The notes beneath the pieces were generated by a model. It was not told the origin of the DNA. It saw nothing but the letters and a program-made list of their open reading frames with translations, and made no database searches. Shown here piece after piece: positions 1-64,000 of a stretch of 64,000 nt of DNA. This stretch comes from Janthinobacterium agaricidamnosum (lineage in GTDB: Bacteria; Pseudomonadota; Gammaproteobacteria; Burkholderiales; Burkholderiaceae_D). The number at the start of each line of letters is the position of its first letter. The first letter of the stretch is position 1. A program made the translations under genes and the position numbers. Location of the stretch: positions 4,278,001 through 4,342,000 of the forward strand of contig NZ_CP033019.1 in NCBI RefSeq assembly GCF_003667705.1, read 5' to 3'.

Positions 1-763
1 CCAGCGCGCCGGCCATGCCGATGCTGCCGCCCTGGGCGATGATCTGGCCCAGGTTCAGCGCCTGGTCGGCCGGCGCAGAGACCAGTACGCGCAATTGCGG
101 ATTGCCGGGGTCGGCCAGCTGCACGCTGCGCCCGGCCGCCAGGATCACTTCGCCATTGGGCGCCGTGATGATGCCCGTGTTTTCCACGTTCGGCGCGATC
201 AGCAGCACTTGCCCGCCCTTGCCCGCGTTAATCATGCCCGCATTGCTGACGCCGCCGGCCACGCCGCCGGCCGTGAACTGGCGCTTGCCGGCCAGGAAAT
301 CCTCATTCGTCATGCCCAGGCTGGAGGCGACCAGCCCGTTCACGTCCACTTTCGCCCCCTGGCCGAAAACGATGCCGTTCGGGTTGATCAGGAAGACCTT
401 GCCGTTCGATTCGAGCGCGCCCAGGATCTTGCTGGGGTCTTGTCCCGTAATGCGGTTCAGTACGGCGCTATTGCCGCTTTGCTGGATGAAGCGCGTGATT
501 TCGCCCGCATGGATGGAAAAACTCTGCCAGTTGATGATGGTGTTGGGCGTGTTCGTGATCGAAAAGATGTTGCCCTGCTGGCTGAACGTGGCCTGTCCGT
601 TGACCACCTGCGGCAAGGCGGGGTTGGCCTGCGCGGCGCCGAAACAGCCGGCCAGCAGCAGTGCCAGCGCCGTGCGGCGCAGGGGCGGCGCAAGCGGGAA
701 TGAAAAGGCGGGCGTCAGGATGAAAGCGGAGGCGTGCTGGACGTGGTTGTGCATGGTGTTCAT
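1..763 (-). CDS. TpsA-type exoprotein with filamentous haemagglutinin N-terminal domain, partial
   Basis: This is the N-terminal part of a large secreted protein of the two-partner secretion type; the rest lies beyond the left edge of the window. Reading from ATG at 763 gives a long signal peptide (hydrophobic LALLLAGCFGAAQA near residues 34-47), then a haemagglutination-activity (TPS) domain. The hallmark NPNGI motif is visible in FLINPNGIVFGQGAKVDVNG, followed by a beta-helix-like run rich in Asn and Gly. The gene begins 7 nt after the stop of its probable TpsB transporter, so the two are one operon. An in-frame ATG nine bases downstream is an alternative start. Whether the cargo is an adhesin, haemolysin or contact-dependent toxin cannot be told from this part. 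Confidence 0.85.
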   Translation of the reverse strand, partial: MNTMHNHVQHASAFILTPAFSFPLAPPLRRTALALLLAGCFGAAQANPALPQVVNGQATFSQQGNIFSITNTPNTIINWQSFSIHAGEITRFIQQSGNSAVLNRITGQDPSKILGALESNGKVFLINPNGIVFGQGAKVDVNGLVASSLGMTNEDFLAGKRQFTAGGVAGGVSNAGMINAGKGGQVLLIAPNVENTGIITAPNGEVILAAGRSVQLADPGNPQLRVLVSAPADQALNLGQIIAQGGSIGMAGAL

Positions 764-770
764 CCTGATG

Positions 771-2381
771 CTAGTAGGCTAAGGCGAGGCGGAAATGCAG
801 GCGGTTGGCGCCCCGCTGTCCCGTGTCGCCGCCATTGACGACATGGGCGTAATCGAGTTGCAGATTGGCGTAGCGGCTCAGCAGCAAACGCAGGCCGAGG
901 CCGCCGCTGCTGATGCCTTGCGACGCGCTTTCGCCGGGCAGCGCATGGTTGCGGCGCAGCCAGGCCGTGTCATAGAACGCCAGCGCGCGGCACTGGTAAG
1001 CGAGCACCTGGCCGCACCAGTTCGGCGTGTACAGCTCCAGGTTCAGGTTGACGCCCGAATCGTTCGATACCTCGCGCTCGGCAAAGCCGCGCACGGACGC
1101 GGCGCCGCCGGCGCCGAACTGCTCGCCCGGCACCAGCGCATCGGGCGTGATCTGCGCGTTGGCGAGCGCGCGCCATTGCCAGTCGCCGGCCAGCACGCGT
1201 CCCGCACTGGCGCTCAGGCGCACCGTGTTGTAGGCCGCCTTGGCGTGCGCGCGCACGCGGTCGAAATCGGCTTGCGCGCCGTGCTTGCCGCCAGGGATAT
1301 TGTGCGCGAAGGTGACCGCCACGCTGGTCTCGCCCGTGGGCAAGGTCCAGTTGCCGATATAGCTGACGCTGAGCGGATGCACGGTGACGTCGGCGCCCAG
1401 TTCCATGCCGAACAGCTGCACGCTGTTGCGGTAAGCCTTGTAGTCGATGCCGTACACGAGCTTGGGTTCGAAATCGCCGCTGCGGGCAAAGTTCTGGTTG
1501 TAGCGGATGCCGGCCATGCTGCCCTGGCCGCTGACGGCCAGGTCGAAAATGCCGGCCGAGACGCTGCCCGAATCGACGTTCGAATAGCTGGCAAAAAAAT
1601 CCATCGAGTCGCCCAGCGCATACAGCGGCAAGTGGTAGCCGGCGCCATACACGCCCACCTTGTCCGGCTTTTCCAGGCTGCTCGTGTATTGCAGGCTGGC
1701 GACATGATCGAGGCCGAACAGATTCGCATGCTGCAGCACCACGCCCACGTGCGTCTTGCCCGTTTGCGCGTTGCCCGTATTGTCCACGTTGAGCATGGCT
1801 TTCCAGGGCTTTTCGTCGGCCACCGTGACGATGGCGTCGATGGCGCCCGCCGGTTCATCGGCTTGCAGCCGCACTTCGATCTTGCGCGCCGGGTTTTCAT
1901 TGGCCAGCCTCAGGCTTTGCGACAGGGCCGGCAAGTTCGGCGTCTCGCCTTCGCGAAGAGACGGCAAGGCGCGCCGCACGTTGGCTTCGTCCACATGCGT
2001 ATTGCCGCCGATGGCAAGCTTGCCCAGCGGCGTTTGCAGCACGCTCAGGCGCACCACGCCGCGCTCCAGTTCCTGCTCGGGCAGTTGCACCTGCACGGCG
2101 CTGTAACCGCGCTCGCGGTAAGCCCCCTCCAGCGCCTCGACGGCGCGCGCGATGTCGGAAAAATCGCGCTGCGCTCCCGTGTAGGGCGCCAGCAGGGCCT
2201 GCACTTGCGCGGGCGTGAGCAGGGTATTGCCCTGGACGTCGAAGCGGCGGATCTCGAAGCGCGGCACGCCGTCGCCCTGCGTGGCAGGCGCGGCGTCATC
2301 CATGGAAACAGCGGCGCCGGCGGCGCCGACGGCGAACAGCAGCGCGGAACCCGCAAGCAGGTGCACCAAACGATATGTCAT
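771..2381 (-). CDS. TpsB-type outer-membrane transporter (ShlB/FhaC/HecB family)
   Basis: This 536-residue protein is the outer-membrane partner of a two-partner (type Vb) secretion system and should export the TpsA protein encoded 7 nt downstream. It starts with a signal peptide (LLAGSALLFAVGAAGAA), followed by a POTRA_2-type region around residues 45-120 (FEIRRFDVQGNTLLTPAQVQ), a second POTRA-like segment, then a C-terminal beta-barrel of about 350 residues ending in a terminal aromatic residue (HFRLALAY). The segment VRGFAEREVSNDSG contains the VRG(F/Y) signature of barrel loop L6 in the Omp85/TpsB superfamily. Length fits the family (about 530-590). ATG 2381 is chosen because the signal peptide follows directly. 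Confidence 0.9.
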   Translation of the reverse strand: MTYRLVHLLAGSALLFAVGAAGAAVSMDDAAPATQGDGVPRFEIRRFDVQGNTLLTPAQVQALLAPYTGAQRDFSDIARAVEALEGAYRERGYSAVQVQLPEQELERGVVRLSVLQTPLGKLAIGGNTHVDEANVRRALPSLREGETPNLPALSQSLRLANENPARKIEVRLQADEPAGAIDAIVTVADEKPWKAMLNVDNTGNAQTGKTHVGVVLQHANLFGLDHVASLQYTSSLEKPDKVGVYGAGYHLPLYALGDSMDFFASYSNVDSGSVSAGIFDLAVSGQGSMAGIRYNQNFARSGDFEPKLVYGIDYKAYRNSVQLFGMELGADVTVHPLSVSYIGNWTLPTGETSVAVTFAHNIPGGKHGAQADFDRVRAHAKAAYNTVRLSASAGRVLAGDWQWRALANAQITPDALVPGEQFGAGGAASVRGFAEREVSNDSGVNLNLELYTPNWCGQVLAYQCRALAFYDTAWLRRNHALPGESASQGISSGGLGLRLLLSRYANLQLDYAHVVNGGDTGQRGANRLHFRLALAY

Positions 2382-2590
2382 GTGAAGGATTTCTTGTGTA
2401 ACCGGACAAGCGCGCGGCCCGCAGGCGCCAGCATGTCCGGCAATGGATTGAAGACAAATTTTAGACGGCTTTTAGTTTCCAGTCAGAAATTTCTAACATT
2501 TCCCCCTGTTTTTTATCGCAATGCAACAAACAATGCGCACGCCATGGTAAAAAATGCCGCAATCGCTTGCCTTTTCCGGCGAATGGCGGG

Positions 2591-4843
2591 CTATTTGCTG
2601 TGCAATGCTGTCACGCCATCCCAGTCCCATGGCGGTGGCGCGTTGCGGTACTGCTCCAGGCGCGCCGCGTACAGCCGGTACAGGCCATCGCCGGGAAAGT
2701 CCGCCTGCAAGCGGGCCAGCTGCGCACCTGCCTGCGCCCAGTCGCGCGCGCGCAGCCGGGCCAGCACCGCGTGCCAGCGCTCGAGCTGCGCCAGTTCGGC
2801 CGCCGCGGCGCCGGCCAGCAGGCAGCGCGGCTCGAAGATCGCCACCGCTTCCTGCTTGCCCAGCACCCTGATCCTGTCGAGCTCGCGGTACAGGAAATCC
2901 GGGGCGGCCGCGCGCGTGGCCTCGCCCACCACGATGCCCACGCCATACAGCTTGCTGGCGCCTTCCAGGCGCGCGGCCAGGTTGACGCTGTCGCCCATCA
3001 CGGTATAGGCGCGGCGGATGCGCGAGCCCATGTCGCCCACATGCATGGGCCCCGTATTGATGCCGATGCCGATGCGCAGCGCCGGCCAGCCGCGCGCGCA
3101 AAATTGCTGGTTCAGCCGCGCCGCGCTGGCCTGCATCAGCAGGGCGCTGGCCACGGCCCGGCTGGCGTGATCGCCAAAGGCGACGGGCGCGCCCCAGAAC
3201 GCCATCACGGCGTCGCCGATGTATTTGTCCAGGGTGCCGCCATGGCTGTCGCGGATATCTTCCGACATGGCCGTCAGGTATGCGTTGATGTATTCGCGCA
3301 GCGCGGCCGGCGCCAGCTGCTCGGAAATGGCCGTGAAACCGCGCACGTCGGCAAACAGCACCGTCAGTTCGCGGTTCTCGCCCTCCATCGTGTAGCGGCG
3401 CGGATCGTCGGCCATCTCGGCCACCAGCTCGGGCGCCACGTATTCGCCGAAACGGGCCACCAGCGCGCGTCCCTTGCGCACCTCGAAAAAGTAACCCCAC
3501 GCCAGGTTGGCGATGAACAGCGCAAGGATCAGCAGCAACAGCACGGCACCGCCCAGCACCAGATCGTGCACGGCGTACAGGTACAGGTTGATGCCGATGG
3601 CGGCGGCCAGCGCGGCCACGGTGGCCAGCATCACGCCGGCCGGCGGCAGCACGGCCAGGGCGCCCGCCAGCAGCAGGCCAAACAGCACGATCTGCACCAG
3701 TTCCAACGCCAGCGCGTAGTCGGGCCGCGCCTTGAAACGCCCGTCGAGCATGGACTTGATCAGGTTGGCGTGCACCTCCACCCCCGAATATTCGGCATTC
3801 ACGGGCGTGGCGCGGATATCGTTCAAACCGGGCGCCGTGGTGCCCACCAGCACGATGGTGCCCTTGAGCAGCGCGGCCGGCACCGTGCCGGCCAGCACGT
3901 CGGCGGCCGACACGTAGCGGAAGGCGCCGCCATCGGGGCCGCCCGCGCCGCGGTACTGCACCGTGGTCGTCAAGGCTTCGCCGACAGGAATCGCCATCGC
4001 GCCGCGCGGCGTGAACAGCATGATGTGTTCGAGGCCGCCATTGGCCAGTTCGCGCGCCGACAGGGTATCGGCCGTGCCCGTGAAACGGGGGGCGATGGCG
4101 CGCGCCTGCAGGTAGACGGCGACGGTGGCCAGAGACAGCGAAGGATAATAGCCGTCACCGATGCGCTGCAACAGGGTCGAGGAACGCACGACGCCGTCGG
4201 CATCGGTCAGCGCCGTGAAGATGCCGGCGCCCTGCGCGGCCGCCTGCAGGGGTGCGATATTGGCTTCGTAGCCGCGCGCCACGTAGGCCGTGACCGTGCG
4301 CCCGTTCAAATCGGCGACGGTAAAGGCGGGCCTGGGCAGCACGCCCTTCCTTTGCTGCTCCGAGACGCTGTAGCCGAGCACCACGGGCTGGCCGCGCATG
4401 GCCTCGGCAAACAGGCCGTCGTAATCCATGGCCGGGCGCAGCTTTTCCAGCTGCGCCGGCAAGCCGGCCACGCCCGCCAGTTCGCCGCGCGCCAGGCCTT
4501 GCAGCACGGCGTAGCCGGAACTGGTGTCCGCTTCGGGAAACGCAATATCGAAGCCCAGCGCGGCCACGCCGTAATGGCCGGTGAGCTGGCGCACCAGGCG
4601 CGCCTGCACGTCGCGGCTCCAGGGAAAACGGCCCACGCGGGCCAGGCTTTGCTCGTCGATGTCGACGATGACGATGCGGCGGTCGAGCTGCGGCGCATCA
4701 AAGCGCATGCGCCAGTCGCCCAGCATGGCGTCAAGCCGCGCGATCGTGTCGTTGCCGGCCAGGCACAGCACGGCGGCCGCCACGCTGAGGAGCACGCCCA
4801 GCGCGAAACGCGCGCCATGCTTGCGCCAGGCCAGCGGCAGCAT
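2591..4843 (-). CDS. CHASE2-domain class III adenylate cyclase
   Basis: Membrane-bound nucleotide cyclase of about 750 residues, expected to make cAMP in response to an extracytoplasmic signal. A first membrane segment (FALGVLLSVAAAVLCLAG) precedes a CHASE2 sensor of about 300 residues (IVIVDIDEQSLARVGRFPWS), then three closely spaced membrane helices, then the class III catalytic domain. Visible catalytic features are the two metal Asp motifs (LFADVRGF and GDAVMAFWG), a Lys in LDKYIGDAV and Asp in YTVMGDSVNLAARL, which together favour ATP over GTP. The ATG at 4843 shares one base with the stop of the upstream HD-GYP gene (TGATG), indicating translational coupling; an in-frame GTG lies one codon upstream. 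Confidence 0.88.
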   Translation of the reverse strand: MLPLAWRKHGARFALGVLLSVAAAVLCLAGNDTIARLDAMLGDWRMRFDAPQLDRRIVIVDIDEQSLARVGRFPWSRDVQARLVRQLTGHYGVAALGFDIAFPEADTSSGYAVLQGLARGELAGVAGLPAQLEKLRPAMDYDGLFAEAMRGQPVVLGYSVSEQQRKGVLPRPAFTVADLNGRTVTAYVARGYEANIAPLQAAAQGAGIFTALTDADGVVRSSTLLQRIGDGYYPSLSLATVAVYLQARAIAPRFTGTADTLSARELANGGLEHIMLFTPRGAMAIPVGEALTTTVQYRGAGGPDGGAFRYVSAADVLAGTVPAALLKGTIVLVGTTAPGLNDIRATPVNAEYSGVEVHANLIKSMLDGRFKARPDYALALELVQIVLFGLLLAGALAVLPPAGVMLATVAALAAAIGINLYLYAVHDLVLGGAVLLLLILALFIANLAWGYFFEVRKGRALVARFGEYVAPELVAEMADDPRRYTMEGENRELTVLFADVRGFTAISEQLAPAALREYINAYLTAMSEDIRDSHGGTLDKYIGDAVMAFWGAPVAFGDHASRAVASALLMQASAARLNQQFCARGWPALRIGIGINTGPMHVGDMGSRIRRAYTVMGDSVNLAARLEGASKLYGVGIVVGEATRAAAPDFLYRELDRIRVLGKQEAVAIFEPRCLLAGAAAAELAQLERWHAVLARLRARDWAQAGAQLARLQADFPGDGLYRLYAARLEQYRNAPPPWDWDGVTALHSK

Positions 4844-6465
4844 CACGGGGTATAGCCCGGAATGGCCGCCTCGTCGACGGCATCGATCTGGCTCGGATGC
4901 ATGTGCTTTTCAGCGAAGGTCAGATAGACCTTGCTGCGGATGAAAACGTCGAACAGCTCCGGGTCGATATGGCCGTTCAGGCTGAAGTTACCGAGGATGC
5001 GCAGCGATTCGGACAGCGACTTGCCCTTTTTGTAGGGCCGGTCGCGCGCCGTCAGCGCCTCGAAAATGTCGGCAATCGCCATCAGCCGCGCCGGCACCGA
5101 CATCTGCTCTTTCGTCAGCCCGCGCGGATAACCCTTGCCATCCATGCGCTCATGGTGGCCGCCCGCATATTCGGGCACCTTTTGCAGGTGCTTGGGCCAC
5201 GGCAGCGCTTCGAGCATGCGGATCGACACGCTGATATGGTTGTTGACGATGGCCCGCTCGGCCGCCGTCAGGGTGCCGGCGCGGATGGTCAGGTTTTCCG
5301 TCTCGTCGGCATCGAGAAAATCGCGCAGTTCGCCGTCGGCCGCGCGCCAGCGGCGCCGGGCGATCTGCCGCACCCTTTCCTGGTCGGCCTGCGCCATGCT
5401 CTCGCCGCCGATGTTGACCGTGCGGATGAAATCGCGCTCTTCGCGCAGCGCCGCCTTCTCCTGCTCCAGCGCGCGGGCAATGGCGTCCTTCTGCTGCGGC
5501 TGCGCGGCCTGCAGGCGCAGGGCCTCGATCTCGGCGTCGCGCAGCAGCACTTCGTAGCGCGTGTCGATCAGGGCGATGCGGTCGAAAATGGTTTCCAGCT
5601 TGGTGGCCTTGTCGACCACGTGCACGGGCGTGGTGATCTTGCCGCAATCGTGCAGCAGGCCGGCCAGCCACAGCTGCTTGCGCTCGTTGTCGCTGAGCCG
5701 GAAATCGGCCAGCGGCCCCGTTTGCGTCGCATGCGCGGCGTCGGCCAGCAACATCGTCAGCTCGGGCACGAACTGGCAATGCCGTCCCGTGTACGGCGAC
5801 TTTTCATCGATGCCGATATTGATCAGGGTAACGAGCGACTCGAGCAGCTCTTCCAGCTGAGAGATGAGCAGCTGATTAGTCAGCGCCACGCCCGCCTGCG
5901 CGGCCAGCGCCTCGATGAAGCGCTGGTCGGTGGAGGAAAAGGCGCGCACCTGGCCCGTCTCGCCATCCTTGGCATTGACCAGCTGCAGCACGCCGATCAA
6001 GTCGCCCTCGTGATCGCTCATGGGCACCGTCAGGATCGATTGCGTGTGGTAGCCATGGTGGCGGTCAAACTCGCGCATGCCGGAAAAATTGAAGACCTCG
6101 TCGCGGTAGACGTCGGCGATATTCACGCTGCGGCGCATGTTCGCCGCATACGCGGCCACCGACGCCAGGTTGGGCTGGCCGGCGCCATCGAACAGGGGTA
6201 CGCCCGGCAAACCCATGTCCGCCCCCTGCGCGATGCCCAGGCTGTCGTTGACGCTGATGTCGAACGCCAACTGGCGCCCCTCAAGCGCGGGCCGGTACAA
6301 GGTGGCGCCGTCGGCGCCGCTCATGCTTTTCGCCAGCAGCACGATGCGCTGCAGCAGCGCGCCAATGTCGCGCCCCTCACCGCCCAGGCCGTGGCCGAGC
6401 GCGACGCTGAGTTCGGTCAATTGCTCCAGTCTGTGGGCGATTTTCTCAGGGTGCAGCTGAGGCAT
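4843..6465 (-). CDS. GAF and HD-GYP domain phosphodiesterase
   Basis: Probable cyclic-di-GMP phosphodiesterase. An N-terminal GAF sensor covers roughly residues 25-190 (SMSGADGATLYRP, FDRHHGYHTQSILTVPM). The HD-GYP domain carries the HD pair in GLLHDCGKITTP and the signature HHERMDGKGYPRGL, so it should be catalytically competent. The helical segment between the HD and GYP parts is unusually long (about 130 residues, charged). ATG 6465 (MPQLHPEK) is chosen over a longer TTG-initiated frame from 6513 because that extension looks non-conserved and has no ribosome binding site. It overlaps the next cyclase gene by one base, so a c-di-GMP-degrading and a cAMP-making enzyme are made together. Confidence 0.88.
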   Translation of the reverse strand: MPQLHPEKIAHRLEQLTELSVALGHGLGGEGRDIGALLQRIVLLAKSMSGADGATLYRPALEGRQLAFDISVNDSLGIAQGADMGLPGVPLFDGAGQPNLASVAAYAANMRRSVNIADVYRDEVFNFSGMREFDRHHGYHTQSILTVPMSDHEGDLIGVLQLVNAKDGETGQVRAFSSTDQRFIEALAAQAGVALTNQLLISQLEELLESLVTLINIGIDEKSPYTGRHCQFVPELTMLLADAAHATQTGPLADFRLSDNERKQLWLAGLLHDCGKITTPVHVVDKATKLETIFDRIALIDTRYEVLLRDAEIEALRLQAAQPQQKDAIARALEQEKAALREERDFIRTVNIGGESMAQADQERVRQIARRRWRAADGELRDFLDADETENLTIRAGTLTAAERAIVNNHISVSIRMLEALPWPKHLQKVPEYAGGHHERMDGKGYPRGLTKEQMSVPARLMAIADIFEALTARDRPYKKGKSLSESLRILGNFSLNGHIDPELFDVFIRSKVYLTFAEKHMHPSQIDAVDEAAIPGYTP

Positions 6466-6663
6466 ATTGGTGGCAATCAGGTAATGGGCAAGCAAAAAAG
6501 GGGAAGTCGGCAAGCGCCAGTGTAACGGCGACCCTGCGCACTGTACATTACTTAGTCACAACAAAATGAAATTACTTTCCGTAACGCAACACGCATAAAT
6601 GTTGCCGCCAATCTCATTAATTAGAATAGAATCAACAATAATTACACTGTAACAAGGTACTGA

Positions 6664-7560
6664 ATGAAATTCACGTTCAGGGGCGTGCGCGGCTCCATCC
6701 CCTCCCCCGGCCCGCGCACGGCGCGCTATGGCGGCAACACCACGTGCATCGAAGTGCGCACGGACAACGACAGCCTGATCATTCTCGATGCCGGCAGCGG
6801 CATCTTCGCGCTGGCGCAGCAACTGCCGCCGGGCCAGCCCGTCGACGCGCACGTCTTCATCACGCACAGCCACTGGGACCACATCCACGGCTTGCCCATG
6901 TTCTCGCCCCTGTTCGTGGCCGGCAACCGCATGCGCCTGCATGGCGCCCTGGACGGCAACAGCGGGCGCGGCATCGAGCACGTGATGGCGGTGCAGCTGC
7001 AGGGCAGTTATTTTCCCGTCAGCGAAGCGGCCATGGCGGCCTGCATCGAGTACCGCACCCTGGCGCCCGGCGAAGCCGTCGACGTGGGCGGCGCGCGCGT
7101 GCGCGGCGCGGAAATGAACCATCCGGTGGTCAACCTCGGCTACCGCATCGACTGCGGCGGCGCCTCGCTGTTTTTCAGCGGCGACCATGAACCGTTCTAC
7201 AACCTGCATCCGCCCGGCCACGCCGAGCATGCGGCCTGCGCGGCGCGCAATGCGCAGCGCCAGGCCGGCATCGATGCGCTGGTCGCCGGCGTCGATGCGC
7301 TGATCATGGATTGCTCGTACACGCGCGAGGAATACCCGGGCAAGCAGGGCTGGGGCCACGGCACCTTCGACGCCGCCTTCGACCTGGCCCTGCGCTGCGG
7401 CGCGCGGCACCTGTACTGCACCCACCACGAACCGACGCGCAGCGACGAGCAGCTCGAGGCCGTGTTTGCCGACGTGATGGGCCGCTATGCGAGCCGCCTG
7501 GCCGGCCTGCAGGTGTTCCTCGCCAGCGAGGGGCTGACGGTGGAACTGGCCGGCGCATAA
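6664..7560 (+). CDS. metallo-beta-lactamase-fold hydrolase
   Basis: A 298-residue MBL-fold protein of the Lactamase_B_2/PhnP-like kind. It opens with FRGVRGSIPSPGP and GGNTTC, carries the metal-binding HxHxDH motif in HSHWDHIHG, a later metal Asp/His in FSGDHEPFYN, and a conserved C-terminal THHEPTRSDEQLE. No signal peptide is visible, so it should be cytoplasmic. It is divergent from the HD-GYP/cyclase pair across a 198-bp AT-rich gap. From memory, proteins with this N-terminus often occur next to CHASE2 cyclases, so a role in cyclic-nucleotide turnover is an inference; the substrate is unknown. A strong terminator follows the stop directly. Confidence 0.82.
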   Translation: MKFTFRGVRGSIPSPGPRTARYGGNTTCIEVRTDNDSLIILDAGSGIFALAQQLPPGQPVDAHVFITHSHWDHIHGLPMFSPLFVAGNRMRLHGALDGNSGRGIEHVMAVQLQGSYFPVSEAAMAACIEYRTLAPGEAVDVGGARVRGAEMNHPVVNLGYRIDCGGASLFFSGDHEPFYNLHPPGHAEHAACAARNAQRQAGIDALVAGVDALIMDCSYTREEYPGKQGWGHGTFDAAFDLALRCGARHLYCTHHEPTRSDEQLEAVFADVMGRYASRLAGLQVFLASEGLTVELAGA

Positions 7561-7587
7561 AAAAAGGAACCTTACGGTTCCTTTTTT
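7560..7587 (+). terminator. intrinsic terminator of the MBL-fold hydrolase gene
   Basis: A perfect 6-bp stem GGAACC/GGTTCC with a TTAC loop is flanked by an A-run on the left and six Ts on the right. It overlaps the stop codon of the hydrolase gene. Confidence 0.85.
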
Positions 7588-7613
7588 ATACATGCGCCCA
7601 GTTGGCCCAAGGC

Positions 7614-7725
7614 CCTCTGAAAACCGTAGCGAGCAAGCCCGATATCGGATTGAGTAGCGGAGCTGTACTTTAGTACAGTGAGCAACGGAGATTCGATAGT
7701 GGGCTGCGCAGTAGGTTTGCAGAGG
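7614..7725 (+). repeat. MITE-like intergenic element, copy 1 (112 bp)
   Basis: The ends are near-perfect inverted repeats: CCTCTGAAAACC at 7614-7625 and the reverse complement of CCTCTGCAAACC at 7714-7725. Inside is a short palindrome CTGTACTTTAGTACAG. Most of the sequence recurs at 13453-13577 in the opposite orientation, with an extra segment of about 13 bp. It sits between the terminator of the upstream gene and the stop codon of the phosphate transporter (4 bp away). No coding capacity and no obvious target-site duplication were seen. Confidence 0.75.
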
Positions 7726-7729
7726 TGCC

Positions 7730-8740
7730 TTACATGATGTGGTGGCCAATCCACCAGGCCACTGCCGCCACGAACGCGGAAGCGGGAATCGTGAAGATCC
7801 AGGCCCAGACGATATTGCCGGCAACACCCCAGCGCACGGCCGACATTTTTTGCGCCGAGCCGACGCCGACGATGGCGCCCGTGATCGTGTGCGTGGTCGA
7901 CACGGGAATGCCCAGCGCCGTCGAGACGAACAGGGTGATGGCGCCGCCCGTTTCGGCGCAGAAGCCGCCGACGGGTTTCAACTTGGTGATCTTCTGGCCC
8001 ATGGTCTTGACGATGCGCCAGCCGCCGAACAGGGTGCCGAAGCTGATGGCCGTGTAGCACGAGATGATGACCCACATCGGCGGCATCTGGTCGTTCACGT
8101 TCGAGTAGCCGGCCGCGATCAGCAGCATCCAGATGATGCCGATGGTTTTTTGCGCATCGTTGCCGCCGTGGCCCAGGCTGTAGGCGGCTGCCGATGCCAG
8201 TTGCAAACGGCGGAACCACTTGTCGACCTTGCGCGGCGTCGAACGGACAAAAATCCACGACACGATCAGCATCATGATGGAGCCGAACACGAAGCCCAGC
8301 ACGGGTGCGATGACGATAAAGGCCACGGTTTTCCACAGGCCGGCCGCGACCAGCGCGCCCGTGCCGGACTTGGCGACAGCGGCGCCCACCAGGCCGCCGA
8401 TCAGGGCGTGCGAGGACGACGAGGGAATGCCGTAGTACCAGGTAAACAAATTCCAGAAGATGGCGCCCATCAGCGCGCCGAAGATCACGTACTGGTCGAT
8501 CACGGCCGGGTCGATGGTGCCCTTGCCCACCGTGGCGGCCACGGTCAGCTGGTGGAACACGAAGATGGCGACGAAGTTGAACGTGGCGGCCATGGCAACC
8601 GCGGTCTGCGGTTTCAATACGCCCGTCGAGACCACCGTGGCAATCGCGTTGGCGGCATCGTGGAAGCCGTTCATGAAGTCAAACAGCAGCGCGAGGACGA
8701 TCAACAGGCCTAGCACGTAGATGCTGATTTGTATGGTCAT
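7730..8740 (-). CDS. pit: PiT-family inorganic phosphate transporter
   Basis: A 336-residue polytopic membrane protein of the PiT (PHO-4) family, which imports inorganic phosphate by ion symport across the inner membrane. The two inverted PHO-4 signature motifs are visible: FDFMNGFHDAANAIATVV in the N-terminal half and LGHGGNDAQKTIGII in the second half. About ten hydrophobic segments are spread over the length, with a hydrophilic loop in the middle (RSTPRKVDKWFRRLQ). The length suits the shorter bacterial PiT proteins. It follows the DUF47 gene by 42 nt on the same strand, the usual arrangement in which the DUF47 protein modulates the transporter. Confidence 0.93.
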   Translation of the reverse strand: MTIQISIYVLGLLIVLALLFDFMNGFHDAANAIATVVSTGVLKPQTAVAMAATFNFVAIFVFHQLTVAATVGKGTIDPAVIDQYVIFGALMGAIFWNLFTWYYGIPSSSSHALIGGLVGAAVAKSGTGALVAAGLWKTVAFIVIAPVLGFVFGSIMMLIVSWIFVRSTPRKVDKWFRRLQLASAAAYSLGHGGNDAQKTIGIIWMLLIAAGYSNVNDQMPPMWVIISCYTAISFGTLFGGWRIVKTMGQKITKLKPVGGFCAETGGAITLFVSTALGIPVSTTHTITGAIVGVGSAQKMSAVRWGVAGNIVWAWIFTIPASAFVAAVAWWIGHHIM

Positions 8741-8782
8741 TATAGTTTCTTTTCTGATTCTGGTTCAGGACAGGCCCAACGC

Positions 8783-9409
8783 TTACGCGTTTTCGACGAT
8801 GATGCCTTCGATAATATTGGACACATCTTCGCAACGGTCGGTCACGGTTTCCAGAATTTCGTAGATCGCTTTCAGCTTGATCAGGTTGCGCACGTCCGGC
8901 TCGTCGCGGAACAGCTTGGACATGGCGGCGCGCATCACGTGGTCGGCGTCCGATTCCAGGCGGTCGATTTCTTCGCAGATGGCGACGATCTTGCGCGAGT
9001 TGTCCATATTGTGCAGCATGGCGACGGCGTCGCGCACTTTCTCGGTACAGGCCAGCACCAGTTCGGCCAGGCGCTTGGCTTCCGGCGTGACGGCTTTCAG
9101 GTCGTACAGCGAAACGGTCTGCGCTGCGTCTTCCAGCAGGTCGAGGATGTCGTCCTGGCGCGTGATCAGCTGATGGATGTCGTCGCGGTCGATCGGCGTG
9201 ATGAAGGTCTTGTGCAGCATTTCCACGGTGGCGTAGGTGACTTTGTCCGCCTGTTTCTCGATGCTTTCGATCGCATGCACGCGGTTTTCCAGGTCGTCGA
9301 AATTGGTCATCAGGCCGAGCATCTCTTTCGCGCCCTTGACGCACAGTTCGGCGTGCTGGTTAAACAATTCAAAAAACTTGCCCTCAGTGGGCATCAAGCG
9401 TCCAAACAT
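8783..9409 (-). CDS. DUF47 / PhoU-like phosphate transport accessory protein
   Basis: A 208-residue, almost entirely helical, soluble protein of the DUF47 (TIGR00153) family, related to PhoU. It contains the E/D-rich repeated helical pattern of PhoU-type metal-binding bundles (DDLENRVHAIESIEKQAD; EEIDRLESDADHVMRA). It is the first gene of a two-gene unit with the Pit transporter immediately downstream, and in this family the protein is thought to regulate the neighbouring low-affinity transporter. ATG 9409 is preceded by a GGAGAATG-type ribosome binding site (AACGGAGA). Confidence 0.92.
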   Translation of the reverse strand: MFGRLMPTEGKFFELFNQHAELCVKGAKEMLGLMTNFDDLENRVHAIESIEKQADKVTYATVEMLHKTFITPIDRDDIHQLITRQDDILDLLEDAAQTVSLYDLKAVTPEAKRLAELVLACTEKVRDAVAMLHNMDNSRKIVAICEEIDRLESDADHVMRAAMSKLFRDEPDVRNLIKLKAIYEILETVTDRCEDVSNIIEGIIVENA

Positions 9410-9453
9410 GTCATTCTCCGTTAAGCATTGAGTCGTGTTATTTACTACAGAAA

Positions 9454-9475
9454 GCCGCCCCGTATGAGGGGGCGG
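9454..9475 (-). terminator. probable intrinsic terminator of dnaB
   Basis: An 8-bp perfect GC stem (GCCGCCCC/GGGGCGGC) with a 6-nt loop, followed on the reverse strand by TTTCT. It lies 28 nt after the dnaB stop. Confidence 0.65.
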
Positions 9476-9502
9476 CCAATGGAATATCAGTGCTGCTGAG
9501 TC

Positions 9503-10888
9503 TTAGTCGCCTTGGTAAAGCGCCAGGCCACCACTGTAATTGCCAAATTTGGTGTACTGCCCCATGAAGGTGAGGCGGATGCTGCCGATTGGACCGTTAC
9601 GTTGTTTGCCGATGATGATTTCGGCCGTCCCCTTGTCTGGCGAGTCGGGGTTATACACCTCGTCGCGGTAAATGAACAGGATCACGTCGGCATCCTGCTC
9701 AATAGCGCCCGATTCGCGCAAGTCGGACATCACGGGACGCTTGTTCGGGCGTTGTTCCAGCGAGCGGTTCAACTGTGACAGCGCGATCACGGGGCAACCG
9801 AGTTCTTTCGCCAGGCCTTTCAAGCCACGCGAAATCTCGGAAATCTCCGTGGCGCGGTTGTCGCCCGGCGTATTGGCCGACATCAGTTGCAAGTAATCGA
9901 CGATGATCAGGCCCAGCTTGCCGCACTGGCGCGACAAACGGCGCGAACGGGCGCGCAATTCGATGGAATTGAGCGCCGGCGTTTCATCGATGTACAACTG
10001 CGCGTCGTTCATCTTCTGGATTGCATTCGTCAGGCGCGGCCAGTCTTCGTCGTTCAGGCGGCCCGTGCGCAGGCGGTGCTGGTCCAGCTGTCCGACGGAG
10101 CCGAGCATACGCATGGCCAGCTGGGCGCCGCCCATCTCCATCGAGAACACGGCCACGGGCAAGCCGCTGTCGATGGCCACGTTTTCGCCGATGTTGACGG
10201 AAAACGCCGTCTTGCCCATCGACGGACGGCCCGCCACGATCACCAGGTCGCCCGGCTGCAGACCCGAGGTCATGCGGTCGAGGTCGATGAAACCGGTGGG
10301 CACGCCCGTGATTTCACTCTGGTTGTCGCGGCTGTACAGTTCGTCGATGCGCTCGACCACCTGCGTCAGCAGGGGCTGGATGGCGGTCCAGCCCTGGGCG
10401 CCGCGCGCGCCTTCTTCGGCGATGGCGAAAATCTTCGATTCGGCCTCGTCAAGCATCTGCTTGACTTCCTTGCCTTGCGGGCTGAAGGCCGTGCCGGAGA
10501 TATCGTCGGCGACGGTAATGAGCTTGCGCAGCACGCCGCGGTCGCGCACGATCTCGGCATAGCGCCGGATGTTCGCGGCCGATGGCGTGTTTTGCGCCAT
10601 GGCGTTCAGGTAAGCGAGTCCGCCCACGTCATCGGCCTTGCCGAGCTGGGTCAGGGTTTCAAAAACAGTAATGACATCGGCTGGCTTGGAAGCGTTAACC
10701 ATCTTGACGATTTGCTCGAAGATGATGCGATGGTCATAGCGATAGAAATCCTCCGCATGCATGAAGTCGGCGATGCGGTCATAGGCGGCATTGTCGCGCA
10801 GCAGACCACCGATAACGGATTGTTCTGCTTCGATCGAATGCGGCGGAATACGGAGGGAATCCAGTTGCGGATCAGAGGGGGCGTTCAT
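9503..10888 (-). CDS. dnaB: replicative DNA helicase DnaB
   Basis: DnaB unwinds DNA ahead of the replication fork as a hexameric ATP-dependent helicase. The 461-residue protein shows the N-terminal primase-interacting domain (PPHSIEAEQSVIGGLL), a linker, and the RecA-like motor with Walker A in VAGRPSMGKTAF, Walker B LIIVDYLQLM and the arginine-finger region QRNGPIGSIRL. ATG 10888 (MNAPSDPQ) is chosen over a 33-codon longer frame because the family N-terminus begins there. It is the last gene downstream of rpsF-priB-rpsR-rplI but separated from rplI by a terminator, so it probably also has its own promoter. Confidence 0.97.
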   Translation of the reverse strand: MNAPSDPQLDSLRIPPHSIEAEQSVIGGLLRDNAAYDRIADFMHAEDFYRYDHRIIFEQIVKMVNASKPADVITVFETLTQLGKADDVGGLAYLNAMAQNTPSAANIRRYAEIVRDRGVLRKLITVADDISGTAFSPQGKEVKQMLDEAESKIFAIAEEGARGAQGWTAIQPLLTQVVERIDELYSRDNQSEITGVPTGFIDLDRMTSGLQPGDLVIVAGRPSMGKTAFSVNIGENVAIDSGLPVAVFSMEMGGAQLAMRMLGSVGQLDQHRLRTGRLNDEDWPRLTNAIQKMNDAQLYIDETPALNSIELRARSRRLSRQCGKLGLIIVDYLQLMSANTPGDNRATEISEISRGLKGLAKELGCPVIALSQLNRSLEQRPNKRPVMSDLRESGAIEQDADVILFIYRDEVYNPDSPDKGTAEIIIGKQRNGPIGSIRLTFMGQYTKFGNYSGGLALYQGD

Positions 10889-10958
10889 GGCGCGAATTAT
10901 ACCCGCTTCGGCGTGCCGGCAAAAATAAAGGGCTGAAAATGAGCGAAAAAAAGGCCAC

Positions 10959-10985
10959 AAAAAAGCCGGGCGAACCCGGCTTTTC
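10959..10985 (-). terminator. intrinsic terminator of the rpsF-priB-rpsR-rplI operon
   Basis: The stem AAGCCGGG/CCCGGCTT with a 4-nt loop is flanked by an A-run that becomes a T-run on the reverse strand. It lies about 40 nt after the rplI stop and separates the ribosomal operon from dnaB. Confidence 0.85.
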
Positions 10986-11023
10986 ATAGTGCGGCAGCGC
11001 TTGCGGGCCAGGCCCGCAGACGA

Positions 11024-11479
11024 TTACGCGTTCGCGTCTGGAACGACAGCGATAACAACTTCCACGACCACGTCGGTGTGCAGAGCAACCGAAACGTTGT
11101 GCTCGCCAACGATCTTCAGCGGGCCGGTAGGCATGCGGATTTGTGCTTTTTCAACAGCAAAACCTTGCTTGGTCAGCGCTTCAGCGATGTCGAAGTTGGT
11201 GACGGAACCGAACAGACGGCCATCGACGCCAGCTTTTTGAGCAACTTGAACGGTCAGGCCGCTCAGTTTTTCGCCCTGGGCTTGCGATGCGGCCAGTTTG
11301 GCGGCAGCAGCTTTTTCCAGTTCGGCGCGCTTGACTTCGAATTCAGCCACAGCGGTTGCCGTAGCACGACGTGCCAGGCGTTGCGGGATCAGGAAGTTAC
11401 GTGCGTAACCGTCTTTGACTTTGACGACTTCGCCGAGGTTACCGACGTTTACAACTTTTTCTAACAGAATGATTTGCAT
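11024..11479 (-). CDS. rplI: 50S ribosomal protein L9
   Basis: Ribosomal protein L9 of the large subunit. The N-terminal rRNA-binding domain is clear ([20 protein letters not shown], then [16 protein letters not shown]), joined by a long helix rich in Ala, Lys and Glu to the C-terminal domain ([14 protein letters not shown]). The length of 151 residues is typical. It closes the operon rpsF-priB-rpsR-rplI with 27 nt after rpsR and a terminator downstream. Confidence 0.98.
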
Positions 11480-11506
11480 AGTTCTTCTCCAGGAATATCT
11501 GACCGA

Positions 11507-11797
11507 TTAAGCGTGGTGCAGATCGGTGTATGGCAGCAGCGCGAGGAAGCGAGCGCGCTTGATTGCGGTGTCGACTTGGCGCTGGTAGTGCGCTTTGGTA
11601 CCGGTCAGGCGTGCTGGCATGATCTTGCCGTTTTCCTGGACGAAGTCTTTCAGCGTGTCGACGTCTTTGTAGTCGACTTGCTCAACGTGCGCTGCCGTGA
11701 AGCGGCAGAACTTCTTACGTTTGAACAAAGGGTTTTGCTGTTTGCGTTTTTCTTTAAGCTTGAGCTTATTTTTGTCGAACTTTTTACCGAATGCCAT
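11507..11797 (-). CDS. rpsR: 30S ribosomal protein S18
   Basis: Ribosomal protein S18, partner of S6 in the 30S platform. The family core is visible ([52 protein letters not shown]). It has 96 residues, slightly long because of a basic N-terminal extension ([17 protein letters not shown]), which is common in this group. It lies between priB and rplI in the conserved order. Confidence 0.98.
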
Positions 11798-11822
11798 GTC
11801 AGGCTCCTGTATCTAAAATGCG

Positions 11823-12122
11823 CTAGTCAGAATTGACTGCACTAAAATCAATGATGTGAAACACCAAACTCTTGCTGTTGCGGCTCTTCCTGGCCAGGAA
11901 ACCCGTGAACTGATACACCCCGCCCAAGCTTGCCTGACTGAACCGGCCTGAAATTTCGCCAGCGGCTAGCGCGGCAACATCAAACTCGGTCAAACGGGCA
12001 ATCCCTGCTTCCATCTGCTGCGAACTGTGTTGCAATACTGCATTCACAATCGGCAGTCCTGCCGGGGTGTAGCGCAATATTTCGCGCTCGGCAATGATGG
12101 CGGTGACTTGTAGCTGGTTCAG
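11823..12122 (-). CDS. priB: primosomal replication protein N (PriB), probable CTG start
   Basis: PriB is an OB-fold single-stranded DNA-binding protein that helps PriA restart stalled forks. The frame encodes NQLQVTAIIAERE followed by LRYTPAGLPIVNAVLQH and ends KSLVFHIIDFSAVNSD; this matches the family over its whole length of about 99 residues. No ATG, GTG or TTG precedes the conserved first strand in frame, but a CTG at 12122 does, with an AGGA seven nt upstream. A start at TTG 12077 would remove the first beta strand (15 residues). The gene lies 20 nt after rpsF and 25 nt before rpsR, the standard order. Confidence 0.88.
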   Translation of the reverse strand: MNQLQVTAIIAEREILRYTPAGLPIVNAVLQHSSQQMEAGIARLTEFDVAALAAGEISGRFSQASLGGVYQFTGFLARKSRNSKSLVFHIIDFSAVNSD

Positions 12123-12142
12123 CGCACGATCCTGGTCAAGAA

Positions 12143-12532
12143 TTAAGCTGCTGCTGCGGCTGGAGCGGCTGCTGGTGCTTCGGTGCGGTGGCTTTTGGCC
12201 GCGTCTTCGCGTTGTACCGATTTCATCATCGGCGAAGGAGCTGTTTCAGCTTTCTTCATTTTAACGGTCAGGTGACGCAACACGGCATCATTGAATTTGA
12301 ATGCTGTTTCCAACTCGACCAGGGTCTCGTTGTCGCATTCGATGTTCAGGCAGATGTAGTGTGCTTTAGGCAGCTTTTGGATCGAGTAAGCCATTTGACG
12401 GCGGCCCCAATCTTCCACGCGGTGAACCGAACCGCCGCGGGTGGTTACGCTGGCTTTGTAGCGTTCGATCATCGCGGGCACTTGCTCGCTTTGGTCCGGA
12501 TGGACGATAAAGACTATTTCATAATGACGCAT
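12143..12532 (-). CDS. rpsF: 30S ribosomal protein S6
   Basis: Ribosomal protein S6, which pairs with S18 on the small subunit. It begins with the diagnostic [18 protein letters not shown] and shows [18 protein letters not shown] and [19 protein letters not shown]. The 129 residues include a low-complexity Ala/Pro tail ([12 protein letters not shown]) after the folded core, as is usual in this group. It is the first gene of the ribosomal/primosomal operon; the 260-bp gap to lexA must hold the promoters for both directions. Confidence 0.98.
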
Positions 12533-12750
12533 GCAAACTCCTTCAGGTCGGATTGATAATCGCCCACCCCGGCGTCAAGACGGGTGTGGGAAGGTCAGCC
12601 GAAGATTATAACCGCCTTTTGCAAACGTTTCAATCATTGCTTGCGCCAGCACCCGAAAAGCCCGCGGACCACCGTGCTTTTCGACCGGGAACAAGTATTT
12701 CTTGCGAAATTCGCCGAAAACACGGAAATCCCCTTGCATAGTGGGCGATA

Positions 12751-12766
12751 CTGTACAAAAATACAG
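12751..12766 (+). promoter_or_regulatory. LexA (SOS) box 1 upstream of lexA
   Basis: CTGTACAAAAATACAG fits the CTGT-N8-ACAG LexA operator exactly and is preceded by TA, as in the extended consensus. It lies 26 bp before the first possible lexA start codon. Confidence 0.88.
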
Positions 12767-12767
12767 A

Positions 12768-12783
12768 CTGTTCATATAGACAG
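12768..12783 (+). promoter_or_regulatory. LexA (SOS) box 2 upstream of lexA
   Basis: CTGTTCATATAGACAG is a second exact CTGT-N8-ACAG operator, centred 17 bp from the first. It ends 9 bp before ATG 12793 and overlaps the likely -10 region (CATATAG). Confidence 0.85.
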
Positions 12784-12792
12784 CATTTTAGT

Positions 12793-13443
12793 ATGCACCC
12801 ACCGCTCATGATCAAGCTGACAGCACGACAAGAACAAATCCTGAACCTGATCAAGGACGCGATTGAAAACACGGGCTTTCCTCCCACCCGTGCCGAAATT
12901 GCCAATGAACTGGGTTTCAAATCGGCCAATGCGGCCGAGGAGCATTTGCAGGCCCTGGCCCGCAAGGGCGCGATCGAGATTTCGCCCGGCACCTCGCGCG
13001 GCATCCGCCTGATCGGCGCGGCAGCCGAAGCGCCGCCATCGAAAGTGCCGGCGGCACTGCTGATGTCGCTGCCCCTGATCGGCAGGGTGGCCGCCGGTTC
13101 GCCCATCCTTGCCCAGGAAAACCTGGAAGCGAGCTACAACGTGGACCCCGCCCTGTTTTCGGCCAAGCCCGACTTCCTGCTGAAGGTACGCGGCTGGTCC
13201 ATGCGCGACGCCGGCATCATGGATGGCGATTTACTGGCCGTCAAAAAGGTCGACAGCGCCAAGAATGGCCAGATCGTCGTGGCCCGCATCGGCGACGAAG
13301 TCACGGTCAAGCGCTACAAGAAGACGGGTTCCGTCATCGAATTGCTGCCGGAAAACCCCGATTTCAAGGTCATCACCGTGTCGCCGGAAGATGAATTTGC
13401 CCTGGAAGGCTTGGCAGTCGGCTTGATGCGCAGCTGGCACTGA
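12793..13443 (+). CDS. lexA: LexA repressor
   Basis: SOS-response repressor and self-cleaving serine protease. The N-terminal winged helix is clear ([41 protein letters not shown]). The C-terminal S24 domain carries the cleavage site in RVAAGSPIL, the catalytic Ser in GWSMRDAGI and the catalytic Lys in DLLAVKKV. The first ATG is at 12793; the family N-terminus (MIKLTARQ) begins at the in-frame ATG 12808, which is equally possible. Neither has a good ribosome binding site, and the leader after the SOS boxes is very short. Two SOS boxes directly upstream indicate tight autoregulation. Confidence 0.97.
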
Positions 13444-13452
13444 TTGAGCGCG

Positions 13453-13577
13453 CCCTCATAAACCTACTGCGCAGCCCACTCTCGGGCATCCGTTGCTCGC
13501 TAGCTGGGCGCCCCCGTACAATGTACAGCTCCGCTACTCAACCCGATATTGGACTTGCTCGCTACGGTTTCTGAAGG
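13453..13577 (-). repeat. MITE-like intergenic element, copy 2 (125 bp)
   Basis: Inverted copy of the element at 7614-7725. Its ends are CCCTCATAAACC (13453-13464) and the reverse complement of CCTTCAGAAACC (13566-13577). Shared blocks, read on the reverse strand, include CCGTAGCGAGCAAG, TTGAGTAGCGGAGCTGTAC, GAGCAACGGA and GTGGGCTGCGCAGTAGGTTT. It carries an extra segment next to the GTAC palindrome. It sits between lexA and the terminator of the reverse-strand gene at 13661. Confidence 0.75.
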
Positions 13578-13610
13578 CACGAAGACATTACCATTGAACG
13601 GCGAAAAACA

Positions 13611-13645
13611 AAGGGCCGCAACAGCATGACTGTTGCGGCCCTTTT
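13611..13645 (-). terminator. intrinsic terminator of the Cys/Met-metabolism enzyme gene
   Basis: A long perfect stem GGGCCGCAACAG/CTGTTGCGGCCC with a 5-nt loop is flanked by A and T residues. It lies 16 nt after the stop of the reverse-strand gene and may also stop transcription coming from lexA. Confidence 0.85.
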
Positions 13646-13660
13646 CATTTGTCCGGCGAC

Positions 13661-14902
13661 TTATACATCGAGTGCTTGGCGGAAATCCTCAAGCAGATCC
13701 ACCTCATCCTCGATACCGACGGAGACGCGGATCAGCGATTCGGCGATGCCCATGCTGGCGCGGCGCTCGGCGCCCATCTCATAGAAGATCGTGTGGGCGA
13801 CGGGAATGACGAGGGTACGCGTGTCGCCCAGGTTGCTCGCGGGAATAGCCAGATTCAAACGATTGAGGAAATCGAAGCAATCGATGCCATCCTTCAATTC
13901 AAAGCTGAACAGCGAACCATAGCTGCGGAACAGGTCGCTCGCCAAGGCGTGCTGCGGGTGCGACGGCAAGCCCGGGTAGTGCACGGCCGCCACTCTCGGG
14001 TCGGCCTGCAACATGGTGGCCAGCGCCAGGGCGTTCGAGCAGGTGCGGTCCATGCGCAAGGCCATGGTTTCCGCGCCGACGGCGATATGATGCGCAGCTT
14101 CCGGACCCAGCGAGGCGCCGAAGTCGCGCAAGGCCTTGGCACGGATCTGCGCGATGCCCCACTGCGCGGGCGCCGCCTTCTTGTAATTCTCGAAAATATT
14201 CGGATACTGCGTCCAGTCGAACACGCCCGTGTCCGTCAAGCTGCCGCCCAGCGCATTGCCGTGGCCGCCGATGGATTTCGTCAAGGCATTGACCACGAGG
14301 CCCGCGCCCACGGCTTTCGGGCGGAACAAATACGGCGTCGTCATCGTGTTGTCGACGATGTACAAGATGCCCTTTTCGCGGCACAGGTCACCGATTTTTT
14401 TCAGGTCGGCGATCTGCGTGCGCGGATTGGCGATGGTTTCCACGAACACGATGCGCGTGGCAGGCGTGATGGCGGCCGCCACGTTGGCCACCTCGGTGGC
14501 GTCGACGAAGGATACGGCGATGCCCTGCCCCGTCACCGTTTGCCACAGGCTGTTGGTGTTGCCAAACAAAAAGGCCGACGAGACGACATGGTCGCCCGCG
14601 CGCAGCAGCGACTGCACCACGGCGCCGATGGCGCCCATGCCGGTGGCGAAGCACAAGGTCGCCACGCCGTCTTCCATCTTGTTGACCTTGTCTTCCAGCG
14701 CGGACACGGTGGGGTTGCCCTGGCGGCCATAGCGGAAACCGGGTTCCTTGCCCTGGAATACGGAAGCGAGCTGGCGCGCATCGCCGTAGCCGAAGGCGAC
14801 GGAGGTGTGCACGGGCTTGTGCAGCGAACCATGCTCGATGCCCTTGCGGCGGTCGTTATGCAGGATGGTGGTGGTAAAGCCGTAGTTTTTTTTATCGTTC
14901 AT
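13661..14902 (-). CDS. cystathionine gamma-synthase family PLP enzyme
   Basis: A 413-residue Cys/Met metabolism PLP-dependent enzyme acting on sulphur amino acid precursors. Family landmarks are FRYGRQGNPTVSALE, the PLP ring-stacking region FATGMGAIGAV, the Asp site YIVDNTMTTPYLFRP and the Schiff-base Lys in NALTKSIGGHGNALGG. C-terminal DTRTLVIPVAHTIF and LIRVSVGIEDEVDLLEDF are typical. The genomic position just after purF in betaproteobacteria usually holds metZ (O-succinylhomoserine sulfhydrylase), but the active-site sequence SIGGHGN is not the common MetZ form, so I do not assign the exact reaction. Confidence 0.9.
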   Translation of the reverse strand: MNDKKNYGFTTTILHNDRRKGIEHGSLHKPVHTSVAFGYGDARQLASVFQGKEPGFRYGRQGNPTVSALEDKVNKMEDGVATLCFATGMGAIGAVVQSLLRAGDHVVSSAFLFGNTNSLWQTVTGQGIAVSFVDATEVANVAAAITPATRIVFVETIANPRTQIADLKKIGDLCREKGILYIVDNTMTTPYLFRPKAVGAGLVVNALTKSIGGHGNALGGSLTDTGVFDWTQYPNIFENYKKAAPAQWGIAQIRAKALRDFGASLGPEAAHHIAVGAETMALRMDRTCSNALALATMLQADPRVAAVHYPGLPSHPQHALASDLFRSYGSLFSFELKDGIDCFDFLNRLNLAIPASNLGDTRTLVIPVAHTIFYEMGAERRASMGIAESLIRVSVGIEDEVDLLEDFRQALDV

Positions 14903-14913
14903 GATCGCGGAGC

Positions 14914-14938
14914 AAAAAAAGCCCGGCGCTAGCCGGGC
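14914..14938 (-). terminator. intrinsic terminator of purF
   Basis: A perfect stem GCCCGGC/GCCGGGC with GCTA loop is followed on the reverse strand by seven Ts. It lies between purF and the next gene, 12 nt before that gene's start. Confidence 0.85.
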
Positions 14939-14945
14939 AAGATAA

Positions 14946-16469
14946 TTACGCTTCTGTCGTTGCCAGGTTCAGGTTCAGCTGGGAACGCGGCGTATCTTCG
15001 GGCGCTGCCGCCTTCGGATGGTGGCGCGCATATTCCAGGCGGTCCAGGTATTCCTGCGACACGTCGCCCGTCACGTAGACGCCGTCGAAGCACGAGGCCT
15101 CGAAGTTGGTCAGGGCCGGGTTGACGTCGGCGATCGCCTGCTTGAGCGCGCCGATATCCTGGTAGACCAGGTAATCGGCCGTGATTTCGCGGCACACTTC
15201 TTCCGTCGTGCGGCCGTAGGCGATCAGCTCGTCGCGCGTCGGCATGTCGATGCCGTACACGTTCGGATAGATGACCGGCGGCGCGGCCGAGGCGAAGATG
15301 ACTTTTGTCGCGCCCGCTTCACGCGCCATCTGCACGATTTCACGGCTGGTGGTGCCGCGCACGATGGAATCGTCGACGAGCAAGACCACTTTATCCTTGA
15401 ATTCGGACGGGATCGCGTTGAGCTTCTGGCGCACGGATTTCTTGCGCGCCGCCTGGCCCGGCATGATAAAAGTGCGGCCGATGTAGCGGTTCTTGATGAA
15501 GCCTTCGCGGTATTCGATGTTCAGCGCCATGGCCAGCTGGATGGCGGCCGGACGCGAGGAATCGGGAATCGGCATGACCACGTCGATATGCACGCCTGGC
15601 AATTCGGCGCGGATCTTCTCGGCCAGGTATTCGCCCATTTTCAGGCGCGTGGCGTACACGGAGGCGCCGTCGATGACGGAGTCGGGACGGGCCAGGTAGA
15701 CGAATTCGAACACGCAGGGGTTCAGGCTGGCATTGTCGGCGCACTGGGCGCTGTGCAATTTCTTGTCGGCATCGATGAAGACGGCTTCGCCGGGACCGAT
15801 GTCGCGCACGAAGCGGAAGCCCATGCCTTCCAGGGCCACGGATTCGGAAGCGATCAGGTATTCGGGACCCTGCTCCGTTTCATTGATGCCCAGGCACAGC
15901 GGGCGGATGCCGTGCGGGTCGCGGAAGGCCAGCAAGCCCACGCCGGCGATTTGCGCGACGGCGGCATAGCCGCCCTTGACGCGACGGTTCAGCACGGTCA
16001 CGGCCTTGAAGATGGCTTCCGGGTCCAGGTTCAGGCCCGTCGTCGCTTCCTGGATTTCATGCGCCAGCACGTTGAGCAGCACTTCCGAATCGGAATCGGT
16101 ATTGATGTGGCGGCGGTCGTTCTTGAACATTTCCAGCTTCAACTGTTCCCAGTTGGTCAGGTTGCCATTGTGCGCCAGGGTGATGCCGAACGGCGCATTC
16201 ACATAGAACGGCTGTGCTTCCTCTTCGCTCGACGAACCGGCCGTCGGGTAGCGGCAATGGCCGATGCCCGTCGTGCCTTGCAGCGAACGCATGTTGCGCG
16301 TGCGGAAGACGTCTCGCACGAGGCCGTTGGCCTTGTGCATGGAAAACATACTGCTGTGATTGGTCGCAATCCCTGCCGCGTCCTGACCGCGATGTTGCAG
16401 GAGCAACAATGCATCATAGAGCAATTGATTGACAGGTTGATGGGAAACGACGCCGACGATGCCACACAT
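14946..16469 (-). CDS. purF: amidophosphoribosyltransferase
   Basis: First committed enzyme of purine synthesis: it makes phosphoribosylamine from PRPP and glutamine. The N-terminal nucleophile Cys2 glutaminase is exposed directly by MCGIVGVVSHQPVN, as in the proteobacterial form without a propeptide. Other landmarks are GIGHCRYPTAGSS, the PRTase domain with KNRYIGRTFI and the PRPP-binding loop VVLLVDDSIVRGTTSREIV. At 507 residues it is full length. It lies 38 nt after cvpA, the conserved cvpA-purF pair. Confidence 0.98.
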   Translation of the reverse strand: MCGIVGVVSHQPVNQLLYDALLLLQHRGQDAAGIATNHSSMFSMHKANGLVRDVFRTRNMRSLQGTTGIGHCRYPTAGSSSEEEAQPFYVNAPFGITLAHNGNLTNWEQLKLEMFKNDRRHINTDSDSEVLLNVLAHEIQEATTGLNLDPEAIFKAVTVLNRRVKGGYAAVAQIAGVGLLAFRDPHGIRPLCLGINETEQGPEYLIASESVALEGMGFRFVRDIGPGEAVFIDADKKLHSAQCADNASLNPCVFEFVYLARPDSVIDGASVYATRLKMGEYLAEKIRAELPGVHIDVVMPIPDSSRPAAIQLAMALNIEYREGFIKNRYIGRTFIMPGQAARKKSVRQKLNAIPSEFKDKVVLLVDDSIVRGTTSREIVQMAREAGATKVIFASAAPPVIYPNVYGIDMPTRDELIAYGRTTEEVCREITADYLVYQDIGALKQAIADVNPALTNFEASCFDGVYVTGDVSQEYLDRLEYARHHPKAAAPEDTPRSQLNLNLATTEA

Positions 16470-16507
16470 GGTGTGCTCCTAAACTGTGCTACTGATTTTA
16501 AAAAAAT

Positions 16508-17002
16508 TCAAAATTTCACATGCTGCGCGTAAGCGGCAGGCAGATAAGGCTTGATGGCGCGCGCGCCCTGTTCCGCGAGCGGACTGAGCAGCGCTTTTTT
16601 CCAGAATGGCTGCTGCGGTATGGAAGTCATGCCACACAAGATGACGGCGGTCAGCACGATCACAAGGCCCCGCGCCACGCCGAACAGGCTGCCCAGGGTG
16701 CGGTCGGCCAGACTCAGGCCCGTCACCTTGACGAGCGCGTCAACCGTCATGGACAGCAATCCCATCAAAATGCGCACGCCGATGAACAGCACCACGAAAG
16801 CCAGCAATAAACGGATTGCTTCGCCCGGCACGGCTTCCGGCAGAAATTTCGCCAGGGTGGCGCCATAGGCATTGGCAATGACGAACGCCACGATCCAGCT
16901 GACCAGGGACAGTATTTCCTTGACCAGGCCGCGCATCATGCTGATCAGCACGGAAGTCACCAGCACGAACAGCACCAGGTAATCGAAGATCGTCACGCGC
17001 AT
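16508..17002 (-). CDS. cvpA: CvpA family membrane protein
   Basis: A 164-residue inner-membrane protein with four hydrophobic segments (FDYLVLFVLVTSVLISMM; LVSWIVAFVIANAYG; AIRLLLAFVVLFIGVRILMGL; LGSLFGVARGLVIVLTAVI). CvpA was named for its role in colicin V production and is linked genetically to purF; in other bacteria it affects envelope stress and biofilm traits, but its biochemical role is unsettled. The pairing with purF downstream (38 nt) and the SPOR protein upstream (14 nt) suggests one transcript. Confidence 0.93.
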   Translation of the reverse strand: MRVTIFDYLVLFVLVTSVLISMMRGLVKEILSLVSWIVAFVIANAYGATLAKFLPEAVPGEAIRLLLAFVVLFIGVRILMGLLSMTVDALVKVTGLSLADRTLGSLFGVARGLVIVLTAVILCGMTSIPQQPFWKKALLSPLAEQGARAIKPYLPAAYAQHVKF

Positions 17003-17016
17003 TCAGCCTTGCAACA

Positions 17017-18003
17017 TCACGCCGGCACCAGCGAGCCGCCCAGGCCCAGCTTTTGCAACTTGGCGCGCGTCTTTTCCGCGTCTTCGCGGCTGCCGAACGG
17101 TCCCACGCGCACGCGGATGCGCTCGCCCGCCGGACTGGAGACTTTCTGCGTGTACGACTTGATGCCCGCATCGCGCAGCTTGTCCTGCAATTCATCGACC
17201 TTGTCCTGCGTCGCCAGCGCCGCCACCTGCACCACGAACTTGCCGCTGCCGGCGTCGTGGGCCTTGTCTTGCGCTTTTTCTTGCGGCTTGTCTTGCGGCT
17301 TGCCTTCCAGGATGGCCAGCGCGCGCGCGGCATCGTCGGCCGATTGCGCCGGCTTGGCAGGCTTGGCCTCAGGCTTGGCTTCGGGCTTTACTTCATGCTT
17401 CGGTTCAGGCTTGGGCTCGTGTTTCGGCTCCGGCTTGGCTTCATGCTTCGGCTCGGGTTTAGGTTCCGGTTTCGGCTCCACCTTGACAGGCTTCGGTTCG
17501 GGCTTGGGTTCGGGTTTCGGCTCCACATAGGCCGGCTTGACCGGTACAGGCTGGGCGGCGGCCAGCACGGGGGCCGGCGTCGGCTTGGCCGCAGGCGGCA
17601 GCGGCGCGTCGACGATTTCCTCGGACTGGTCCAGGCCATTCGATGCGGCCTGGACCGGAACGGCCGGCACAGGCGCCGGTGCAGGCGCCACCTTTTCCTT
17701 CGACGGAATGTCGATGGCGATATCGTTGAACGGTGCTTTCGGCTCCGAATCGAGCAGCATCGGCAAGCCGACGGCGACGCCCAGGGCCAGGGCGACGGCC
17801 CCGACCAGGCGGCGGCGTGCGCGCTTTTTTTCAGGCAAGACCGGATCCGGTGCTTTCTTGCCGCCACGGCGCGATCCGCCGCCACCCGAGGTGTTGGCGG
17901 CGCGCTTGCGGGTCGGCGACTGTGCTTCGCCAGGGACATAAAAGCCGCTGTCTTCGCCAGAGGATTCTTGCTTGTTTTTAAACAGTTTCGAGAACAAGCC
18001 CAT
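17017..18003 (-). CDS. SPOR-domain cell-division-type membrane protein (DedD-like)
   Basis: A bitopic inner-membrane protein of 328 residues. A cytoplasmic basic part (KKRARRR) precedes one membrane helix (LVGAVALALGVAVGLPMLL) around residues 65-90. The periplasmic part includes a long Lys-Pro-Glu-rich stretch around residues 165-220 (repeats of KPEPKP and KPEPKHE) and ends in a C-terminal SPOR domain (GKFVVQVAALATQDKVDELQ to the end). SPOR domains bind denuded septal glycan, so a role at the division site, like E. coli DedD, is likely. It lies between folC and cvpA in the same run. Confidence 0.88.
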   Translation of the reverse strand: MGLFSKLFKNKQESSGEDSGFYVPGEAQSPTRKRAANTSGGGGSRRGGKKAPDPVLPEKKRARRRLVGAVALALGVAVGLPMLLDSEPKAPFNDIAIDIPSKEKVAPAPAPVPAVPVQAASNGLDQSEEIVDAPLPPAAKPTPAPVLAAAQPVPVKPAYVEPKPEPKPEPKPVKVEPKPEPKPEPKHEAKPEPKHEPKPEPKHEVKPEAKPEAKPAKPAQSADDAARALAILEGKPQDKPQEKAQDKAHDAGSGKFVVQVAALATQDKVDELQDKLRDAGIKSYTQKVSSPAGERIRVRVGPFGSREDAEKTRAKLQKLGLGGSLVPA

Positions 18004-18027
18004 GCGTGATTTTCAGTCGAGTGCGTT

Positions 18028-19326
18028 TCAGTGAAGTGAGGATTTTCGGGCCTTCATCACGCCTGCAACGGTGAGGAAAGAACCAAAGACCACAATTCTA
18101 TCATTCTCACCGGCCCGGCTCATTGCATTTGCAAAAGCTTGTGCCGGATCATCGAAAATAGACACAGTATGTTCGCTGCTGTCGGGCTTATCTTCGAGCA
18201 TGATCTGCACCTTGGCGGCCAGCTCGGAAGCCGTGGCCGCGCGCGGCGAAGGCAGGCCCGTCAGGCACCAGTGGTCAACGTGTTCACTCATCGCGGCCAG
18301 CACGCCATCGATATCCTTGTCGTGCATGGAACCGAATACGGCATAGGTGTACGGGTGGAAACCCATATTACCGAGGTTCTGGTTCAGCGCCGACGCAGCG
18401 TGGGGGTTGTGCGCCACGTCGAGGATCACGCTGGGGCGACCAGGCAAGACCTGGAAGCGGCCCGGCAGTTCCACCGTCACGAGGCCAGTGCGCACTTCCT
18501 GCGCGCCCACGGGCAGTTTCAGCTTCAGCACTTCCAGCGCGGCCAGCACGGCCGTCGCATTGAGGATCTGGTTGGCGCCGCGCAAGCTCGGGTAGGCCAG
18601 CGAATTGCGGCGCTGCTCGCGCCCGCCGTAGTTCCACTGCTGCTTGTCGCCCGAATAGTTGAAATCGCGGCCCATCAGCCACAGGTCGGCGCCGATGGCC
18701 TCGGCATGGTCGATCAACGATTGCGGCGGCACGGGGTCGCTGCAGATGGCCGCCTTGCCCGGACGGAAGATGCCCGCCTTTTCAAAGCCGATCGCTTCGC
18801 GCGTGTCGCCCAGGTAATCCGTGTGGTCGATATCGACGCTGGTGACGATGGCCACGTCCGCGTCGATCACGTTGACGGCATCCAGGCGCCCGCCCAGGCC
18901 CACTTCCAGGATGGCCACGTCCAGGTTGGCTTGCGACAGCAGATGCAAAATCGCCAAGGTGGTGAATTCGAAATAGGTGAGCGGCGTATCGCCGCGCACG
19001 GCTTCGACGGCCTGGAAGCTGGCGACGAGCTGCTCGTCGCTGGCCATCTCGCCCAGCACGCGCGCGCGCTCGTTAAAATCGAGGAAATGCGGCTTGATGT
19101 ACAAGCCCACTTTGTAGCCGGCACGCAACAACACGGATTCCAGCATGGCGCAGGTGGAGCCCTTGCCATTCGTGCCCGCCACCATGATCACGGGGCAAGT
19201 AAAAGCGAGCTGCATGCGCGCCTTGACGGCTTGCACGCGGTCCAGGCCCATGTTGATCTGGGTTTCCGAATGGCGGGTTTCCAGCATGGCGAGCCAGTCC
19301 GGCAATGACGTAGGGAGGTTTTGCAT
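18028..19326 (-). CDS. folC: bifunctional folylpolyglutamate/dihydrofolate synthase
   Basis: FolC adds glutamate to dihydropteroate and to folates in the cytoplasm. It is a Mur-ligase-family protein with the P-loop VAGTNGKGSTCAML, the folate-loop region ARVLGEM, the Lys/Asp motif TSVDIDHTDYLGDT and the C-terminal domain (VILDVAHNPHAASALNQNL). ATG 19326 (MQNLPTSLPDWLAMLE) is chosen over a ten-codon longer frame because the family N-terminus begins there. It follows accD with a 108-bp gap that holds a REP-like palindrome. Confidence 0.97.
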   Translation of the reverse strand: MQNLPTSLPDWLAMLETRHSETQINMGLDRVQAVKARMQLAFTCPVIMVAGTNGKGSTCAMLESVLLRAGYKVGLYIKPHFLDFNERARVLGEMASDEQLVASFQAVEAVRGDTPLTYFEFTTLAILHLLSQANLDVAILEVGLGGRLDAVNVIDADVAIVTSVDIDHTDYLGDTREAIGFEKAGIFRPGKAAICSDPVPPQSLIDHAEAIGADLWLMGRDFNYSGDKQQWNYGGREQRRNSLAYPSLRGANQILNATAVLAALEVLKLKLPVGAQEVRTGLVTVELPGRFQVLPGRPSVILDVAHNPHAASALNQNLGNMGFHPYTYAVFGSMHDKDIDGVLAAMSEHVDHWCLTGLPSPRAATASELAAKVQIMLEDKPDSSEHTVSIFDDPAQAFANAMSRAGENDRIVVFGSFLTVAGVMKARKSSLH

Positions 19327-19390
19327 GGGAGACTTCTTGAAGGATGCGATGCGCAAGGCGCAGAAGAGATATAACGAGGCAGGACGATGT

Positions 19391-19422
19391 AGGTCGGGTT
19401 AGGCCAAAGGCCGTAACCCGAC
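19391..19422 (-). repeat. REP-like palindrome in the accD-folC gap
   Basis: GTCGGGTTAGGCC and its near-complement GGCCGTAACCCGAC flank AAA and form a stem of about 13 bp with one mismatch. The pattern (A/T)GGTCGG(G/A)TTAG...CGTAA(C/T)CCGAC is familiar as a dispersed repeat in many Proteobacteria. There is no T-run, so a simple terminator is less likely. Confidence 0.55.
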
Positions 19423-19434
19423 GCCAGCGGTAAA

Positions 19435-20307
19435 TTAAGCCAGCACTTCAACAGCCTGGTTTTGCAACAAGGCCAGCAGACGGGCAATTTCTTCGCGCAT
19501 CTTGCGGCGGTCGACGATCATGTCGACGGCGCCCTTGGTGACGAGGAACTCGGCGCGCTGGAAGCCTTCCGGCAGTTTTTCGCGCACGGTGTTTTCAATC
19601 ACGCGCGGGCCGGCAAAGCCGATCAGCGCTTTCGGTTCGGCAATGACCACGTCGCCCATGAAGGCGAACGAGGCGGACACGCCGCCCATGGTCGGGTCGG
19701 TCAGCACGCTGATGAATGGCAATTTCTTTTCCGACAGCTTGGTCAGCATGGCCGTGGTTTTCGCCATCTGCATCAGCGACAGCAAGCCTTCCTGCATGCG
19801 CGCGCCACCGGTGGCGGTGATGCAAATGAACGGCACTTTCTGTTCCAGCGCGATCTGCGCGCCGCGCACGAAGCGCTCGCCCACGACCGAGCCCATGGAG
19901 CCGCCCATGAATTCGAATTCGAAGCACGCCACGACTACTGGCAGGCTCATGATGGCGCCGCCCATGACGACCATCGCATCCGTCTCGCCCGTCGCTTCCA
20001 TGGCGGACTTCAGGCGATCCGGGTATTTCTTGCTGTCTTTGAACTTCAGGGTATCGACGGGCAGGATTTCCTGGCCGATTTCATAGCGGCCGCCCGCGTC
20101 GAGCAGGCTGTCGAGGCGTTCACGCGCGCGGATGCGCATGTGATGGTCGCATTTCGGGCACACGTGCAAATTCGATTCCAGGTCCGTACGGTACAGCACG
20201 GCTTCGCACGACGGGCACTTGACCCACAGGCCTTCCGGCATGGTCTTGCGCGCGGCCGCATCAGAACGCTGGATGCGCGGTGGCAGCAGTTTTTCCAACC
20301 AACTCAT
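19435..20307 (-). CDS. accD: acetyl-CoA carboxylase carboxyltransferase subunit beta
   Basis: Beta subunit of the carboxyltransferase that makes malonyl-CoA for fatty acid synthesis. The N-terminal four-Cys zinc ribbon is intact (C31, C34, C50 and C53: [21 protein letters not shown]). The crotonase-fold domain follows with [29 protein letters not shown] and the oxyanion-hole region [11 protein letters not shown]. The 290 residues are full length. The accD-folC order downstream of trpA is standard in this group. Confidence 0.98.
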
Positions 20308-20395
20308 ATTTTCTCCTTGGGCCCTTGTAGGGGTAGCGTCGGTGGACGCCCCCGGCAGACGGTCAACGGCAACGCCCCGCGGGGCGCCACCAAAA

Positions 20396-20423
20396 ATTTT
20401 ATCTATTGCACAATAACAGGCAA
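20396..20423 (-). promoter_or_regulatory. possible sigma-70 promoter of accD
   Basis: On the reverse strand TTGCCT and TAAAAT are separated by 16 bp, upstream of the accD start by about 90 bp. It suggests that accD can be transcribed independently of the trp genes. Confidence 0.35.
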
Positions 20424-20504
20424 ATCAGTGGCCGAAGTGTAGCCGTTTATCGCCGGGCTGTCGAACTTTGCCGCCAACGCATCTTGCGTAAACGGCAAGC
20501 TTGC

Positions 20505-21302
20505 TCAGGCGTCCAGTGCGGCGCGGATGCCTGCCGTAAAGCTGCGCACGGCGTCGACGGCGCCACCTTCCGGGGCATTTTCAATTTCCTGGATGATGCG
20601 GCTGCCGATCACGACGGCATCGGCCACCTTGGCGACGGCCTTGGCCGTGGCGCCATCGCGGATGCCGAAGCCCACGCCGATGGGTAATTTTACATGCTGG
20701 CGGATGGCCGCGAGGCGCTCCGCCACCTGTTCCGTATCAATGTTGCCGGCGCCCGTGACGCCCTTGAGCGACACGTAATAGCTGAAACCGCCGCCAACCT
20801 TGGCCACTTGCGCGATGCGCTCTTCGGTCGAAGTGGGCGCCAGCAGGAAAATCAGGTCGAGGCCCGCTGCGCGCATGGCGGCGCCGAACTCCTCGCACTC
20901 TTCCGGCGGATAGTCGACGACGATGGCGCCATCGGCGCCGGCCGCTTGCGCTGCTGCAATGAAGGCGGCGCTGCCGATGCGCTCGATGGGATTGGCGTAC
21001 CCCATCAGCACCACGGGCGTCGTCTGGTTCGTTTCACGGAACTGGCGCACGTAGCCGAACACGTCGTGGATGCCGACATTGAATTTCAAGGCCCGTTCGC
21101 AGGCGCGCTGGATGACGGGGCCTTCGGCCATGGGGTCGGAAAACGGCACGCCCAGCTCCAGAATGTCGGCGCCGCCCTCGACGAGCGCGTGCATCAGCGG
21201 CAAGGTGGCGTCAGGGCCGGGGTCGCCGGCGGTGATGAAGGTGACCAGGGCGGTCTTGTTGTTGGATTTTAATTGGGCGAAGGTAGTGGCGATACGGGAC
21301 AT
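20505..21302 (-). CDS. trpA: tryptophan synthase alpha chain
   Basis: Alpha subunit that cleaves indole-3-glycerol phosphate and passes indole to TrpB. A TIM barrel of 265 residues with the catalytic Glu and Asp in [19 protein letters not shown], plus [24 protein letters not shown] and [16 protein letters not shown]. It follows trpB by 99 bp, longer than usual; the gap contains a 27-bp palindrome. Confidence 0.98.
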
Positions 21303-21358
21303 GGTGAGCTTTCGTGGTGATGGATAGAGGAAGTAATTTCAACCCAGGAGCAAAGACC

Positions 21359-21385
21359 GGGGTCGGACCCTGAGGGTCCGACCCC
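21359..21385. repeat. 27-bp GGGGTCNGACCC palindrome in the trpB-trpA gap
   Basis: Perfect 12-bp arms GGGGTCGGACCC/GGGTCCGACCCC separated by TGA. The same design, differing in one base pair and the loop, occurs at 30409-30435 in the leuC-leuD gap. It could act as a REP element or as an mRNA stem-loop inside the operon. Confidence 0.7.
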
Positions 21386-21401
21386 AGCCGTTATTGGGGT
21401 C

Positions 21402-22652
21402 TCAGGAGAAATTGAGCCCCATGCGCTCCGCCACGGTATGCATGTCCTTGTCGCCACGGCCCGACAGGTTGGCCAGCACGATCTGGTCTTTCGGCAAGGT
21501 GGCCGCCAGCTTGGCCGCGTAGGCCAGCGCGTGCGACGATTCCAGGGCCGGGATGATGCCTTCGATATGGCAACAGTCGTGGAAAGCCTGCAGCGCCTCG
21601 TCATCGGTGATCGACACGTATTGCGCGCGGCCGGAATCTTTCAGCCACGCGTGTTCCGGACCCACGCCCGGATAGTCGAGGCCGGCCGAGACGGAATGCG
21701 TCTCGATGATCTGGCCGTTGTCATCCTGCAGCAGATAGGTGCGGTTGCCGTGCAGCACGCCCGGGAAGCCGGCCGTCAGCGAAGCCGAATGCTTGCCCGT
21801 GTCCAGCCCTTCACCAGCCGCTTCCACGCCGATCAGTTTGACCTCTTTCTGGTCGATATACGGGTAAAAGATGCCCATGGCGTTCGAGCCGCCGCCGATG
21901 CAGGCCAGCACGTAGTCGGGCTGGCGGCCCGTCATTTCCGGCATCTGCACCAGACATTCCTCGCCGATCACGGACTGGAAGTCGCGCACCATCATCGGGT
22001 AAGGATGGGGGCCGGCCACGGTGCCGATAATATAAAAGGTATTCTCGATGTTGGTGACCCAATCGCGCATGGCTTCGTTCAGCGCATCCTTGAGGGTCTT
22101 CGAACCCGATTCGACGGGCACGACGGTCGCGCCCAGCAATTTCATGCGGTACACGTTCTGCGCCTGGCGCTTGACGTCTTCGCTGCCCATGTAGACCACG
22201 CATTCGAGGCCGAAGCGCGCGCAGATGGTGGCCGTGGCCACACCGTGCTGGCCGGCGCCCGTCTCGGCGATGATGCGCGGCTTGCCCATGCGCTTGGCCA
22301 GCAGGGCCTGGCCGATCACGTTGTTGATCTTGTGCGCGCCCGTGTGGTTCAAGTCTTCGCGCTTGAAGTAGATTTGCGCGCCGCCCGCCATCTCGGACCA
22401 GCGCTTGGCGTGGTATATGGGCGAGGGACGGCCGACGAAGTGTTTCAGCTCGTAGCGGAATTCTTCGAGGAATTCCGGGTCCGCGCTGTAGCGCGCATAG
22501 GCGTCTTTCAGTTCGGCCAGTGCATGCGTGAGCGTTTCGGCAACGAAGGAGCCGCCGTACGGGCCGAAGTGGCCGCGCAGGTCGGGAAACGGGTAATCGG
22601 TAGCGTGGAACAATGCGGCGGCTGCGCCGGGCGAGTTGGTGTGGTCATTCAT
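21402..22652 (-). CDS. trpB: tryptophan synthase beta chain
   Basis: PLP enzyme that condenses indole with serine to make tryptophan. PLP Lys lies in [10 protein letters not shown], the phosphate-binding Gly loop in [12 protein letters not shown], and the substrate loop in [19 protein letters not shown] 22652 (MNDHTNSPG) is chosen; the longer frame upstream is a shadow of trpF. The first codons overlap the last codons of trpF by 8 nt (ATGAATGA), so the two are translationally coupled. Confidence 0.98.
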
Positions 22653-23328
22653 GGTGGTTTCCTCTGGCAATGATGGCATCGGCATCCCCCACCGCGGCGA
22701 TGAACGCGCGGACTCGGGATGCGTCCTTGATGCCCTTGGACGCTTCGACACCACTGCTGATGTCGACGGCGTAAGGGCGCACGCGCACCACTGCGTCAGT
22801 CGCGTTTTGTACGCTCAAGCCACCACTTAAAACGACCCGAGGCGCGAGTTCTTCTGGAATGAGGGACCAATCGAATACCTTTCCTGCACCGCCGTAGGCA
22901 TCCACATAGGTATCGAGCAAGAGGCTCGAAAACAAGGGGCTGGCGGCGCGATAGCGCTGTTCGTATTCTAGCAAATCTTCAAAGCGGGTGTCGGGTTTGA
23001 CGCGGAACACTTGCGTAAACGGCGTATTCACGGCGCCGGCGAGCGCCGCGCTGTGTTCGGGCGTCTCGTCGCCATGAAATTGCAGCAGAGATAAAGGCGC
23101 CACGGCCCTGGTGGCCCGCACCTCCTCCACGGTGGCATTGACGAACAGGCCCACCGTCGTCACGTAGGGCGGCATGGCGGCGATCAGGCTGGCGGCCTGC
23201 CCGGGCGTCACGTAACGGGGGCTTTTCGGATAAAACACGAAACCGATGGCGTCGGCGCCCGCCGCCACGACAGCCTGGATGTCTTCGACGCGGGTCAGGC
23301 CGCAGATCTTGATGCGTGTGCGTGGCAT
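22645..23328 (-). CDS. trpF: phosphoribosylanthranilate isomerase
   Basis: TrpF isomerises phosphoribosylanthranilate to CdRP, the third step after chorismate. The TIM barrel of 227 residues opens with [16 protein letters not shown] (catalytic Cys) and shows [26 protein letters not shown] (catalytic Asp region) and [16 protein letters not shown]. It follows truA by 22 nt and overlaps trpB by 8 nt, the common betaproteobacterial order truA-trpF-trpB-trpA. Confidence 0.97.
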
Positions 23329-23350
23329 GGCTATCCTTTATTGATGCAGA

Positions 23351-24181
23351 TCAAAACCAGGGCAAGGCGCTGCTGCTGTCTTGCGGCAAGGCCCATTTCG
23401 GATCGTAATCGATCTGTGCCAGGTACAGGCCGTCCGGCATGAAGGTGGGCGCCGCCGCGTGGCGGTCCTTACTTTCCAGCAAATGCCCGAGCCAGTCGGG
23501 CTTTTCTCGTCCCGTGCCGATGTAGACGAGCGAACCGACCAGGTTGCGCACCATGTGGTGCAGGAAGGCATTGGCCGTAATCGTAAAAATCACGCAATCG
23601 CCGCGCCGCTCGATACGGATGTCATGCATCAGCTTGACGGGCGACTTGGCCTGGCATTGCGCGGCGCGAAACGCCGTGAAATCGTGCCAGCCCAAGAGCG
23701 GCTGCACGGCCTGGCGCATCAGTTCCACGTCCAGCGGACGGAAAAAGAAACCGGCGCGCCCCTCCACCAGCGGCGAACGGGTGGCGTTGTTGTACAACAC
23801 ATAATGATAGGTGCGCGCGCGGGCGCTGAAACGGGCGTGGAAGTAGTCATTGACCGTCGGATCGCCGTCAAGTTCCTTGGCCCAGCGCACGGCGATCGAT
23901 TTGGGCAGGAAGGCGTTGACGCCGCGTACCCACGAGTGCACGTCGCGGTTCAGTTCCGTATCGAAATGCACGACTTGCTCAAGCGCATGCACGCCCGTAT
24001 CCGTGCGGCCGGCGCAAGTGGTGGCCAGGCGCACGCGGGCAAACTGTTCCAGCGCGTTTTCCAGCTGGTCCTGCACCGTCTGCCCGTCTTCCTGTTTCTG
24101 GTATCCATGCCAGGCCGTGCCGTCGTACTGCAGGCCGAGGACGATACGCTTCAATGGCGTTGCTGTCGTAATATTTTGCAT
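23351..24181 (-). CDS. truA: tRNA pseudouridine synthase A
   Basis: TruA converts uridines 38-40 in tRNA anticodon stem-loops to pseudouridine. The 276-residue protein begins with RIVLGLQYDGTAWHGYQKQ and has the catalytic Asp in CAGRTDTGVHALEQ. FRAAQCQAKSPVK, FLHHMVRNLVGSLV and PTFMPDGLYLAQIDYD complete the family pattern. ATG 24181 is chosen because upstream codons fall in the tandem repeat and are not conserved. Confidence 0.97.
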   Translation of the reverse strand: MQNITTATPLKRIVLGLQYDGTAWHGYQKQEDGQTVQDQLENALEQFARVRLATTCAGRTDTGVHALEQVVHFDTELNRDVHSWVRGVNAFLPKSIAVRWAKELDGDPTVNDYFHARFSARARTYHYVLYNNATRSPLVEGRAGFFFRPLDVELMRQAVQPLLGWHDFTAFRAAQCQAKSPVKLMHDIRIERRGDCVIFTITANAFLHHMVRNLVGSLVYIGTGREKPDWLGHLLESKDRHAAAPTFMPDGLYLAQIDYDPKWALPQDSSSALPWF

Positions 24182-24235
24182 CGAAGCATTATACCGGCGC
24201 AAAGGCGGCCCCGCCTCCCGACGACACCAGCGCCT

Positions 24236-24535
24236 GAGACGGCGTTCAGGGCCAGGCGCATGGTCGAAGACAGTACGAATAGTACGGCGAGGCCGTGCAA
24301 CGCAGCCATGGACGTCGTATCTGGTGCTGGAAAGCGAACGAGACGGCATTCAGGGCCAGGCGCATGGTCGAAGACAGTACGAATAGTACGGCGAGACCGT
24401 GCAACGCAGCCATGGACGTCGTATCAGGTGCTGGAAAGCGAACGAGACGGCGTTCAGGGCCAGGCGCGCGGTCGAAGACAGTACGAATAGTACGGCGAGA
24501 CCGTGCAACGCAGCCATGGACGTCGTATCAGGTGC
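24236..24535 (-). repeat. 104-bp tandem repeat, 2.9 copies, between fimV and truA
   Basis: Units start at 24236, 24340 and 24444 with an exact 104-bp period and only a few substitutions between copies. The last copy is truncated and abuts the fimV stop codon at 24536. Each unit holds AGACAGTACGAATAGTACGG, a GTAC-type palindrome, and GTGCAACGCAGCCATGG. The period is not a multiple of three, and the open frames in both directions look accidental. The whole stretch 24182-24535 holds no gene; the 54 bp next to truA are its leader. Confidence 0.9.
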
Positions 24536-27109
24536 TTAGCTCAGCAAAGCTCTCATGGTATTCGCCTTGGCGACCTGCTCTTCGCTGCCACCCTTGATGA
24601 CCTCATCGATCAGCTCGCGCGCGCCTTCCTTGTCGCCGATTTCCTGGTATGCGATCGCCAGGTCCAGCTTGGTATCCATTTCCATGTGGATAGCCGACAA
24701 CGGGTCGTCCACGCCCACGCTGGCCGTCTTGCCATCGTTGAGATCCAGGTCGATGCCGGACAGGTCGAATTCCTGTGCGGGCGGTATCGCTTCCGGCAAG
24801 CTCGCCGGCGCTTGCGCATCGTCGAACAGGCTGTCGAGGGAAGGCTCGGCCGCCGCGACGGGCGCGGCAGCCGGCGCCACGGGTTCGTCGAGGTCGAAGT
24901 GGGCCAGGTCGACATCCTTCAAGGGATCAGGCAATGGCGTCAAACCGGCGCCCACGCCATTGACGGGGCCGGCAGGCGGCTCCAGGTCCAGGCCGAAATC
25001 CATGCTGGCGTCATACTGCGCATCGTGCGCGGCAGGGACCGGCTTGCTGTCCGGCCCAGGCATGACGATCGGCTCGCTGGTGGAAACAGGTTCGAAATCG
25101 AGGCTGTCGAGGTCAAAGTCGAGGGGGTCGCGCGCATCGCGGGCCGTCACGGAGGAGACCGGCTCGGCCGGCGCCAGGTCGGCCAGCGGCGCGGGCGGCT
25201 CGTCGGGCAAGTCCATGCTCTGGCCATGCACGTCGTCGCCGGCTGCCTTGCTCAGGCTGACCACGGCGTCGTCTTCCGTATCGCCATACAGGGGATTGGT
25301 GGGATCGAGCGCCAGTCCCAGCGCGGCCGCCTGCGGCCACTCCTCGCCCTGGCCACGCGTCAGACTGTAGAGCTCGCTGGCCTGGTCTTCAAACGCGCGC
25401 ACGTCGTTGCGGGCCGAATAGATTTCCAGCAGCTTCAGGCGGGCCGCATGGCGTTCCGGGTGGATGCGCAAGGCTTCCTTGAGGATGTCTTCCGCCTGAC
25501 CATCGCGGCCGTAAGCGATATACACGTCCGCTTCGGCGACGGGGTCCGTTTCATTCGCATCGAGCATGCTGGCGCCCGCCGCGGCGGCCACGCCGGCAGC
25601 GGCCGCGCCCGTACCGAACAGGTGATTGCTCGCTTCGGACTGCTGGTCTTCCGGCGCCAGGCCGGACGGCGGCGTCACGGGCGCTTCCGGTTCCGGCTCG
25701 ACCACGGGGGCGATATCGCCCTGGGCTGGCTGCGGCGTCTCCTTGCGGCGCCGCGCGACCACCAGTGCGGCCACGGCCGCCAGCAGCGCGGCGATGCCGA
25801 TGCCGATGGCGCCCAGGTGGTCATTGATCTTGTCGGTAATCGTCGGCTCCAGCGGCGATGGTTTTTTCACCAGCGGCACCGGTTTGACCTTCGGTGCGGC
25901 AGGCTGAGGTGCGGGCGGCTGCGCCTCGGCCGGCGCGCTGGCGGGTGCGCTGGCAGCGGCCTCGGCCGGTTTGGCGGGTGCGGGGGCGCTCTTGTCGGCC
26001 ATGGCCTTGCTCTTGACCGCCATCAACTTTTCCAGGTCGCTGACGTTCTTTTCCAGCTCCTTGACGCGTGCAGCGGCTTCATCGACCTGTTTCGCCTTGG
26101 CGATCTTGTCTTCCTCGCTGGCGACGGCGCTCTTGCCGGCCGACTTGGCCGCCGGCTCCGCCTTCGACAGTTTCAGCTTGTCTTGCGACTCGCTCACGGC
26201 CGTCGGCTTTTCCTGCACCTTGGTCGCACCGATCTTGCCGGCCGTGCTTTGCGTCGCTTGCGCGGCCTTGGCCGGCTTACTTTGCGACACCTGACCTGCC
26301 AGCTTGTTGCGGTAGGCCTCGAAATCGATGGCGTGCGCCGTCACGATGCCCTTCGCTTCAGCCGCACCGGTAGCGCGCACGGCGTCCGCGCCAGGCACGG
26401 CCAGGATGCGCCCGGCCTGCATGCGGTTCATGTTCTCGCCCTTGAAGGCGTCGGGATTGGCGCGGTACAGGGCGACGAGCATCATGTCGAGCGACACGCC
26501 CGAAGGCTTCAGTTCGCTGGCGATGCGGCTCAGGGTGTCGCCCGTCTTGACCTTGTATTCCCCGGCCGGCTTTTTCGCCGCAGCTGGCGCAGCATCGGCC
26601 GCCGCCTTGCCTTTGCCCGGTTCGGCCGGCGCCGTCACTTGCGCGCCGCGCGTCTGGCGCGCTTCCGGCGTGTCGAGCACGAACGCATATTCGCGCACCT
26701 GGCGACCGCTCTTGCCGCTCAGTTCCAGCAAGAGATCCACCATGGGCTCGGCCACCGGTTGCGCCGAGCTGATGCGGATGAAGGGCTTGCCATTGCGGTT
26801 TTCCACGGCAAACGTCAAAGCGTTCAATGCGGGATTGAATTCCACGTTGGCCTGGCGATAGGCCTCCGGCGGCGCCAGCTTGGCCAGCAGGCTGGCTGCC
26901 TCGCCTGGCTTGATGGCCGATAATTCGACCTCGGCGCGCAGCGGCTGGCCGGCGGCGGACAGCACCGTGATCTTGCCCAGCTCGGCTGCGGATGCCGCCG
27001 GTGACAATAACACCGCACAGGCGACAGCGCTGCTGAGTGTTTTAATGGCAAGGGAGGCGACCCGGGGACGAGTGTGTACAGGCATAGTTGGCGGCATCTT
27101 AGTTGACAT
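24536..27109 (-). CDS. fimV: FimV family type IV pilus / polar hub protein
   Basis: A large (857-residue) envelope protein of the FimV/HubP family, which organises cell-pole functions and type IV pilus assembly. A signal peptide (LSSAVACAVLLSPAASAAE) is followed by the FimV N-terminal domain (LGKITVLSAAGQPLRAEVEL), a LysM domain near residue 185 (GEYKVKTGDTLSRIA), a coiled coil (VKELEKNVSDLEKLMAVKSK), a membrane helix (GAIGIGIAALLAAVAALVV) and a long acidic cytoplasmic part. It ends in the conserved FimV C-terminal helix pair (DLAIAYQEIGDKEGARELID). ATG 27109 is used; ATGs 4 and 8 codons later are alternatives. Confidence 0.92.
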   Translation of the reverse strand: MSTKMPPTMPVHTRPRVASLAIKTLSSAVACAVLLSPAASAAELGKITVLSAAGQPLRAEVELSAIKPGEAASLLAKLAPPEAYRQANVEFNPALNALTFAVENRNGKPFIRISSAQPVAEPMVDLLLELSGKSGRQVREYAFVLDTPEARQTRGAQVTAPAEPGKGKAAADAAPAAAKKPAGEYKVKTGDTLSRIASELKPSGVSLDMMLVALYRANPDAFKGENMNRMQAGRILAVPGADAVRATGAAEAKGIVTAHAIDFEAYRNKLAGQVSQSKPAKAAQATQSTAGKIGATKVQEKPTAVSESQDKLKLSKAEPAAKSAGKSAVASEEDKIAKAKQVDEAAARVKELEKNVSDLEKLMAVKSKAMADKSAPAPAKPAEAAASAPASAPAEAQPPAPQPAAPKVKPVPLVKKPSPLEPTITDKINDHLGAIGIGIAALLAAVAALVVARRRKETPQPAQGDIAPVVEPEPEAPVTPPSGLAPEDQQSEASNHLFGTGAAAAGVAAAAGASMLDANETDPVAEADVYIAYGRDGQAEDILKEALRIHPERHAARLKLLEIYSARNDVRAFEDQASELYSLTRGQGEEWPQAAALGLALDPTNPLYGDTEDDAVVSLSKAAGDDVHGQSMDLPDEPPAPLADLAPAEPVSSVTARDARDPLDFDLDSLDFEPVSTSEPIVMPGPDSKPVPAAHDAQYDASMDFGLDLEPPAGPVNGVGAGLTPLPDPLKDVDLAHFDLDEPVAPAAAPVAAAEPSLDSLFDDAQAPASLPEAIPPAQEFDLSGIDLDLNDGKTASVGVDDPLSAIHMEMDTKLDLAIAYQEIGDKEGARELIDEVIKGGSEEQVAKANTMRALLS

Positions 27110-27208
27110 GGGAAAACAGTTACTTTTCCAGAGGTATCAACATATCATCATGCCCAGAGCTATGCAAGCTCCGCATGGTTGAGCCTTGACGGGCTCAGGG
27201 CGAAAAAA

Positions 27209-27232
27209 AAGCCGGGAAAACAGCCCCGGCTT
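27209..27232 (-). terminator. intrinsic terminator of asd
   Basis: The stem AAGCCGGG/CCCGGCTT with an 8-nt loop is followed on the reverse strand by eight Ts (A-run 27203-27210). It lies about 37 nt after the asd stop and separates the leu-asd unit from fimV. Confidence 0.8.
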
Positions 27233-27268
27233 GATCCGCATCAGCAATTAATTGCTGATTTATTGCTG

Positions 27269-28396
27269 TTACGCATCCAGCAAAATACGCAGCATGCGGC
27301 GCAGCGGCTCGGCCGCGCCCCACAGCAACTGGTCGCCCACGGTGAATGCGGACAGGTATTCGCCGCCCATGCTCATCTTGCGCACGCGGCCGACGGGAAT
27401 CGTCAGGCTGCCCGTGACGGCTGCCGGCGACAGGTCGCGCACGGACGCTTCGCGCGTGTTCGGCACGAATTTCACCCATTGATTGTTGCTGGCGATGATG
27501 TCATTGATTTCATCGAGCGGCACGTCTTTCTTCAGCTTGATGGTCAGCGCCTGCGAATGGCAGCGCATGGCGCCGATGCGCACGCACAGGCCGTCGACGG
27601 GAATTTCCTTGGTGCCGAAATCGATGCCGCGGCCGAGGATCTTGTTCGTTTCCGCGCCCGCCTTCCACTCTTCTTTCGACTGGCCGTTGCCCAGGTCCTT
27701 GTCGATCCACGGGATCAGGTTGCCGGCCAGCGGCGCGCCGAATTGCTTGATTTCATCCGGCGAATAGCCGTGCTGGGTGGCCAGCACCTGGCGGTCGATT
27801 TCCAGGATGGCGGACGCCGGGTTTTCCAGCAGCGCCTTGACGGAGCTGTTGATGGTGCCAAATTGCGTCAGCAGTTCGCGCATGTGCTGCGCGCCGCCGC
27901 CCGATGCCGCCTGGTACGTCATCGACGTCATCCAGTCGATCAGGTCGTGCTGGAAAAGGCCGCCCAGGCCCATCATCATGCACGACACGGTGCAATTGCC
28001 GCCGATATAGTTCTTGACGCCCTTGCCCAGCGCATCCTTGATGACGTGCAGGTTGACGGGGTCGAGCACGATGACGGCGTCTTTTTCCATGCGCAAGGTC
28101 GAGGCCGCATCGATCCAGTAACCGTTCCAGCCGCTAGCGCGCAGCTGCGGGAAGACGGCGCTCGTGTAGTCGCCGCCCTGGCAGGAAATGATGATGTCGC
28201 ACTTGGACAGTTCGGCGATGTTGTTGGCATCCTTGAGGATGGTTTCATTCTTCGCCATGGCCGGCGCCGCGCCGCCCGTGTTCGAGGTGGTGAAAAACAC
28301 CGGTTCAATGTGGGCGAAATCGCCCTCTTCCTGCATGCGCTGCATCAGGACCGAACCGACCATACCGCGCCAACCTACCAAGCCAACTAATTTCAT
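27269..28396 (-). CDS. asd: aspartate-semialdehyde dehydrogenase
   Basis: Asd reduces aspartyl phosphate to aspartate semialdehyde, feeding lysine, methionine, threonine and cell-wall diaminopimelate. It is the Gram-negative type: NADP-binding [20 protein letters not shown], catalytic Cys in [16 protein letters not shown], and the catalytic His in [17 protein letters not shown]. The 375 residues are full length. ATG 28396 is chosen over the ATG two codons upstream because GAGGA lies at the proper distance. It is downstream of leuB in a conserved block. Confidence 0.97.
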
Positions 28397-28441
28397 TACC
28401 ATTCCTCAAGATGAGACGGCGACTGCCATCATTGAAATATT

Positions 28442-29512
28442 TTATCCTAATGCACGCACTACGGCATCACCCATGGCCTCGGTACCGACCAAAGTCGTGC
28501 CCGCTTCATGGATGTCGGCCGTGCGCAGCCCCTGCGCCAGCACCTGCTTGACGGCGCCTTCGATGCGATTTGCCTGCTCTTCGCGATTCAGCGAATAGCG
28601 CAGCATCATGGCGGCCGACAGGATCGTCGCCAGCGGATTGGCGATGCCCTTGCCCGCGATATCGGGCGCCGAACCGTGCGACGGCTCGTACAAGCCCTTG
28701 TTGTTGGCGTCCAGCGAGGCGGACGGCAACATGCCGATCGAGCCCGTCAGCATGGCGGCCGCGTCCGACAAGATATCGCCGAACATGTTGCCAGTCACCA
28801 TGACATCGAATTTCTTCGGCGCCCGCACCAGCTGCATGGCCGCGTTATCGACATACATATGATCGAGCGCCACGTCCGGGTATTCCTTGTGCACATCGGT
28901 GACGATGTCTTTCCAGAACTGGAAGGTTTCCAGCACGTTCGCCTTGTCCACGCTGGTGAGGCGCTTGTCGCGCTTTTGCGCGGCCTGGAATGCCACGTGG
29001 GCGATGCGGCGGATTTCGCCTTCCGCATAGCGCATGGTGTCGAAGCCTTCGCGCTGGCCCTTGAACGGACCGTCCGGGCACTCGCGCACGCCGCGGGGCT
29101 GGCCGAAATAAATATCGCCCGTCAATTCGCGGATGATCAGGATATCCAAGCCCGACACCACTTCCGGCTTCAGGGTCGAGGCGCCCGCCAGTTCCGGATA
29201 CAAAATGGCCGGACGCAGGTTGGCGAACAGGCCCAGGTTCTTGCGCAAGCCCAGAATCGCCTGTTCCGGGCGGAACTGGCGCTCGAGGTTGTCGTATTGG
29301 TAGTCGCCCACGGCGCCGAACAGCACGGCATCAGCCGCCTTCGCCAGGGCCAGCGTGCCTTCCGGCAAAGGGTGGCCATGGGCCGCGTAGCCGGCGCCGC
29401 CCACGGGCGCCGTTTCCAGCTCAAACGATTCGCCCAGCACATTCAAGACCTTGACGGCTTGCGCGACGATTTCAGGACCGATGCCGTCGCCGGGTAAGAT
29501 TGCAATTTTCAT
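28442..29512 (-). CDS. leuB: 3-isopropylmalate dehydrogenase
   Basis: LeuB oxidatively decarboxylates 3-isopropylmalate in leucine synthesis. The 356-residue protein starts [20 protein letters not shown] and shows the substrate-binding [41 protein letters not shown] and the NAD-specific adenosine-binding [17 protein letters not shown]. It follows leuD by 11 nt in the leuC-leuD-leuB-asd order. Confidence 0.98.
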
Positions 29513-29523
29513 ATTTTAATCGT

Positions 29524-30171
29524 TTAAATGACGTTGGCCAGCCAGGGCTGAGCAGAAAGATGGCGTTCTTCGAAGGCGCGGATGTCGTCGGCGTGGCGCA
29601 GGGTCAGGCCGATATCGTCGAGCCCATTCATCAGGCAATATTTGCGGAAGGCATCGATCTCGAACGGGTACGAGACGGAACCGTTGCTGGTGCGCACGCA
29701 TTGCTGCTCCAGGTCCACCACCAGCTTGAAGCCGGGGAAAGCCTTGACTTCATTGAACAGGTGCTCGACCTGGCTTTCCGACAGCACGATGGGCAGCAAG
29801 CCGTTCTTGTAGCAGTTGTTGAAGAAGATGTCGGCAAACGAGGGCGCGATGATGGCGCGGAAGCCATATTGATCGAGCGCCCACGGCGCGTGTTCGCGCG
29901 AGGAGCCGCAGCCGAAGTTCTTGCGCGTGAGTAAGATCGAGGCGCCCTGGTAGCGCGGCTCGTTGAGCACGAACTCGGGGTTCAGCGGGCGGCGGCTGTT
30001 GTCCTGGCCCGGTTCGCCATGGTCGAGATAGCGCCATTCGTCGAACAGGTTGGGGCCGAAGCCGCTGCGGTGGATCGATTTCAGAAATTGCTTCGGAATA
30101 ATCGCGTCGGTGTCGACGTTGGCGCGGTCCAGCGGGGCGACCAGGCCTTCGTAAATCGTAAATTTATCCAT
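29524..30171 (-). CDS. leuD: 3-isopropylmalate dehydratase small subunit
   Basis: Small subunit of the isopropylmalate isomerase, giving the swivelling domain that completes the LeuC active site. Landmarks are [32 protein letters not shown] and [22 protein letters not shown] 30171 ([20 protein letters not shown]) is the family start; the longer frame is unsupported. The 215 residues are normal. It lies 51 nt after the small entericidin-type gene and 11 nt before leuB. Confidence 0.97.
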
Positions 30172-30222
30172 GCTGTTTCTACTCGGTAAGACGCGCGGCG
30201 CGGGGCGCCGCCACGTCACGGT

Positions 30223-30345
30223 TTATTTTCCGCCGGCGCCAGTGACGACCTGGCCGACTTTCTGCACATCGCGGCCGATGCCCGAGACGGTGTTGCAGCC
30301 GGACAAGATGACGGTGGCGATAAGGAGGGCGAAGAGTTTTTTCAT
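30223..30345 (-). CDS. entericidin A/B family small lipoprotein
   Basis: A 40-residue peptide: a basic start and hydrophobic core (MKKLFALLIATVIL), a lipobox LSGC with the acylated Cys at position 17, then NTVSGIGRDVQKVGQ and a short Gly-rich end. This is the entericidin pattern (small amphipathic outer- or inner-membrane lipoprotein). In E. coli the entericidins form a toxin-antidote pair; here there is a single gene and its role is unknown. It lies inside the leucine operon between leuC and leuD, an arrangement I recall from other Burkholderiales. The ribosome binding site is weak. Confidence 0.85.
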   Translation of the reverse strand: MKKLFALLIATVILSGCNTVSGIGRDVQKVGQVVTGAGGK

Positions 30346-30408
30346 GATGATTTCAGTCTATGTGCTAATGGTTGCAAATCCCGTTAGTGTAAACCACCGG
30401 CAAATGCT

Positions 30409-30435
30409 GGGGTCAGACCCAACGGGTCTGACCCC
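30409..30435. repeat. 27-bp GGGGTCNGACCC palindrome after leuC
   Basis: Perfect 12-bp arms GGGGTCAGACCC/GGGTCTGACCCC with an AAC loop, 4 bp beyond the leuC stop codon. It is the sister of the palindrome at 21359-21385. It may be an mRNA stem-loop that adjusts leuC versus leuD expression or a REP-type repeat. Confidence 0.7.
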
Positions 30436-30439
30436 AAAT

Positions 30440-31843
30440 TCATCGCAATCCCCGCACGTCGACAAAATGGCCGGCGATGCCCGCCGCCGCCGCCATCGCG
30501 GGCGACACCAGGTGGGTACGACCGCCCTGCCCTTGCCGGCCTTCGAAGTTGCGGTTCGAGGTCGAGGCGCAGCGTTCGCCCGGTTCCAGACGGTCCGCAT
30601 TCATGGCCAGGCACATGGAGCAGCCCGGCTCGCGCCACTCGAAGCCGGCATCCTTGAAGATGCGGTCGAGTCCTTCGCGCTCGGCCTGGTCTTTCACCAG
30701 GCCGGAACCGGGCACGACCAGCGCCAGGGTGACGTTCGAGGCGCGGTACTTGCCGCGCACCACGGCGGCCGCCGCGCGCAAATCTTCGATGCGCGAATTG
30801 GTGCAGGAACCGATGAAGACCTTGTCGATGCGGATGTCCGCGATCGGCGTGTTCGGCTTCAGCGCCATGTAGACGAGCGCCTTTTCGATGGCGTCACGCT
30901 TGACGCTGTCTTTCTCATTGTCCGGATCCGGTACGCGGCCATCGATGCCGACCACCATCTCGGGCGAGGTGCCCCACGTCACTTGCGGTTCGATCTCTTG
31001 CGCGTTGAGCGTGACGACGAGGTCGAAACGGGCGCCCGGGTCCGAATGCAGCGTGCGCCAGTAGGCCACGGCGCGTTCCCAGTGCGGACCGGCCGGCGAA
31101 AACGGACGGCCCTTGACGTAATTGATGGTGGTGTCGTCCACGCCGATGATGCCGGCGCGCGCGCCCGCCTCGATGGCCATGTTGCACACCGTCATGCGGC
31201 CTTCCATCGACAAGGCGCGGATGGCCGAGCCGCCGAACTCGATACAGTAACCGGTGCCGCCGGCCGTGCCGATCTTGCCGATGATGGCCAGCACGATATC
31301 TTTCGCCGTCACGCCGGCCGGCAGAGCGCCGTCGACCTGCACCAGCATGGACTTGGATTTCTTTTGCAGCAAGGTTTGGGTGGCCAGCACGTGTTCCACT
31401 TCCGACGTGCCGATGCCGTGCGCCAGCGCGCCGAACGCGCCATGCGTGGACGTGTGCGAATCGCCGCAGACCACCGTCATGCCGGGCAGGGTCGCGCCCT
31501 GTTCGGGGCCGATCACGTGCACGATACCCTGGCGCTTGTCGTTCATGTTGAAATAGGTCAAGCCGTAGTGCTTGGCGTTCTTGTCCAAGGTTTCCACCTG
31601 CAGGCGCGAGACGGGATCGGCAATGCCGTCGACCCGGCTGGTGGTGGGCACGTTATGGTCGGCCACGGCCAGGTTGGCGGAAATGCGCCACGGCTGGCGG
31701 CCCGCCACGCTGAGGCCATCGAAGGCTTGCGGACTGGTGACTTCGTGCAGCAAGTGCCGGTCGATGTACAAAATTGTCGTGCCATCATCTTCGGCCCGAA
31801 CAACGTGGGATTCCCAGAGTTTGTCGTAAAGCGTCTTCATCAT
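30440..31843 (-). CDS. leuC: 3-isopropylmalate dehydratase large subunit
   Basis: Large subunit of isopropylmalate isomerase, an aconitase-family [4Fe-4S] enzyme. [14 protein letters not shown] opens the protein; the cluster Cys residues lie in [17 protein letters not shown] and [29 protein letters not shown] is the aconitase signature. The 467 residues are typical. Two adjacent ATG codons (31843 and 31840) could start it. It is the first gene of the leu operon and is divergent from the S41 peptidase gene. Confidence 0.97.
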
Positions 31844-32155
31844 GATTTATGCAGCGTTGCCACAGCCTGTAGTAAGTGATCAAGTGATACCAGGTCATAC
31901 GGTGATCCACAAGGATTATGCCATATATTGCGCGACACAGAACCGAAACAGGCAAAAGCGTGGGATTGGCGATACAAAGTTTGGCCGTATTGTTGGATAT
32001 GAGCTGGAAATTGCCGATATCGGCATATCGGCGACATGACGGCCCCATCTGCGGGCAGGCCGCCGAACGAGCCACGGCGCGGCCAGAAATCGATACTTTT
32101 TCTTTAATCTTTCGTGTATTGTATTTAGACAACAATTTCAGGAAAGACTGCATTG
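31844..32155. other. divergent intergenic region between leuC and the S41 peptidase gene
   Basis: The 312 bp contain no convincing gene; short open frames overlap on both strands. It is AT-richer than its surroundings and must carry both promoters. A perfect 12-bp palindrome GCCGATATCGGC lies at 32013-32024, followed directly by ATATCGGCG. The regulator that would bind there is unknown. Confidence 0.5.
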
Positions 32156-33292
32156 ATGAGACTGTGTTCTTTTGCCGCCACGCTCCTGACTACTTTGACA
32201 GTCAGCCATACGCAAGCGGCCACGCCGGGCGAGACCTGCCTGCAGGACTTGCGCGTCCTTCCCGCCTTTTTGCTGGAAAACGATACTGGCGCGCGCCAGC
32301 ATCTGGCACAAAAAGGTCAAGCGTATTTCGATCAGGCATTGGCCAGCGCCAGCACCGCGGCGGCCAGGGTGAACGGTGAGGCTGCCTGCAATACGGTACT
32401 GTCCGGTTACCTGAGCCAGTGGCGCAAAGGCCACCTGCAGATCATGCCGACCGGTGCGCTGAAACATGAGACACCAGCTGCAGCACCATCCTCAACCGCC
32501 GCGCCAACGGCCACCATCGATGACAGGGCGCCATCGCTGCAGCTGCTGTCGCCGCACACGGCGCTGCTGACCTTACCGAGTTTTTTCCCCGGGTACGCCG
32601 GGCTCATCAATGATTTACTGGAAAGCAAGCGCGACGAACTGGCCAGCCGTCGAAACTGGATTATCGATGTGCGGCGCAACAACGGCGGCAGCGACAGCAC
32701 ATATGCGCCCTTGCTGCCATGGCTAGCTTCAGGCGAGAGCGTCAATATCGGTGGCGAATGGCTGTCCACGCCGGCCAATATCGCCAGCCAGGAAAACATC
32801 TGCGCGCTGTACGCTCCCGGCGACGCCACCTGCACGAAATATATGGCACTGGCCGTCACCCGCATGCGCAGCGTGCAGCCCGGCCAGTTCGTGGCGCAAA
32901 GCACCAACGGGCCTGTCAGCTATGCGAGTGTGTCTGGCCAGGCAGTACAGCCGTCCAGGGTGGCGGTGCTGGTTGACCGCGATTGCGGCAGTTCCTGCGA
33001 ACAGTTTCTGCTGGAAGCGCGGCAAAGCTTTCGCGTCAAGCTGATCGGACGCAACAGCGGAGGCGCGCTCGATTATTCGAATCTGCGCATGCACCCTCTG
33101 CCCTCGGGACGGCGCCAGCTGGCCTACGCCACCTCGCGCTCGGCCCGCTTGCCAGATCTGCAGGTCGATCTCGACGGCATCATGCCCGACATCTACCTGC
33201 CGCCGCCGAAGGACGAGGCGGAGCGCGCCCAGGAAATCGTGCGCGTGCAGCGCTGGCTGGAAGGCGGCACCTTACGTCCTAACAACATCTGA
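32156..33292 (+). CDS. S41-type (C-terminal processing) peptidase-like exported protein
   Basis: A 378-residue exported protein with a signal peptide (LCSFAATLLTTLTVSHTQAA). The C-terminal half has S41 protease landmarks: the strand motif WIIDVRRNNGGSDSTY, the nucleophile region VDRDCGSSCEQFLLEARQ and LIGRNSGGALDYSN. No PDZ domain is visible between the N-terminal part and the catalytic part, unlike CtpA/Prc. The start at ATG 32156 has AGGAAAG at about 10 nt upstream; the TTG one codon earlier is not needed. The substrate is unknown. It is monocistronic, with a terminator shared with the convergent cheA. Confidence 0.8.
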   Translation: MRLCSFAATLLTTLTVSHTQAATPGETCLQDLRVLPAFLLENDTGARQHLAQKGQAYFDQALASASTAAARVNGEAACNTVLSGYLSQWRKGHLQIMPTGALKHETPAAAPSSTAAPTATIDDRAPSLQLLSPHTALLTLPSFFPGYAGLINDLLESKRDELASRRNWIIDVRRNNGGSDSTYAPLLPWLASGESVNIGGEWLSTPANIASQENICALYAPGDATCTKYMALAVTRMRSVQPGQFVAQSTNGPVSYASVSGQAVQPSRVAVLVDRDCGSSCEQFLLEARQSFRVKLIGRNSGGALDYSNLRMHPLPSGRRQLAYATSRSARLPDLQVDLDGIMPDIYLPPPKDEAERAQEIVRVQRWLEGGTLRPNNI

Positions 33293-33311
33293 CACCGCTG
33301 GCGCCATAAAA

Positions 33312-33337
33312 AAAGCCCGCTATGCCTAGCGGGCTTT
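33312..33337. terminator. bidirectional terminator between the S41 gene and cheA
   Basis: An 11-bp perfect stem AAAGCCCGCTA/TAGCGGGCTTT with loop TGCC lies 19 bp after each convergent stop codon. The A-run before it and the T residues after it serve both strands. Confidence 0.8.
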
Positions 33338-33356
33338 CTAACGATTGAAGCAAGAC

Positions 33357-35252
33357 TCAGGCAGCTAGACGAACGCTTCCCCGGCAGCCGTCCATCAGGA
33401 ACGACAGGCCCACGACCAGCACCAGCTCGCCTTCGGCCGAGCGGGCCGTACCCGTGATGCCTTCCACGGTGATGGCCGTCATCGGCTTGATCACCAGGTC
33501 GGCCGTGCCATCGACGGCTTCCACGGCAAGAATGTACGGCTGTGGCGCGGCGACGACGATGCCGACGCGTTCGCTGCACGATTCATAGCCCAGGGCACCG
33601 GCCAGCGACCGTACGGGCAATGGACGGCCCTGGTCTTTCAGCACGGGCGCGCCACCCACTTCCATGAAGGTTTCCGGCAATTCGACGACGCGCTGCACCA
33701 CCGCCATCGGCAGCGCCAGCGCGGCGCCCGAGGTCGACACGAGCATGGTCGGCACGATCGACAGTTCGATCGGCAGGCGGATGGCGAACTTCGTGCCCTT
33801 GCCCAGCGTCGACTCGATGTGGATGGCGCCGCGGTTTTTCTCCACGGCCGTTTTCACCACGTCCATGCCCACGCCGCGGCCGGAGACGCTGGACGCCACT
33901 TCCTTGGTCGAGAAGCCCGGCAGGAACACCAGCTGGAAGCATTCGTCGTTGCTCAACTGCGCGTTTTCGCTGATCAAGCCCTTTTGCTGGGCCTTGCTGC
34001 GCAAGAAGACCGGATCCATGCCCTTGCCGTCATCCTGCAGCACGATCATGACGCTGTTGGCCTCTTGCCAGGCTTTCAGCGAAATATACGACTTGGCGGG
34101 CTTGCCGGCGGCCAGGCGCGCTTCCGGCGATTCGACGCCATGGTCGAGCGAGTTGCGCAGCATGTGCACGAGCGGATCGTACAGGCTGTCCACGACGACG
34201 CGGTCGACTTCCGTTTCCGCGCCTTCGATGGTCAGCTCGACATCCTTGCCCAGGTCTTTCGCCAGCTCGCGCACCAGGCGCGGGAATTTCTGGAACAGGC
34301 GGCCGACAGGCTGCATGCGCGTGGCCAGGGTGGCCCGCTGCAGTTCGGTCGAGTAACGCGAGGCGCGCTCCAGGGTTTCCGCCAGGGTCGCCATCAGGGT
34401 AGCGGCCTGGCCTTCGAATTTGAATTGCAGCAAGCGTTCGAGCAGCACGGCGGCCTGGTTGGCGGCCTGCACGGATTCGCCCGCCACTTCCAGCAGCGCG
34501 TCGAGCTTGACGGCGTCGACGCGGATGCTGTCTTCCTTGACGGGCGCGGCATGGCGCACTTCCGGACGCTCTTCGCGTCGTTCGGCGCCATCCCAGGCCT
34601 TGGCGGCCGGCTTGGCGGCAGCGGCAGCAGCGGCGGGCGCAGCGGCGGCCACGACGGCAGGGGCAGCGGCGACGGCGGACACCGGCGCGGCAGCGACCCG
34701 GCTGCCCTCGGGCACGACGGCGTTATACATGCCTTCCCAGTCCAGGCCATCGGCGCCGGCGGTGGAGACGGCGGCGGCAGGCGTGGCGGCAGGCACTTCC
34801 GCAACCTCGGCAACGGGCGCGGCCACTTCCGCCACCACGGCGGCGGCAGGCGCAGGCGCGTCCATGCCCTTGCCTTCGATGGCGTTCGTCAGGATGTGTT
34901 CCAGCTCTTCCGGCATGGCCGGCAAGCTTTCCGGCGCGGCGCCATTGGCCAGTTCCGTCAGCTGGTCGGCGACGAAACCGGACGCCTGCAGCGCCGCCTC
35001 GATGGCGATGGGGGTGACGGGCGCGGCGCCCGTGCGCAAGGCGTCGAACAGGTTTTCCGTCAGGTGGCAGGCCGCCACCAGCGCGGGCAAGCCCATGAAG
35101 CCGGCACCGCCCTTGATCGTGTGGAAGGAACGAAACACCGCATTCAGTGTTTCCTTGTTGTCAGGATCGCGCTCGAGGCGCAACAAGTGCTCTTCAACAT
35201 TAACCGCAAGATCCATCGCCTCAACGACGAAATCCTTGAGCATATCGTCCAT
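33357..35252 (-). CDS. cheA: chemotaxis histidine kinase CheA
   Basis: A 631-residue CheA-type kinase. The Hpt domain carries the phosphorylated His44 in RSFHTIKGGAGFMG. An Ala/Pro-rich linker (about residues 120-220) replaces an evident CheY-binding P2 domain. The dimerisation region begins near SIRVDAVKLDALLEVAGE, the HATPase region has the N box (HMLRNSLDHGVE) and G boxes (QDDGKGMD; SGRGVGMDVV), and a CheW-like coupling domain forms the C-terminus. Its ATG shares one base with the cheZ stop (TAATG). No receptor, CheW or CheY gene is adjacent. Confidence 0.92.
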   Translation of the reverse strand: MDDMLKDFVVEAMDLAVNVEEHLLRLERDPDNKETLNAVFRSFHTIKGGAGFMGLPALVAACHLTENLFDALRTGAAPVTPIAIEAALQASGFVADQLTELANGAAPESLPAMPEELEHILTNAIEGKGMDAPAPAAAVVAEVAAPVAEVAEVPAATPAAAVSTAGADGLDWEGMYNAVVPEGSRVAAAPVSAVAAAPAVVAAAAPAAAAAAAKPAAKAWDGAERREERPEVRHAAPVKEDSIRVDAVKLDALLEVAGESVQAANQAAVLLERLLQFKFEGQAATLMATLAETLERASRYSTELQRATLATRMQPVGRLFQKFPRLVRELAKDLGKDVELTIEGAETEVDRVVVDSLYDPLVHMLRNSLDHGVESPEARLAAGKPAKSYISLKAWQEANSVMIVLQDDGKGMDPVFLRSKAQQKGLISENAQLSNDECFQLVFLPGFSTKEVASSVSGRGVGMDVVKTAVEKNRGAIHIESTLGKGTKFAIRLPIELSIVPTMLVSTSGAALALPMAVVQRVVELPETFMEVGGAPVLKDQGRPLPVRSLAGALGYESCSERVGIVVAAPQPYILAVEAVDGTADLVIKPMTAITVEGITGTARSAEGELVLVVGLSFLMDGCRGSVRLAA

Positions 35253-36106
35253 TAGAATCCCAAATCCGCAAGAAGGTCGTCTACATTATCCTGGTCCAGC
35301 GCCACCGACGGCACGGACGGGCCCTGCATCAGCGGCACCGGCTTTTGCGCCAGTTTCTCGCGCACCTCGGCCGGCGCGTTGTCGCGCAACAGCTGGGCCA
35401 GTTCGTTTTCCACGGTCTTGGTGATGTTGACCACTTTTTTGATCAGCTGGCCCGTGATGTCCTGGAAGTCCTGCGCCATCATGATTTCCAACAAGCGCGC
35501 TTTTTCCGCTTCCGTCGCTTCGGCAACGGCTTGCGCGAACTGGCGCGAGTCGCCGGCCAGGGCCTTGAATTCTTCCAGGCTCAGCTTGCCGTCGAACAGC
35601 GCCGTCCAGCGGCCGTCCATGTCCTTGGCTTTCTTCGACAGCACATCCTGCGCCGGCATGCCTTCGTCGAGCGTGTTCAGGACCTTGTTGGCGGCCTGTT
35701 CGGTCAGGGTGGCGACGTATTCCAGGCGGTCCTGGGCGTCGACGATCTGCGACGACGCTTCCGTCAGCGCCTTGTCGTAGCCCAGTTCGCGCAGCGAATC
35801 GTGCAGCAGGCGCACGATGCCGCCCAGACGCTCGAACATCGGCTTGTCGGACTGGTCGACGGGATCGGCCGCGTCGCCAGACGCCTCGGCGCCGGCCACA
35901 GGCAGCGCTTCCGCCTCGGCGGCCACGGGCTCGGCGGCTGCCGGCACGGCGGCGTTGGCCGACACCGAGTCGAACAGCGCGTCGAAATCGTCCTCCGCAA
36001 TCACGGCGGGAGCGGGCGCGGCGGCAGGCGCGGGCTGAGCCGCGGCCGCACTTTGCGCAGATACTTCATCGAATAATGCGTCGAAATCATCAGCGGCGTT
36101 GGTCAT
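35252..36106 (-). CDS. cheZ: protein phosphatase CheZ
   Basis: CheZ removes phosphate from CheY-P and ends the chemotaxis signal. The long helical-hairpin core has the active-site motif DFQDITGQ (Asp216 and Gln220, matching E. coli D143 and Q147), and the C-terminal CheY-binding peptide is clear (DQDNVDDLLADLGF, residues 271-284). At 284 residues it is about 70 longer than E. coli CheZ because of an N-terminal extension that carries the octapeptide DDFDALFD twice (residues 6-13 and 39-46) separated by Ala/Pro. It is the first gene of a two-gene unit with cheA. Confidence 0.93.
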   Translation of the reverse strand: MTNAADDFDALFDEVSAQSAAAAQPAPAAAPAPAVIAEDDFDALFDSVSANAAVPAAAEPVAAEAEALPVAGAEASGDAADPVDQSDKPMFERLGGIVRLLHDSLRELGYDKALTEASSQIVDAQDRLEYVATLTEQAANKVLNTLDEGMPAQDVLSKKAKDMDGRWTALFDGKLSLEEFKALAGDSRQFAQAVAEATEAEKARLLEIMMAQDFQDITGQLIKKVVNITKTVENELAQLLRDNAPAEVREKLAQKPVPLMQGPSVPSVALDQDNVDDLLADLGF

Positions 36107-36572
36107 ATCCCTGCTTCTCCATAATTTGTCAAAATTCCGCCTGAACTGTGCGTTTTACAGACTGATACCCACAATTTCTCGATTAAGATGATTTGAGGCA
36201 ATACCGCTGCGATGGTGCGAGTGTAGCAGGGCGCCGCCCTGTTGGTAAATCTCAAAACGCGCTTCCTGGTGCAAAGCTGGCCTACAAGAGCTTTTCCACA
36301 AGGAAATATGTGTTCCAGCTGTTGTATTTTGAAATACTACCATTGGCGTGCGTGCAAGACCACGCACAGCAGAAGAAATCCTGCTTCCGGGCGTCTGCGC
36401 AACAGCGCCACATGGACATCGTTGCAGCTACACACGATCTTTCTGCCAATGTTGTCTATACTGAAGGTGCAGTTGTATTGATAATTATCAAGTCTTTGCA
36501 TGAATACAATGCTGCCGCCGCGTCTACAATAAGAGGCGTTGCGCGCGCTCAGTCACCGCCAAAGGACCTGCC
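36107..36572. other. long AT-rich divergent intergenic region between cheZ and uspA
   Basis: This 466-bp stretch is clearly lower in GC than its flanks. Open frames inside it (for example 36193-36591) lack a ribosome binding site and have no recognisable protein pattern, so I see no gene. It contains a perfect FNR box at 36478-36491 and two TACAAT hexamers (36505-36510 and 36525-36530) as -10 candidates for uspA. Confidence 0.5.
36478..36491 (+). promoter_or_regulatory. FNR/ANR-type operator upstream of uspA
   Basis: TTGATAATTATCAA is an exact match to the FNR consensus TTGAT-N4-ATCAA. It is centred about 88 bp before the uspA start codon. An FNR-like regulator with a matching ETVSR recognition helix is encoded 1.6 kb downstream. 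Confidence 0.75.
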
Positions 36573-37040
36573 ATGTATAAGAAAATTCTGATCGCCACCG
36601 ATGGCTCCACCGTCTCCAACCTGACGGCCTGCGCCGGCGTTGCTTTTGCCGAACAGATGCACGCCGACATCCTTGCCTTGTATGTGGCGCCCGAATACCA
36701 GTACCCGGTGTACATCGAAATCATTCCGCCAAGCTATCCCAGCGAGGAGGAGTACCGCATCGCCATGCGCAAGGCCGGCGCCGACCACTGGCAGCCCATC
36801 CTCGACGCGGCCGCCAAGCGCGGCCTGGAAGCGACGGGCCTGACGGCCTTTTCCGACAGCCCGGCCCTGAAGATCGTGGAAGTGGCGCAATTGCAGCATT
36901 GCGATCTGATTTTCATGGGTTCGCATGGCCGCAGCGGCTGGGGGCAATTGCTGTTGGGCAGTGTGACCAATAAAGTGCTGTCGCACTCGAAATTGCCCGT
37001 GCTCGTGCATAGGCTGATCAAGGAACCCCCGTCCGAATAA
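36573..37040 (+). CDS. universal stress protein, UspA family
   Basis: A 155-residue single-domain Usp protein. It begins MYKKILIATDGSTVSNLTAC and ends with the ATP-binding signature MGSHGRSGWGQLLLGSVTNK followed by SKLPVLVHR, so it is of the ATP-binding type. A segment YPVYIEIIPPSYPSEEEY lies in the usual variable region. The upstream FNR box suggests induction at low oxygen. The NarL-type regulator follows after 154 bp. Confidence 0.93.
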   Translation: MYKKILIATDGSTVSNLTACAGVAFAEQMHADILALYVAPEYQYPVYIEIIPPSYPSEEEYRIAMRKAGADHWQPILDAAAKRGLEATGLTAFSDSPALKIVEVAQLQHCDLIFMGSHGRSGWGQLLLGSVTNKVLSHSKLPVLVHRLIKEPPSE

Positions 37041-37194
37041 GAGGTCACATGACCACCGGGGCCGCCGTTGCCGGCATATGCAGAAAAAGGCATAATGCGG
37101 CCGCCTCAGTTAAAATGACAACGTTTCTCGTTTCTCAACATTTGATTGTCCGGTGACGGACAGAGCAGATTTCACGCATCCAGATTGCCCGCCT

Positions 37195-37839
37195 ATGATA
37201 CGTATTGTAATTGCCGACGACCACACCATCATGCGAGAAGGCTTGAAGCGCATCCTTGACGGCGCGCCGGATATCGATATCGTGGGCGAAGCCATCGACG
37301 GCTTTGAAGTACTCAATCAGGTGCGCCAGGGCGGCTTCGACCTGCTGCTGCTCGACCTGTCAATGCCGGGCCGCAGCGGCGTCGACCTGATCCGGCAAAT
37401 CCGCAGCGAGGCGCCCAAGCTGGCCATCCTGATCCTCACCATGCACGAGGAAGAACAATATGCGGTGCGCGCCATCCGCGCCGGCGCACAAGGCTATCTA
37501 ACCAAGGAAAGCGCTGGTACCCAGCTCGTGGGCGCCATTCACAAGGTGGCGTCGGGACGCCCCTACATCAGCGCCGAGGTGGCCGAGCAGCTCGTGCTCA
37601 ACATCATGATGCCGAATGAAAGCTTGCTGCACAAACAGTTATCGGACCGCGAGTTCGAAGTCTTTTCCCTGCTGGTGGCGGGCAAGTCGATCACGGAAAT
37701 CGCCAACAACCTGCACCTGAGCGTGAAGACGGTGAGTACGCACAAGACGCGCATCATGCAAAAAATGGGCATGAGTTCGCTGTCCGAAATGGTGCAGTAC
37801 GCCGTGGCGCACCGCCTGCTCTCCCCCTTCAAGACGTAA
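37195..37839 (+). CDS. NarL/FixJ-family response regulator
   Basis: A 214-residue two-domain response regulator. The receiver has the acidic pair (IVIADDHTIM), phospho-acceptor Asp54 in LLLLDLSMPGRSG, and conserved Thr and Lys (ILTMHEEEQ; GYLTKESAG). The LuxR-type helix-turn-helix is LSDREFEVFSLLVAGKS to VKTVSTHKTRIMQKM. ATG 37195 (MIRIVIADDH) is the family start; the 14-codon extension to 37153 is not. No sensor kinase is adjacent, so it is an orphan in this window, placed between a Usp gene and an FNR-like gene. Confidence 0.92.
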   Translation: MIRIVIADDHTIMREGLKRILDGAPDIDIVGEAIDGFEVLNQVRQGGFDLLLLDLSMPGRSGVDLIRQIRSEAPKLAILILTMHEEEQYAVRAIRAGAQGYLTKESAGTQLVGAIHKVASGRPYISAEVAEQLVLNIMMPNESLLHKQLSDREFEVFSLLVAGKSITEIANNLHLSVKTVSTHKTRIMQKMGMSSLSEMVQYAVAHRLLSPFKT

Positions 37840-37868
37840 GCCCGGCGGCGCGCGCCCGCGCGTCGACC

Positions 37869-37884
37869 GTAGGAACAATCCTAC
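37869..37884. promoter_or_regulatory. inverted repeat GTAGGA-N4-TCCTAC upstream of the FNR-like gene
   Basis: A perfect 6-bp inverted repeat with a 4-bp spacer, followed at 37889-37897 by the smaller palindrome CTACCGTAG. No T-run follows, so an operator is more likely than a terminator. A binding site for the adjacent NarL-type regulator is a guess. Confidence 0.3.
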
Positions 37885-38111
37885 TCCCCTACCGTAGCTC
37901 CTACTGCCATATTCAGCCACTGCTGATATTAATTGCATATGGTTGTTGGCATACTGAAACCAGTAATCAAGTTGCTGGGAAGTTATTTCATCACACAGCA
38001 AGTCGTCAGCGAATTGAGCTTTACCAGCCTGGACGCGCGCCGCCCTTTCCCTGCCCGCCGTCTGCGCACCCTGTCATTCAACTCTGAACTACCTGTCACC
38101 AGGAGATGAAC

Positions 38112-38981
38112 ATGCTGTCCACGCAAACGCCCGAAACCCGCGCCGCCGCCCCATCGCTGGCCCCCTCTTCCCCGATGGAAGCAGGGCGCCAGCGCCAGGG
38201 GCGGCTATGGTCGAACCTGAAGGAAGTATGCGATCTGCTGCATATCTCCAGCGCCTGCACCATCGCCGCCGACGAACTGCTGTTCCAGCACGTGCAATTC
38301 AAGACGGGCCAGCGCGTGCATACCATCGGCCAACCGTTCGACACCTTGTACATCGTCAATTCGGGCTTCCTGAAAACCGTGCTCATCGACGAATTCGGCA
38401 ATGAACAGGTACTGAGCTTTCCCATGAAGGGCGACATGCTGGGCGTCGACGGCATCCACTCGCGCCACTACTCCTCGGAAGCGGTGGCCCTGTCCGACTG
38501 CGACCTGATCTTGTTGCCGTTCAAGAAGCTGACGGCGCTGGGACGTGTTCACCTGGAACTGGAAAACGTCATGTACGGCGTGATGAGCCGCGAACTGGTG
38601 CGCGAACAGGCGATGATCGGCATGCTGGGCGCCTTGAGCGCCGAAGCCCGCGTGGCGCGCTTCCTCGTCTCGCTGGCCGACCGCTTCGCGCAGATGGGCT
38701 ATTCGAGCAAGCTGTTCAACCTGCGCATGACGCGCCACGAAATCGGCAGCTACCTGGGCCTGACCCTGGAAACGGTGAGCCGCACTTTGTCCGCCTTCAA
38801 TGAAATCGGCCTGATCTCGGTTGACCAGCGCACCATCGGCATCAAGGATCCGGACGCCCTGAAAACCCTGCGCCGCTTGCCGCCGTCGCGCTCGCGCGCC
38901 AAGCAGCTGGCTGCCGCCAAGCTCAAGGCCGACACCACCGCCGCCGCGGCCGCCTCGGCGCAATTGCTGGCCACGATTTAA
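38112..38981 (+). CDS. Crp/Fnr-family transcriptional regulator
   Basis: A 289-residue regulator with a cyclic-nucleotide-binding-like sensor fold (residues about 55-170) and a C-terminal HTH. The recognition helix LTLETVSRTLSAF has the E-xx-S-R pattern of FNR proteins, so it should bind TTGAT-N4-ATCAA sites. Only three Cys are present (C40, C49 and C130), and the four-Cys cluster needed for an FNR [4Fe-4S] centre is not evident. ATG 38112 is chosen over ATG 38106 because AGGAG lies immediately before 38106 and six nt before 38112. An Ala-rich C-terminal tail is unusual. A strong terminator follows. Confidence 0.9.
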   Translation: MLSTQTPETRAAAPSLAPSSPMEAGRQRQGRLWSNLKEVCDLLHISSACTIAADELLFQHVQFKTGQRVHTIGQPFDTLYIVNSGFLKTVLIDEFGNEQVLSFPMKGDMLGVDGIHSRHYSSEAVALSDCDLILLPFKKLTALGRVHLELENVMYGVMSRELVREQAMIGMLGALSAEARVARFLVSLADRFAQMGYSSKLFNLRMTRHEIGSYLGLTLETVSRTLSAFNEIGLISVDQRTIGIKDPDALKTLRRLPPSRSRAKQLAAAKLKADTTAAAAASAQLLATI

Positions 38982-39016
38982 CGCCATCCCGATTTCTTCC
39001 AGCTTGGCACAGGCTT

Positions 39017-39056
39017 GACCCGACCAAGGCGCGCACCGCCTTGGCGGGTCTTTTTT
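39017..39056 (+). terminator. intrinsic terminator of the Crp/Fnr-family gene
   Basis: GACCCG-A-CCAAGGCG pairs with CGCCTTGG-CGGGTC around a 5-nt loop, with one bulged A, and is followed by six Ts. Confidence 0.85.
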
Positions 39057-39195
39057 GCTGCCGCTCCCCTTCCATGCCGCACCAATGGCCGTCTTCGCGC
39101 AGCGCCATGCTCCACGCTGCCATCCCATCGCAAAAAAGCACGGCTTGCGCATAAATAAGCCTTGCTTTTCGGGCCACATTCAACAATAATGCAAA

Positions 39196-39210
39196 TACGA
39201 ATCATTCTCA
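39196..39210 (+). promoter_or_regulatory. probable Fur box upstream of hemP
   Basis: TACGAATCATTCTCA matches the 7-1-7 Fur consensus TGATAAT-N-ATTATCA at 10 of 14 defined positions. It is centred about 30 bp before the hemP start. Control of hemP genes by Fur is well established in other Proteobacteria. Confidence 0.55.
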
Positions 39211-39232
39211 ACTGAGATAAAGAAAGCCCAAC

Positions 39233-39430
39233 ATGCAAAGCTCAAAACCAGCCTTGATCCAGGATGCCGCTACCGCCCACGTCCGTCCTCCCGTCAGCAT
39301 GGCCCAGCCGGCGCGCCGCATCACCAGCGAAGCGCTGCTGCAGCAGGGCCGCGAAGTGGAGATTGAGCACAGCGGCAAGATCTATCGCCTGCGCGTCACC
39401 CAATTGAACAAGCTGATCCTGACTGCCTGA
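39233..39430 (+). CDS. hemP: HemP/HmuP family hemin uptake protein
   Basis: A 65-residue protein whose C-terminal half has the HemP pattern: RRITSEALLQQGREVEIEH, then GKIYRLRVTQLNKLILTA. HmuP-type proteins are small regulators needed for haem receptor expression in some bacteria. Here no TonB-dependent haem receptor follows; instead a 108-residue unknown and a DUF2325 gene are downstream on the same strand. A Fur-like box precedes it, so it should be expressed under iron limitation. Confidence 0.88.
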   Translation: MQSSKPALIQDAATAHVRPPVSMAQPARRITSEALLQQGREVEIEHSGKIYRLRVTQLNKLILTA

Positions 39431-39515
39431 AGCAGCACGGCAGCCAGTCACCACGCTCGCCAGCCAGTCGCGCCCCGTGCGCGCAGCCAGCCAAACCACC
39501 GCACAGGAGTGTTTG

Positions 39516-39842
39516 ATGGCGAACGACCGACCTTCCTCGATGTTTCCTTCCCCGCAAGGCCAGCAGCCTGAATTGCTGCTGTCGGCCGTGCTGCACCTGA
39601 TGTCGCACTACCATGCGGACAGTCCCTGCGAGAAACTGGCCGCAGTCATCGAACGCCATCTGCAAGCGCTGGCCGGCTCGCCCGGCCTCGGCCCCGTGCT
39701 GCAAGCGACTTGCCAGCAACTGTCGCAGCAATGGGCCACCCTGGTGGCGCTGCACCGGCCCGCGCCGCCGAAGACCACCTTGCTCGAGCGCCTGGCACGC
39801 ATGCTGAGCGCCAGACGTCCTGCCTCGCCGCTGCCGCACTAA
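39516..39842 (+). CDS. hypothetical protein between hemP and the DUF2325 gene
   Basis: A 108-residue soluble protein that I do not recognise. It is predicted helical (LLSAVLHLMSHYHADSPCEK, AAVIERHLQALAGS, VLQATCQQLSQQWATLVALH) and ends in a basic stretch (LLERLARMLSARRP). ATG 39516 has a good ribosome binding site (AGGAG, 8 nt). The spacing to hemP (85 bp) and to the DUF2325 gene (48 bp) and the shared strand suggest a single iron-responsive operon. Codon use is like that of its neighbours, so it is likely a real gene. Confidence 0.7.
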   Translation: MANDRPSSMFPSPQGQQPELLLSAVLHLMSHYHADSPCEKLAAVIERHLQALAGSPGLGPVLQATCQQLSQQWATLVALHRPAPPKTTLLERLARMLSARRPASPLPH

Positions 39843-39890
39843 TTTCTATTTCTCTTCCACCGCTGCCCCACCGCCCAACAGGATATCGCC

Positions 39891-41120
39891 ATGTGTGACA
39901 AAGACCAGTCCCTGCCCGTCATCAGCAATTGCGCCCACGCCGACACGGAAACGGCCGCGCTCGCTTCGCGCCGCCGCCGGCTGTGGGAACTGTCGCATAC
40001 CTGCCATTGCCCGCTGGTCGGCGTAGGCTTGCCCTTGGGCTACCTGCGCAAGCTGGTGGGCAAGATGACGGGCGGGCGCGTGCTGGCCGACGACTACGAA
40101 GTGCACGTGGGCGCCGTGACGGAATGCGGCGCGCGCAACCGCCTGTCCGAAGCGCTGCAAAAGGAACTCGAACGCCGCTACGCTCCCGTGATCCTGCGCT
40201 TTCGCGGCGCCAAGACCACGGAACAGGTAGCGCAACTGTGGCGCACGGCCGTCGCCAACGGCGACGTGTCGGGCGCCTTCTGGGCCGGCCTGACGCACCC
40301 GCGCTGCGACGCCGAGCTGGAAGAGCAGATGTGCCGCGACTTGCACATGATCCAGCACCAGGCCGGCGCCTGCGTACGCGCCGACATGGGCAAATTTACG
40401 GCCTTGCAGGAAGAAAATGCGCGCCTGACGCAGGAACTGGCCAAGCTGCAGCAGCGCAGCCAGGCCGCACTGACGGAAAAAACGGGCGAACTGGAACGCC
40501 AGGAAGCCGTGCTGCTGCGCACGCGGGCCGAGTCCATCGGCAAGGATAGCGTGATCGACGGCTTGCGCGCGGAACTGGCGCAATTGCAGGCGGCCGTCCC
40601 GGCACTGGAATCGCGCACGCGCCTGGTCGAACGCCTGGCGCAAATGGATGAGCGCGAAAAGGAATTGCGCCAGCAAATCGCGGAATTGAAACAGGCCCAG
40701 CCGCGCCAAGCCGCCGGCGTGCCGCCACCGGCACCCAAGCTGGAAGTGCCGACCGGCGGCAAGCTGAAAATGCCGATCCGCCTCGTCGATCAAAGCGTCT
40801 TGTGCGTGGGCGGACGCAGCGGCAATGTCGCCACCTACCGCGCCCTGATCGAGCGGGTCGGCGCGCAGTTCGCCCACCACGACGGCGGCCTGGAAGACAA
40901 TGCCAACCTGCTCGACTCGAGCCTGGCGGCCGCCGACCTGGTGATTTGCCAGACGGGCTGCATCAGCCACAGCGCCTACTGGCGCGTGAAGGATTATTGC
41001 AAGCGCACGGGCAAGCGCTGCGTCTTCATCGACAACCCCAGCATCTCCAGCCTGGCGCGCGGCTTGCAGGAAGTGAGCGGCGAGATGGACACGGCGCCGC
41101 TGGCTGCGATCCAGCCATAA
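39891..41120 (+). CDS. DUF2325 domain protein with coiled-coil middle
   Basis: A 409-residue soluble protein. The first third is unannotated and has a Cys/His cluster (LSHTCHCPLVG) and a Gly-rich basic segment. Residues about 170-285 form a long coiled coil (LQEENARLTQELAKLQQRS; DEREKELRQQIAELKQ). The last 110 residues are a DUF2325 domain (VLCVGGRSGNVATYRALIER, HHDGGLEDN, ADLVICQTGCISHSAYWRVK, FIDNPSISSL). DUF2325 function is unsettled. Its position behind hemP points to haem or iron physiology, by inference. Confidence 0.85.
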   Translation: MCDKDQSLPVISNCAHADTETAALASRRRRLWELSHTCHCPLVGVGLPLGYLRKLVGKMTGGRVLADDYEVHVGAVTECGARNRLSEALQKELERRYAPVILRFRGAKTTEQVAQLWRTAVANGDVSGAFWAGLTHPRCDAELEEQMCRDLHMIQHQAGACVRADMGKFTALQEENARLTQELAKLQQRSQAALTEKTGELERQEAVLLRTRAESIGKDSVIDGLRAELAQLQAAVPALESRTRLVERLAQMDEREKELRQQIAELKQAQPRQAAGVPPPAPKLEVPTGGKLKMPIRLVDQSVLCVGGRSGNVATYRALIERVGAQFAHHDGGLEDNANLLDSSLAAADLVICQTGCISHSAYWRVKDYCKRTGKRCVFIDNPSISSLARGLQEVSGEMDTAPLAAIQP

Positions 41121-41135
41121 GCAATCGCTGCTGCA

Positions 41136-42500
41136 TTAATACACGTCGCGCCGGTAGCGCCCTTCGGCCGCCAGCGCGTCGAGCGCAGGCCGGCCCAGTA
41201 TCTCCTGCAGGGCCTGGTCTACACCGCCCGCCATGCCGGCCAGGCTGCCGCAGATATAGATGGCCGCGCCCTGCTCCAGCCACAGCTTGACTTCATCGGC
41301 ATTGCCGCGCAGGCGGTCCTGCACGTAGGTGCGCTCCGTCTGGTCGCGCGAAAACGCCAGGTCCAGGCGCGGCAGGTCGCCGCTGGCATGCCAGCCTTCA
41401 ATCTCTTCGCGATAATGAAAATCGTGGGCCAGGTTGCGCTCGCCAAAGATCAGCCAGTTGCGCCGCTGCCCTGCCAGCACGCGGCTCTTCAGGTGGCCGC
41501 GCAGACCGGCGATGCCGCTGCCGTTGCCGATCAAAATCAATGGCCGCTGGGCATTGTCTTCCAGCCGGAAGCGTTTATGCTGGCGCAAGCGCAGTTGCAC
41601 CACGTCGCCCACCTTGGCCTGCGCCGTGAGCCAGCCCGAGGCCCGGCCCAGGCTGCCGTCGGGATGCGCATGCTGGCGCACCAGCAAGTGCACGCCGCCA
41701 TCGCGCGGAATCGAAGCGATCGAATATTCGCGCGGCTGCGAGGGGTCGGCGGGCGCCGTCACCTGCACCAGGTCGCCCGACTGCCAGTCAGGCAAGCTGC
41801 CGGCCACGGGCGCCAGTTCCACGTGATAGATGGCGCCGCCCGCGCTGCCCGGGTTGAGCAGCTGCCTGTGCGTCAGGCGCCAGTCGCCGAAGGCGGGCGC
41901 GCTCCAGTCGGGCGCGTCGCTGGTGCCGGCCAGGTGACTCAGATGCTGGAACCATTGCTCGATGCTGACGCTGGCGCTGCGGTCGACTTCGATGCGCTCG
42001 AACAGGCGCGAGGCGCCCTGCGCCGCCAGCCAGGCATCGAGCGCGCGGCCGAAACCGCAAAACTGGCCATAGCTGCGGTCGCCCAGGGCCAGCACGGCGT
42101 AATGCAATTGCGGCAGCGCCAGCCCGCCCGTCATCAGGCGGCCCATGAAGGCGGCCGCATTGTCGGGCGCATCGCCTTCGCCATAGGTGCTGACTAAAAA
42201 CAGAGTCCGTTCGGCTTGTTGCAGATCAACGGCCGTGACTTCGGCCAGCGCGCACAGGCGCACGGGGATGCCGGCCAGTTGCAGGCTCTGCGCCGTTTGC
42301 GTGGCCAGTTCCTCGGCATTGCCCGTCTGGCTTGCATACGCCACCAGCCAGGCGGGACTGTTTGCCAGCGCCGCCTTGGCGGCGGCGGACGCGCGGCGCC
42401 TGGCGCGCGCGCGCAACCAAGGCGCCAGGCACACGCCCGCGTAGCTGAGGGACAGGGCCGCCAGCAAGGCCAGCCGCGTCGTATCGTGCGTAAAAATCAT
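41136..42500 (-). CDS. membrane-anchored flavodoxin/ferredoxin-reductase-type NADPH oxidoreductase
   Basis: A 454-residue diflavin reductase. A single N-terminal membrane helix (ALLAALSLSYAGVCLAPWL) is followed by a basic stop-transfer (RARARRR), placing the enzyme on the cytoplasmic face. The flavodoxin domain begins WLVAYASQTGNAEELATQTA and includes FLVSTYGEGDAP; the FAD domain has the motif REYSIAS; the NADPH domain has LILIGNGSGIAGLRGHL and a terminal aromatic (RRDVY). It is the last gene of the five-gene Fur-box operon and is the likely electron entry point, passing electrons from NADPH toward the membrane. Confidence 0.88.
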   Translation of the reverse strand: MIFTHDTTRLALLAALSLSYAGVCLAPWLRARARRRASAAAKAALANSPAWLVAYASQTGNAEELATQTAQSLQLAGIPVRLCALAEVTAVDLQQAERTLFLVSTYGEGDAPDNAAAFMGRLMTGGLALPQLHYAVLALGDRSYGQFCGFGRALDAWLAAQGASRLFERIEVDRSASVSIEQWFQHLSHLAGTSDAPDWSAPAFGDWRLTHRQLLNPGSAGGAIYHVELAPVAGSLPDWQSGDLVQVTAPADPSQPREYSIASIPRDGGVHLLVRQHAHPDGSLGRASGWLTAQAKVGDVVQLRLRQHKRFRLEDNAQRPLILIGNGSGIAGLRGHLKSRVLAGQRRNWLIFGERNLAHDFHYREEIEGWHASGDLPRLDLAFSRDQTERTYVQDRLRGNADEVKLWLEQGAAIYICGSLAGMAGGVDQALQEILGRPALDALAAEGRYRRDVY

Positions 42501-42512
42501 GGAATTAATCGT

Positions 42513-43541
42513 TCATTCGTCGAGCATGGCCAGCATGTGGCTGCTCAGCGTTTCGTGAAAGCCAGAGCCGTCGCGCTGCAGGAAGCGCGCGGCCAGGCCC
42601 TGCTCTTCGGCCAGCGCCATGCCGGCCTCGGCACCGAGCACGGTCAGGGCCGTCGACCAGGCGTCGGCCGCCATGCATTGCTCATGCACGACGGTGACGG
42701 AAGCGAGTTGATTGGCGATCGGCATGCCGCTGCGCGGATCGATGGTGTGTGAGAAACGCGCCGTGCCGTCCTGGAAGAAACGCCGGTAGTCGCCCGACGT
42801 GGCCACGGACAAGCCGTGCAGCGCCAGCAGCATTTCCGGCGGATGTAGATCCGCGTAGGCGCCATCGACCTGTTCCAGCATCACCCACCACGGCTGGCCG
42901 TCGGGCTTGCTGCCGGCGCCGCGCAGCTCGCCGCCCACTTCGACCAGGTAATGGCCGATGCCCTGCCTGTCCAGATAGCGCGCCAGGCGATCCACGCCAT
43001 ACCCCTTGGCGATGGCCGATAAATCGAGCTGCAAGCCGCCCGGCTGACGCGCGCGGCGGGCCGGCAAGTCCAGCTCCAGGCGGCGGCGCTGGCGCTGCGA
43101 CAGCAGCAAGGCCACCGTCTCTTTGTTCGGCGGCAGGAAACCGGGCTCGTCGTAGCGATGGCGGGGGCCGAAGCCCCACAGGTTGACGAGGACGCCCGCA
43201 CACGGGTCGTATGCGCCACCGGACGCCTGCGACACGTGCATGGCAAAGCCCAGCACCTCGCAAAAGGCGGCGGGCAGGCTGTGCCAGCTGCCGGGTTCGG
43301 CCCGGTTGAAGCGGCCCAGGTCGGACTCATCGCTCCAGTGACTCATTTGCGCCACGACCAGGTCCAGCTGCTGCTGCAAGCCCTGCTGCAGGTCGGCGCT
43401 GCCGGCGCGTCCCGGCATGGCGGACTCGAGCAGGCGCACCGACCAGCTGGTGCCCATGGTCAAGCCACGCAAGTCCCGGATCGCGGCGCCGGGCGGCGCG
43501 GCCTGATCGGAAATATGCTGCGGCAGCAGGACCCGGCGCAT
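42513..43541 (-). CDS. apbE: FAD:protein FMN transferase (ApbE)
   Basis: ApbE attaches FMN from FAD to a Thr in target proteins. Family landmarks are TMGTSWSVRL, the flavin-binding DLSAIAKGYGVDRLARYL followed by YLVEVGGELRGAG, the HTIDPRSGMP motif and the metal-binding CMAADAWSTALTVLG. Starting at ATG 43541 gives 342 residues but no signal peptide or lipobox; upstream codons in this frame are a shadow of the DUF4198 gene. Most ApbE proteins are periplasmic lipoproteins, so the location here is uncertain. The probable target, the DUF2271 protein, is encoded two genes upstream. Confidence 0.9.
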   Translation of the reverse strand: MRRVLLPQHISDQAAPPGAAIRDLRGLTMGTSWSVRLLESAMPGRAGSADLQQGLQQQLDLVVAQMSHWSDESDLGRFNRAEPGSWHSLPAAFCEVLGFAMHVSQASGGAYDPCAGVLVNLWGFGPRHRYDEPGFLPPNKETVALLLSQRQRRRLELDLPARRARQPGGLQLDLSAIAKGYGVDRLARYLDRQGIGHYLVEVGGELRGAGSKPDGQPWWVMLEQVDGAYADLHPPEMLLALHGLSVATSGDYRRFFQDGTARFSHTIDPRSGMPIANQLASVTVVHEQCMAADAWSTALTVLGAEAGMALAEEQGLAARFLQRDGSGFHETLSSHMLAMLDE

Positions 43542-43567
43542 CGGCGAGCTCGTGACGATGCCGCCGC

Positions 43568-44392
43568 TTACTGCGGCAGCACTTCCACGGTGGCCGCGTA
43601 GGTCATGCGGCGCTCCGGCATGGCTGGCGGCTGGCCGGCCACGGCCGGGGCGGCCGCTGGCCAGGTGCTGCTCAGGTAATACATGCCGGCGGCCGGCACG
43701 GTGAACGTGATCTCGCCCTTGGCATCGGTGCTCTGGCGGATTTCCCCCAGCACGCCACGGTAGCGCACGCCGCCCGGCACCAGGCTGAAGGCCTGATTCG
43801 CGGCCGGCTTGCCGTCGATCAGGAAGCGCCACGTGGCTTTTTCGCCCGCGCGCAAGTCGTTCGGATGGGTCACCGGCACGAATTCCAGGCCCACGCCCGT
43901 CGGCTTGAACACTTCCGTGCTGGTTTCGCCATTGCTGAAGAAAGTTTCCAGCCGCGCTGCCGTGCGCGTGATTTTCAGCTCTTGCGCGTCGGCCGGCACT
44001 TCCTTCTTGAACGTCTCTTCATTGCCGCGGAAACGCTTCTGCTCGCCATTGAGCTTGTAGCTGCCCATCACGTTTTGCGACACGATGGCCGCTTTATACG
44101 TGCCCGGCTTTTCCATTTTTACGTCGAAGACGCTGCGCAAACGGCCCGTGAGCGTATTCGCCGGCGCCACTTTCGCGCCATCGGGGCCGGTCACTTGCAG
44201 CGCATCCAGGCGCAGCGGCTGGTGGTCGATCTCGAACAGGCCGTCGGAGACGGCAGCGTCCACCGTCACCCAGGCGTCCTTGCTTTCCACCATCGTGCTC
44301 GATGGCACCATCCAGCCCCGGTGGGCGTGGGCATTCATGGCCAGGCCGGCCAGCGCCAGGGCGATCAGCGGTTTATTCAGTTGCTTCAACAT
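43568..44392 (-). CDS. DUF4198 domain periplasmic protein
   Basis: A 274-residue exported protein with a signal peptide (LIALALAGLAMNAHA) directly followed by HRGWMVPSSTMVE, the typical start of DUF4198 proteins, which are often found with nickel, cobalt or iron uptake functions. The rest looks like two beta-rich domains (VTVDAAVSDGLFEIDHQ; ATWRFLIDGKPAANQAFSLV). It lies between DUF2271 and ApbE with short spacings (12 and 26 nt), so it belongs to the Fur-box operon. Its exact role is unknown; a ligand- or metal-binding role outside the membrane is inferred. Confidence 0.85.
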   Translation of the reverse strand: MLKQLNKPLIALALAGLAMNAHAHRGWMVPSSTMVESKDAWVTVDAAVSDGLFEIDHQPLRLDALQVTGPDGAKVAPANTLTGRLRSVFDVKMEKPGTYKAAIVSQNVMGSYKLNGEQKRFRGNEETFKKEVPADAQELKITRTAARLETFFSNGETSTEVFKPTGVGLEFVPVTHPNDLRAGEKATWRFLIDGKPAANQAFSLVPGGVRYRGVLGEIRQSTDAKGEITFTVPAAGMYYLSSTWPAAAPAVAGQPPAMPERRMTYAATVEVLPQ

Positions 44393-44404
44393 GGTAGAGG
44401 CGCC

Positions 44405-44920
44405 TTAAGGTTTGAGTTGGACGACGACATTGCCGAGTTCTTCCTTGCCCTTGCCAGGAACGGACTGGGCCGATTTCAGCGGCCACTGGAACGGCACGCG
44501 CACCAGTTCGCGTCCGCCCGCTTCGCGTGCCGCTTCCACCACCACCTGGTATTCGCCGGCCGGCAGCTTGTCGAGCAAGGCCTTGGCGCCAGGGAAAGTC
44601 AGGGTATGTTCGCCCGGCGCGCGCGTGGCGCCGCTGACGCCGTCCACTGGCATGGCCAGGTCGCGGCCGCTCTTGCGCCACCATTGACGCATGTCCTTCA
44701 GCCATTTTTCGCCCGCCTTGTCCTTCTTTTTCACGTCATACAGCACAGCCAGATTGCCAACGACCTTTTGATCGGCCGTTTCCAGCCACGCCGCCACGTA
44801 GGGGCGGTGGTATTCCGCCACGTTCAGTTGCGGGATTTCAAGCTTCAGGGACAGGTCGGCAGCCATCGCCGACGTACCGATCAGGGGAAGGCCAAGCGCC
44901 AGGGAGTAGCGTAATTTCAT
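44405..44920 (-). CDS. DUF2271 periplasmic protein with ApbE flavinylation motif
   Basis: A 171-residue exported protein. The signal peptide (YSLALGLPLIGTSAMA) is followed by a beta-rich DUF2271 domain (LSLKLEIPQLNVAEYHRPYV). Residues 93-100 read DGVSGATR, which fits the motif D-G-x-[ST]-G-A-T to which ApbE links FMN, making Thr99 the likely flavin site. It is thus the probable electron carrier of the operon. It follows the PepSY-type membrane gene by 31 nt and precedes the DUF4198 gene by 12 nt. Confidence 0.88.
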   Translation of the reverse strand: MKLRYSLALGLPLIGTSAMAADLSLKLEIPQLNVAEYHRPYVAAWLETADQKVVGNLAVLYDVKKKDKAGEKWLKDMRQWWRKSGRDLAMPVDGVSGATRAPGEHTLTFPGAKALLDKLPAGEYQVVVEAAREAGGRELVRVPFQWPLKSAQSVPGKGKEELGNVVVQLKP

Positions 44921-44951
44921 GGTGTGCCTGTAAAAAGGAAAAATAAAAACA

Positions 44952-45605
44952 TCAGTGGATAAACAGCAAGGCGATCGCGCAAGGTATCAGAATGCCGAGG
45001 CCAACCATCGGCCACGTAAATGGCCGGTTGGCCGCGTGGAACTTCAAAATCAATAGCCCCGTCAGGCAAAACACGATGCAGGCGCCGGCAAAGATGTCGA
45101 TGAACCAGCTCCAGGCGACGCCCGTGTTGCGGCCCTTGTGCACGTCGTTGAGCCAGGACACCCAGCCCCGGTCCGTCAATTCATATTCGGCGGCCCCGTC
45201 TTCCAGGCCGATGCGCACCCAGGCGTCGCCGCCTGCCTTGGGCAACGGCAAATACACTTCGTCGATCGACCATTCGGCGGGACGCCCGCCCGCGTTGAGC
45301 GACCACTGCTGCTTGAGCCAGGTTTCCGCGGCGGCCGGCATCGGTGCATTGGCGCCGTCATGCCCGGTGGCAAAGGCGGCCAGTTCCGTGACGAGGGGCG
45401 CCGGCAACTGCGCCTTCTGGCGCGTGATCGACGGTTTCGACTCGATCTGACCGGCGTGGTTCAGGGTGATGCCGGTGATGGCGAACAAAAACATGCCCAG
45501 CAAACAAAGTGCCGAGCTGATCCAGTGCCATTGATGCAAGTTCTTCAGCCAGACGGCGCGGCTGGCGTTGTTCCTGGCCTTGTCGGCGGCGCCCGCACTA
45601 TGCAT
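44952..45605 (-). CDS. PepSY-associated membrane protein
   Basis: A 217-residue inner-membrane protein with a first helix led by WLKNLHQWHWISSALCLLGM and FAITGITLNH, a periplasmic domain of about 100 residues, then a His-containing juncture (SWLNDVHKGRNTG) and two or three C-terminal helices (DIFAGACIVFCLTGLLIL; WPMVGLGILIPCAIALLF). The arrangement matches PepSY-associated TM proteins, where paired His on the helices (HQWHW, NH, VHKG) can bind haem and pass electrons across the membrane. It is the first gene after the perfect Fur box, and GGGAGCGG serves as ribosome binding site. Confidence 0.85.
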   Translation of the reverse strand: MHSAGAADKARNNASRAVWLKNLHQWHWISSALCLLGMFLFAITGITLNHAGQIESKPSITRQKAQLPAPLVTELAAFATGHDGANAPMPAAAETWLKQQWSLNAGGRPAEWSIDEVYLPLPKAGGDAWVRIGLEDGAAEYELTDRGWVSWLNDVHKGRNTGVAWSWFIDIFAGACIVFCLTGLLILKFHAANRPFTWPMVGLGILIPCAIALLFIH

Positions 45606-45699
45606 GCTCCGCTCCCGGCAAGGGGCGGGCCAGCTGGCGCGACAAGTCAGTGTGCTTCATTCCCATCCTTCAATCAGAGTGCATGCCGATATTTCAAAC

Positions 45700-45720
45700 A
45701 AATGATAATGATTATCATTT
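45700..45720 (-). promoter_or_regulatory. perfect Fur box of the PepSY-DUF2271-DUF4198-apbE-reductase operon
   Basis: A 10-1-10 perfect palindrome centred on G45710 contains TGATAATGATTATCA (45703-45717), identical to the 7-1-7 Fur consensus. It is 95 bp before the PepSY-type gene. The divergent gene at 45868 is 148 bp away and could also be affected. Confidence 0.92.
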
Positions 45721-45867
45721 ATTAAGTCAAGACATGGGGCGCCCCGCCGGGCCGGCGTTTTGTAACAGCTTTGAAACAAAGCACCGCTGCTACGTAAGCT
45801 GCCGTACAGAGCCGCATACAGCAAGCGCCTATGCTTGTTGTTCAGGACAACCAACAAGGGAGCACCC

Positions 45868-46365
45868 ATGCAATCGTATTCCAGCGAACAACTGGCCAGC
45901 ATCGCGGCCAAGATCAAGGACGTCAAATTCGGCATGCTGACCACCAGCGACGACATGCGCACCCTCACCAGCCGGCCGCTGACGCAGCAGCAGGTCGATA
46001 ACGAAGGGCAGATCTGGTTCTTTGTTTCCGACGAGGCCAACTATACGCGCGACTTGCTGAACAATCCGCAAGTCAATGTCAGCTTCGTCGACACGGGCGA
46101 CAGCCTGTATGTATCCGTCTGCGGCCACGCGCAGCTGCTGAAAGACCGCGCCAAGGCGGAGGAATTGTGGAATCCGCTCGTGAAAGCCTGGTTCCCGGGC
46201 GGGCTCGACGATCCGAAGCTGTCGCTGATCAAGGTGACGATCCAGTCGGCCGAGTATTGGGATAGCAGCGCCAGCAAGATGATGCAATTCTATGAAATGG
46301 CCAAGGCCGCCATCACGGGCGAGCCGCCGAAAGACATGGGCGAACACGGCCGGGTCGATCTGTAG
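45868..46365 (+). CDS. pyridoxamine 5'-phosphate oxidase-like (general stress protein 26 type) protein
   Basis: A 165-residue split-barrel flavin-binding protein related to general stress protein 26. Typical segments are KFGMLTTSDD, LTSRPLTQQQVDNEGQIWFF, VNVSFVDTGDSLYVSVCGHA and LWNPLVKAWFPGGLDDPKL. Members usually bind FMN or related cofactors; the physiological role is unclear and a true PNPOx activity is unlikely. ATG 45868 with AAGGGAG upstream is preferred over an 11-codon extension. Confidence 0.9.
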   Translation: MQSYSSEQLASIAAKIKDVKFGMLTTSDDMRTLTSRPLTQQQVDNEGQIWFFVSDEANYTRDLLNNPQVNVSFVDTGDSLYVSVCGHAQLLKDRAKAEELWNPLVKAWFPGGLDDPKLSLIKVTIQSAEYWDSSASKMMQFYEMAKAAITGEPPKDMGEHGRVDL

Positions 46366-46380
46366 CAGATTTACCCTATT

Positions 46381-46392
46381 TTACCCGGGTAA
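46381..46392 (+). promoter_or_regulatory. palindromic operator 1 (TTACCCGGGTAA)
   Basis: A perfect 12-bp palindrome. It lies 57 bp before the DUF2239 start, with a second ACCCGGGT-centred site 27 bp downstream, almost three helical turns away. It looks like a paired operator for a dimeric repressor that is not encoded here. Confidence 0.55.
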
Positions 46393-46407
46393 TATTGACT
46401 TTCTATT

Positions 46408-46419
46408 TAACCCGGGTAA
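46408..46419 (+). promoter_or_regulatory. palindromic operator 2 (ACCCGGGT core)
   Basis: TAACCCGGGTAA shares the ACCCGGGT core (46410-46417) with operator 1 and has AT-rich flanks with one mismatch in the symmetry. It ends 30 bp before the DUF2239 start. Confidence 0.5.
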
Positions 46420-46449
46420 AATTGCCTGCATTCCCCATGGAGGCAAGAC

Positions 46450-47058
46450 ATGCATACCCCCGCACCACCTCAGCTCACCGCCTTTGCCGGCAAGCGAAAA
46501 GTCGCCGCCGGCCCTTTACATGCGCTTGCGCAAACACTGAAGGAACTGGTGACGCGCGATCCCGATGCGCAGATCCTGATTTTCGACGATGCCAGCGGCA
46601 GCCAGGTCGACCTGAACCTGCACGGCAGCCTGGCCGACGTGCTGCAGCGCCTGCCTCGCGCGGCAACGCCGGCGCCGCAGGACGACGCTCCCGCCCCGGC
46701 GCGCACGGCAGGCCGCCCGAAGCTGGGCGTCGTGGCGCGCGAAATCACTTTGCTGCCCCGTCACTGGGAATGGCTGGCGACGCAGCCGGGCGGCGCTTCC
46801 GTCGCCTTGCGCAAACTGGTGGAACACGCGCAGCGCGGCAACAAGCTGCACGATGAGCAGCGCCAGGCACGCGAAGCGGCCTATAAAGTCATGAATGCGC
46901 TGGCCGGCGATGCGCCAGGCTTCGAGGAAGCAAGCCGCGCCCTGTTCGCCGGCAAGCAAGCAGCGTTTCTCGCATGCGTACAGGAATGGCCAGCGGACGT
47001 GCGCGAACACGTCTTGCAGCTGGCCCGGCGCGCGTGGCTTGAGAGTGAAGAAAGTTAG
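46450..47058 (+). CDS. DUF2239 family protein
   Basis: A 202-residue soluble protein of the DUF2239 family, whose function is unknown. The N-terminal part has the family pattern LTAFAGKRKVAAGPLHALAQ and ILIFDDASGSQVDLNLHGS. A Pro/Ala linker leads to a helical C-terminal domain (RPKLGVVAREITLLPRHWEW; GASVALRKLVEHAQRGNK) that resembles a DNA-binding or adaptor module. Two ACCCGGGT palindromes lie just upstream, so it appears to be under a dedicated repressor. It is monocistronic and convergent with the next small gene. Confidence 0.85.
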   Translation: MHTPAPPQLTAFAGKRKVAAGPLHALAQTLKELVTRDPDAQILIFDDASGSQVDLNLHGSLADVLQRLPRAATPAPQDDAPAPARTAGRPKLGVVAREITLLPRHWEWLATQPGGASVALRKLVEHAQRGNKLHDEQRQAREAAYKVMNALAGDAPGFEEASRALFAGKQAAFLACVQEWPADVREHVLQLARRAWLESEES

Positions 47059-47067
47059 GCGGCCAGA

Positions 47068-47334
47068 TCAGACGCCCGTACTGCCCGTGGTGTCGGGCGC
47101 ATCGTCGGCGCTCTGCCGGCTCTGCCCGGCGGAGCCGGACTGGTGATGGGGCAGGCGGTCGGCGCGCCGCACCTCGCCGATGGAAAACAGATCGTCGCCG
47201 ATATCGAGCCCTTGCTCGCTATCGACCAGCACAAAGTTCTCGGCAGAATCGGCCGTACTTTGCTTGTTGCCTGCCACGGACGGCGTGCCGCCCTGGCTAT
47301 TGCCGGCTTGCGGCGTGGTGGAGTTGCCCATCAT
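47068..47334 (-). CDS. small hypothetical hydrophilic protein
   Basis: An 88-residue (or 87 from ATG 47331) protein with no family I recognise. It is rich in Ser, Gly, Asn, Gln and Asp, with a more ordered centre (ENFVLVDSEQGLDIGDDLFS) and a Ser/Asp-rich end; it is probably disordered. A clear ribosome binding site (AGGGAG) precedes the double ATG, which is the main support for a real gene. It lies between the DUF2239 gene and a KGG-type stress protein gene. Confidence 0.5.
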   Translation of the reverse strand: MMGNSTTPQAGNSQGGTPSVAGNKQSTADSAENFVLVDSEQGLDIGDDLFSIGEVRRADRLPHHQSGSAGQSRQSADDAPDTTGSTGV

Positions 47335-47528
47335 CTTCTCCCTGATCGTGAGTGCGATTTGACTGCGTTGACTGCGTGTCGGCCGTGGCCGGCGCAGCTA
47401 TTTCATCATAGTCCATGCCTGCTGCGTTGCATCAAAATTTTGCGGCAGCCAAATAAGCGTGGCCCTGACCAGCGGCGTGCCTGCTTCCCGCTGGCCAGAG
47501 CCACTTGCAACTTGCTACTCAGCTGGCG

Positions 47529-47909
47529 CTACTTGTTGCGCGACCCGGAGCTGGAACCGGACCCGGAACCGCCGCTTTGCTTGTTGCCACTGTCACGGTT
47601 GCCCTCCTGGTTCATGCTGGCGTTATCGCGCGAACCGCTGGAGCTGGAGGCGCTTTGCCGGTTGGCATCGTTCTTGTGGCTTTGGCTGCCTGCGCGGCGG
47701 GCCTCTTCCGACGTGAATTCATGGGCCGTGCCTTTTTCATGCGCGGCACGTCCGCCTTCGCTGGCGATTTCGCGCTGCTGGGCGGGGTCCATGGAAGCGA
47801 AACCCCGCTTGCTGGTATCGCTTTGCTTGCTGCCGCCGCTGCCGCCGCTGCTACTGCTACTGCTACTGGTTTTACTACCTTGCTGTTTATTGTCGCTCGA
47901 TGTGGCCAT
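47529..47909 (-). CDS. KGG-motif stress-induced-type protein
   Basis: A 126-residue, very hydrophilic, Ser/Gly-rich protein. The core (KRGFASMDPAQQREIASEGG, RAAHEKGTAHEF and SEEARRAGSQ) matches the KGG/Con-10 type repeat of stress-induced proteins such as E. coli YciG. The flanks are low-complexity Ser/Gly tracts. ATG 47909 has a GGAG ribosome binding site; the 21-codon longer frame is less likely. Such proteins are often induced by desiccation, osmotic stress or stationary phase; the mechanism is unknown. Confidence 0.82.
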   Translation of the reverse strand: MATSSDNKQQGSKTSSSSSSSGGSGGSKQSDTSKRGFASMDPAQQREIASEGGRAAHEKGTAHEFTSEEARRAGSQSHKNDANRQSASSSSGSRDNASMNQEGNRDSGNKQSGGSGSGSSSGSRNK

Positions 47910-48102
47910 GATGATCTCCTTGATCGATGGAATCGGAAACAGTGCAAACCATGCAATTCTTCCCCCTCGCATGGCAAGGGAACCGTCATCTTAGTGCGCA
48001 CATGGGGCACAAGAAATAGGAGGATGGCAAGAGCGCATGTAGGATGAGTCCCGCTCACGGTGGCGTAGTTACTTTCAGTTTTACACCAAAAGTATCTAAC
48101 AC

Positions 48103-48792
48103 TCAGCAGTTGGCGGGCAGCGGAAAAATCGCCGCGTCGGCCGTCACGTACACGCGCTCGCCAGTGCCTGGCAGCACCGCATGGCCGCCCGTGAAGGCGC
48201 CAAACGAGGGCAGGATGGCGCGCTGTTGGCCCAGCAGGAAACACGGCAGGCGCAGGCCGCCGCCGTGCGCTCCGCTCCCTTTGGCACGCAAGTGAAACAC
48301 GGGATGCACGTGGCCCGCCAGCACGTAGCCGGGCGCGACGGTGTCCGGGTGATGGCAGAACGACAGCTTGCCCACCTGGTGCGGTTCATCGACCATGCGG
48401 ATGCCCAGCGCGGCGGCCGGATCGCCCGCATGCGCGTCATGGTTGCCGCGCACCACCGTCAGGCGCACGTCGCGATGACGCATGCGCCACGCCAGCATGG
48501 CCGCCACGGTGGCGGCCGCATGGGCGGCGCGCGCGTGCAAAAAATCGCCGAGAAAGACGATTTCCTCGCAGGCGTAACTGGCCAGCAAGGCGTCGAGCGC
48601 CAGCAGGTTTTGCGTGGTGGTGCCGCGCGGCACGGGCACGCCCAGCGCGCGAAACGCCGCCGCCTTGCCGAAATGGATGTCGGCAACGATCAATATCCTG
48701 CGCGCCGGCCAGTACACGGCCTTGTGCGCCAGCAGCCAGACCAGCTCGCCGGCCAGCTCCACCGCGCAATGCGCCTGCTCCTGTCCCTTCAT
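48103..48792 (-). CDS. ligase-associated metallophosphoesterase (PdeM-type)
   Basis: A 229-residue calcineurin-like phosphoesterase with the full motif set: [35 protein letters not shown] and [10 protein letters not shown]. This is the fourth component of the ligase-associated DNA damage response cassette, in which related enzymes are metal-dependent DNA endonucleases or phosphodiesterases. Its ATG overlaps the helicase stop by 4 nt, so it is translated together with it. It is the last gene of the operon. Confidence 0.92.
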
Positions 48793-51254
48793 GCGGCCGC
48801 CTTTTCCAGCGCCAGCACCAGCCGCGCCACCCGGTCCGACAGTTTTTCCGTCGTCAGCTGTTCGCGGAAGCGCTCGACCATCAGGCCGAAGGCAAATGGC
48901 GAGGCGCGCTCCAGCGCTTGCAGGCAGATGCTGCGTCCATGCAGTTCGCGCAAGGTGGCGCGCAGGCGCGTCAGTTCCAGTTCCTGCTCCAGCACTTCGC
49001 GCTGCGCCTGCGTGAGCAGCAAATTGGCCGCGTCGTGCTTGCGGAACACTTCAAAGAACAGCGAGGACGACGCTTGCAGCTGGCGCGCGCTTTTCGGCTG
49101 GCCTGGATAGCCCTGGAACACGAGGCCGGCGATGCGGGCGATTTCGCGGAAACGCCGCTGCGACAGTTCCGTCGCGTTCAGGCTGGCCAGCACGTCTTCG
49201 AGCAAGTTGTCCGTTCTGAACAGGGGAAGATCGGCACCGCTGGCGGCCGTCAGCAGCGGCGCAAAATCGATATCGTCCGCGCCCAGCAGTTCAAAGCCGT
49301 AATCGTTGACGGCGATCGACAAGGTGGCCGGCTGCACGCGCGCGATGCGATAGGCCAGCAGGGATGCCAGGCCCAGGTGCACGGAGCGGCCCGCAAACGG
49401 ATACACGAACAGGTGATGGCCCTCGCGGCTGGACAAGGTTTCCAGCAGCAGGCTGGCGCGCGTGGGCAGGCTGGACCATTTCTGCTGGATGGCCAGCAGG
49501 GGCGCCAGCGCGCGCATTTCCGGCCCGCTGGCACGGCCCTCCTGCGCCAGCTGCAGCTGGTCCAGCACGGCATGCGCCAGCTCCGACGACAGCGGCATCT
49601 TGCCGCCCTGCCAGCGCGGCACGGCACCGCGGCTGCCCGTGGCGCGCCGCACGTAGGCCGTCATCTCATGCACGCGCACGAATTCCAGGATACGCCCGCC
49701 AAACAGAAAATGGTCGCCCTGCTTCAGGCGCGCGATGAACGATTCCTCGATGCTGCCGATGCGCGCCCCGCCGAGGAATTTGACCTGGATCGCCGCTTCC
49801 GAGACGATGGTGCCGATGCTCATGCGGTGGCGCCGTGCCAGCGCCAGGTCCGGCACGCGGTAGACGCCTGCATCGTCCGGCAGCACTCTGCGGTATTCCG
49901 GGTACACGGTCAGGCTTTGCCCGCCGCGCGCGACGAAGTCGAGCGCCCATTGCCACTCGTCCGGCGTCAGGTGGCGATACGACCAGGCCGCGCGCACTTC
50001 CGCGTACAGGGCCGGCGAGTCGAAACCGCCGCCCAGCGCGATCGTCACCAGGTGCTGCACCAGCACGTCGAGCGGCTTGTCCGGCACGGGCCGCGCTTCT
50101 AGGTGGCCCTGCGCCAGGGCAGCGCGGGCGGCGGCCGCTTCCAGCAATTCCAGGCTGTTGGTGGGCACCAGGGTGACGCGCGAAATGCGCCCCGGCGCGT
50201 GGCCGCTGCGCCCCGCCCGCTGCACCAGGCGCGCGATGCCTTTCGCGCTGCCCACCTGCAGCACCCGTTCGACGGGCAGGAAATCGACGCCCAGGTCCAG
50301 GCTGGACGTGCACACGACGGCTTTCAGCTCGCCCGTCTTCAGGTGCTGCTCGACCCACTCGCGCACTTCGCGGTCCAGCGAACCGTGGTGCAGGGCGATC
50401 AGGCCGGCCCAGTCGGGGCGCGCATCGAGCAAGTGCTGGTACCACAGCTCGGCCTGCGAACGCGTGTTGGTGAACACCAGGGTGGTGGCGCTGCCCTCGA
50501 TCTCGGCGATCAGCGGCTGCAGCATCTGGATGCCCAGGTGGCCGCCCCAGGGAAAGCGCGTGGGATTGACGGGAATCAGACTGTCGACAAGGATGCGCTT
50601 TTTGACTTTACCTTCGACCAGCACGCCATCGCTTTGTTCTCCCAGCAAGACGTCCTGCGCCTGCCGCAGATTGCCCAGGGTAGCCGACAAGCCCCACGTC
50701 ATCAAGGTTGCATTCCAGCGGCGCAAACGGGCCAGCGCCAGCTGCACCTGCACGCCGCGCTTGCTGCCCATCAATTCATGCCACTCGTCGACGATCACCG
50801 TTTCCAGCAGGCTGAAGCGTTCCTGCGCGTCCGCCTGGCTCAGCATCAGGGACAGGCTTTCCGGCGTCGTGACGAGCACCTCGGGCCACGCTTTCGCCTG
50901 CCGCGCCCGCTGCGCGGCGCTCGTATCGCCCGTGCGCGCCTCGATGCGCCAGCCGGGCGCCAGCGTTTCGCCGGACGCCTGCAGCGCGCGCACGGTGTCG
51001 GCCGCCAGCGCCCGCATGGGCGTGATCCACAGCACGCGCATGCCCTGCTTCCTGCCCTTGCGTTGTAGCCGCTCGGCGCGCAGCAAGGCGCCGAACCACA
51101 CGGCATACGTCTTGCCGGACCCTGTACTCGCATGCAGCAAGCCGGACTGGCCCTGCGCGCCAGCGCGCCAGACGGCGCGCTGGAAAGGAAAGATCGTCCA
51201 GCCGCGCCCCGTGAACCACGCATCGATGCGCTGCGCCAGCGCGCTTTTACTCAT
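48789..51254 (-). CDS. ligase-associated DEXH-box DNA helicase (Lhr-core type)
   Basis: An 821-residue superfamily 2 helicase. Walker A is in [15 protein letters not shown], the DExH box in [15 protein letters not shown], motif III in [10 protein letters not shown], and motif VI in [14 protein letters not shown]. The C-terminal Lhr-type winged-helix and beta-barrel parts follow. Homologues described from Pseudomonas form a four-gene repair cluster with an ATP-dependent ligase, an MBL nuclease and a phosphoesterase, the same set as here. It is 7 nt from the ligase gene and overlaps the phosphoesterase gene by 4 nt. Confidence 0.93.
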
Positions 51255-51261
51255 CGCCTGC

Positions 51262-52902
51262 TCATGCGGCGCCCGCCAGCATGGCCTTCAGCGTGGCCAG
51301 GGTGTCGGCGTCGGCAACTGTCTTGTCTTCGCGGCGGCGCAGGATGCGGGGGAAGCGCACGGCGATGCCCGCCTTGTGGCGGCTGGACGCAGCGATGCCC
51401 TCGAAACCGATCTCGAACACCATCGTCGGCTGCACGCTGCGCACGGGGCCGAATTTTTCTATCGTCGTCTTGCGGATGGCCGCGTCGACTTGCGCGATCT
51501 CCGCATCGGTCAAGCCCGAATACGCCTTGGCGAACGGCACCAGCTTACGCTCCCCCTGCCCGCCCTCCTCCACGTCATCCCACACGGCAAACGTATAATC
51601 CGTGTACAGCGACGCGCGGCGGCCGTGGCCCGCCTGGGCGTAGATCAGCACGGCGTCGATGGCATACGGATCGATCTTCCATTTCCACCACGTGCCCACG
51701 TCTTTCGTGCGGCCCACGCCATACGCGGCCGACACGGCCTTGAGCATCAGGCCTTCCACGCCGCGCGCGCGCGATTCCTCGCGGATGATGGCCAATGCCT
51801 CCCAGCTAGCCGCGTCAACACGCGGCGACAGGCGCAACGCGGGAGAGTGCACGCCGGCCACCACGCTTTCCAGCAGCGCGCGCCGTTCCAGCTGGGGCAG
51901 CTGGCGCACGTCCACGCCATCGAGTTCCAGCACATCGTAAGCCACCAGCACGGCGGGCAGCTCGGCCAGCAGCTTGGGCGAGACCGTCTTGCGGCCCATC
52001 CGTTGCTGCAAATCGGCAAATGGCGCCGGCACGTCGCCCGGCTGCCAGATGAGGATTTCGCCATCGAGCACGGTACCCTCGGGCAAGGCCAGCTGCGCCA
52101 GTTCCGGAAAGCGCTCCGTGATCAATTCCTCGCCGCGCGACCACAGCCAGTTCACGCCATCGCGGCGCAGCAGCTGGGCGCGCATGCCGTCGTATTTCCA
52201 CTCGGCCAGCCAGCCGCCGATGTCGCCCAGGCTTTCCGGCCCCGCCTGCAGGGGATGCGCGAGGAAAAACGGATACGGCTGGCCGCCGCGCAGCGCATGT
52301 TCGCCGTCCGACTGCGCGGCGATCAGCTTCAAGAATCCAGCGCCCGTGGGGTTGACCTTGCCATCGGTCCAGCCCATCAGGCGCTGGGCGATCAGCTTGC
52401 TGTCGACGGCGGCGATGGACGCCAGCGCGCGCGTCACCAGCAGTTTTGAGACGCCCACGCGAAAGCCGCCGCCGATCAGCTTGATCAACAGAAAACGTTC
52501 GCGCGTTTCCAGCTCGTCCCAGTACCCCAGCAGGGCGGCGCGGATGGCGTCCGGCGCCGCGCCGCGCAACGGTGCGATGCGCTGCTCGACCCACTCGGCC
52601 AGGCCGACGTCGCTGCGTTTGGCGGGCGCGGGCAGGATCAGGGCGATGGTTTCGGCCAGGTCGCCCACGGCGTGATAGGCCTCGTCGAACAGCCAGGCAT
52701 CGAGGCCCGCCCGTTCGGTCGCGTATTCGCGCAGCAATTTGGTGGGCACGGCCTGACGCGGCTTGCCGCCGGCCAGGAAATACACGGCCCAGGCCGCGTT
52801 CTCGGGCGAGGCGCCGCGAAAATAGGCTTGCAGCGCCGCCAGCTTGCGGCTGGTGGAGGTCGTCTCGTCGAGTTCCGCGTACAGCCGGGCAAAGTCACGC
52901 AT
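51262..52902 (-). CDS. ATP-dependent DNA ligase of the repair cassette
   Basis: A 546-residue ATP-dependent DNA ligase. The N-terminal helical DNA-binding domain ([20 protein letters not shown]) is followed by the adenylation domain with the nucleotide-binding Lys in [23 protein letters not shown] and GLMLKAV, then the OB domain ([41 protein letters not shown]). ATG 52902 ([13 protein letters not shown]) is chosen; it overlaps the end of the exonuclease gene by 8 nt. It should seal nicks made by the other cassette enzymes, separate from the NAD-dependent LigA. Confidence 0.93.
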
Positions 52903-53935
52903 GGCTGACGTCCTCCGCCGCCGCGGCCGCATCGGGCGCACCGTCATCGGCCTCGTCATCGCCGTATTCCGTCTCGAAGCCGCCCGCCTGCCAGCCGTTC
53001 TGCTGCAGCCAGCGCACCATGACGGGAATCGAGCCATGCGTGACGATGATGCGTTCGGCCTGCGTGGCCGTGATCGCTTGCATCAGGCCGGGCCAGTCGG
53101 CATGGTCGGACAGCACGAAACCCCGGTCCACGCCGCGCCGCCGGCGCGCCCCGCGCAGCAGCATCCAGCCGCTGGCAAACGCATCGCTGTAGTCGCCGAA
53201 GCGCTTCATCCACGGCGAGCCGGCGGCCGATGGGGGCGCGATCACCAGCGCCGTTTTCAATGCAGCCTTGTCCGTCACCTCGCCCACCATCACGGTGGCG
53301 GGCAAGGCCACGCCCGACTCGCGGTAGACCTGCGTCAGGGCTTGCGCCGCGCCATGGCAGATGATGGGGCCGATGCTGGCATCGAGGCCCGCCAGGATGC
53401 GCTGCGCCTTGCCGAAGGCATAGCAGAACAGCACGCTGGTGCGCCCTTCGGCCGCATTCCTGCGCCACCACTGGTTGATGTCGTCGTAGATTTCCTGCGG
53501 CGCCTGCCAGCGGTAAATGGGCAGGCCGAAGGTCGATTCCGTGATGAAGGTGTCGCAGCGCACGGGTTCGAACGGCAGGCAGGTGGGATCGGGCTGCAGC
53601 TTGTAGTCGCCCGACGCCACCCACACTTCGCCGCCATATTCCATGCGCACCTGTGCCGAACCGAGCACGTGGCCGGCCGGATGCAGCGACACCTGCACGC
53701 CGTGGTGTTCGATGGTCTCGCCATACGCGAGGCCCTGGATGGACACGGGGCCCAGGCGCGCGCGCAGCACTTGCTCGCCTGGCGCGGCGCACAGGTAATG
53801 CCGGTGCCCGACCCGCGCATGGTCGGCGTGCGCATGTGTGATGATGGCGCGCTCGACGGGGCGCCACGGGTCGATGTAGAACTGACCCGGCACACAGTAC
53901 AAACCTTCCTTGCGCACCACTACCATGTCTGCCAT
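52895..53935 (-). CDS. ligase-associated MBL-fold DNA exonuclease
   Basis: A 346-residue metallo-beta-lactamase/beta-CASP type nuclease. The metal motif is in AIITHAHADHARVGH; HPAGHVLGSAQVRMEYGG and VWVASGDYK are further conserved metal-site regions; TESTFGLPIYRW and SDHADWPGLMQAI fit the beta-CASP pattern. It is the first gene of the cassette exonuclease-ligase-helicase-phosphoesterase. From memory, relatives are Mn-dependent DNA nucleases. The promoter must lie in the 87 bp between this gene and recQ or further upstream. Confidence 0.92.
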   Translation of the reverse strand: MADMVVVRKEGLYCVPGQFYIDPWRPVERAIITHAHADHARVGHRHYLCAAPGEQVLRARLGPVSIQGLAYGETIEHHGVQVSLHPAGHVLGSAQVRMEYGGEVWVASGDYKLQPDPTCLPFEPVRCDTFITESTFGLPIYRWQAPQEIYDDINQWWRRNAAEGRTSVLFCYAFGKAQRILAGLDASIGPIICHGAAQALTQVYRESGVALPATVMVGEVTDKAALKTALVIAPPSAAGSPWMKRFGDYSDAFASGWMLLRGARRRRGVDRGFVLSDHADWPGLMQAITATQAERIIVTHGSIPVMVRWLQQNGWQAGGFETEYGDDEADDGAPDAAAAAEDVSHA

Positions 53936-54022
53936 GCCCTGCTCCCTGCGTTATCACGCGTTGGAATGGGCTGATTCTAGCGCTCTTGCGCCAGATCATC
54001 TGTCAGACAGCGCACACTGGGT

Positions 54023-55714
54023 TCACGCCGGTGCGACAAACTCGGCCATGAAGGTGCGCGTGGTGTTTTCCGGAAAGGCAATCGTGACCTGGTCGCCCGC
54101 CACCGACAGTACGGTGCCGATCTGGTAGCGGGGCACGCGCACGCGGCTGCCGACGGCGATCTGCGGCGCTGGCGGCGGCGATGGCGCTTGGGACGGGACC
54201 GGGGGCAACTCGTCGAGGGAAATGGGCGCGGCCAGCGCGGGCGGCGACAGGCAATTGTCACAGGTGCAGCAGCGCTGGAAATCGCCGGCATCGCCAAAAT
54301 AATCGAGCAGCAGTTTCCAGCGGCACAAGCCGCTTTGCGCATAGGCCACCATCTGCTCGAGCGCCTGTTTGTCGCGCTCCTGCTTGTCGACGTAGATCTG
54401 CGCCAGCTGCGCATACGAGGGCGAGCTGGCCGAGGGCGCTTTCAGGCTGTAGCCCAGCTTGCGGTCCTGGCGCAGCAGCTTGCCGTCTTTCAACAGTTTC
54501 AGGCATACCTTCAGGTGGCCGTCGGAAAAATCGGGCAGGCTGGACGCCAGCGCAGCGAAAGTAAACGTGGCCGGCAATTCTTGCGCTGCCGCCACGATGG
54601 CGGCCAGTTCCTCGGCCGTCGGGTAATGCTTGGCCAGAAAAAATTGCTGGACCCGCTTGTCTTCCTGGAAGTACAGCAAGGTGCAGTCGGCGGGCAAGCC
54701 GTCGCGCCCTGCGCGGCCCGATTCCTGATAGTACGCTTCCAGGTTGGCCGGCACCTGCAAGTGAATGACGAAGCGCGTGTCGGGCTTGTCGATGCCCATG
54801 CCAAAGGCGTTGGTGGCCACCATGATGCGGCGCTCGCCATTCATGAACAAGTCCTGGTGGTGCTTGCGCTCGCGCGCCGCCAGCTTGCCGTGGTAGCAGG
54901 TGACGCTCTCGCCCAACGCTTCCAGCCGCGCCGCCAGGTCTTCGACGGCCTTGACGGTGGCCGCGTACACGATGCCCACGCCCGGCGTCTCGCGCAGCAG
55001 GCGCAGGACTTCATCCTGTTTTTCTCCCGCATTCGTGACCTGGATCACGCGGTAGCGCAAATTGGCGCGGTAGATGCCGGTATTGATGACGTTCAGCTTG
55101 CGCGCTTCGAGTTGCGTATCGATATCGGCCATTACTTCCCCGGTGGCCGTGGCGGTCAACGCCAGCACGGCCGGGCGGCCCAGCGCGCGCAGGGCGGCCG
55201 CGATGTCCAGGTAGGCGGGACGGAAGTCGTGGCCCCACTGGGAAATGCAATGGGCTTCATCGATGACGACCAGGCTTGGCGGCGCGCCGGCCAGCAGGGA
55301 CAGGAAGGCGGTATTGGTAAGACGTTCCGGCGTGCAAAAGATGATGAGTCTGCCGCCCTGGGCGATGCGGGCGATGGCGTCGTCTTCCTCGGCGCGCGAC
55401 AGGCTGCTGTTGAGCTGCACGGCCGTGATGCCCAGTTCGTGCAGCTTTTCCAGCTGGTCCTTCATCAGAGAAATCAACGGGGACACCACCACGGTGGCAC
55501 CCGGCAACAGAGCGGCGGGCAGCTGGTAGCACAGCGACTTGCCGCTGCCCGTGGGCATGATGGCCAGGGTGTCGCGTCCGGCCAGCACGCTGTCGATGAC
55601 GTCCTGCTGGCCGGCGCGCAGCCGCGCCACGCCAAATACGGAGCGCAGCAGACGCTGGATCTTGCGCTGGCGGGCGCTGCCCGCTTCGTTCACTGCAGAA
55701 ATGGTAGTCGCCAT
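54023..55714 (-). CDS. recQ: RecQ-family ATP-dependent DNA helicase
   Basis: A 563-residue 3'-5' helicase. Walker A is in IMPTGSGKSLCYQLPA, the DEAH box and aromatic-rich loop in DEAHCISQWGHDFRPAY, motif VI in YYQESGRAGRDGLPADC. The RecQ zinc-binding domain (CRWKLLLDYFGD, CCTCDNCL) and winged helix follow. A C-terminal extension with a Pro-rich linker and a small beta domain (VGSRVRVPRYQIGTVLSVAG) replaces the HRDC domain. ATG 55714 (MATTISAV) is chosen over a GTG six codons earlier. It lies upstream of the ligase cassette on the same strand, 87 bp away. Confidence 0.93.
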   Translation of the reverse strand: MATTISAVNEAGSARQRKIQRLLRSVFGVARLRAGQQDVIDSVLAGRDTLAIMPTGSGKSLCYQLPAALLPGATVVVSPLISLMKDQLEKLHELGITAVQLNSSLSRAEEDDAIARIAQGGRLIIFCTPERLTNTAFLSLLAGAPPSLVVIDEAHCISQWGHDFRPAYLDIAAALRALGRPAVLALTATATGEVMADIDTQLEARKLNVINTGIYRANLRYRVIQVTNAGEKQDEVLRLLRETPGVGIVYAATVKAVEDLAARLEALGESVTCYHGKLAARERKHHQDLFMNGERRIMVATNAFGMGIDKPDTRFVIHLQVPANLEAYYQESGRAGRDGLPADCTLLYFQEDKRVQQFFLAKHYPTAEELAAIVAAAQELPATFTFAALASSLPDFSDGHLKVCLKLLKDGKLLRQDRKLGYSLKAPSASSPSYAQLAQIYVDKQERDKQALEQMVAYAQSGLCRWKLLLDYFGDAGDFQRCCTCDNCLSPPALAAPISLDELPPVPSQAPSPPPAPQIAVGSRVRVPRYQIGTVLSVAGDQVTIAFPENTTRTFMAEFVAPA

Positions 55715-55820
55715 CGTGGTCCGGTCCCTCACATGCCGGCGCCAATTGCCAGCTTGCCGCCACTTTACGGCCGGGTCTGGCGTACGACCATAGGACGGCT
55801 GCTACAGCCAGCGTAGGATT

Positions 55821-56219
55821 TCAGGAAGCGAACAGGATGGCCCAGAACAGCATCAGCAGCCCGGCAATCGACACGCACCACACGAGCGTGCGCACGACGG
55901 GCACGCCGAACGCGTACAGGGGCAAATACAGTACGCGCGCGGCCAAATACAGGGCGGCGCCGTACAAGGTCAGTGCGCTTTCCTGCGCCGTCACGTGGGC
56001 GATCAGCACGGCGGCGGCGAACAGGGGCAGGGTTTCGAACAGGTTTGCCTGGGCACGCCGCAAACGGCCCGTGATCTTGCCCACGGGCGGTCCGTCGCCG
56101 TCGCGCGCGCTCACGTTATAGGCCGTGCCCGTTTCGCGCGTGCGGAACAGCGCGGGCAGCAGGATTTGCACCAGCGCCAGCACCAGGGTACCGGCCAGCA
56201 TCGTCAGTTCAGGGGTCAT
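55821..56219 (-). CDS. MAPEG family membrane protein
   Basis: A 132-residue inner-membrane protein with four hydrophobic segments (LTMLAGTLVLALVQILLPAL; LFETLPLFAAAVLIAH; LYGAALYLAARVLYLPLYAF; LVWCVSIAGLLMLFWAILFA). The motif RRAQANLFETLPLF is characteristic of bacterial MAPEG proteins (the YecN/Y-family), related to microsomal glutathione transferases. Function in this organism is not known. It stands alone between recQ and the hybrid kinase gene. Confidence 0.9.
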   Translation of the reverse strand: MTPELTMLAGTLVLALVQILLPALFRTRETGTAYNVSARDGDGPPVGKITGRLRRAQANLFETLPLFAAAVLIAHVTAQESALTLYGAALYLAARVLYLPLYAFGVPVVRTLVWCVSIAGLLMLFWAILFAS

Positions 56220-56267
56220 GCCTTACCTCTACGTGTGAGACGGGCGGGCCGAAGCGGCGCGTGCCCG

Positions 56268-59200
56268 TCAAGGTTGGTCGAGTGCCGCTTGCAACTCCAT
56301 CAAATCATAGGGCTTGCGCAAGACACTGGCGGAAAAACCCAGCTCATCCATCGATTCCTTGCCATAGCCCGTGGAAAAGATGATGCGCATGGCCGGTTTA
56401 TCGCGCAGCACCATGCGCGCCAGCGCGATGCCGGACATGCCGGGCAGGCTGACATCGGTAAACAGGATATCGAAGTCTTGCTCATTGAGCAATTTCCACG
56501 CCGCCTCGCCATCGGATACGCCGCTGACCGTATGGCCCAGCATGCCCACCAGTTCGCACACCATCAGCTGCGAATCGAGGTTGTCTTCCACCACAAGTAT
56601 TTTCATCGATGTCGGCATGTCCCCCTGTGGTTCCGGAGCATGGCCCGTCAAGTCCAGTCCCGGCGTGTCACTTCCCAGCACGCTGGCAGCCGCGCTGCCG
56701 GTCGGCAGGATGCCGGCCACCGGCGCGCCGGACCGTTCAAACTGGCGCGCACGCATTTGCTGCTGGCGGTTGGCCAGCACATGGCGCAGCTTGCGCGCCA
56801 GCTCTTCGCGCCGGTACGGCTTGCTGAGCAATTCCACTCCCGCGTCGAGACGCCCCTCATGCACGATGACATCCTGCGCGTAGCCCGACGTAAACAAGAC
56901 GGCGATATCGGGCTGCAACTCGCGCGCCTGGCGCGCCATCTCCGTGCTGCTGACGGGACCGGGCATGATGACGTCCGTAAACAGCAAGTCGATCTGCGCG
57001 CCGCTATGCAGCACGGCCAGCGCGCTTTCGCCATCCTCGGCCTTGAGTACCTTGTAGCCCAGCGCGCCCAGCATATCGACCACGGTGGTGCGCACGCCCA
57101 CGTCGTCTTCCACTACCAGCACGGTTTCCGTGCCGCCCGTGACGACGCCGCTCAATTCCAGTTCCTCGTCCGCTTCGGCCATCAGGGAACGGGGCAAATA
57201 GATTTTGACTCCCGTGCCCACGCCAGGTTCACTGTAAATGCGGATATGGCCGCGGCTTTGCGTGACGAAGCCATACGCCATCGACAGGCCCAGGCCCGTG
57301 CCCGCGCCTTCCGGCTTGGTGGTGAAGAACGGCTCGAACGCGCGCTGCAGCACGGCGCCGCTCATGCCGCGGCCCGTGTCCGTCACCGACAGCATCACGT
57401 ACTGGCCCGCCGGCACATCGACCAGATTGTGCACATACTGTTCGTCGAGCACGACGTTGCCCAGTTCGATCGTCAGCTTGCCCACGCCATCCATGGCGTC
57501 GCGCGCATTGATGGCCAGGTTGAGGATGACGTTCTCGATCTGGCTGCGGTCGACCAGAGTATTCCACAGCCCGCCGCCGCCCACCAGCACGATGTCGATC
57601 GCTTCGCCCAGCGCGCGCCGCAGCAGCGCATCCATGTTGCGCACCACGCGGGCCAGGTCGGCCACCACGGGTTTCAACGGTTGACGCCGCGCAAAGGCCA
57701 GCAGGTGCGACGACAATTTGGCGCCCCGCTCGACGGCGGCAATCGCCGTGTCCAGGCGCTGGCGCATGAGGCCATCCGTGCCCGCCAGATGCTGCAGCAA
57801 GTGCAAATTGCCGGAAATAATTTGCAGCACATTATTGAAATCGTGCGCGATGCCGCCCGTCAACTGGCCCACGGCTTCCATCTTTTGCGCCTGGCGCAAC
57901 GCGTCTTCGGCCTTGGTGCGCTCACCGACTTCCTGTTCGACCCGGTGCTCGAGCGTTTCGTTCAATTCATGCAGCGCTTTTTCCACGCGGCGCCGGTCCG
58001 TGATGTCCGTCTTGACGGCGATCAGGGAACGCGTATGACCCTGCTCATCGACGAGGCGGCTGACATTGCTCGACACCCACACTTGCGTGCCGTCGGGCTT
58101 CAGGTAGCGCTTTTCCAGCGAAAACGACTCGCCCGTTTCCACCAGACGCTGGAACAGCACGTTGTTACCGGGCACGTCCGCCGGATGCATGATGTCGTTC
58201 ATGTTCAAGCTCAGCAGTTCCTCGGCGGAACGCCCCAGCATGCAGCACAGGGCACCGTTGACCCTCTGGAAACTGCCATCGAGGCCCAGCTCGGACAAGC
58301 CCACCGAGGCCTGGCCGAAAATGGCCGCCATGCGCTCCTGGCTGGCGTTGAGTTCGTCCTCGATCTGGCGCCGCTCCGTCACGTCGAACGACACGCCAAC
58401 GTAGCGGCGCTGGCCCGGCATGCGGCCGGCCACCACCTCGCCCTGGCGCGCGATCCAGCGTAGCGCGCCATCGGCGGGGCGGCGGATGCGGTACTCGACG
58501 TATTCGAGGGGATTGGGCGCGACGTCAAGCTTGCTCGGTCCGACCTTTTGCTGGTCGCGCGCATCAACCAGGCTCACCAGCAGGCGTTCCGTCACTTCCA
58601 CCTCGTCGGCAATGCCCCACAGGCGGCGGAACGTGGGCGACACCACCATCGCGCCCGTCTCGGGGAACCATTCGAAGGTGCCGATGCCGCCCGCCTGCTG
58701 GGCCAGGCGCAGCCGCTCCTCGCCTTCCATCCGTTCGGTCACGTCGATGCCTTCGACGAGGATGCCCGTCACCACGCCCTCTTCATCCTTGATGGGCTGG
58801 TAGACGAAATCGATCTGGCGCTGGCCCGTCTGCCCGTCCGCCGCCTGCAAGTCCACCTTCACCTGGCGCCCCTCGTAAGGTTCGCCCGTGCGGTAGACCT
58901 GGTCGAGCAGCTCGATGAAACCTTGCTCCTTGACTTCAGGCAAGGCCGCTTCGACTGTCTTGCCCAGCACATCGCGGTGCCCCACCAGACGCAGATAATG
59001 CTCGTTCGCCAATTCGAACACGTGCTGCGGCCCGCGCAGCAGGGCCATGAAACTCGGCGCCTGCTGGAACAGGGCGCGCAGCAGCGCCCGCTCCTCGCCC
59101 AGGCGGCGGTTGGCCGCGCGCACGGCCTCGCTCTCGGCCTGCAAGGTGGTGTTGAGTTGACCCAGCTCGGCCGTGGCCAGCTTCAGCTTGCGCCCCTCCT

Positions 59201-59666
59201 CCATGCGCGCCGTCAATTCCAGCGCCGTGCACAGCACGCCGTCCACCTGGCCGCCGGCGCCATGCACGGGCGTGTAAAACAGGTCGAAACAGACGTCCGT
59301 ACGCTGTCCGCCGCGCAACAGCGGCAAACAGCATTCGCGGTGCACCTGCGTCTCGCCGCGCAGTCCCGCTTCGAGGATGCGCGCGTTCCAGTCCCAGATT
59401 TCCGGCCAGATGCCCGGCACCGTGCCGCCAAGCGCCGCCGGATGGCGCTCGCCGGCGATCTGGATGTAGTCGTCGTTGTAAATCATGACGTGCTGCGGGC
59501 CCCACATCAGCACCATCGCCATCGGCGAATTGAGCACGATGTCGACGCTGGTGCGCAGATGGGCGGGCCAGCCATCGACGGCGCCCAGGCTGGTGGCGGA
59601 CCAGTCGCGCTGGCGCACCAGTTCCCCCATGCTGCCGCCGCCGCGCGGCCAGGCTGGCGCGCTCAT
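56268..59666 (-). CDS. multi-PAS hybrid histidine kinase with two receiver domains
   Basis: An 1132-residue cytoplasmic hybrid kinase; no membrane helix is visible. Three or more PAS/PAC sensor domains occupy residues about 1-580 (first [20 protein letters not shown]; later [20 protein letters not shown] and [20 protein letters not shown]). The kinase core has His608 in [12 protein letters not shown] and the ATP-binding G boxes ([22 protein letters not shown]). Two receiver domains follow with Asp898 and Asp1071. ATG 59666 gives a 4-nt overlap (ATGA) with the upstream kinase gene. The double receiver points to a phosphorelay. Confidence 0.9.
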
Positions 59667-60805
59667 GTCGCCCGTCCCGCTTGCACGCACACCTGGCACT
59701 GGCGCGGAATGCGCACGGTCGCCAGCGTGCCCTGCGCGGCCGTCGAACTGAGCTCGAGCGTGCCGCCATGGGCCTTGACGAACATGTTTGCCGTGTACAG
59801 GCCCAGTCCCAGGCCCTGCCCCGTCCGGCGCTTCTCGCCCGCCTGCTGGAACGGTTCGAACAGGGTCGGCAGCAAGGTGGCGGGAATGACGCCACGATTG
59901 GCGATGCGCAATTCAATACTGCCGGCGTCCCGTCCGTCGAGGGCCAGTTGCACGGGCGCGCCCGGCTCGCCATGCGTGATGGCATTGTTTAACAGATTCG
60001 AGATGACTTGCGACAGCAGGCCCGCGTCGCATTGCCCATGCAGATTACCCACGCTGCTGACCTCGACCAGCGGCGCCTGACCGGCCGTCTCGCATTCCTC
60101 GACGATGGCGCGCGCCAGCGCCAGGTAATCGTGCATGCTGCCGCGCAATTCCATCGTGCCGGAACGGATGCGCGCCAGGTCCAGCAACTGGTCGACCATG
60201 CGCGCCATACGCTTGGCGCTGCTTTCGATGCGCTGCGCCGTGACGATCACCTTCGGGTGGTCGCTCATCATCGGCAACAGCATGGCGCCGTTCATCACCA
60301 CCGACAAGGGCGTGCGCAAGTCGTGACCCAGCACGGCCGTGAACAGTTCATTCAGGTGCAGCGCGTGCTTGAGTTCGTCGAGTTGGGCCGACAATTCGCG
60401 TTTCTGCTGGTAGAGCTGGACCAGCACCGCCACCTTGCTTTGCAAGGCTTTCACGTCGATGGGCTTGTAGAGAAAGTCGACGGCGCCCGCCTCGTAGCCA
60501 CGGAAACTGTAGCTCGGCTCGCGCGACGCGGCCGTGAGGAAAATCAGGGGGATGCTGCGGGTGCGCTCGCTGCCGCGTATCAGCTCGGCCAGCTCGAAAC
60601 CATCCATCTGCGGCATTTGCACGTCGATCAGGGCCAGCGCCACTTCATGCGTCAACAGCAGTTCCAGCGCTTGCGCGCCCGAGCTGGCCTTCAGGATGAC
60701 AATGCCGGGCCGCGCCAGCACGGCTTCGGCGGCGACCAGGTTTTGCGCGATGTCGTCAACGACGAGGATATGAATAGGGGCGGTCACGGAATCATCTTCA
60801 GGCAT
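59663..60805 (-). CDS. response-regulator histidine kinase (REC-HisKA-HATPase)
   Basis: A 380-residue soluble kinase with an N-terminal receiver domain (ILVVDDIAQN, Asp61 in ALIDVQMPQMDGFE, TAAS, YKPID) followed by HisKA with His161 in AVLGHDLRTPLSVVMNG and HATPase (ISNLLNNAITHGEPG; GLGLGLYTANMFVKAHGG). The receiver before the kinase suggests that phosphorylation by another kinase controls it. Its stop overlaps the start of the multi-PAS hybrid kinase by 4 nt. Confidence 0.9.
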   Translation of the reverse strand: MPEDDSVTAPIHILVVDDIAQNLVAAEAVLARPGIVILKASSGAQALELLLTHEVALALIDVQMPQMDGFELAELIRGSERTRSIPLIFLTAASREPSYSFRGYEAGAVDFLYKPIDVKALQSKVAVLVQLYQQKRELSAQLDELKHALHLNELFTAVLGHDLRTPLSVVMNGAMLLPMMSDHPKVIVTAQRIESSAKRMARMVDQLLDLARIRSGTMELRGSMHDYLALARAIVEECETAGQAPLVEVSSVGNLHGQCDAGLLSQVISNLLNNAITHGEPGAPVQLALDGRDAGSIELRIANRGVIPATLLPTLFEPFQQAGEKRRTGQGLGLGLYTANMFVKAHGGTLELSSTAAQGTLATVRIPRQCQVCVQAGRAT

Positions 60806-60893
60806 CGCAACGGCAAGACGCCATCGTGTTTCGATATGGACATAAACATTGTTTCAATTCTCACATATATTACACGCACTACACTATTCCCAT

Positions 60894-61511
60894 TCACTTG
60901 TGTTCGCCATCGCCGAGCAATGCCAGGCTGGCGGCCATTTGCGGCAAATCGAGCACGCGGTCGGCGCCGGCCAGCTTGAGCGCGGCGGCCGGCATGATGC
61001 CACAACTGGCCCGCTGCGGGTCTTGCACCCAGGCGCTGCCGCCCAGCTGCCGCACGCGCGCCAGGCCCGCCGCGCCGTCGGCCGAGGCGCCCGTCAGGAT
61101 GATGGCCAGCATGGCGCGCCGGTAGGCATACGCAGCCGTTTCCAGCAAGACATCGATCGATGGGCGCGAAAAATACACGGGCGCTTCCTGTGACAGGGAA
61201 AAACAGCCATCGGGCTCGACTTGCAGGTGGTAGTCGGGCGGCGCGAAATACACGACGCCGGGTTGCAGCGGTTCCTTGTCCTGCGCTTCGCGCAAGGGCA
61301 GCTGGCAACGTTCCGCGTACAACTGCGGCAACTGGCTCGAGCGGCCCGGCGCCAGGTGCAGCACCACCACCACGGCCGCGCGGCAGGTGGCGGGCAAGGC
61401 GCGCAGCACGATGCCCAGCGCTTCCACGCCGCCGGCCGAAGCGCCGATGGCGATCAGGCGCAGGCCGGCCGGCGGTGACGCGACGTCGGAGCTCGGCAGC
61501 ATGTCAGGCAC
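60894..61511 (-). CDS. CheB-type methylesterase domain protein
   Basis: A 205-residue stand-alone CheB catalytic domain without a receiver. The catalytic triad is visible: Ser25 in AIGASAGGVEAL, His52 in VVVLHLAPGRSSQL and Asp145 in ILTGASADGAAGL. It should remove methyl groups from chemoreceptors or act in a signalling system with the neighbouring CheR and kinases. The frame starts at GTG 61511, overlapping the cheR stop; ATG 61502 is an alternative. CheB, CheR and kinase genes together are typical of alternative, often non-motility, signalling clusters. Confidence 0.9.
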   Translation of the reverse strand: MPDMLPSSDVASPPAGLRLIAIGASAGGVEALGIVLRALPATCRAAVVVVLHLAPGRSSQLPQLYAERCQLPLREAQDKEPLQPGVVYFAPPDYHLQVEPDGCFSLSQEAPVYFSRPSIDVLLETAAYAYRRAMLAIILTGASADGAAGLARVRQLGGSAWVQDPQRASCGIMPAAALKLAGADRVLDLPQMAASLALLGDGEHK

Positions 61512-62337
61512 GCTGGAAGATGCGTTCGGCCGGGCTCAGCTCGTTAAAGCTGTCCGCATGGCGGCTGAAATGCAGGCTTTCCTTCATGCCCAGACCCAGG
61601 AAGCCCCGGTTCACCAGCGCTTCGTGGAACAGGCCCAGGCTGCGGTCCTGCAAATCTTTATTGAAATAAATCATCACGTTACGGCAGGAAACCATGTGCA
61701 CCTCCGAAAACACGCTGTCCGTCGCCAGGCTGTGGTCGGCGAAAACGAACTGGCGCCGCAAGCGCCGGTCAAAGATGGCGCCCTTGTAGGCGGCCGTGTA
61801 ATAGTCGGACAGCGAGCGCTTGCCGCCCGCCAGCTGATAATTCTCGCTGAACTGGGCGATGCGCTCGACCGGATAGATGCCCGCTTCCGCGGCGGCCAGC
61901 GCTTCCACATTGATGTCGGTCGCATAAATCATGCTGCGCTCGAGCAAGCCTTCCTCTTCCAGCAAGATGGCCAGCGACCACACCTCTTCGCCGCTGCTGC
62001 AGCCGGCTACCCAAATCTTGATCGAAGGATAGGTGTGCAGGATGGGCACGACTTTTTCGCGCAAGGCGCGGAAATACGCGGGATCGCGGAACATCTCGCT
62101 CACCTGCACCGTAAAAAATTGCAGCATCTGCGCGAACATGGCCGGCTCGTGCAAGATGCGGTCCTGCAATTGCGACAGGCTGGCGCAGCCGAAGCGCTCC
62201 ATGGCCTGACGCATGCGCCGGCGCAGGGAGGCCACGGAATAATCGCGGAAATCGTGCTGATAGCGCAGCAATATTCCCTCAAGCAATAATTTCAGTTCTA
62301 TATCGAAAATATCGTCATCTAACAACATCCACCTCAT
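61504..62337 (-). CDS. CheR-type protein-glutamate methyltransferase
   Basis: A 277-residue CheR. The N-terminal helical domain (LLLEGILLRYQHDFRDYSVA, SLRRRMRQAMERFG) is followed by the SAM-binding domain with FTVQVSEMFRDPAYF, IWVAGCSSGEEVWSLAILL, IYATDINVEALAAAEAGIY and CRNVMIYFNKDLQDR. ATG 62337 is used because AGG lies six nt upstream; ATG 62328 (MLLDDDIF) is another possibility. It is the first gene of the operon cheR-cheB-kinase-hybrid kinase. Confidence 0.9.
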   Translation of the reverse strand: MRWMLLDDDIFDIELKLLLEGILLRYQHDFRDYSVASLRRRMRQAMERFGCASLSQLQDRILHEPAMFAQMLQFFTVQVSEMFRDPAYFRALREKVVPILHTYPSIKIWVAGCSSGEEVWSLAILLEEEGLLERSMIYATDINVEALAAAEAGIYPVERIAQFSENYQLAGGKRSLSDYYTAAYKGAIFDRRLRRQFVFADHSLATDSVFSEVHMVSCRNVMIYFNKDLQDRSLGLFHEALVNRGFLGLGMKESLHFSRHADSFNELSPAERIFQRA

Positions 62338-62467
62338 CGGATACCTGACCGTTGAACACGGGGCAACACGCACCGTGCAGTCACTGCCAAATGCTAGCAG
62401 ATCGTCGCCGATTATCCCGCAGGAAAAGCGTCAGTTAGGTACGCTGGCGTACGCTAGAGCCACTTTT

Positions 62468-63454
62468 TCACGCATCCACGCCCTTCATGCCTTCCTCCGT
62501 ATAGCGCGCGCCCGCCGCCATGCCCAGGGGAAAGGCCGCGTTCATCGCCGCCAGCTCCGCCCCGTCCAGCCGCACGGCCAGCGCGCCGAGGTTGTCGTGC
62601 AGGTAGGCGATGCGCTTGGTGCCGGGGATGGGAATGATGTCGTCGCCTTGCGCCAGCAGCCAGGCCAGCGCCAGCTGGGCCGGCGTGCAGCCTTTGGCGC
62701 GCGCGATGTCCCTGACCTGCGCGACGATGGCCTGGTTATGCGCCAGGTTGTCGGCGGCAAAACGGGGATTGAAGTGGCGGAAATCTCCCGCGTCGAGACT
62801 GGCCGCATCGGCGATGGCGCCCGTCAGGAAACCGCGCCCCAGCGGGCTGTAGGCAAAGAAACTGGCGCCCACGTCGCGGCAGGCGGCCAGTACGCCCTGC
62901 TCCGGCTCGCGTGTCCACAGCGAGTATTCGCTCTGCACGGCAGCCACGGGGCAGAGCGCCGCCGCGCGCCGCAAAGTGGCGGCGCTCACTTCGCACAGGC
63001 CCACGGCGCGAATTTTTCCTTCTTGCCGCAATTGCGCCAGCGCTCCCATCGACTCTGCCAAAGGGGTATCGAGGTTCAGGCGGTGCAGGTAAAACAGGTC
63101 GATGCTCTCCACGCCCAGGCGCGCCAGCGACGCTTCGCACGCCTGGCGGATGTAGGCGGGGGAATTGTCGACGCGGCGCGCATAACTGCCCGGCTCGCGC
63201 GCCAGGCCGCACTTGGTGGCGACCAGCGCCTGGCCTGGGTGGCGCGCCAGGAAACGTCCCAGCAATTGCTCGTTGTGGCCAAAACCGTAGGCGTCTGCCG
63301 TGTCAAACAGGGTCACGCCCGCCGCCAGGGCCGCTTCCAGGGTGGCCATCGATTGCGCCTCGTCCGTGGCGCCATAAAATTCCGACATGCCCATGCAGCC
63401 CAGGCCCAGTGCCGAACTGTTCAAGCCGCTATTACCGATGCGTCGTTGTTGCAT
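62468..63454 (-). CDS. aldo/keto reductase
   Basis: A 328-residue NADPH-dependent aldo/keto reductase of the type that covers YajO, pyridoxal reductase and Tas-like enzymes. The barrel opens with RRIGNSGLNSSALGLGCMGM and shows the catalytic Asp/Tyr pair (FDTADAYGFGHNEQLLG), catalytic Lys in LVATKCGL and catalytic His in DLFYLHRLN. IPIPGTKRIAYLHDNLGAL is the cofactor-binding region. The substrate cannot be read from sequence. It is divergent from a LysR gene 89 bp away, which probably regulates it. Confidence 0.92.
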   Translation of the reverse strand: MQQRRIGNSGLNSSALGLGCMGMSEFYGATDEAQSMATLEAALAAGVTLFDTADAYGFGHNEQLLGRFLARHPGQALVATKCGLAREPGSYARRVDNSPAYIRQACEASLARLGVESIDLFYLHRLNLDTPLAESMGALAQLRQEGKIRAVGLCEVSAATLRRAAALCPVAAVQSEYSLWTREPEQGVLAACRDVGASFFAYSPLGRGFLTGAIADAASLDAGDFRHFNPRFAADNLAHNQAIVAQVRDIARAKGCTPAQLALAWLLAQGDDIIPIPGTKRIAYLHDNLGALAVRLDGAELAAMNAAFPLGMAAGARYTEEGMKGVDA

Positions 63455-63543
63455 GCTGCTCTCCTCATGTGTTGACCCGATGCAGCCAGTCTAGGCCGTG
63501 CCGGCTGGCGGGGGAATGCGCGATTTCGTGATACCTTTCTGGT

Positions 63544-64000
63544 ATGAGAGCCCTCGACACCCACGCCCTGACCCTGTTTTGCGCCGTCGCCCGTTGCCTG
63601 AACTTTCGCCAGGCGGCCGAACAATTGCACATGACCCAGCCGCCCTTGTCGCGCGCCATCAAGACACTGGAAGAAAAACTGGGCGCGCGCCTGTTCGAGC
63701 GCGACACGCAGGGCGTGGCCTTGACGCAGGCGGGCCGCACCCTGCTGCCGCAGGCACTGCACATCCTCGACTTGCTGGAGACGGCGCAAACGTCGCTGCA
63801 GCGTGATGCCGCCCCCGCACGCCTGCGCCTGGGTCTGACCAGCTCCGTGGCGGCCGGCCTGTTCCGCCCGCTGCTGGCGGCGCTGGAGGCGCAACTGGGC
63901 AATGTCCGGCTGGAACTGACGGCGGCACCGTCGCCGCGCCTGGTGGCTGGCGTGCGCAAGGGCCAGCTCGACGCGACCCTGCTCGCGCTGCCCAGCGCCA
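63544..64000 (+). CDS. LysR-family transcriptional regulator, partial
   Basis: The first 152 residues of a LysR-type regulator, cut by the window end. The N-terminal winged HTH is clear (HALTLFCAVARCLNFRQAAE, QLHMTQPPLSRAIKTLEEKL, RLFERDTQGVALTQAGRTLL), followed by the start of the effector-binding domain (RLRLGLTSSVAAGLFRPLLA). It is transcribed away from the aldo/keto reductase gene across 89 bp, the usual LysR arrangement with a divergent target. Confidence 0.93.
   Translation, partial: MRALDTHALTLFCAVARCLNFRQAAEQLHMTQPPLSRAIKTLEEKLGARLFERDTQGVALTQAGRTLLPQALHILDLLETAQTSLQRDAAPARLRLGLTSSVAAGLFRPLLAALEAQLGNVRLELTAAPSPRLVAGVRKGQLDATLLALPSA

Follow-up and report, generated by a model that had tools for sequence, protein, structure and literature searches.

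A predicted Fur-controlled flavin electron pathway in Janthinobacterium agaricidamnosum with an ApbE that has no recognisable export signal

Five genes in a 64,000-nucleotide stretch of Janthinobacterium agaricidamnosum DNA (contig NZ_CP033019.1; hereafter the window) probably encode a Fur-controlled flavin electron pathway of the PepSY type, in which the DUF2271 carrier would be loaded with FMN in the cytoplasm before its export by Sec. The five-gene set (PepSY, DUF2271, DUF4198, ApbE and reductase) is real, and its arrangement is not a matter of chance, because the order, the gene set and the Fur match recur across loci and relatives. Systems of this type have already been described in relatives, and the part worth a bench test is the topology of the ApbE.

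Gene order, distribution and the Fur box

The five genes adjoin one another on the minus strand, where the sequence shows 31, 12, 26 and 12 nt between them, and all five proteins receive Pfam families among the window proteins (Table 1). Coordinates and Pfam matches thus bear out the number, strand and spacing of the genes given in the original prediction. The PepSY protein also matches PF03929 (9.6e-10), and the match of the reductase to CysJ is partial (267.9 bits, under the CysJ cut-off of 668).

Table 1 Coordinates of the operon genes and promoter features in the window.
Feature	Position	Strand	Support
PepSY_TM_like_2 membrane protein, 217 aa	44952..45605	-	PF16357, 5.9e-78
DUF2271 protein, 171 aa; DGVSGAT with Thr99; Sec-type signal peptide by reading	44405..44920	-	PF10029, 8.8e-51
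DUF4198 protein, 274 aa; predicted mature start His24	43568..44392	-	PF10670, 1.2e-51
ApbE flavin transferase, 342 aa; no recognisable signal peptide	42513..43541	-	PF02424, 1.3e-77
Flavodoxin and NAD(P)H-binding reductase, 454 aa; N-terminal hydrophobic anchor	41136..42500	-	PF00258, 2.4e-28; PF00175, 1.6e-8
Fur-box-like palindrome AATGATAATGATTATCATT, 19 bp	45701..45719	.	0 mismatches to Fur pattern
Sigma70-like promoter TTGACT-17-TATCAT, overlapping the Fur box	45702..45730	-	10/12 matches, consensus scan only

In genome samples that overlap one another, PF10029 (DUF2271) scored above its family cut-off in 29/97 genomes of the family, 60/399 of the order, 7/276 of the class and 82/396 of the phylum. 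We compared 101 loci of ~14 kb each, consisting of 100 hand-picked DUF2271 places and the window, which were annotated using profiles that had been built on the proteins of the window. PepSY, DUF2271, DUF4198 and an unfused ApbE were found together in 68/101 loci, and 59 of these 68 also had the reductase. All five genes lay on one strand in the order of the window in 56 of the 59 complete loci; the three exceptions had an ApbE fragment (L037), duplicated genes (L083) or a DUF4198 gene standing apart (L127). The five genes were likewise present in 77 of 80 named relatives, the best of which were 99% identical and belonged to Janthinobacterium.

The Fur pattern AATGATAATNATTATCATT matched positions 45701-45719. 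This 19-bp match had no mismatch and shuffled sequences gave 0 matches, confirming the perfect Fur palindrome described earlier and placing a predicted Fur box at the operon promoter. Upstream of PepSY, the best Fur match reached at least 15/18 in 27/90 loci, and 15 was never reached in 20 shuffles of each upstream region; for the remaining 63/90 regions the best match was at most 14, a range largely overlapping that of the shuffles. The survey of gene neighbourhoods suggested with the original prediction yielded a TonB-dependent receptor in 38/90 operon regions versus 0/40 other regions from 40 of these genomes, a comparison whose p-value is overstated since the rows are related to each other. 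No TonB-dependent receptor was found between positions 35000 and 52000 of the window, and the genome itself has one FeoB match. Published work describes DUF4198-DUF2271 pairs that adjoin iron-responsive receptors in Alteromonas (PMC7190382).

An exported carrier and an ApbE without a recognisable signal

Both the DGVSGATR stretch of the window DUF2271 and its motif Thr at residue 99 can be read in the sequence, as had been claimed. The flavin-residue column contained T in 93/94 and S in 1/94 DUF2271 rows, and the exact [ST]GA[ST] motif occurred in 62/94, so conservation of the motif, proposed earlier as a test, holds for the flavin residue and only in part for the strict motif. The predicted flavinylation of DUF2271 fits this motif and the published case from A. 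ursilacus, in which DUF2271 is flavinylated by its cognate ApbE at the motif Thr and a Thr to Ala change abolishes the modification (Meheust 2021; PMC8238504). The earlier remark that the biochemistry of this gene set is undescribed is therefore right in part, and does not hold for flavinylation of DUF2271 by a cognate ApbE. The strict pattern D..[ST]GA[ST], whose last four letters are kept by only 62/94 DUF2271 proteins, was absent from the four remaining operon proteins (0/59, 0/68, 0/69 and 0/68), and an alternative cytosolic ApbE substrate within the operon was rejected under this pattern. DUF2271 thus appears to be the sole candidate substrate of ApbE in the operon.

The N-terminus of the window DUF2271, MKLRYSLALGLPLIGTSAMA, reads as a Sec-type signal. 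Tat export of DUF2271 was rejected, as a stretch of the RRx[FLVIM] type occurred in only 3/69 proteins and any twin Arg in only 6/64 signals.

The N-terminus of the window ApbE, MRRVLLPQHISDQAAPPG, has neither a recognisable signal peptide nor a lipobox, a point overlooked in the original prediction. ApbE signals were judged by reading, by charge-free 11-mer hydrophobicity and by a lipobox scan. A hydrophobicity of at least 1.8 was reached by 5/75 unfused ApbEs (68 from PepSY operons and 7 from a second group) versus 91/93 DUF4198 proteins. By reading, three of the five hydrophobic ApbEs (L058, L065 and L103) have lipoprotein signals, and the other two (L035 and L127) are RVLIP-like. Judged in this way, hardly any operon ApbE in these loci seems to carry a signal peptide that can be recognised.

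Public ApbEs, counted as protein records irrespective of gene context, gave a similar picture. Of the 120 records from the L051 search, 111 were usable, with a lipobox in 0/111 and a hydrophobicity of at least 1.8 in 3; the L106 search also gave 120 records, of which 105 were usable, with a lipobox in 1/105 and such hydrophobicity in 4. A [VI][LFIVA][IVL]P stretch was present in 107/111 and 104/105 of these proteins, respectively. Two Andreprevotia ApbEs (P0170 and P0208), from a genus related to that of A. ursilacus, were also without a signal.

Flavin attachment before or after export

The cytoplasm is the likely place of FMN attachment, because the operon ApbE shows no export signal and DUF2271 has one, and attachment preceding Sec export is the simplest reading of these sequence features. 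ApbE would take cytosolic FAD and attach FMN to the DUF2271 precursor in the cytoplasm, and the FMN-bearing precursor would then leave by Sec. More tentatively, and perhaps short of an even chance, the same may apply to the whole clade, with the signal-less ApbE reading the seven-residue motif on an unfolded DUF2271 precursor and the FMN-bearing chain passing through SecYEG. Bonardi in 2011 reportedly observed large groups passing SecYEG. A motif of seven residues is enough for ApbE, according to a review (PMC12052999). In the titles and abstract openings searched, flavinylation before export was not found.

The main rival to attachment before export is ApbE export that goes unrecognised: ApbE would reach the periplasm by an unknown or weak route, in which the RVLIP-like N-terminus would serve as a poor signal, and would flavinylate DUF2271 there, leaving the electron path the same. 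We regard this as unlikely, though it has several observations on its side. The operon was without apbE in 13 genomes, and in all seven that were read (7/7) the remote ApbE was lipoprotein-like; ApbE-DUF2271 fusions have signal-like starts; and in a few cases the RVLIP N-terminus is fairly hydrophobic. On a quick tree of 88 ApbEs, the 64 signal-less ones needed 3 changes, and two lipoprotein ApbEs (L058 and L103) fell inside the signal-less clade (support 92), with L065 among the remote lipoproteins. However, most ApbEs start with a short stretch that is rich in proline, often charged and lacking a lipobox, and in 19 of 67 loci, all with a signal-less ApbE (20 if L065 is counted), the catalytic start is preceded by an in-frame stop at a distance of at most 40 codons.

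The hydrophobicity of the signals was also considered as a mark of modification before export. The hydrophobicity of the DUF2271 signal was below that of the DUF4198 signal in 51/64 loci with a signal-less ApbE and in 14/22 other loci; DUF2271 signal hydrophobicity differed between the locus groups with p 0.008, and the difference of differences had p 0.0004 (1 row dropped). This mark was rejected as anything beyond a hint, as the supported branches gave no more than 1 independent pair.

Predicted electron path, metal target and known relatives

Iron starvation would switch the operon on through Fur, and NADPH would then feed the membrane-anchored flavodoxin/FNR reductase. From the reductase, electrons would cross the membrane over two predicted PepSY haems and pass by way of the predicted FMN on DUF2271 Thr99 to periplasmic ferric iron. 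DUF4198 may bind a periplasmic metal, perhaps newly made Fe(II). For the chain proposed originally, from NADPH over the reductase and PepSY to DUF2271, the gene parts were all found.

The PepSY protein is predicted to be a two-haem cytochrome, with the histidine pairs H27/H190 and H50/H156 as putative ligands. Among the 84 of 91 PepSY proteins that aligned, H27 and H156 were each conserved in 84/84, H50 in 67/84 and H190 in 69/84. In an AlphaFold model (pLDDT 95.6), H27 lies on a long helix (3-49) with H50 just past it, and H156 lies just ahead of helix 163-191 with H190 at its end, so that the conserved pairs sit near the two ends of the membrane helices, as in FoxB-type proteins. What the siderophore reductases FoxB and HiuB share with the window is a membrane protein of the PepSY type in which haem histidines occur in pairs (PMC11334425, PMC13001220).

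The PepSY-like flavinylation systems share with the window the PepSY protein, the DUF2271 substrate, DUF4198, ApbE and the [S/T]GA[S/T] motif. Meheust 2021 counted 3220 PepSY-like clusters, of which 2833 have DUF2271 and 1500 have DUF4198, linked them to iron as a proposal, and retained a cluster once a signal was present in at least one of four genes (PMC8238504); a signal-less operon ApbE, as found here, goes undiscussed in the portions of that article examined. Caulobacter belongs to another class of Proteobacteria. From its published description, the C. crescentus operon CC3059-3063 (CCNA_03155-03159) matches the window in its five gene types and in their order. Its regulation by Fur was reported in 2013 from arrays and from lacZ tests of the promoter, with table values for the five genes of 12 to 51, taken as fold changes, under iron limitation and in a fur mutant (PMC3751524), and a 2025 study found that mutants of the operon lose fitness in EDTA (PMC12004947). 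A C. vibrioides database ApbE, possibly CC3062, begins MPRVLVPAIATPPARPVGG, has the [VI][LFIVA][IVL]P stretch and is signal-less like that of the window. The Fur control predicted for the window agrees with its sequence and with regulation of the same operon type (PMC3751524), and the role in iron acquisition likewise agrees with both the sequence and published work (PMC8238504, PMC3751524, PMC12004947). Because the Caulobacter five-gene operon is Fur-regulated and contributes to fitness in EDTA, interpreting the window operon as an electron path for iron starvation is well supported; the electron transfer itself and iron as the acceptor are inferred.

The DUF4198 protein shares its fold with two metal-binding proteins of solved structure, IsDUF4198 (9GCB) and Zcp (9MHI-9MHO), a likeness that the original prediction overlooked. 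The His24 column was His in 93/93 DUF4198 sequences not cut at this residue, and His was first after the predicted cleavage in 119/120 public DUF4198 proteins, the remaining one beginning later. The window protein thus shares with the N-terminal-His DUF4198 metalloproteins the fold of 9GCB and the first His, but a counterpart of the IsDUF4198 ligand His18 is missing by numbering only: mature position 18 is Trp in the window and His in 0/78 proteins, and the 9GCB sequence, unmatched by profile search, has no residue alignment with the window DUF4198. Mature positions 9 and 11 (Zcp residues 29 and 31, counted from 21) were His in 4/78 and 1/78; the common histidines are instead His34 (63/78) and His153 (69/78). 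One DUF4198 protein binds Ni (PMC12537917), and the Zcp structures contain Zn, Cu or Co according to their entry titles, which would suit a path that reduces something other than an iron carrier, such as copper, nickel or a thiol in the periplasm, with Fur only timing expression. We give this little credence, as the Fur boxes at the window and in relatives, the TonB receptor neighbours of the operon and the Caulobacter EDTA fitness and Fur data (PMC12004947, PMC3751524) speak against it and for iron. In the portions of the literature examined, neither the ApbE topology nor DUF4198 as a metalloprotein was raised for this cluster.

According to a 2025 review, ApbE is typically membrane-anchored and periplasmic and the route of FAD to it is obscure; the cytosolic ApbE of Klebsiella has no signal peptide, like that of the window, but its target is a soluble cytoplasmic fumarate reductase, whereas the candidate target of the operon ApbE is exported (PMC12052999). 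The J. agaricidamnosum strain has a second ApbE with the Tat-like start MQRRTFISAA, adjoining a Fer4_5 (PF12801) membrane protein that is NosR-like by reading. That this second ApbE flavinylates DUF2271 after Tat export, with the operon ApbE serving some other cytosolic job, is very unlikely despite its presence beside the NosR-like protein, as the signal-less operon ApbE was the only ApbE found in 40/64 genomes having one, is retained between the DUF4198 and reductase genes, and meets no motif in the other operon proteins.

Proteins with cofactors usually mature after Sec or cross folded by Tat. If attachment precedes export in this operon, a redox cofactor would cross the Sec channel covalently bound, contrary to this rule, and if flavinylation is cytosolic, export of FAD would no longer be needed. 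Since the signal-less ApbE is often the only one found in a genome and stands in an operon with its exported substrate, this widespread pairing makes the site of flavinylation directly testable.

The N-terminus of the operon ApbEs and the motif of their candidate substrate

Nearly all ApbEs of the operon lack a recognisable signal peptide, and in its place carry a conserved RVL[IV]P-like stretch. In two sets of public ApbE records, selected without regard to gene neighbourhood, this stretch was present in 107 of 111 and 104 of 105 N-termini. It could serve in docking ApbE onto its substrate or the membrane. In DUF2271, the exported candidate substrate, the exact [ST]GA[ST] motif was found in 62 of 94 proteins. 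The SGA part was variable (TSPT, TQPT, TGPT; e.g., L042, L052, L093, L094, L096, L098, and L099 among the loci of relatives), while the Thr was kept, even where an ApbE is encoded locally.

Features located in the window and in the J. agaricidamnosum genome
Feature	Location	Strand	Remark
RVL[IV]P-like stretch of operon ApbE	window 43541-43500	-	example
Pyrid_ox_like gene	window 45868-46365	+	domain match from translation scanned from upstream start, 45835
Second ApbE (L002)	own genome 600712-601524		Tat-like start MQRRTFISAA

Operon content and the divergent gene

Six loci (L116, L118, L121, L122, L124, and L125) contained PepSY, DUF2271, DUF4198, and ApbE, and a search with the reductase of the window returned no match at any of them. 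These loci may use a different electron donor. At L083, second copies of DUF4198 and DUF2271 adjoin the operon. The PDB entries of Zcp, a protein of the DUF4198 fold (9MHI-9MHO), give the molecule name as phosphoribosylglycinamide formyltransferase, which looks like a mislabelling.

The Pyrid_ox_like gene is divergent from the operon and starts ~150 bp from the Fur box. The encoded protein is of the PNPOx type and likely FMN-binding.

Other ApbE arrangements

The second ApbE of J. agaricidamnosum has on one side a Fer4_5 membrane protein, which on reading of its sequence resembles NosR, and on the other a regulator of the sigma54 type. This 6.4-Mb genome also contains 72 matches to TonB-dependent receptor. 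Among the relatives, a second group of signal-less ApbEs adjoins a reductase match (L077, L078, L079, L081, L082, L131, and L132), and L077 and L131 also encode a DUF2271 that is divergent and carries the motif [ND]G[VI]TGAS. ApbE-DUF2271 fusion proteins with signal-like starts were found at L074, L075, L076, L126, L128, and L130; in these, enzyme and substrate would both sit outside the cytoplasm.
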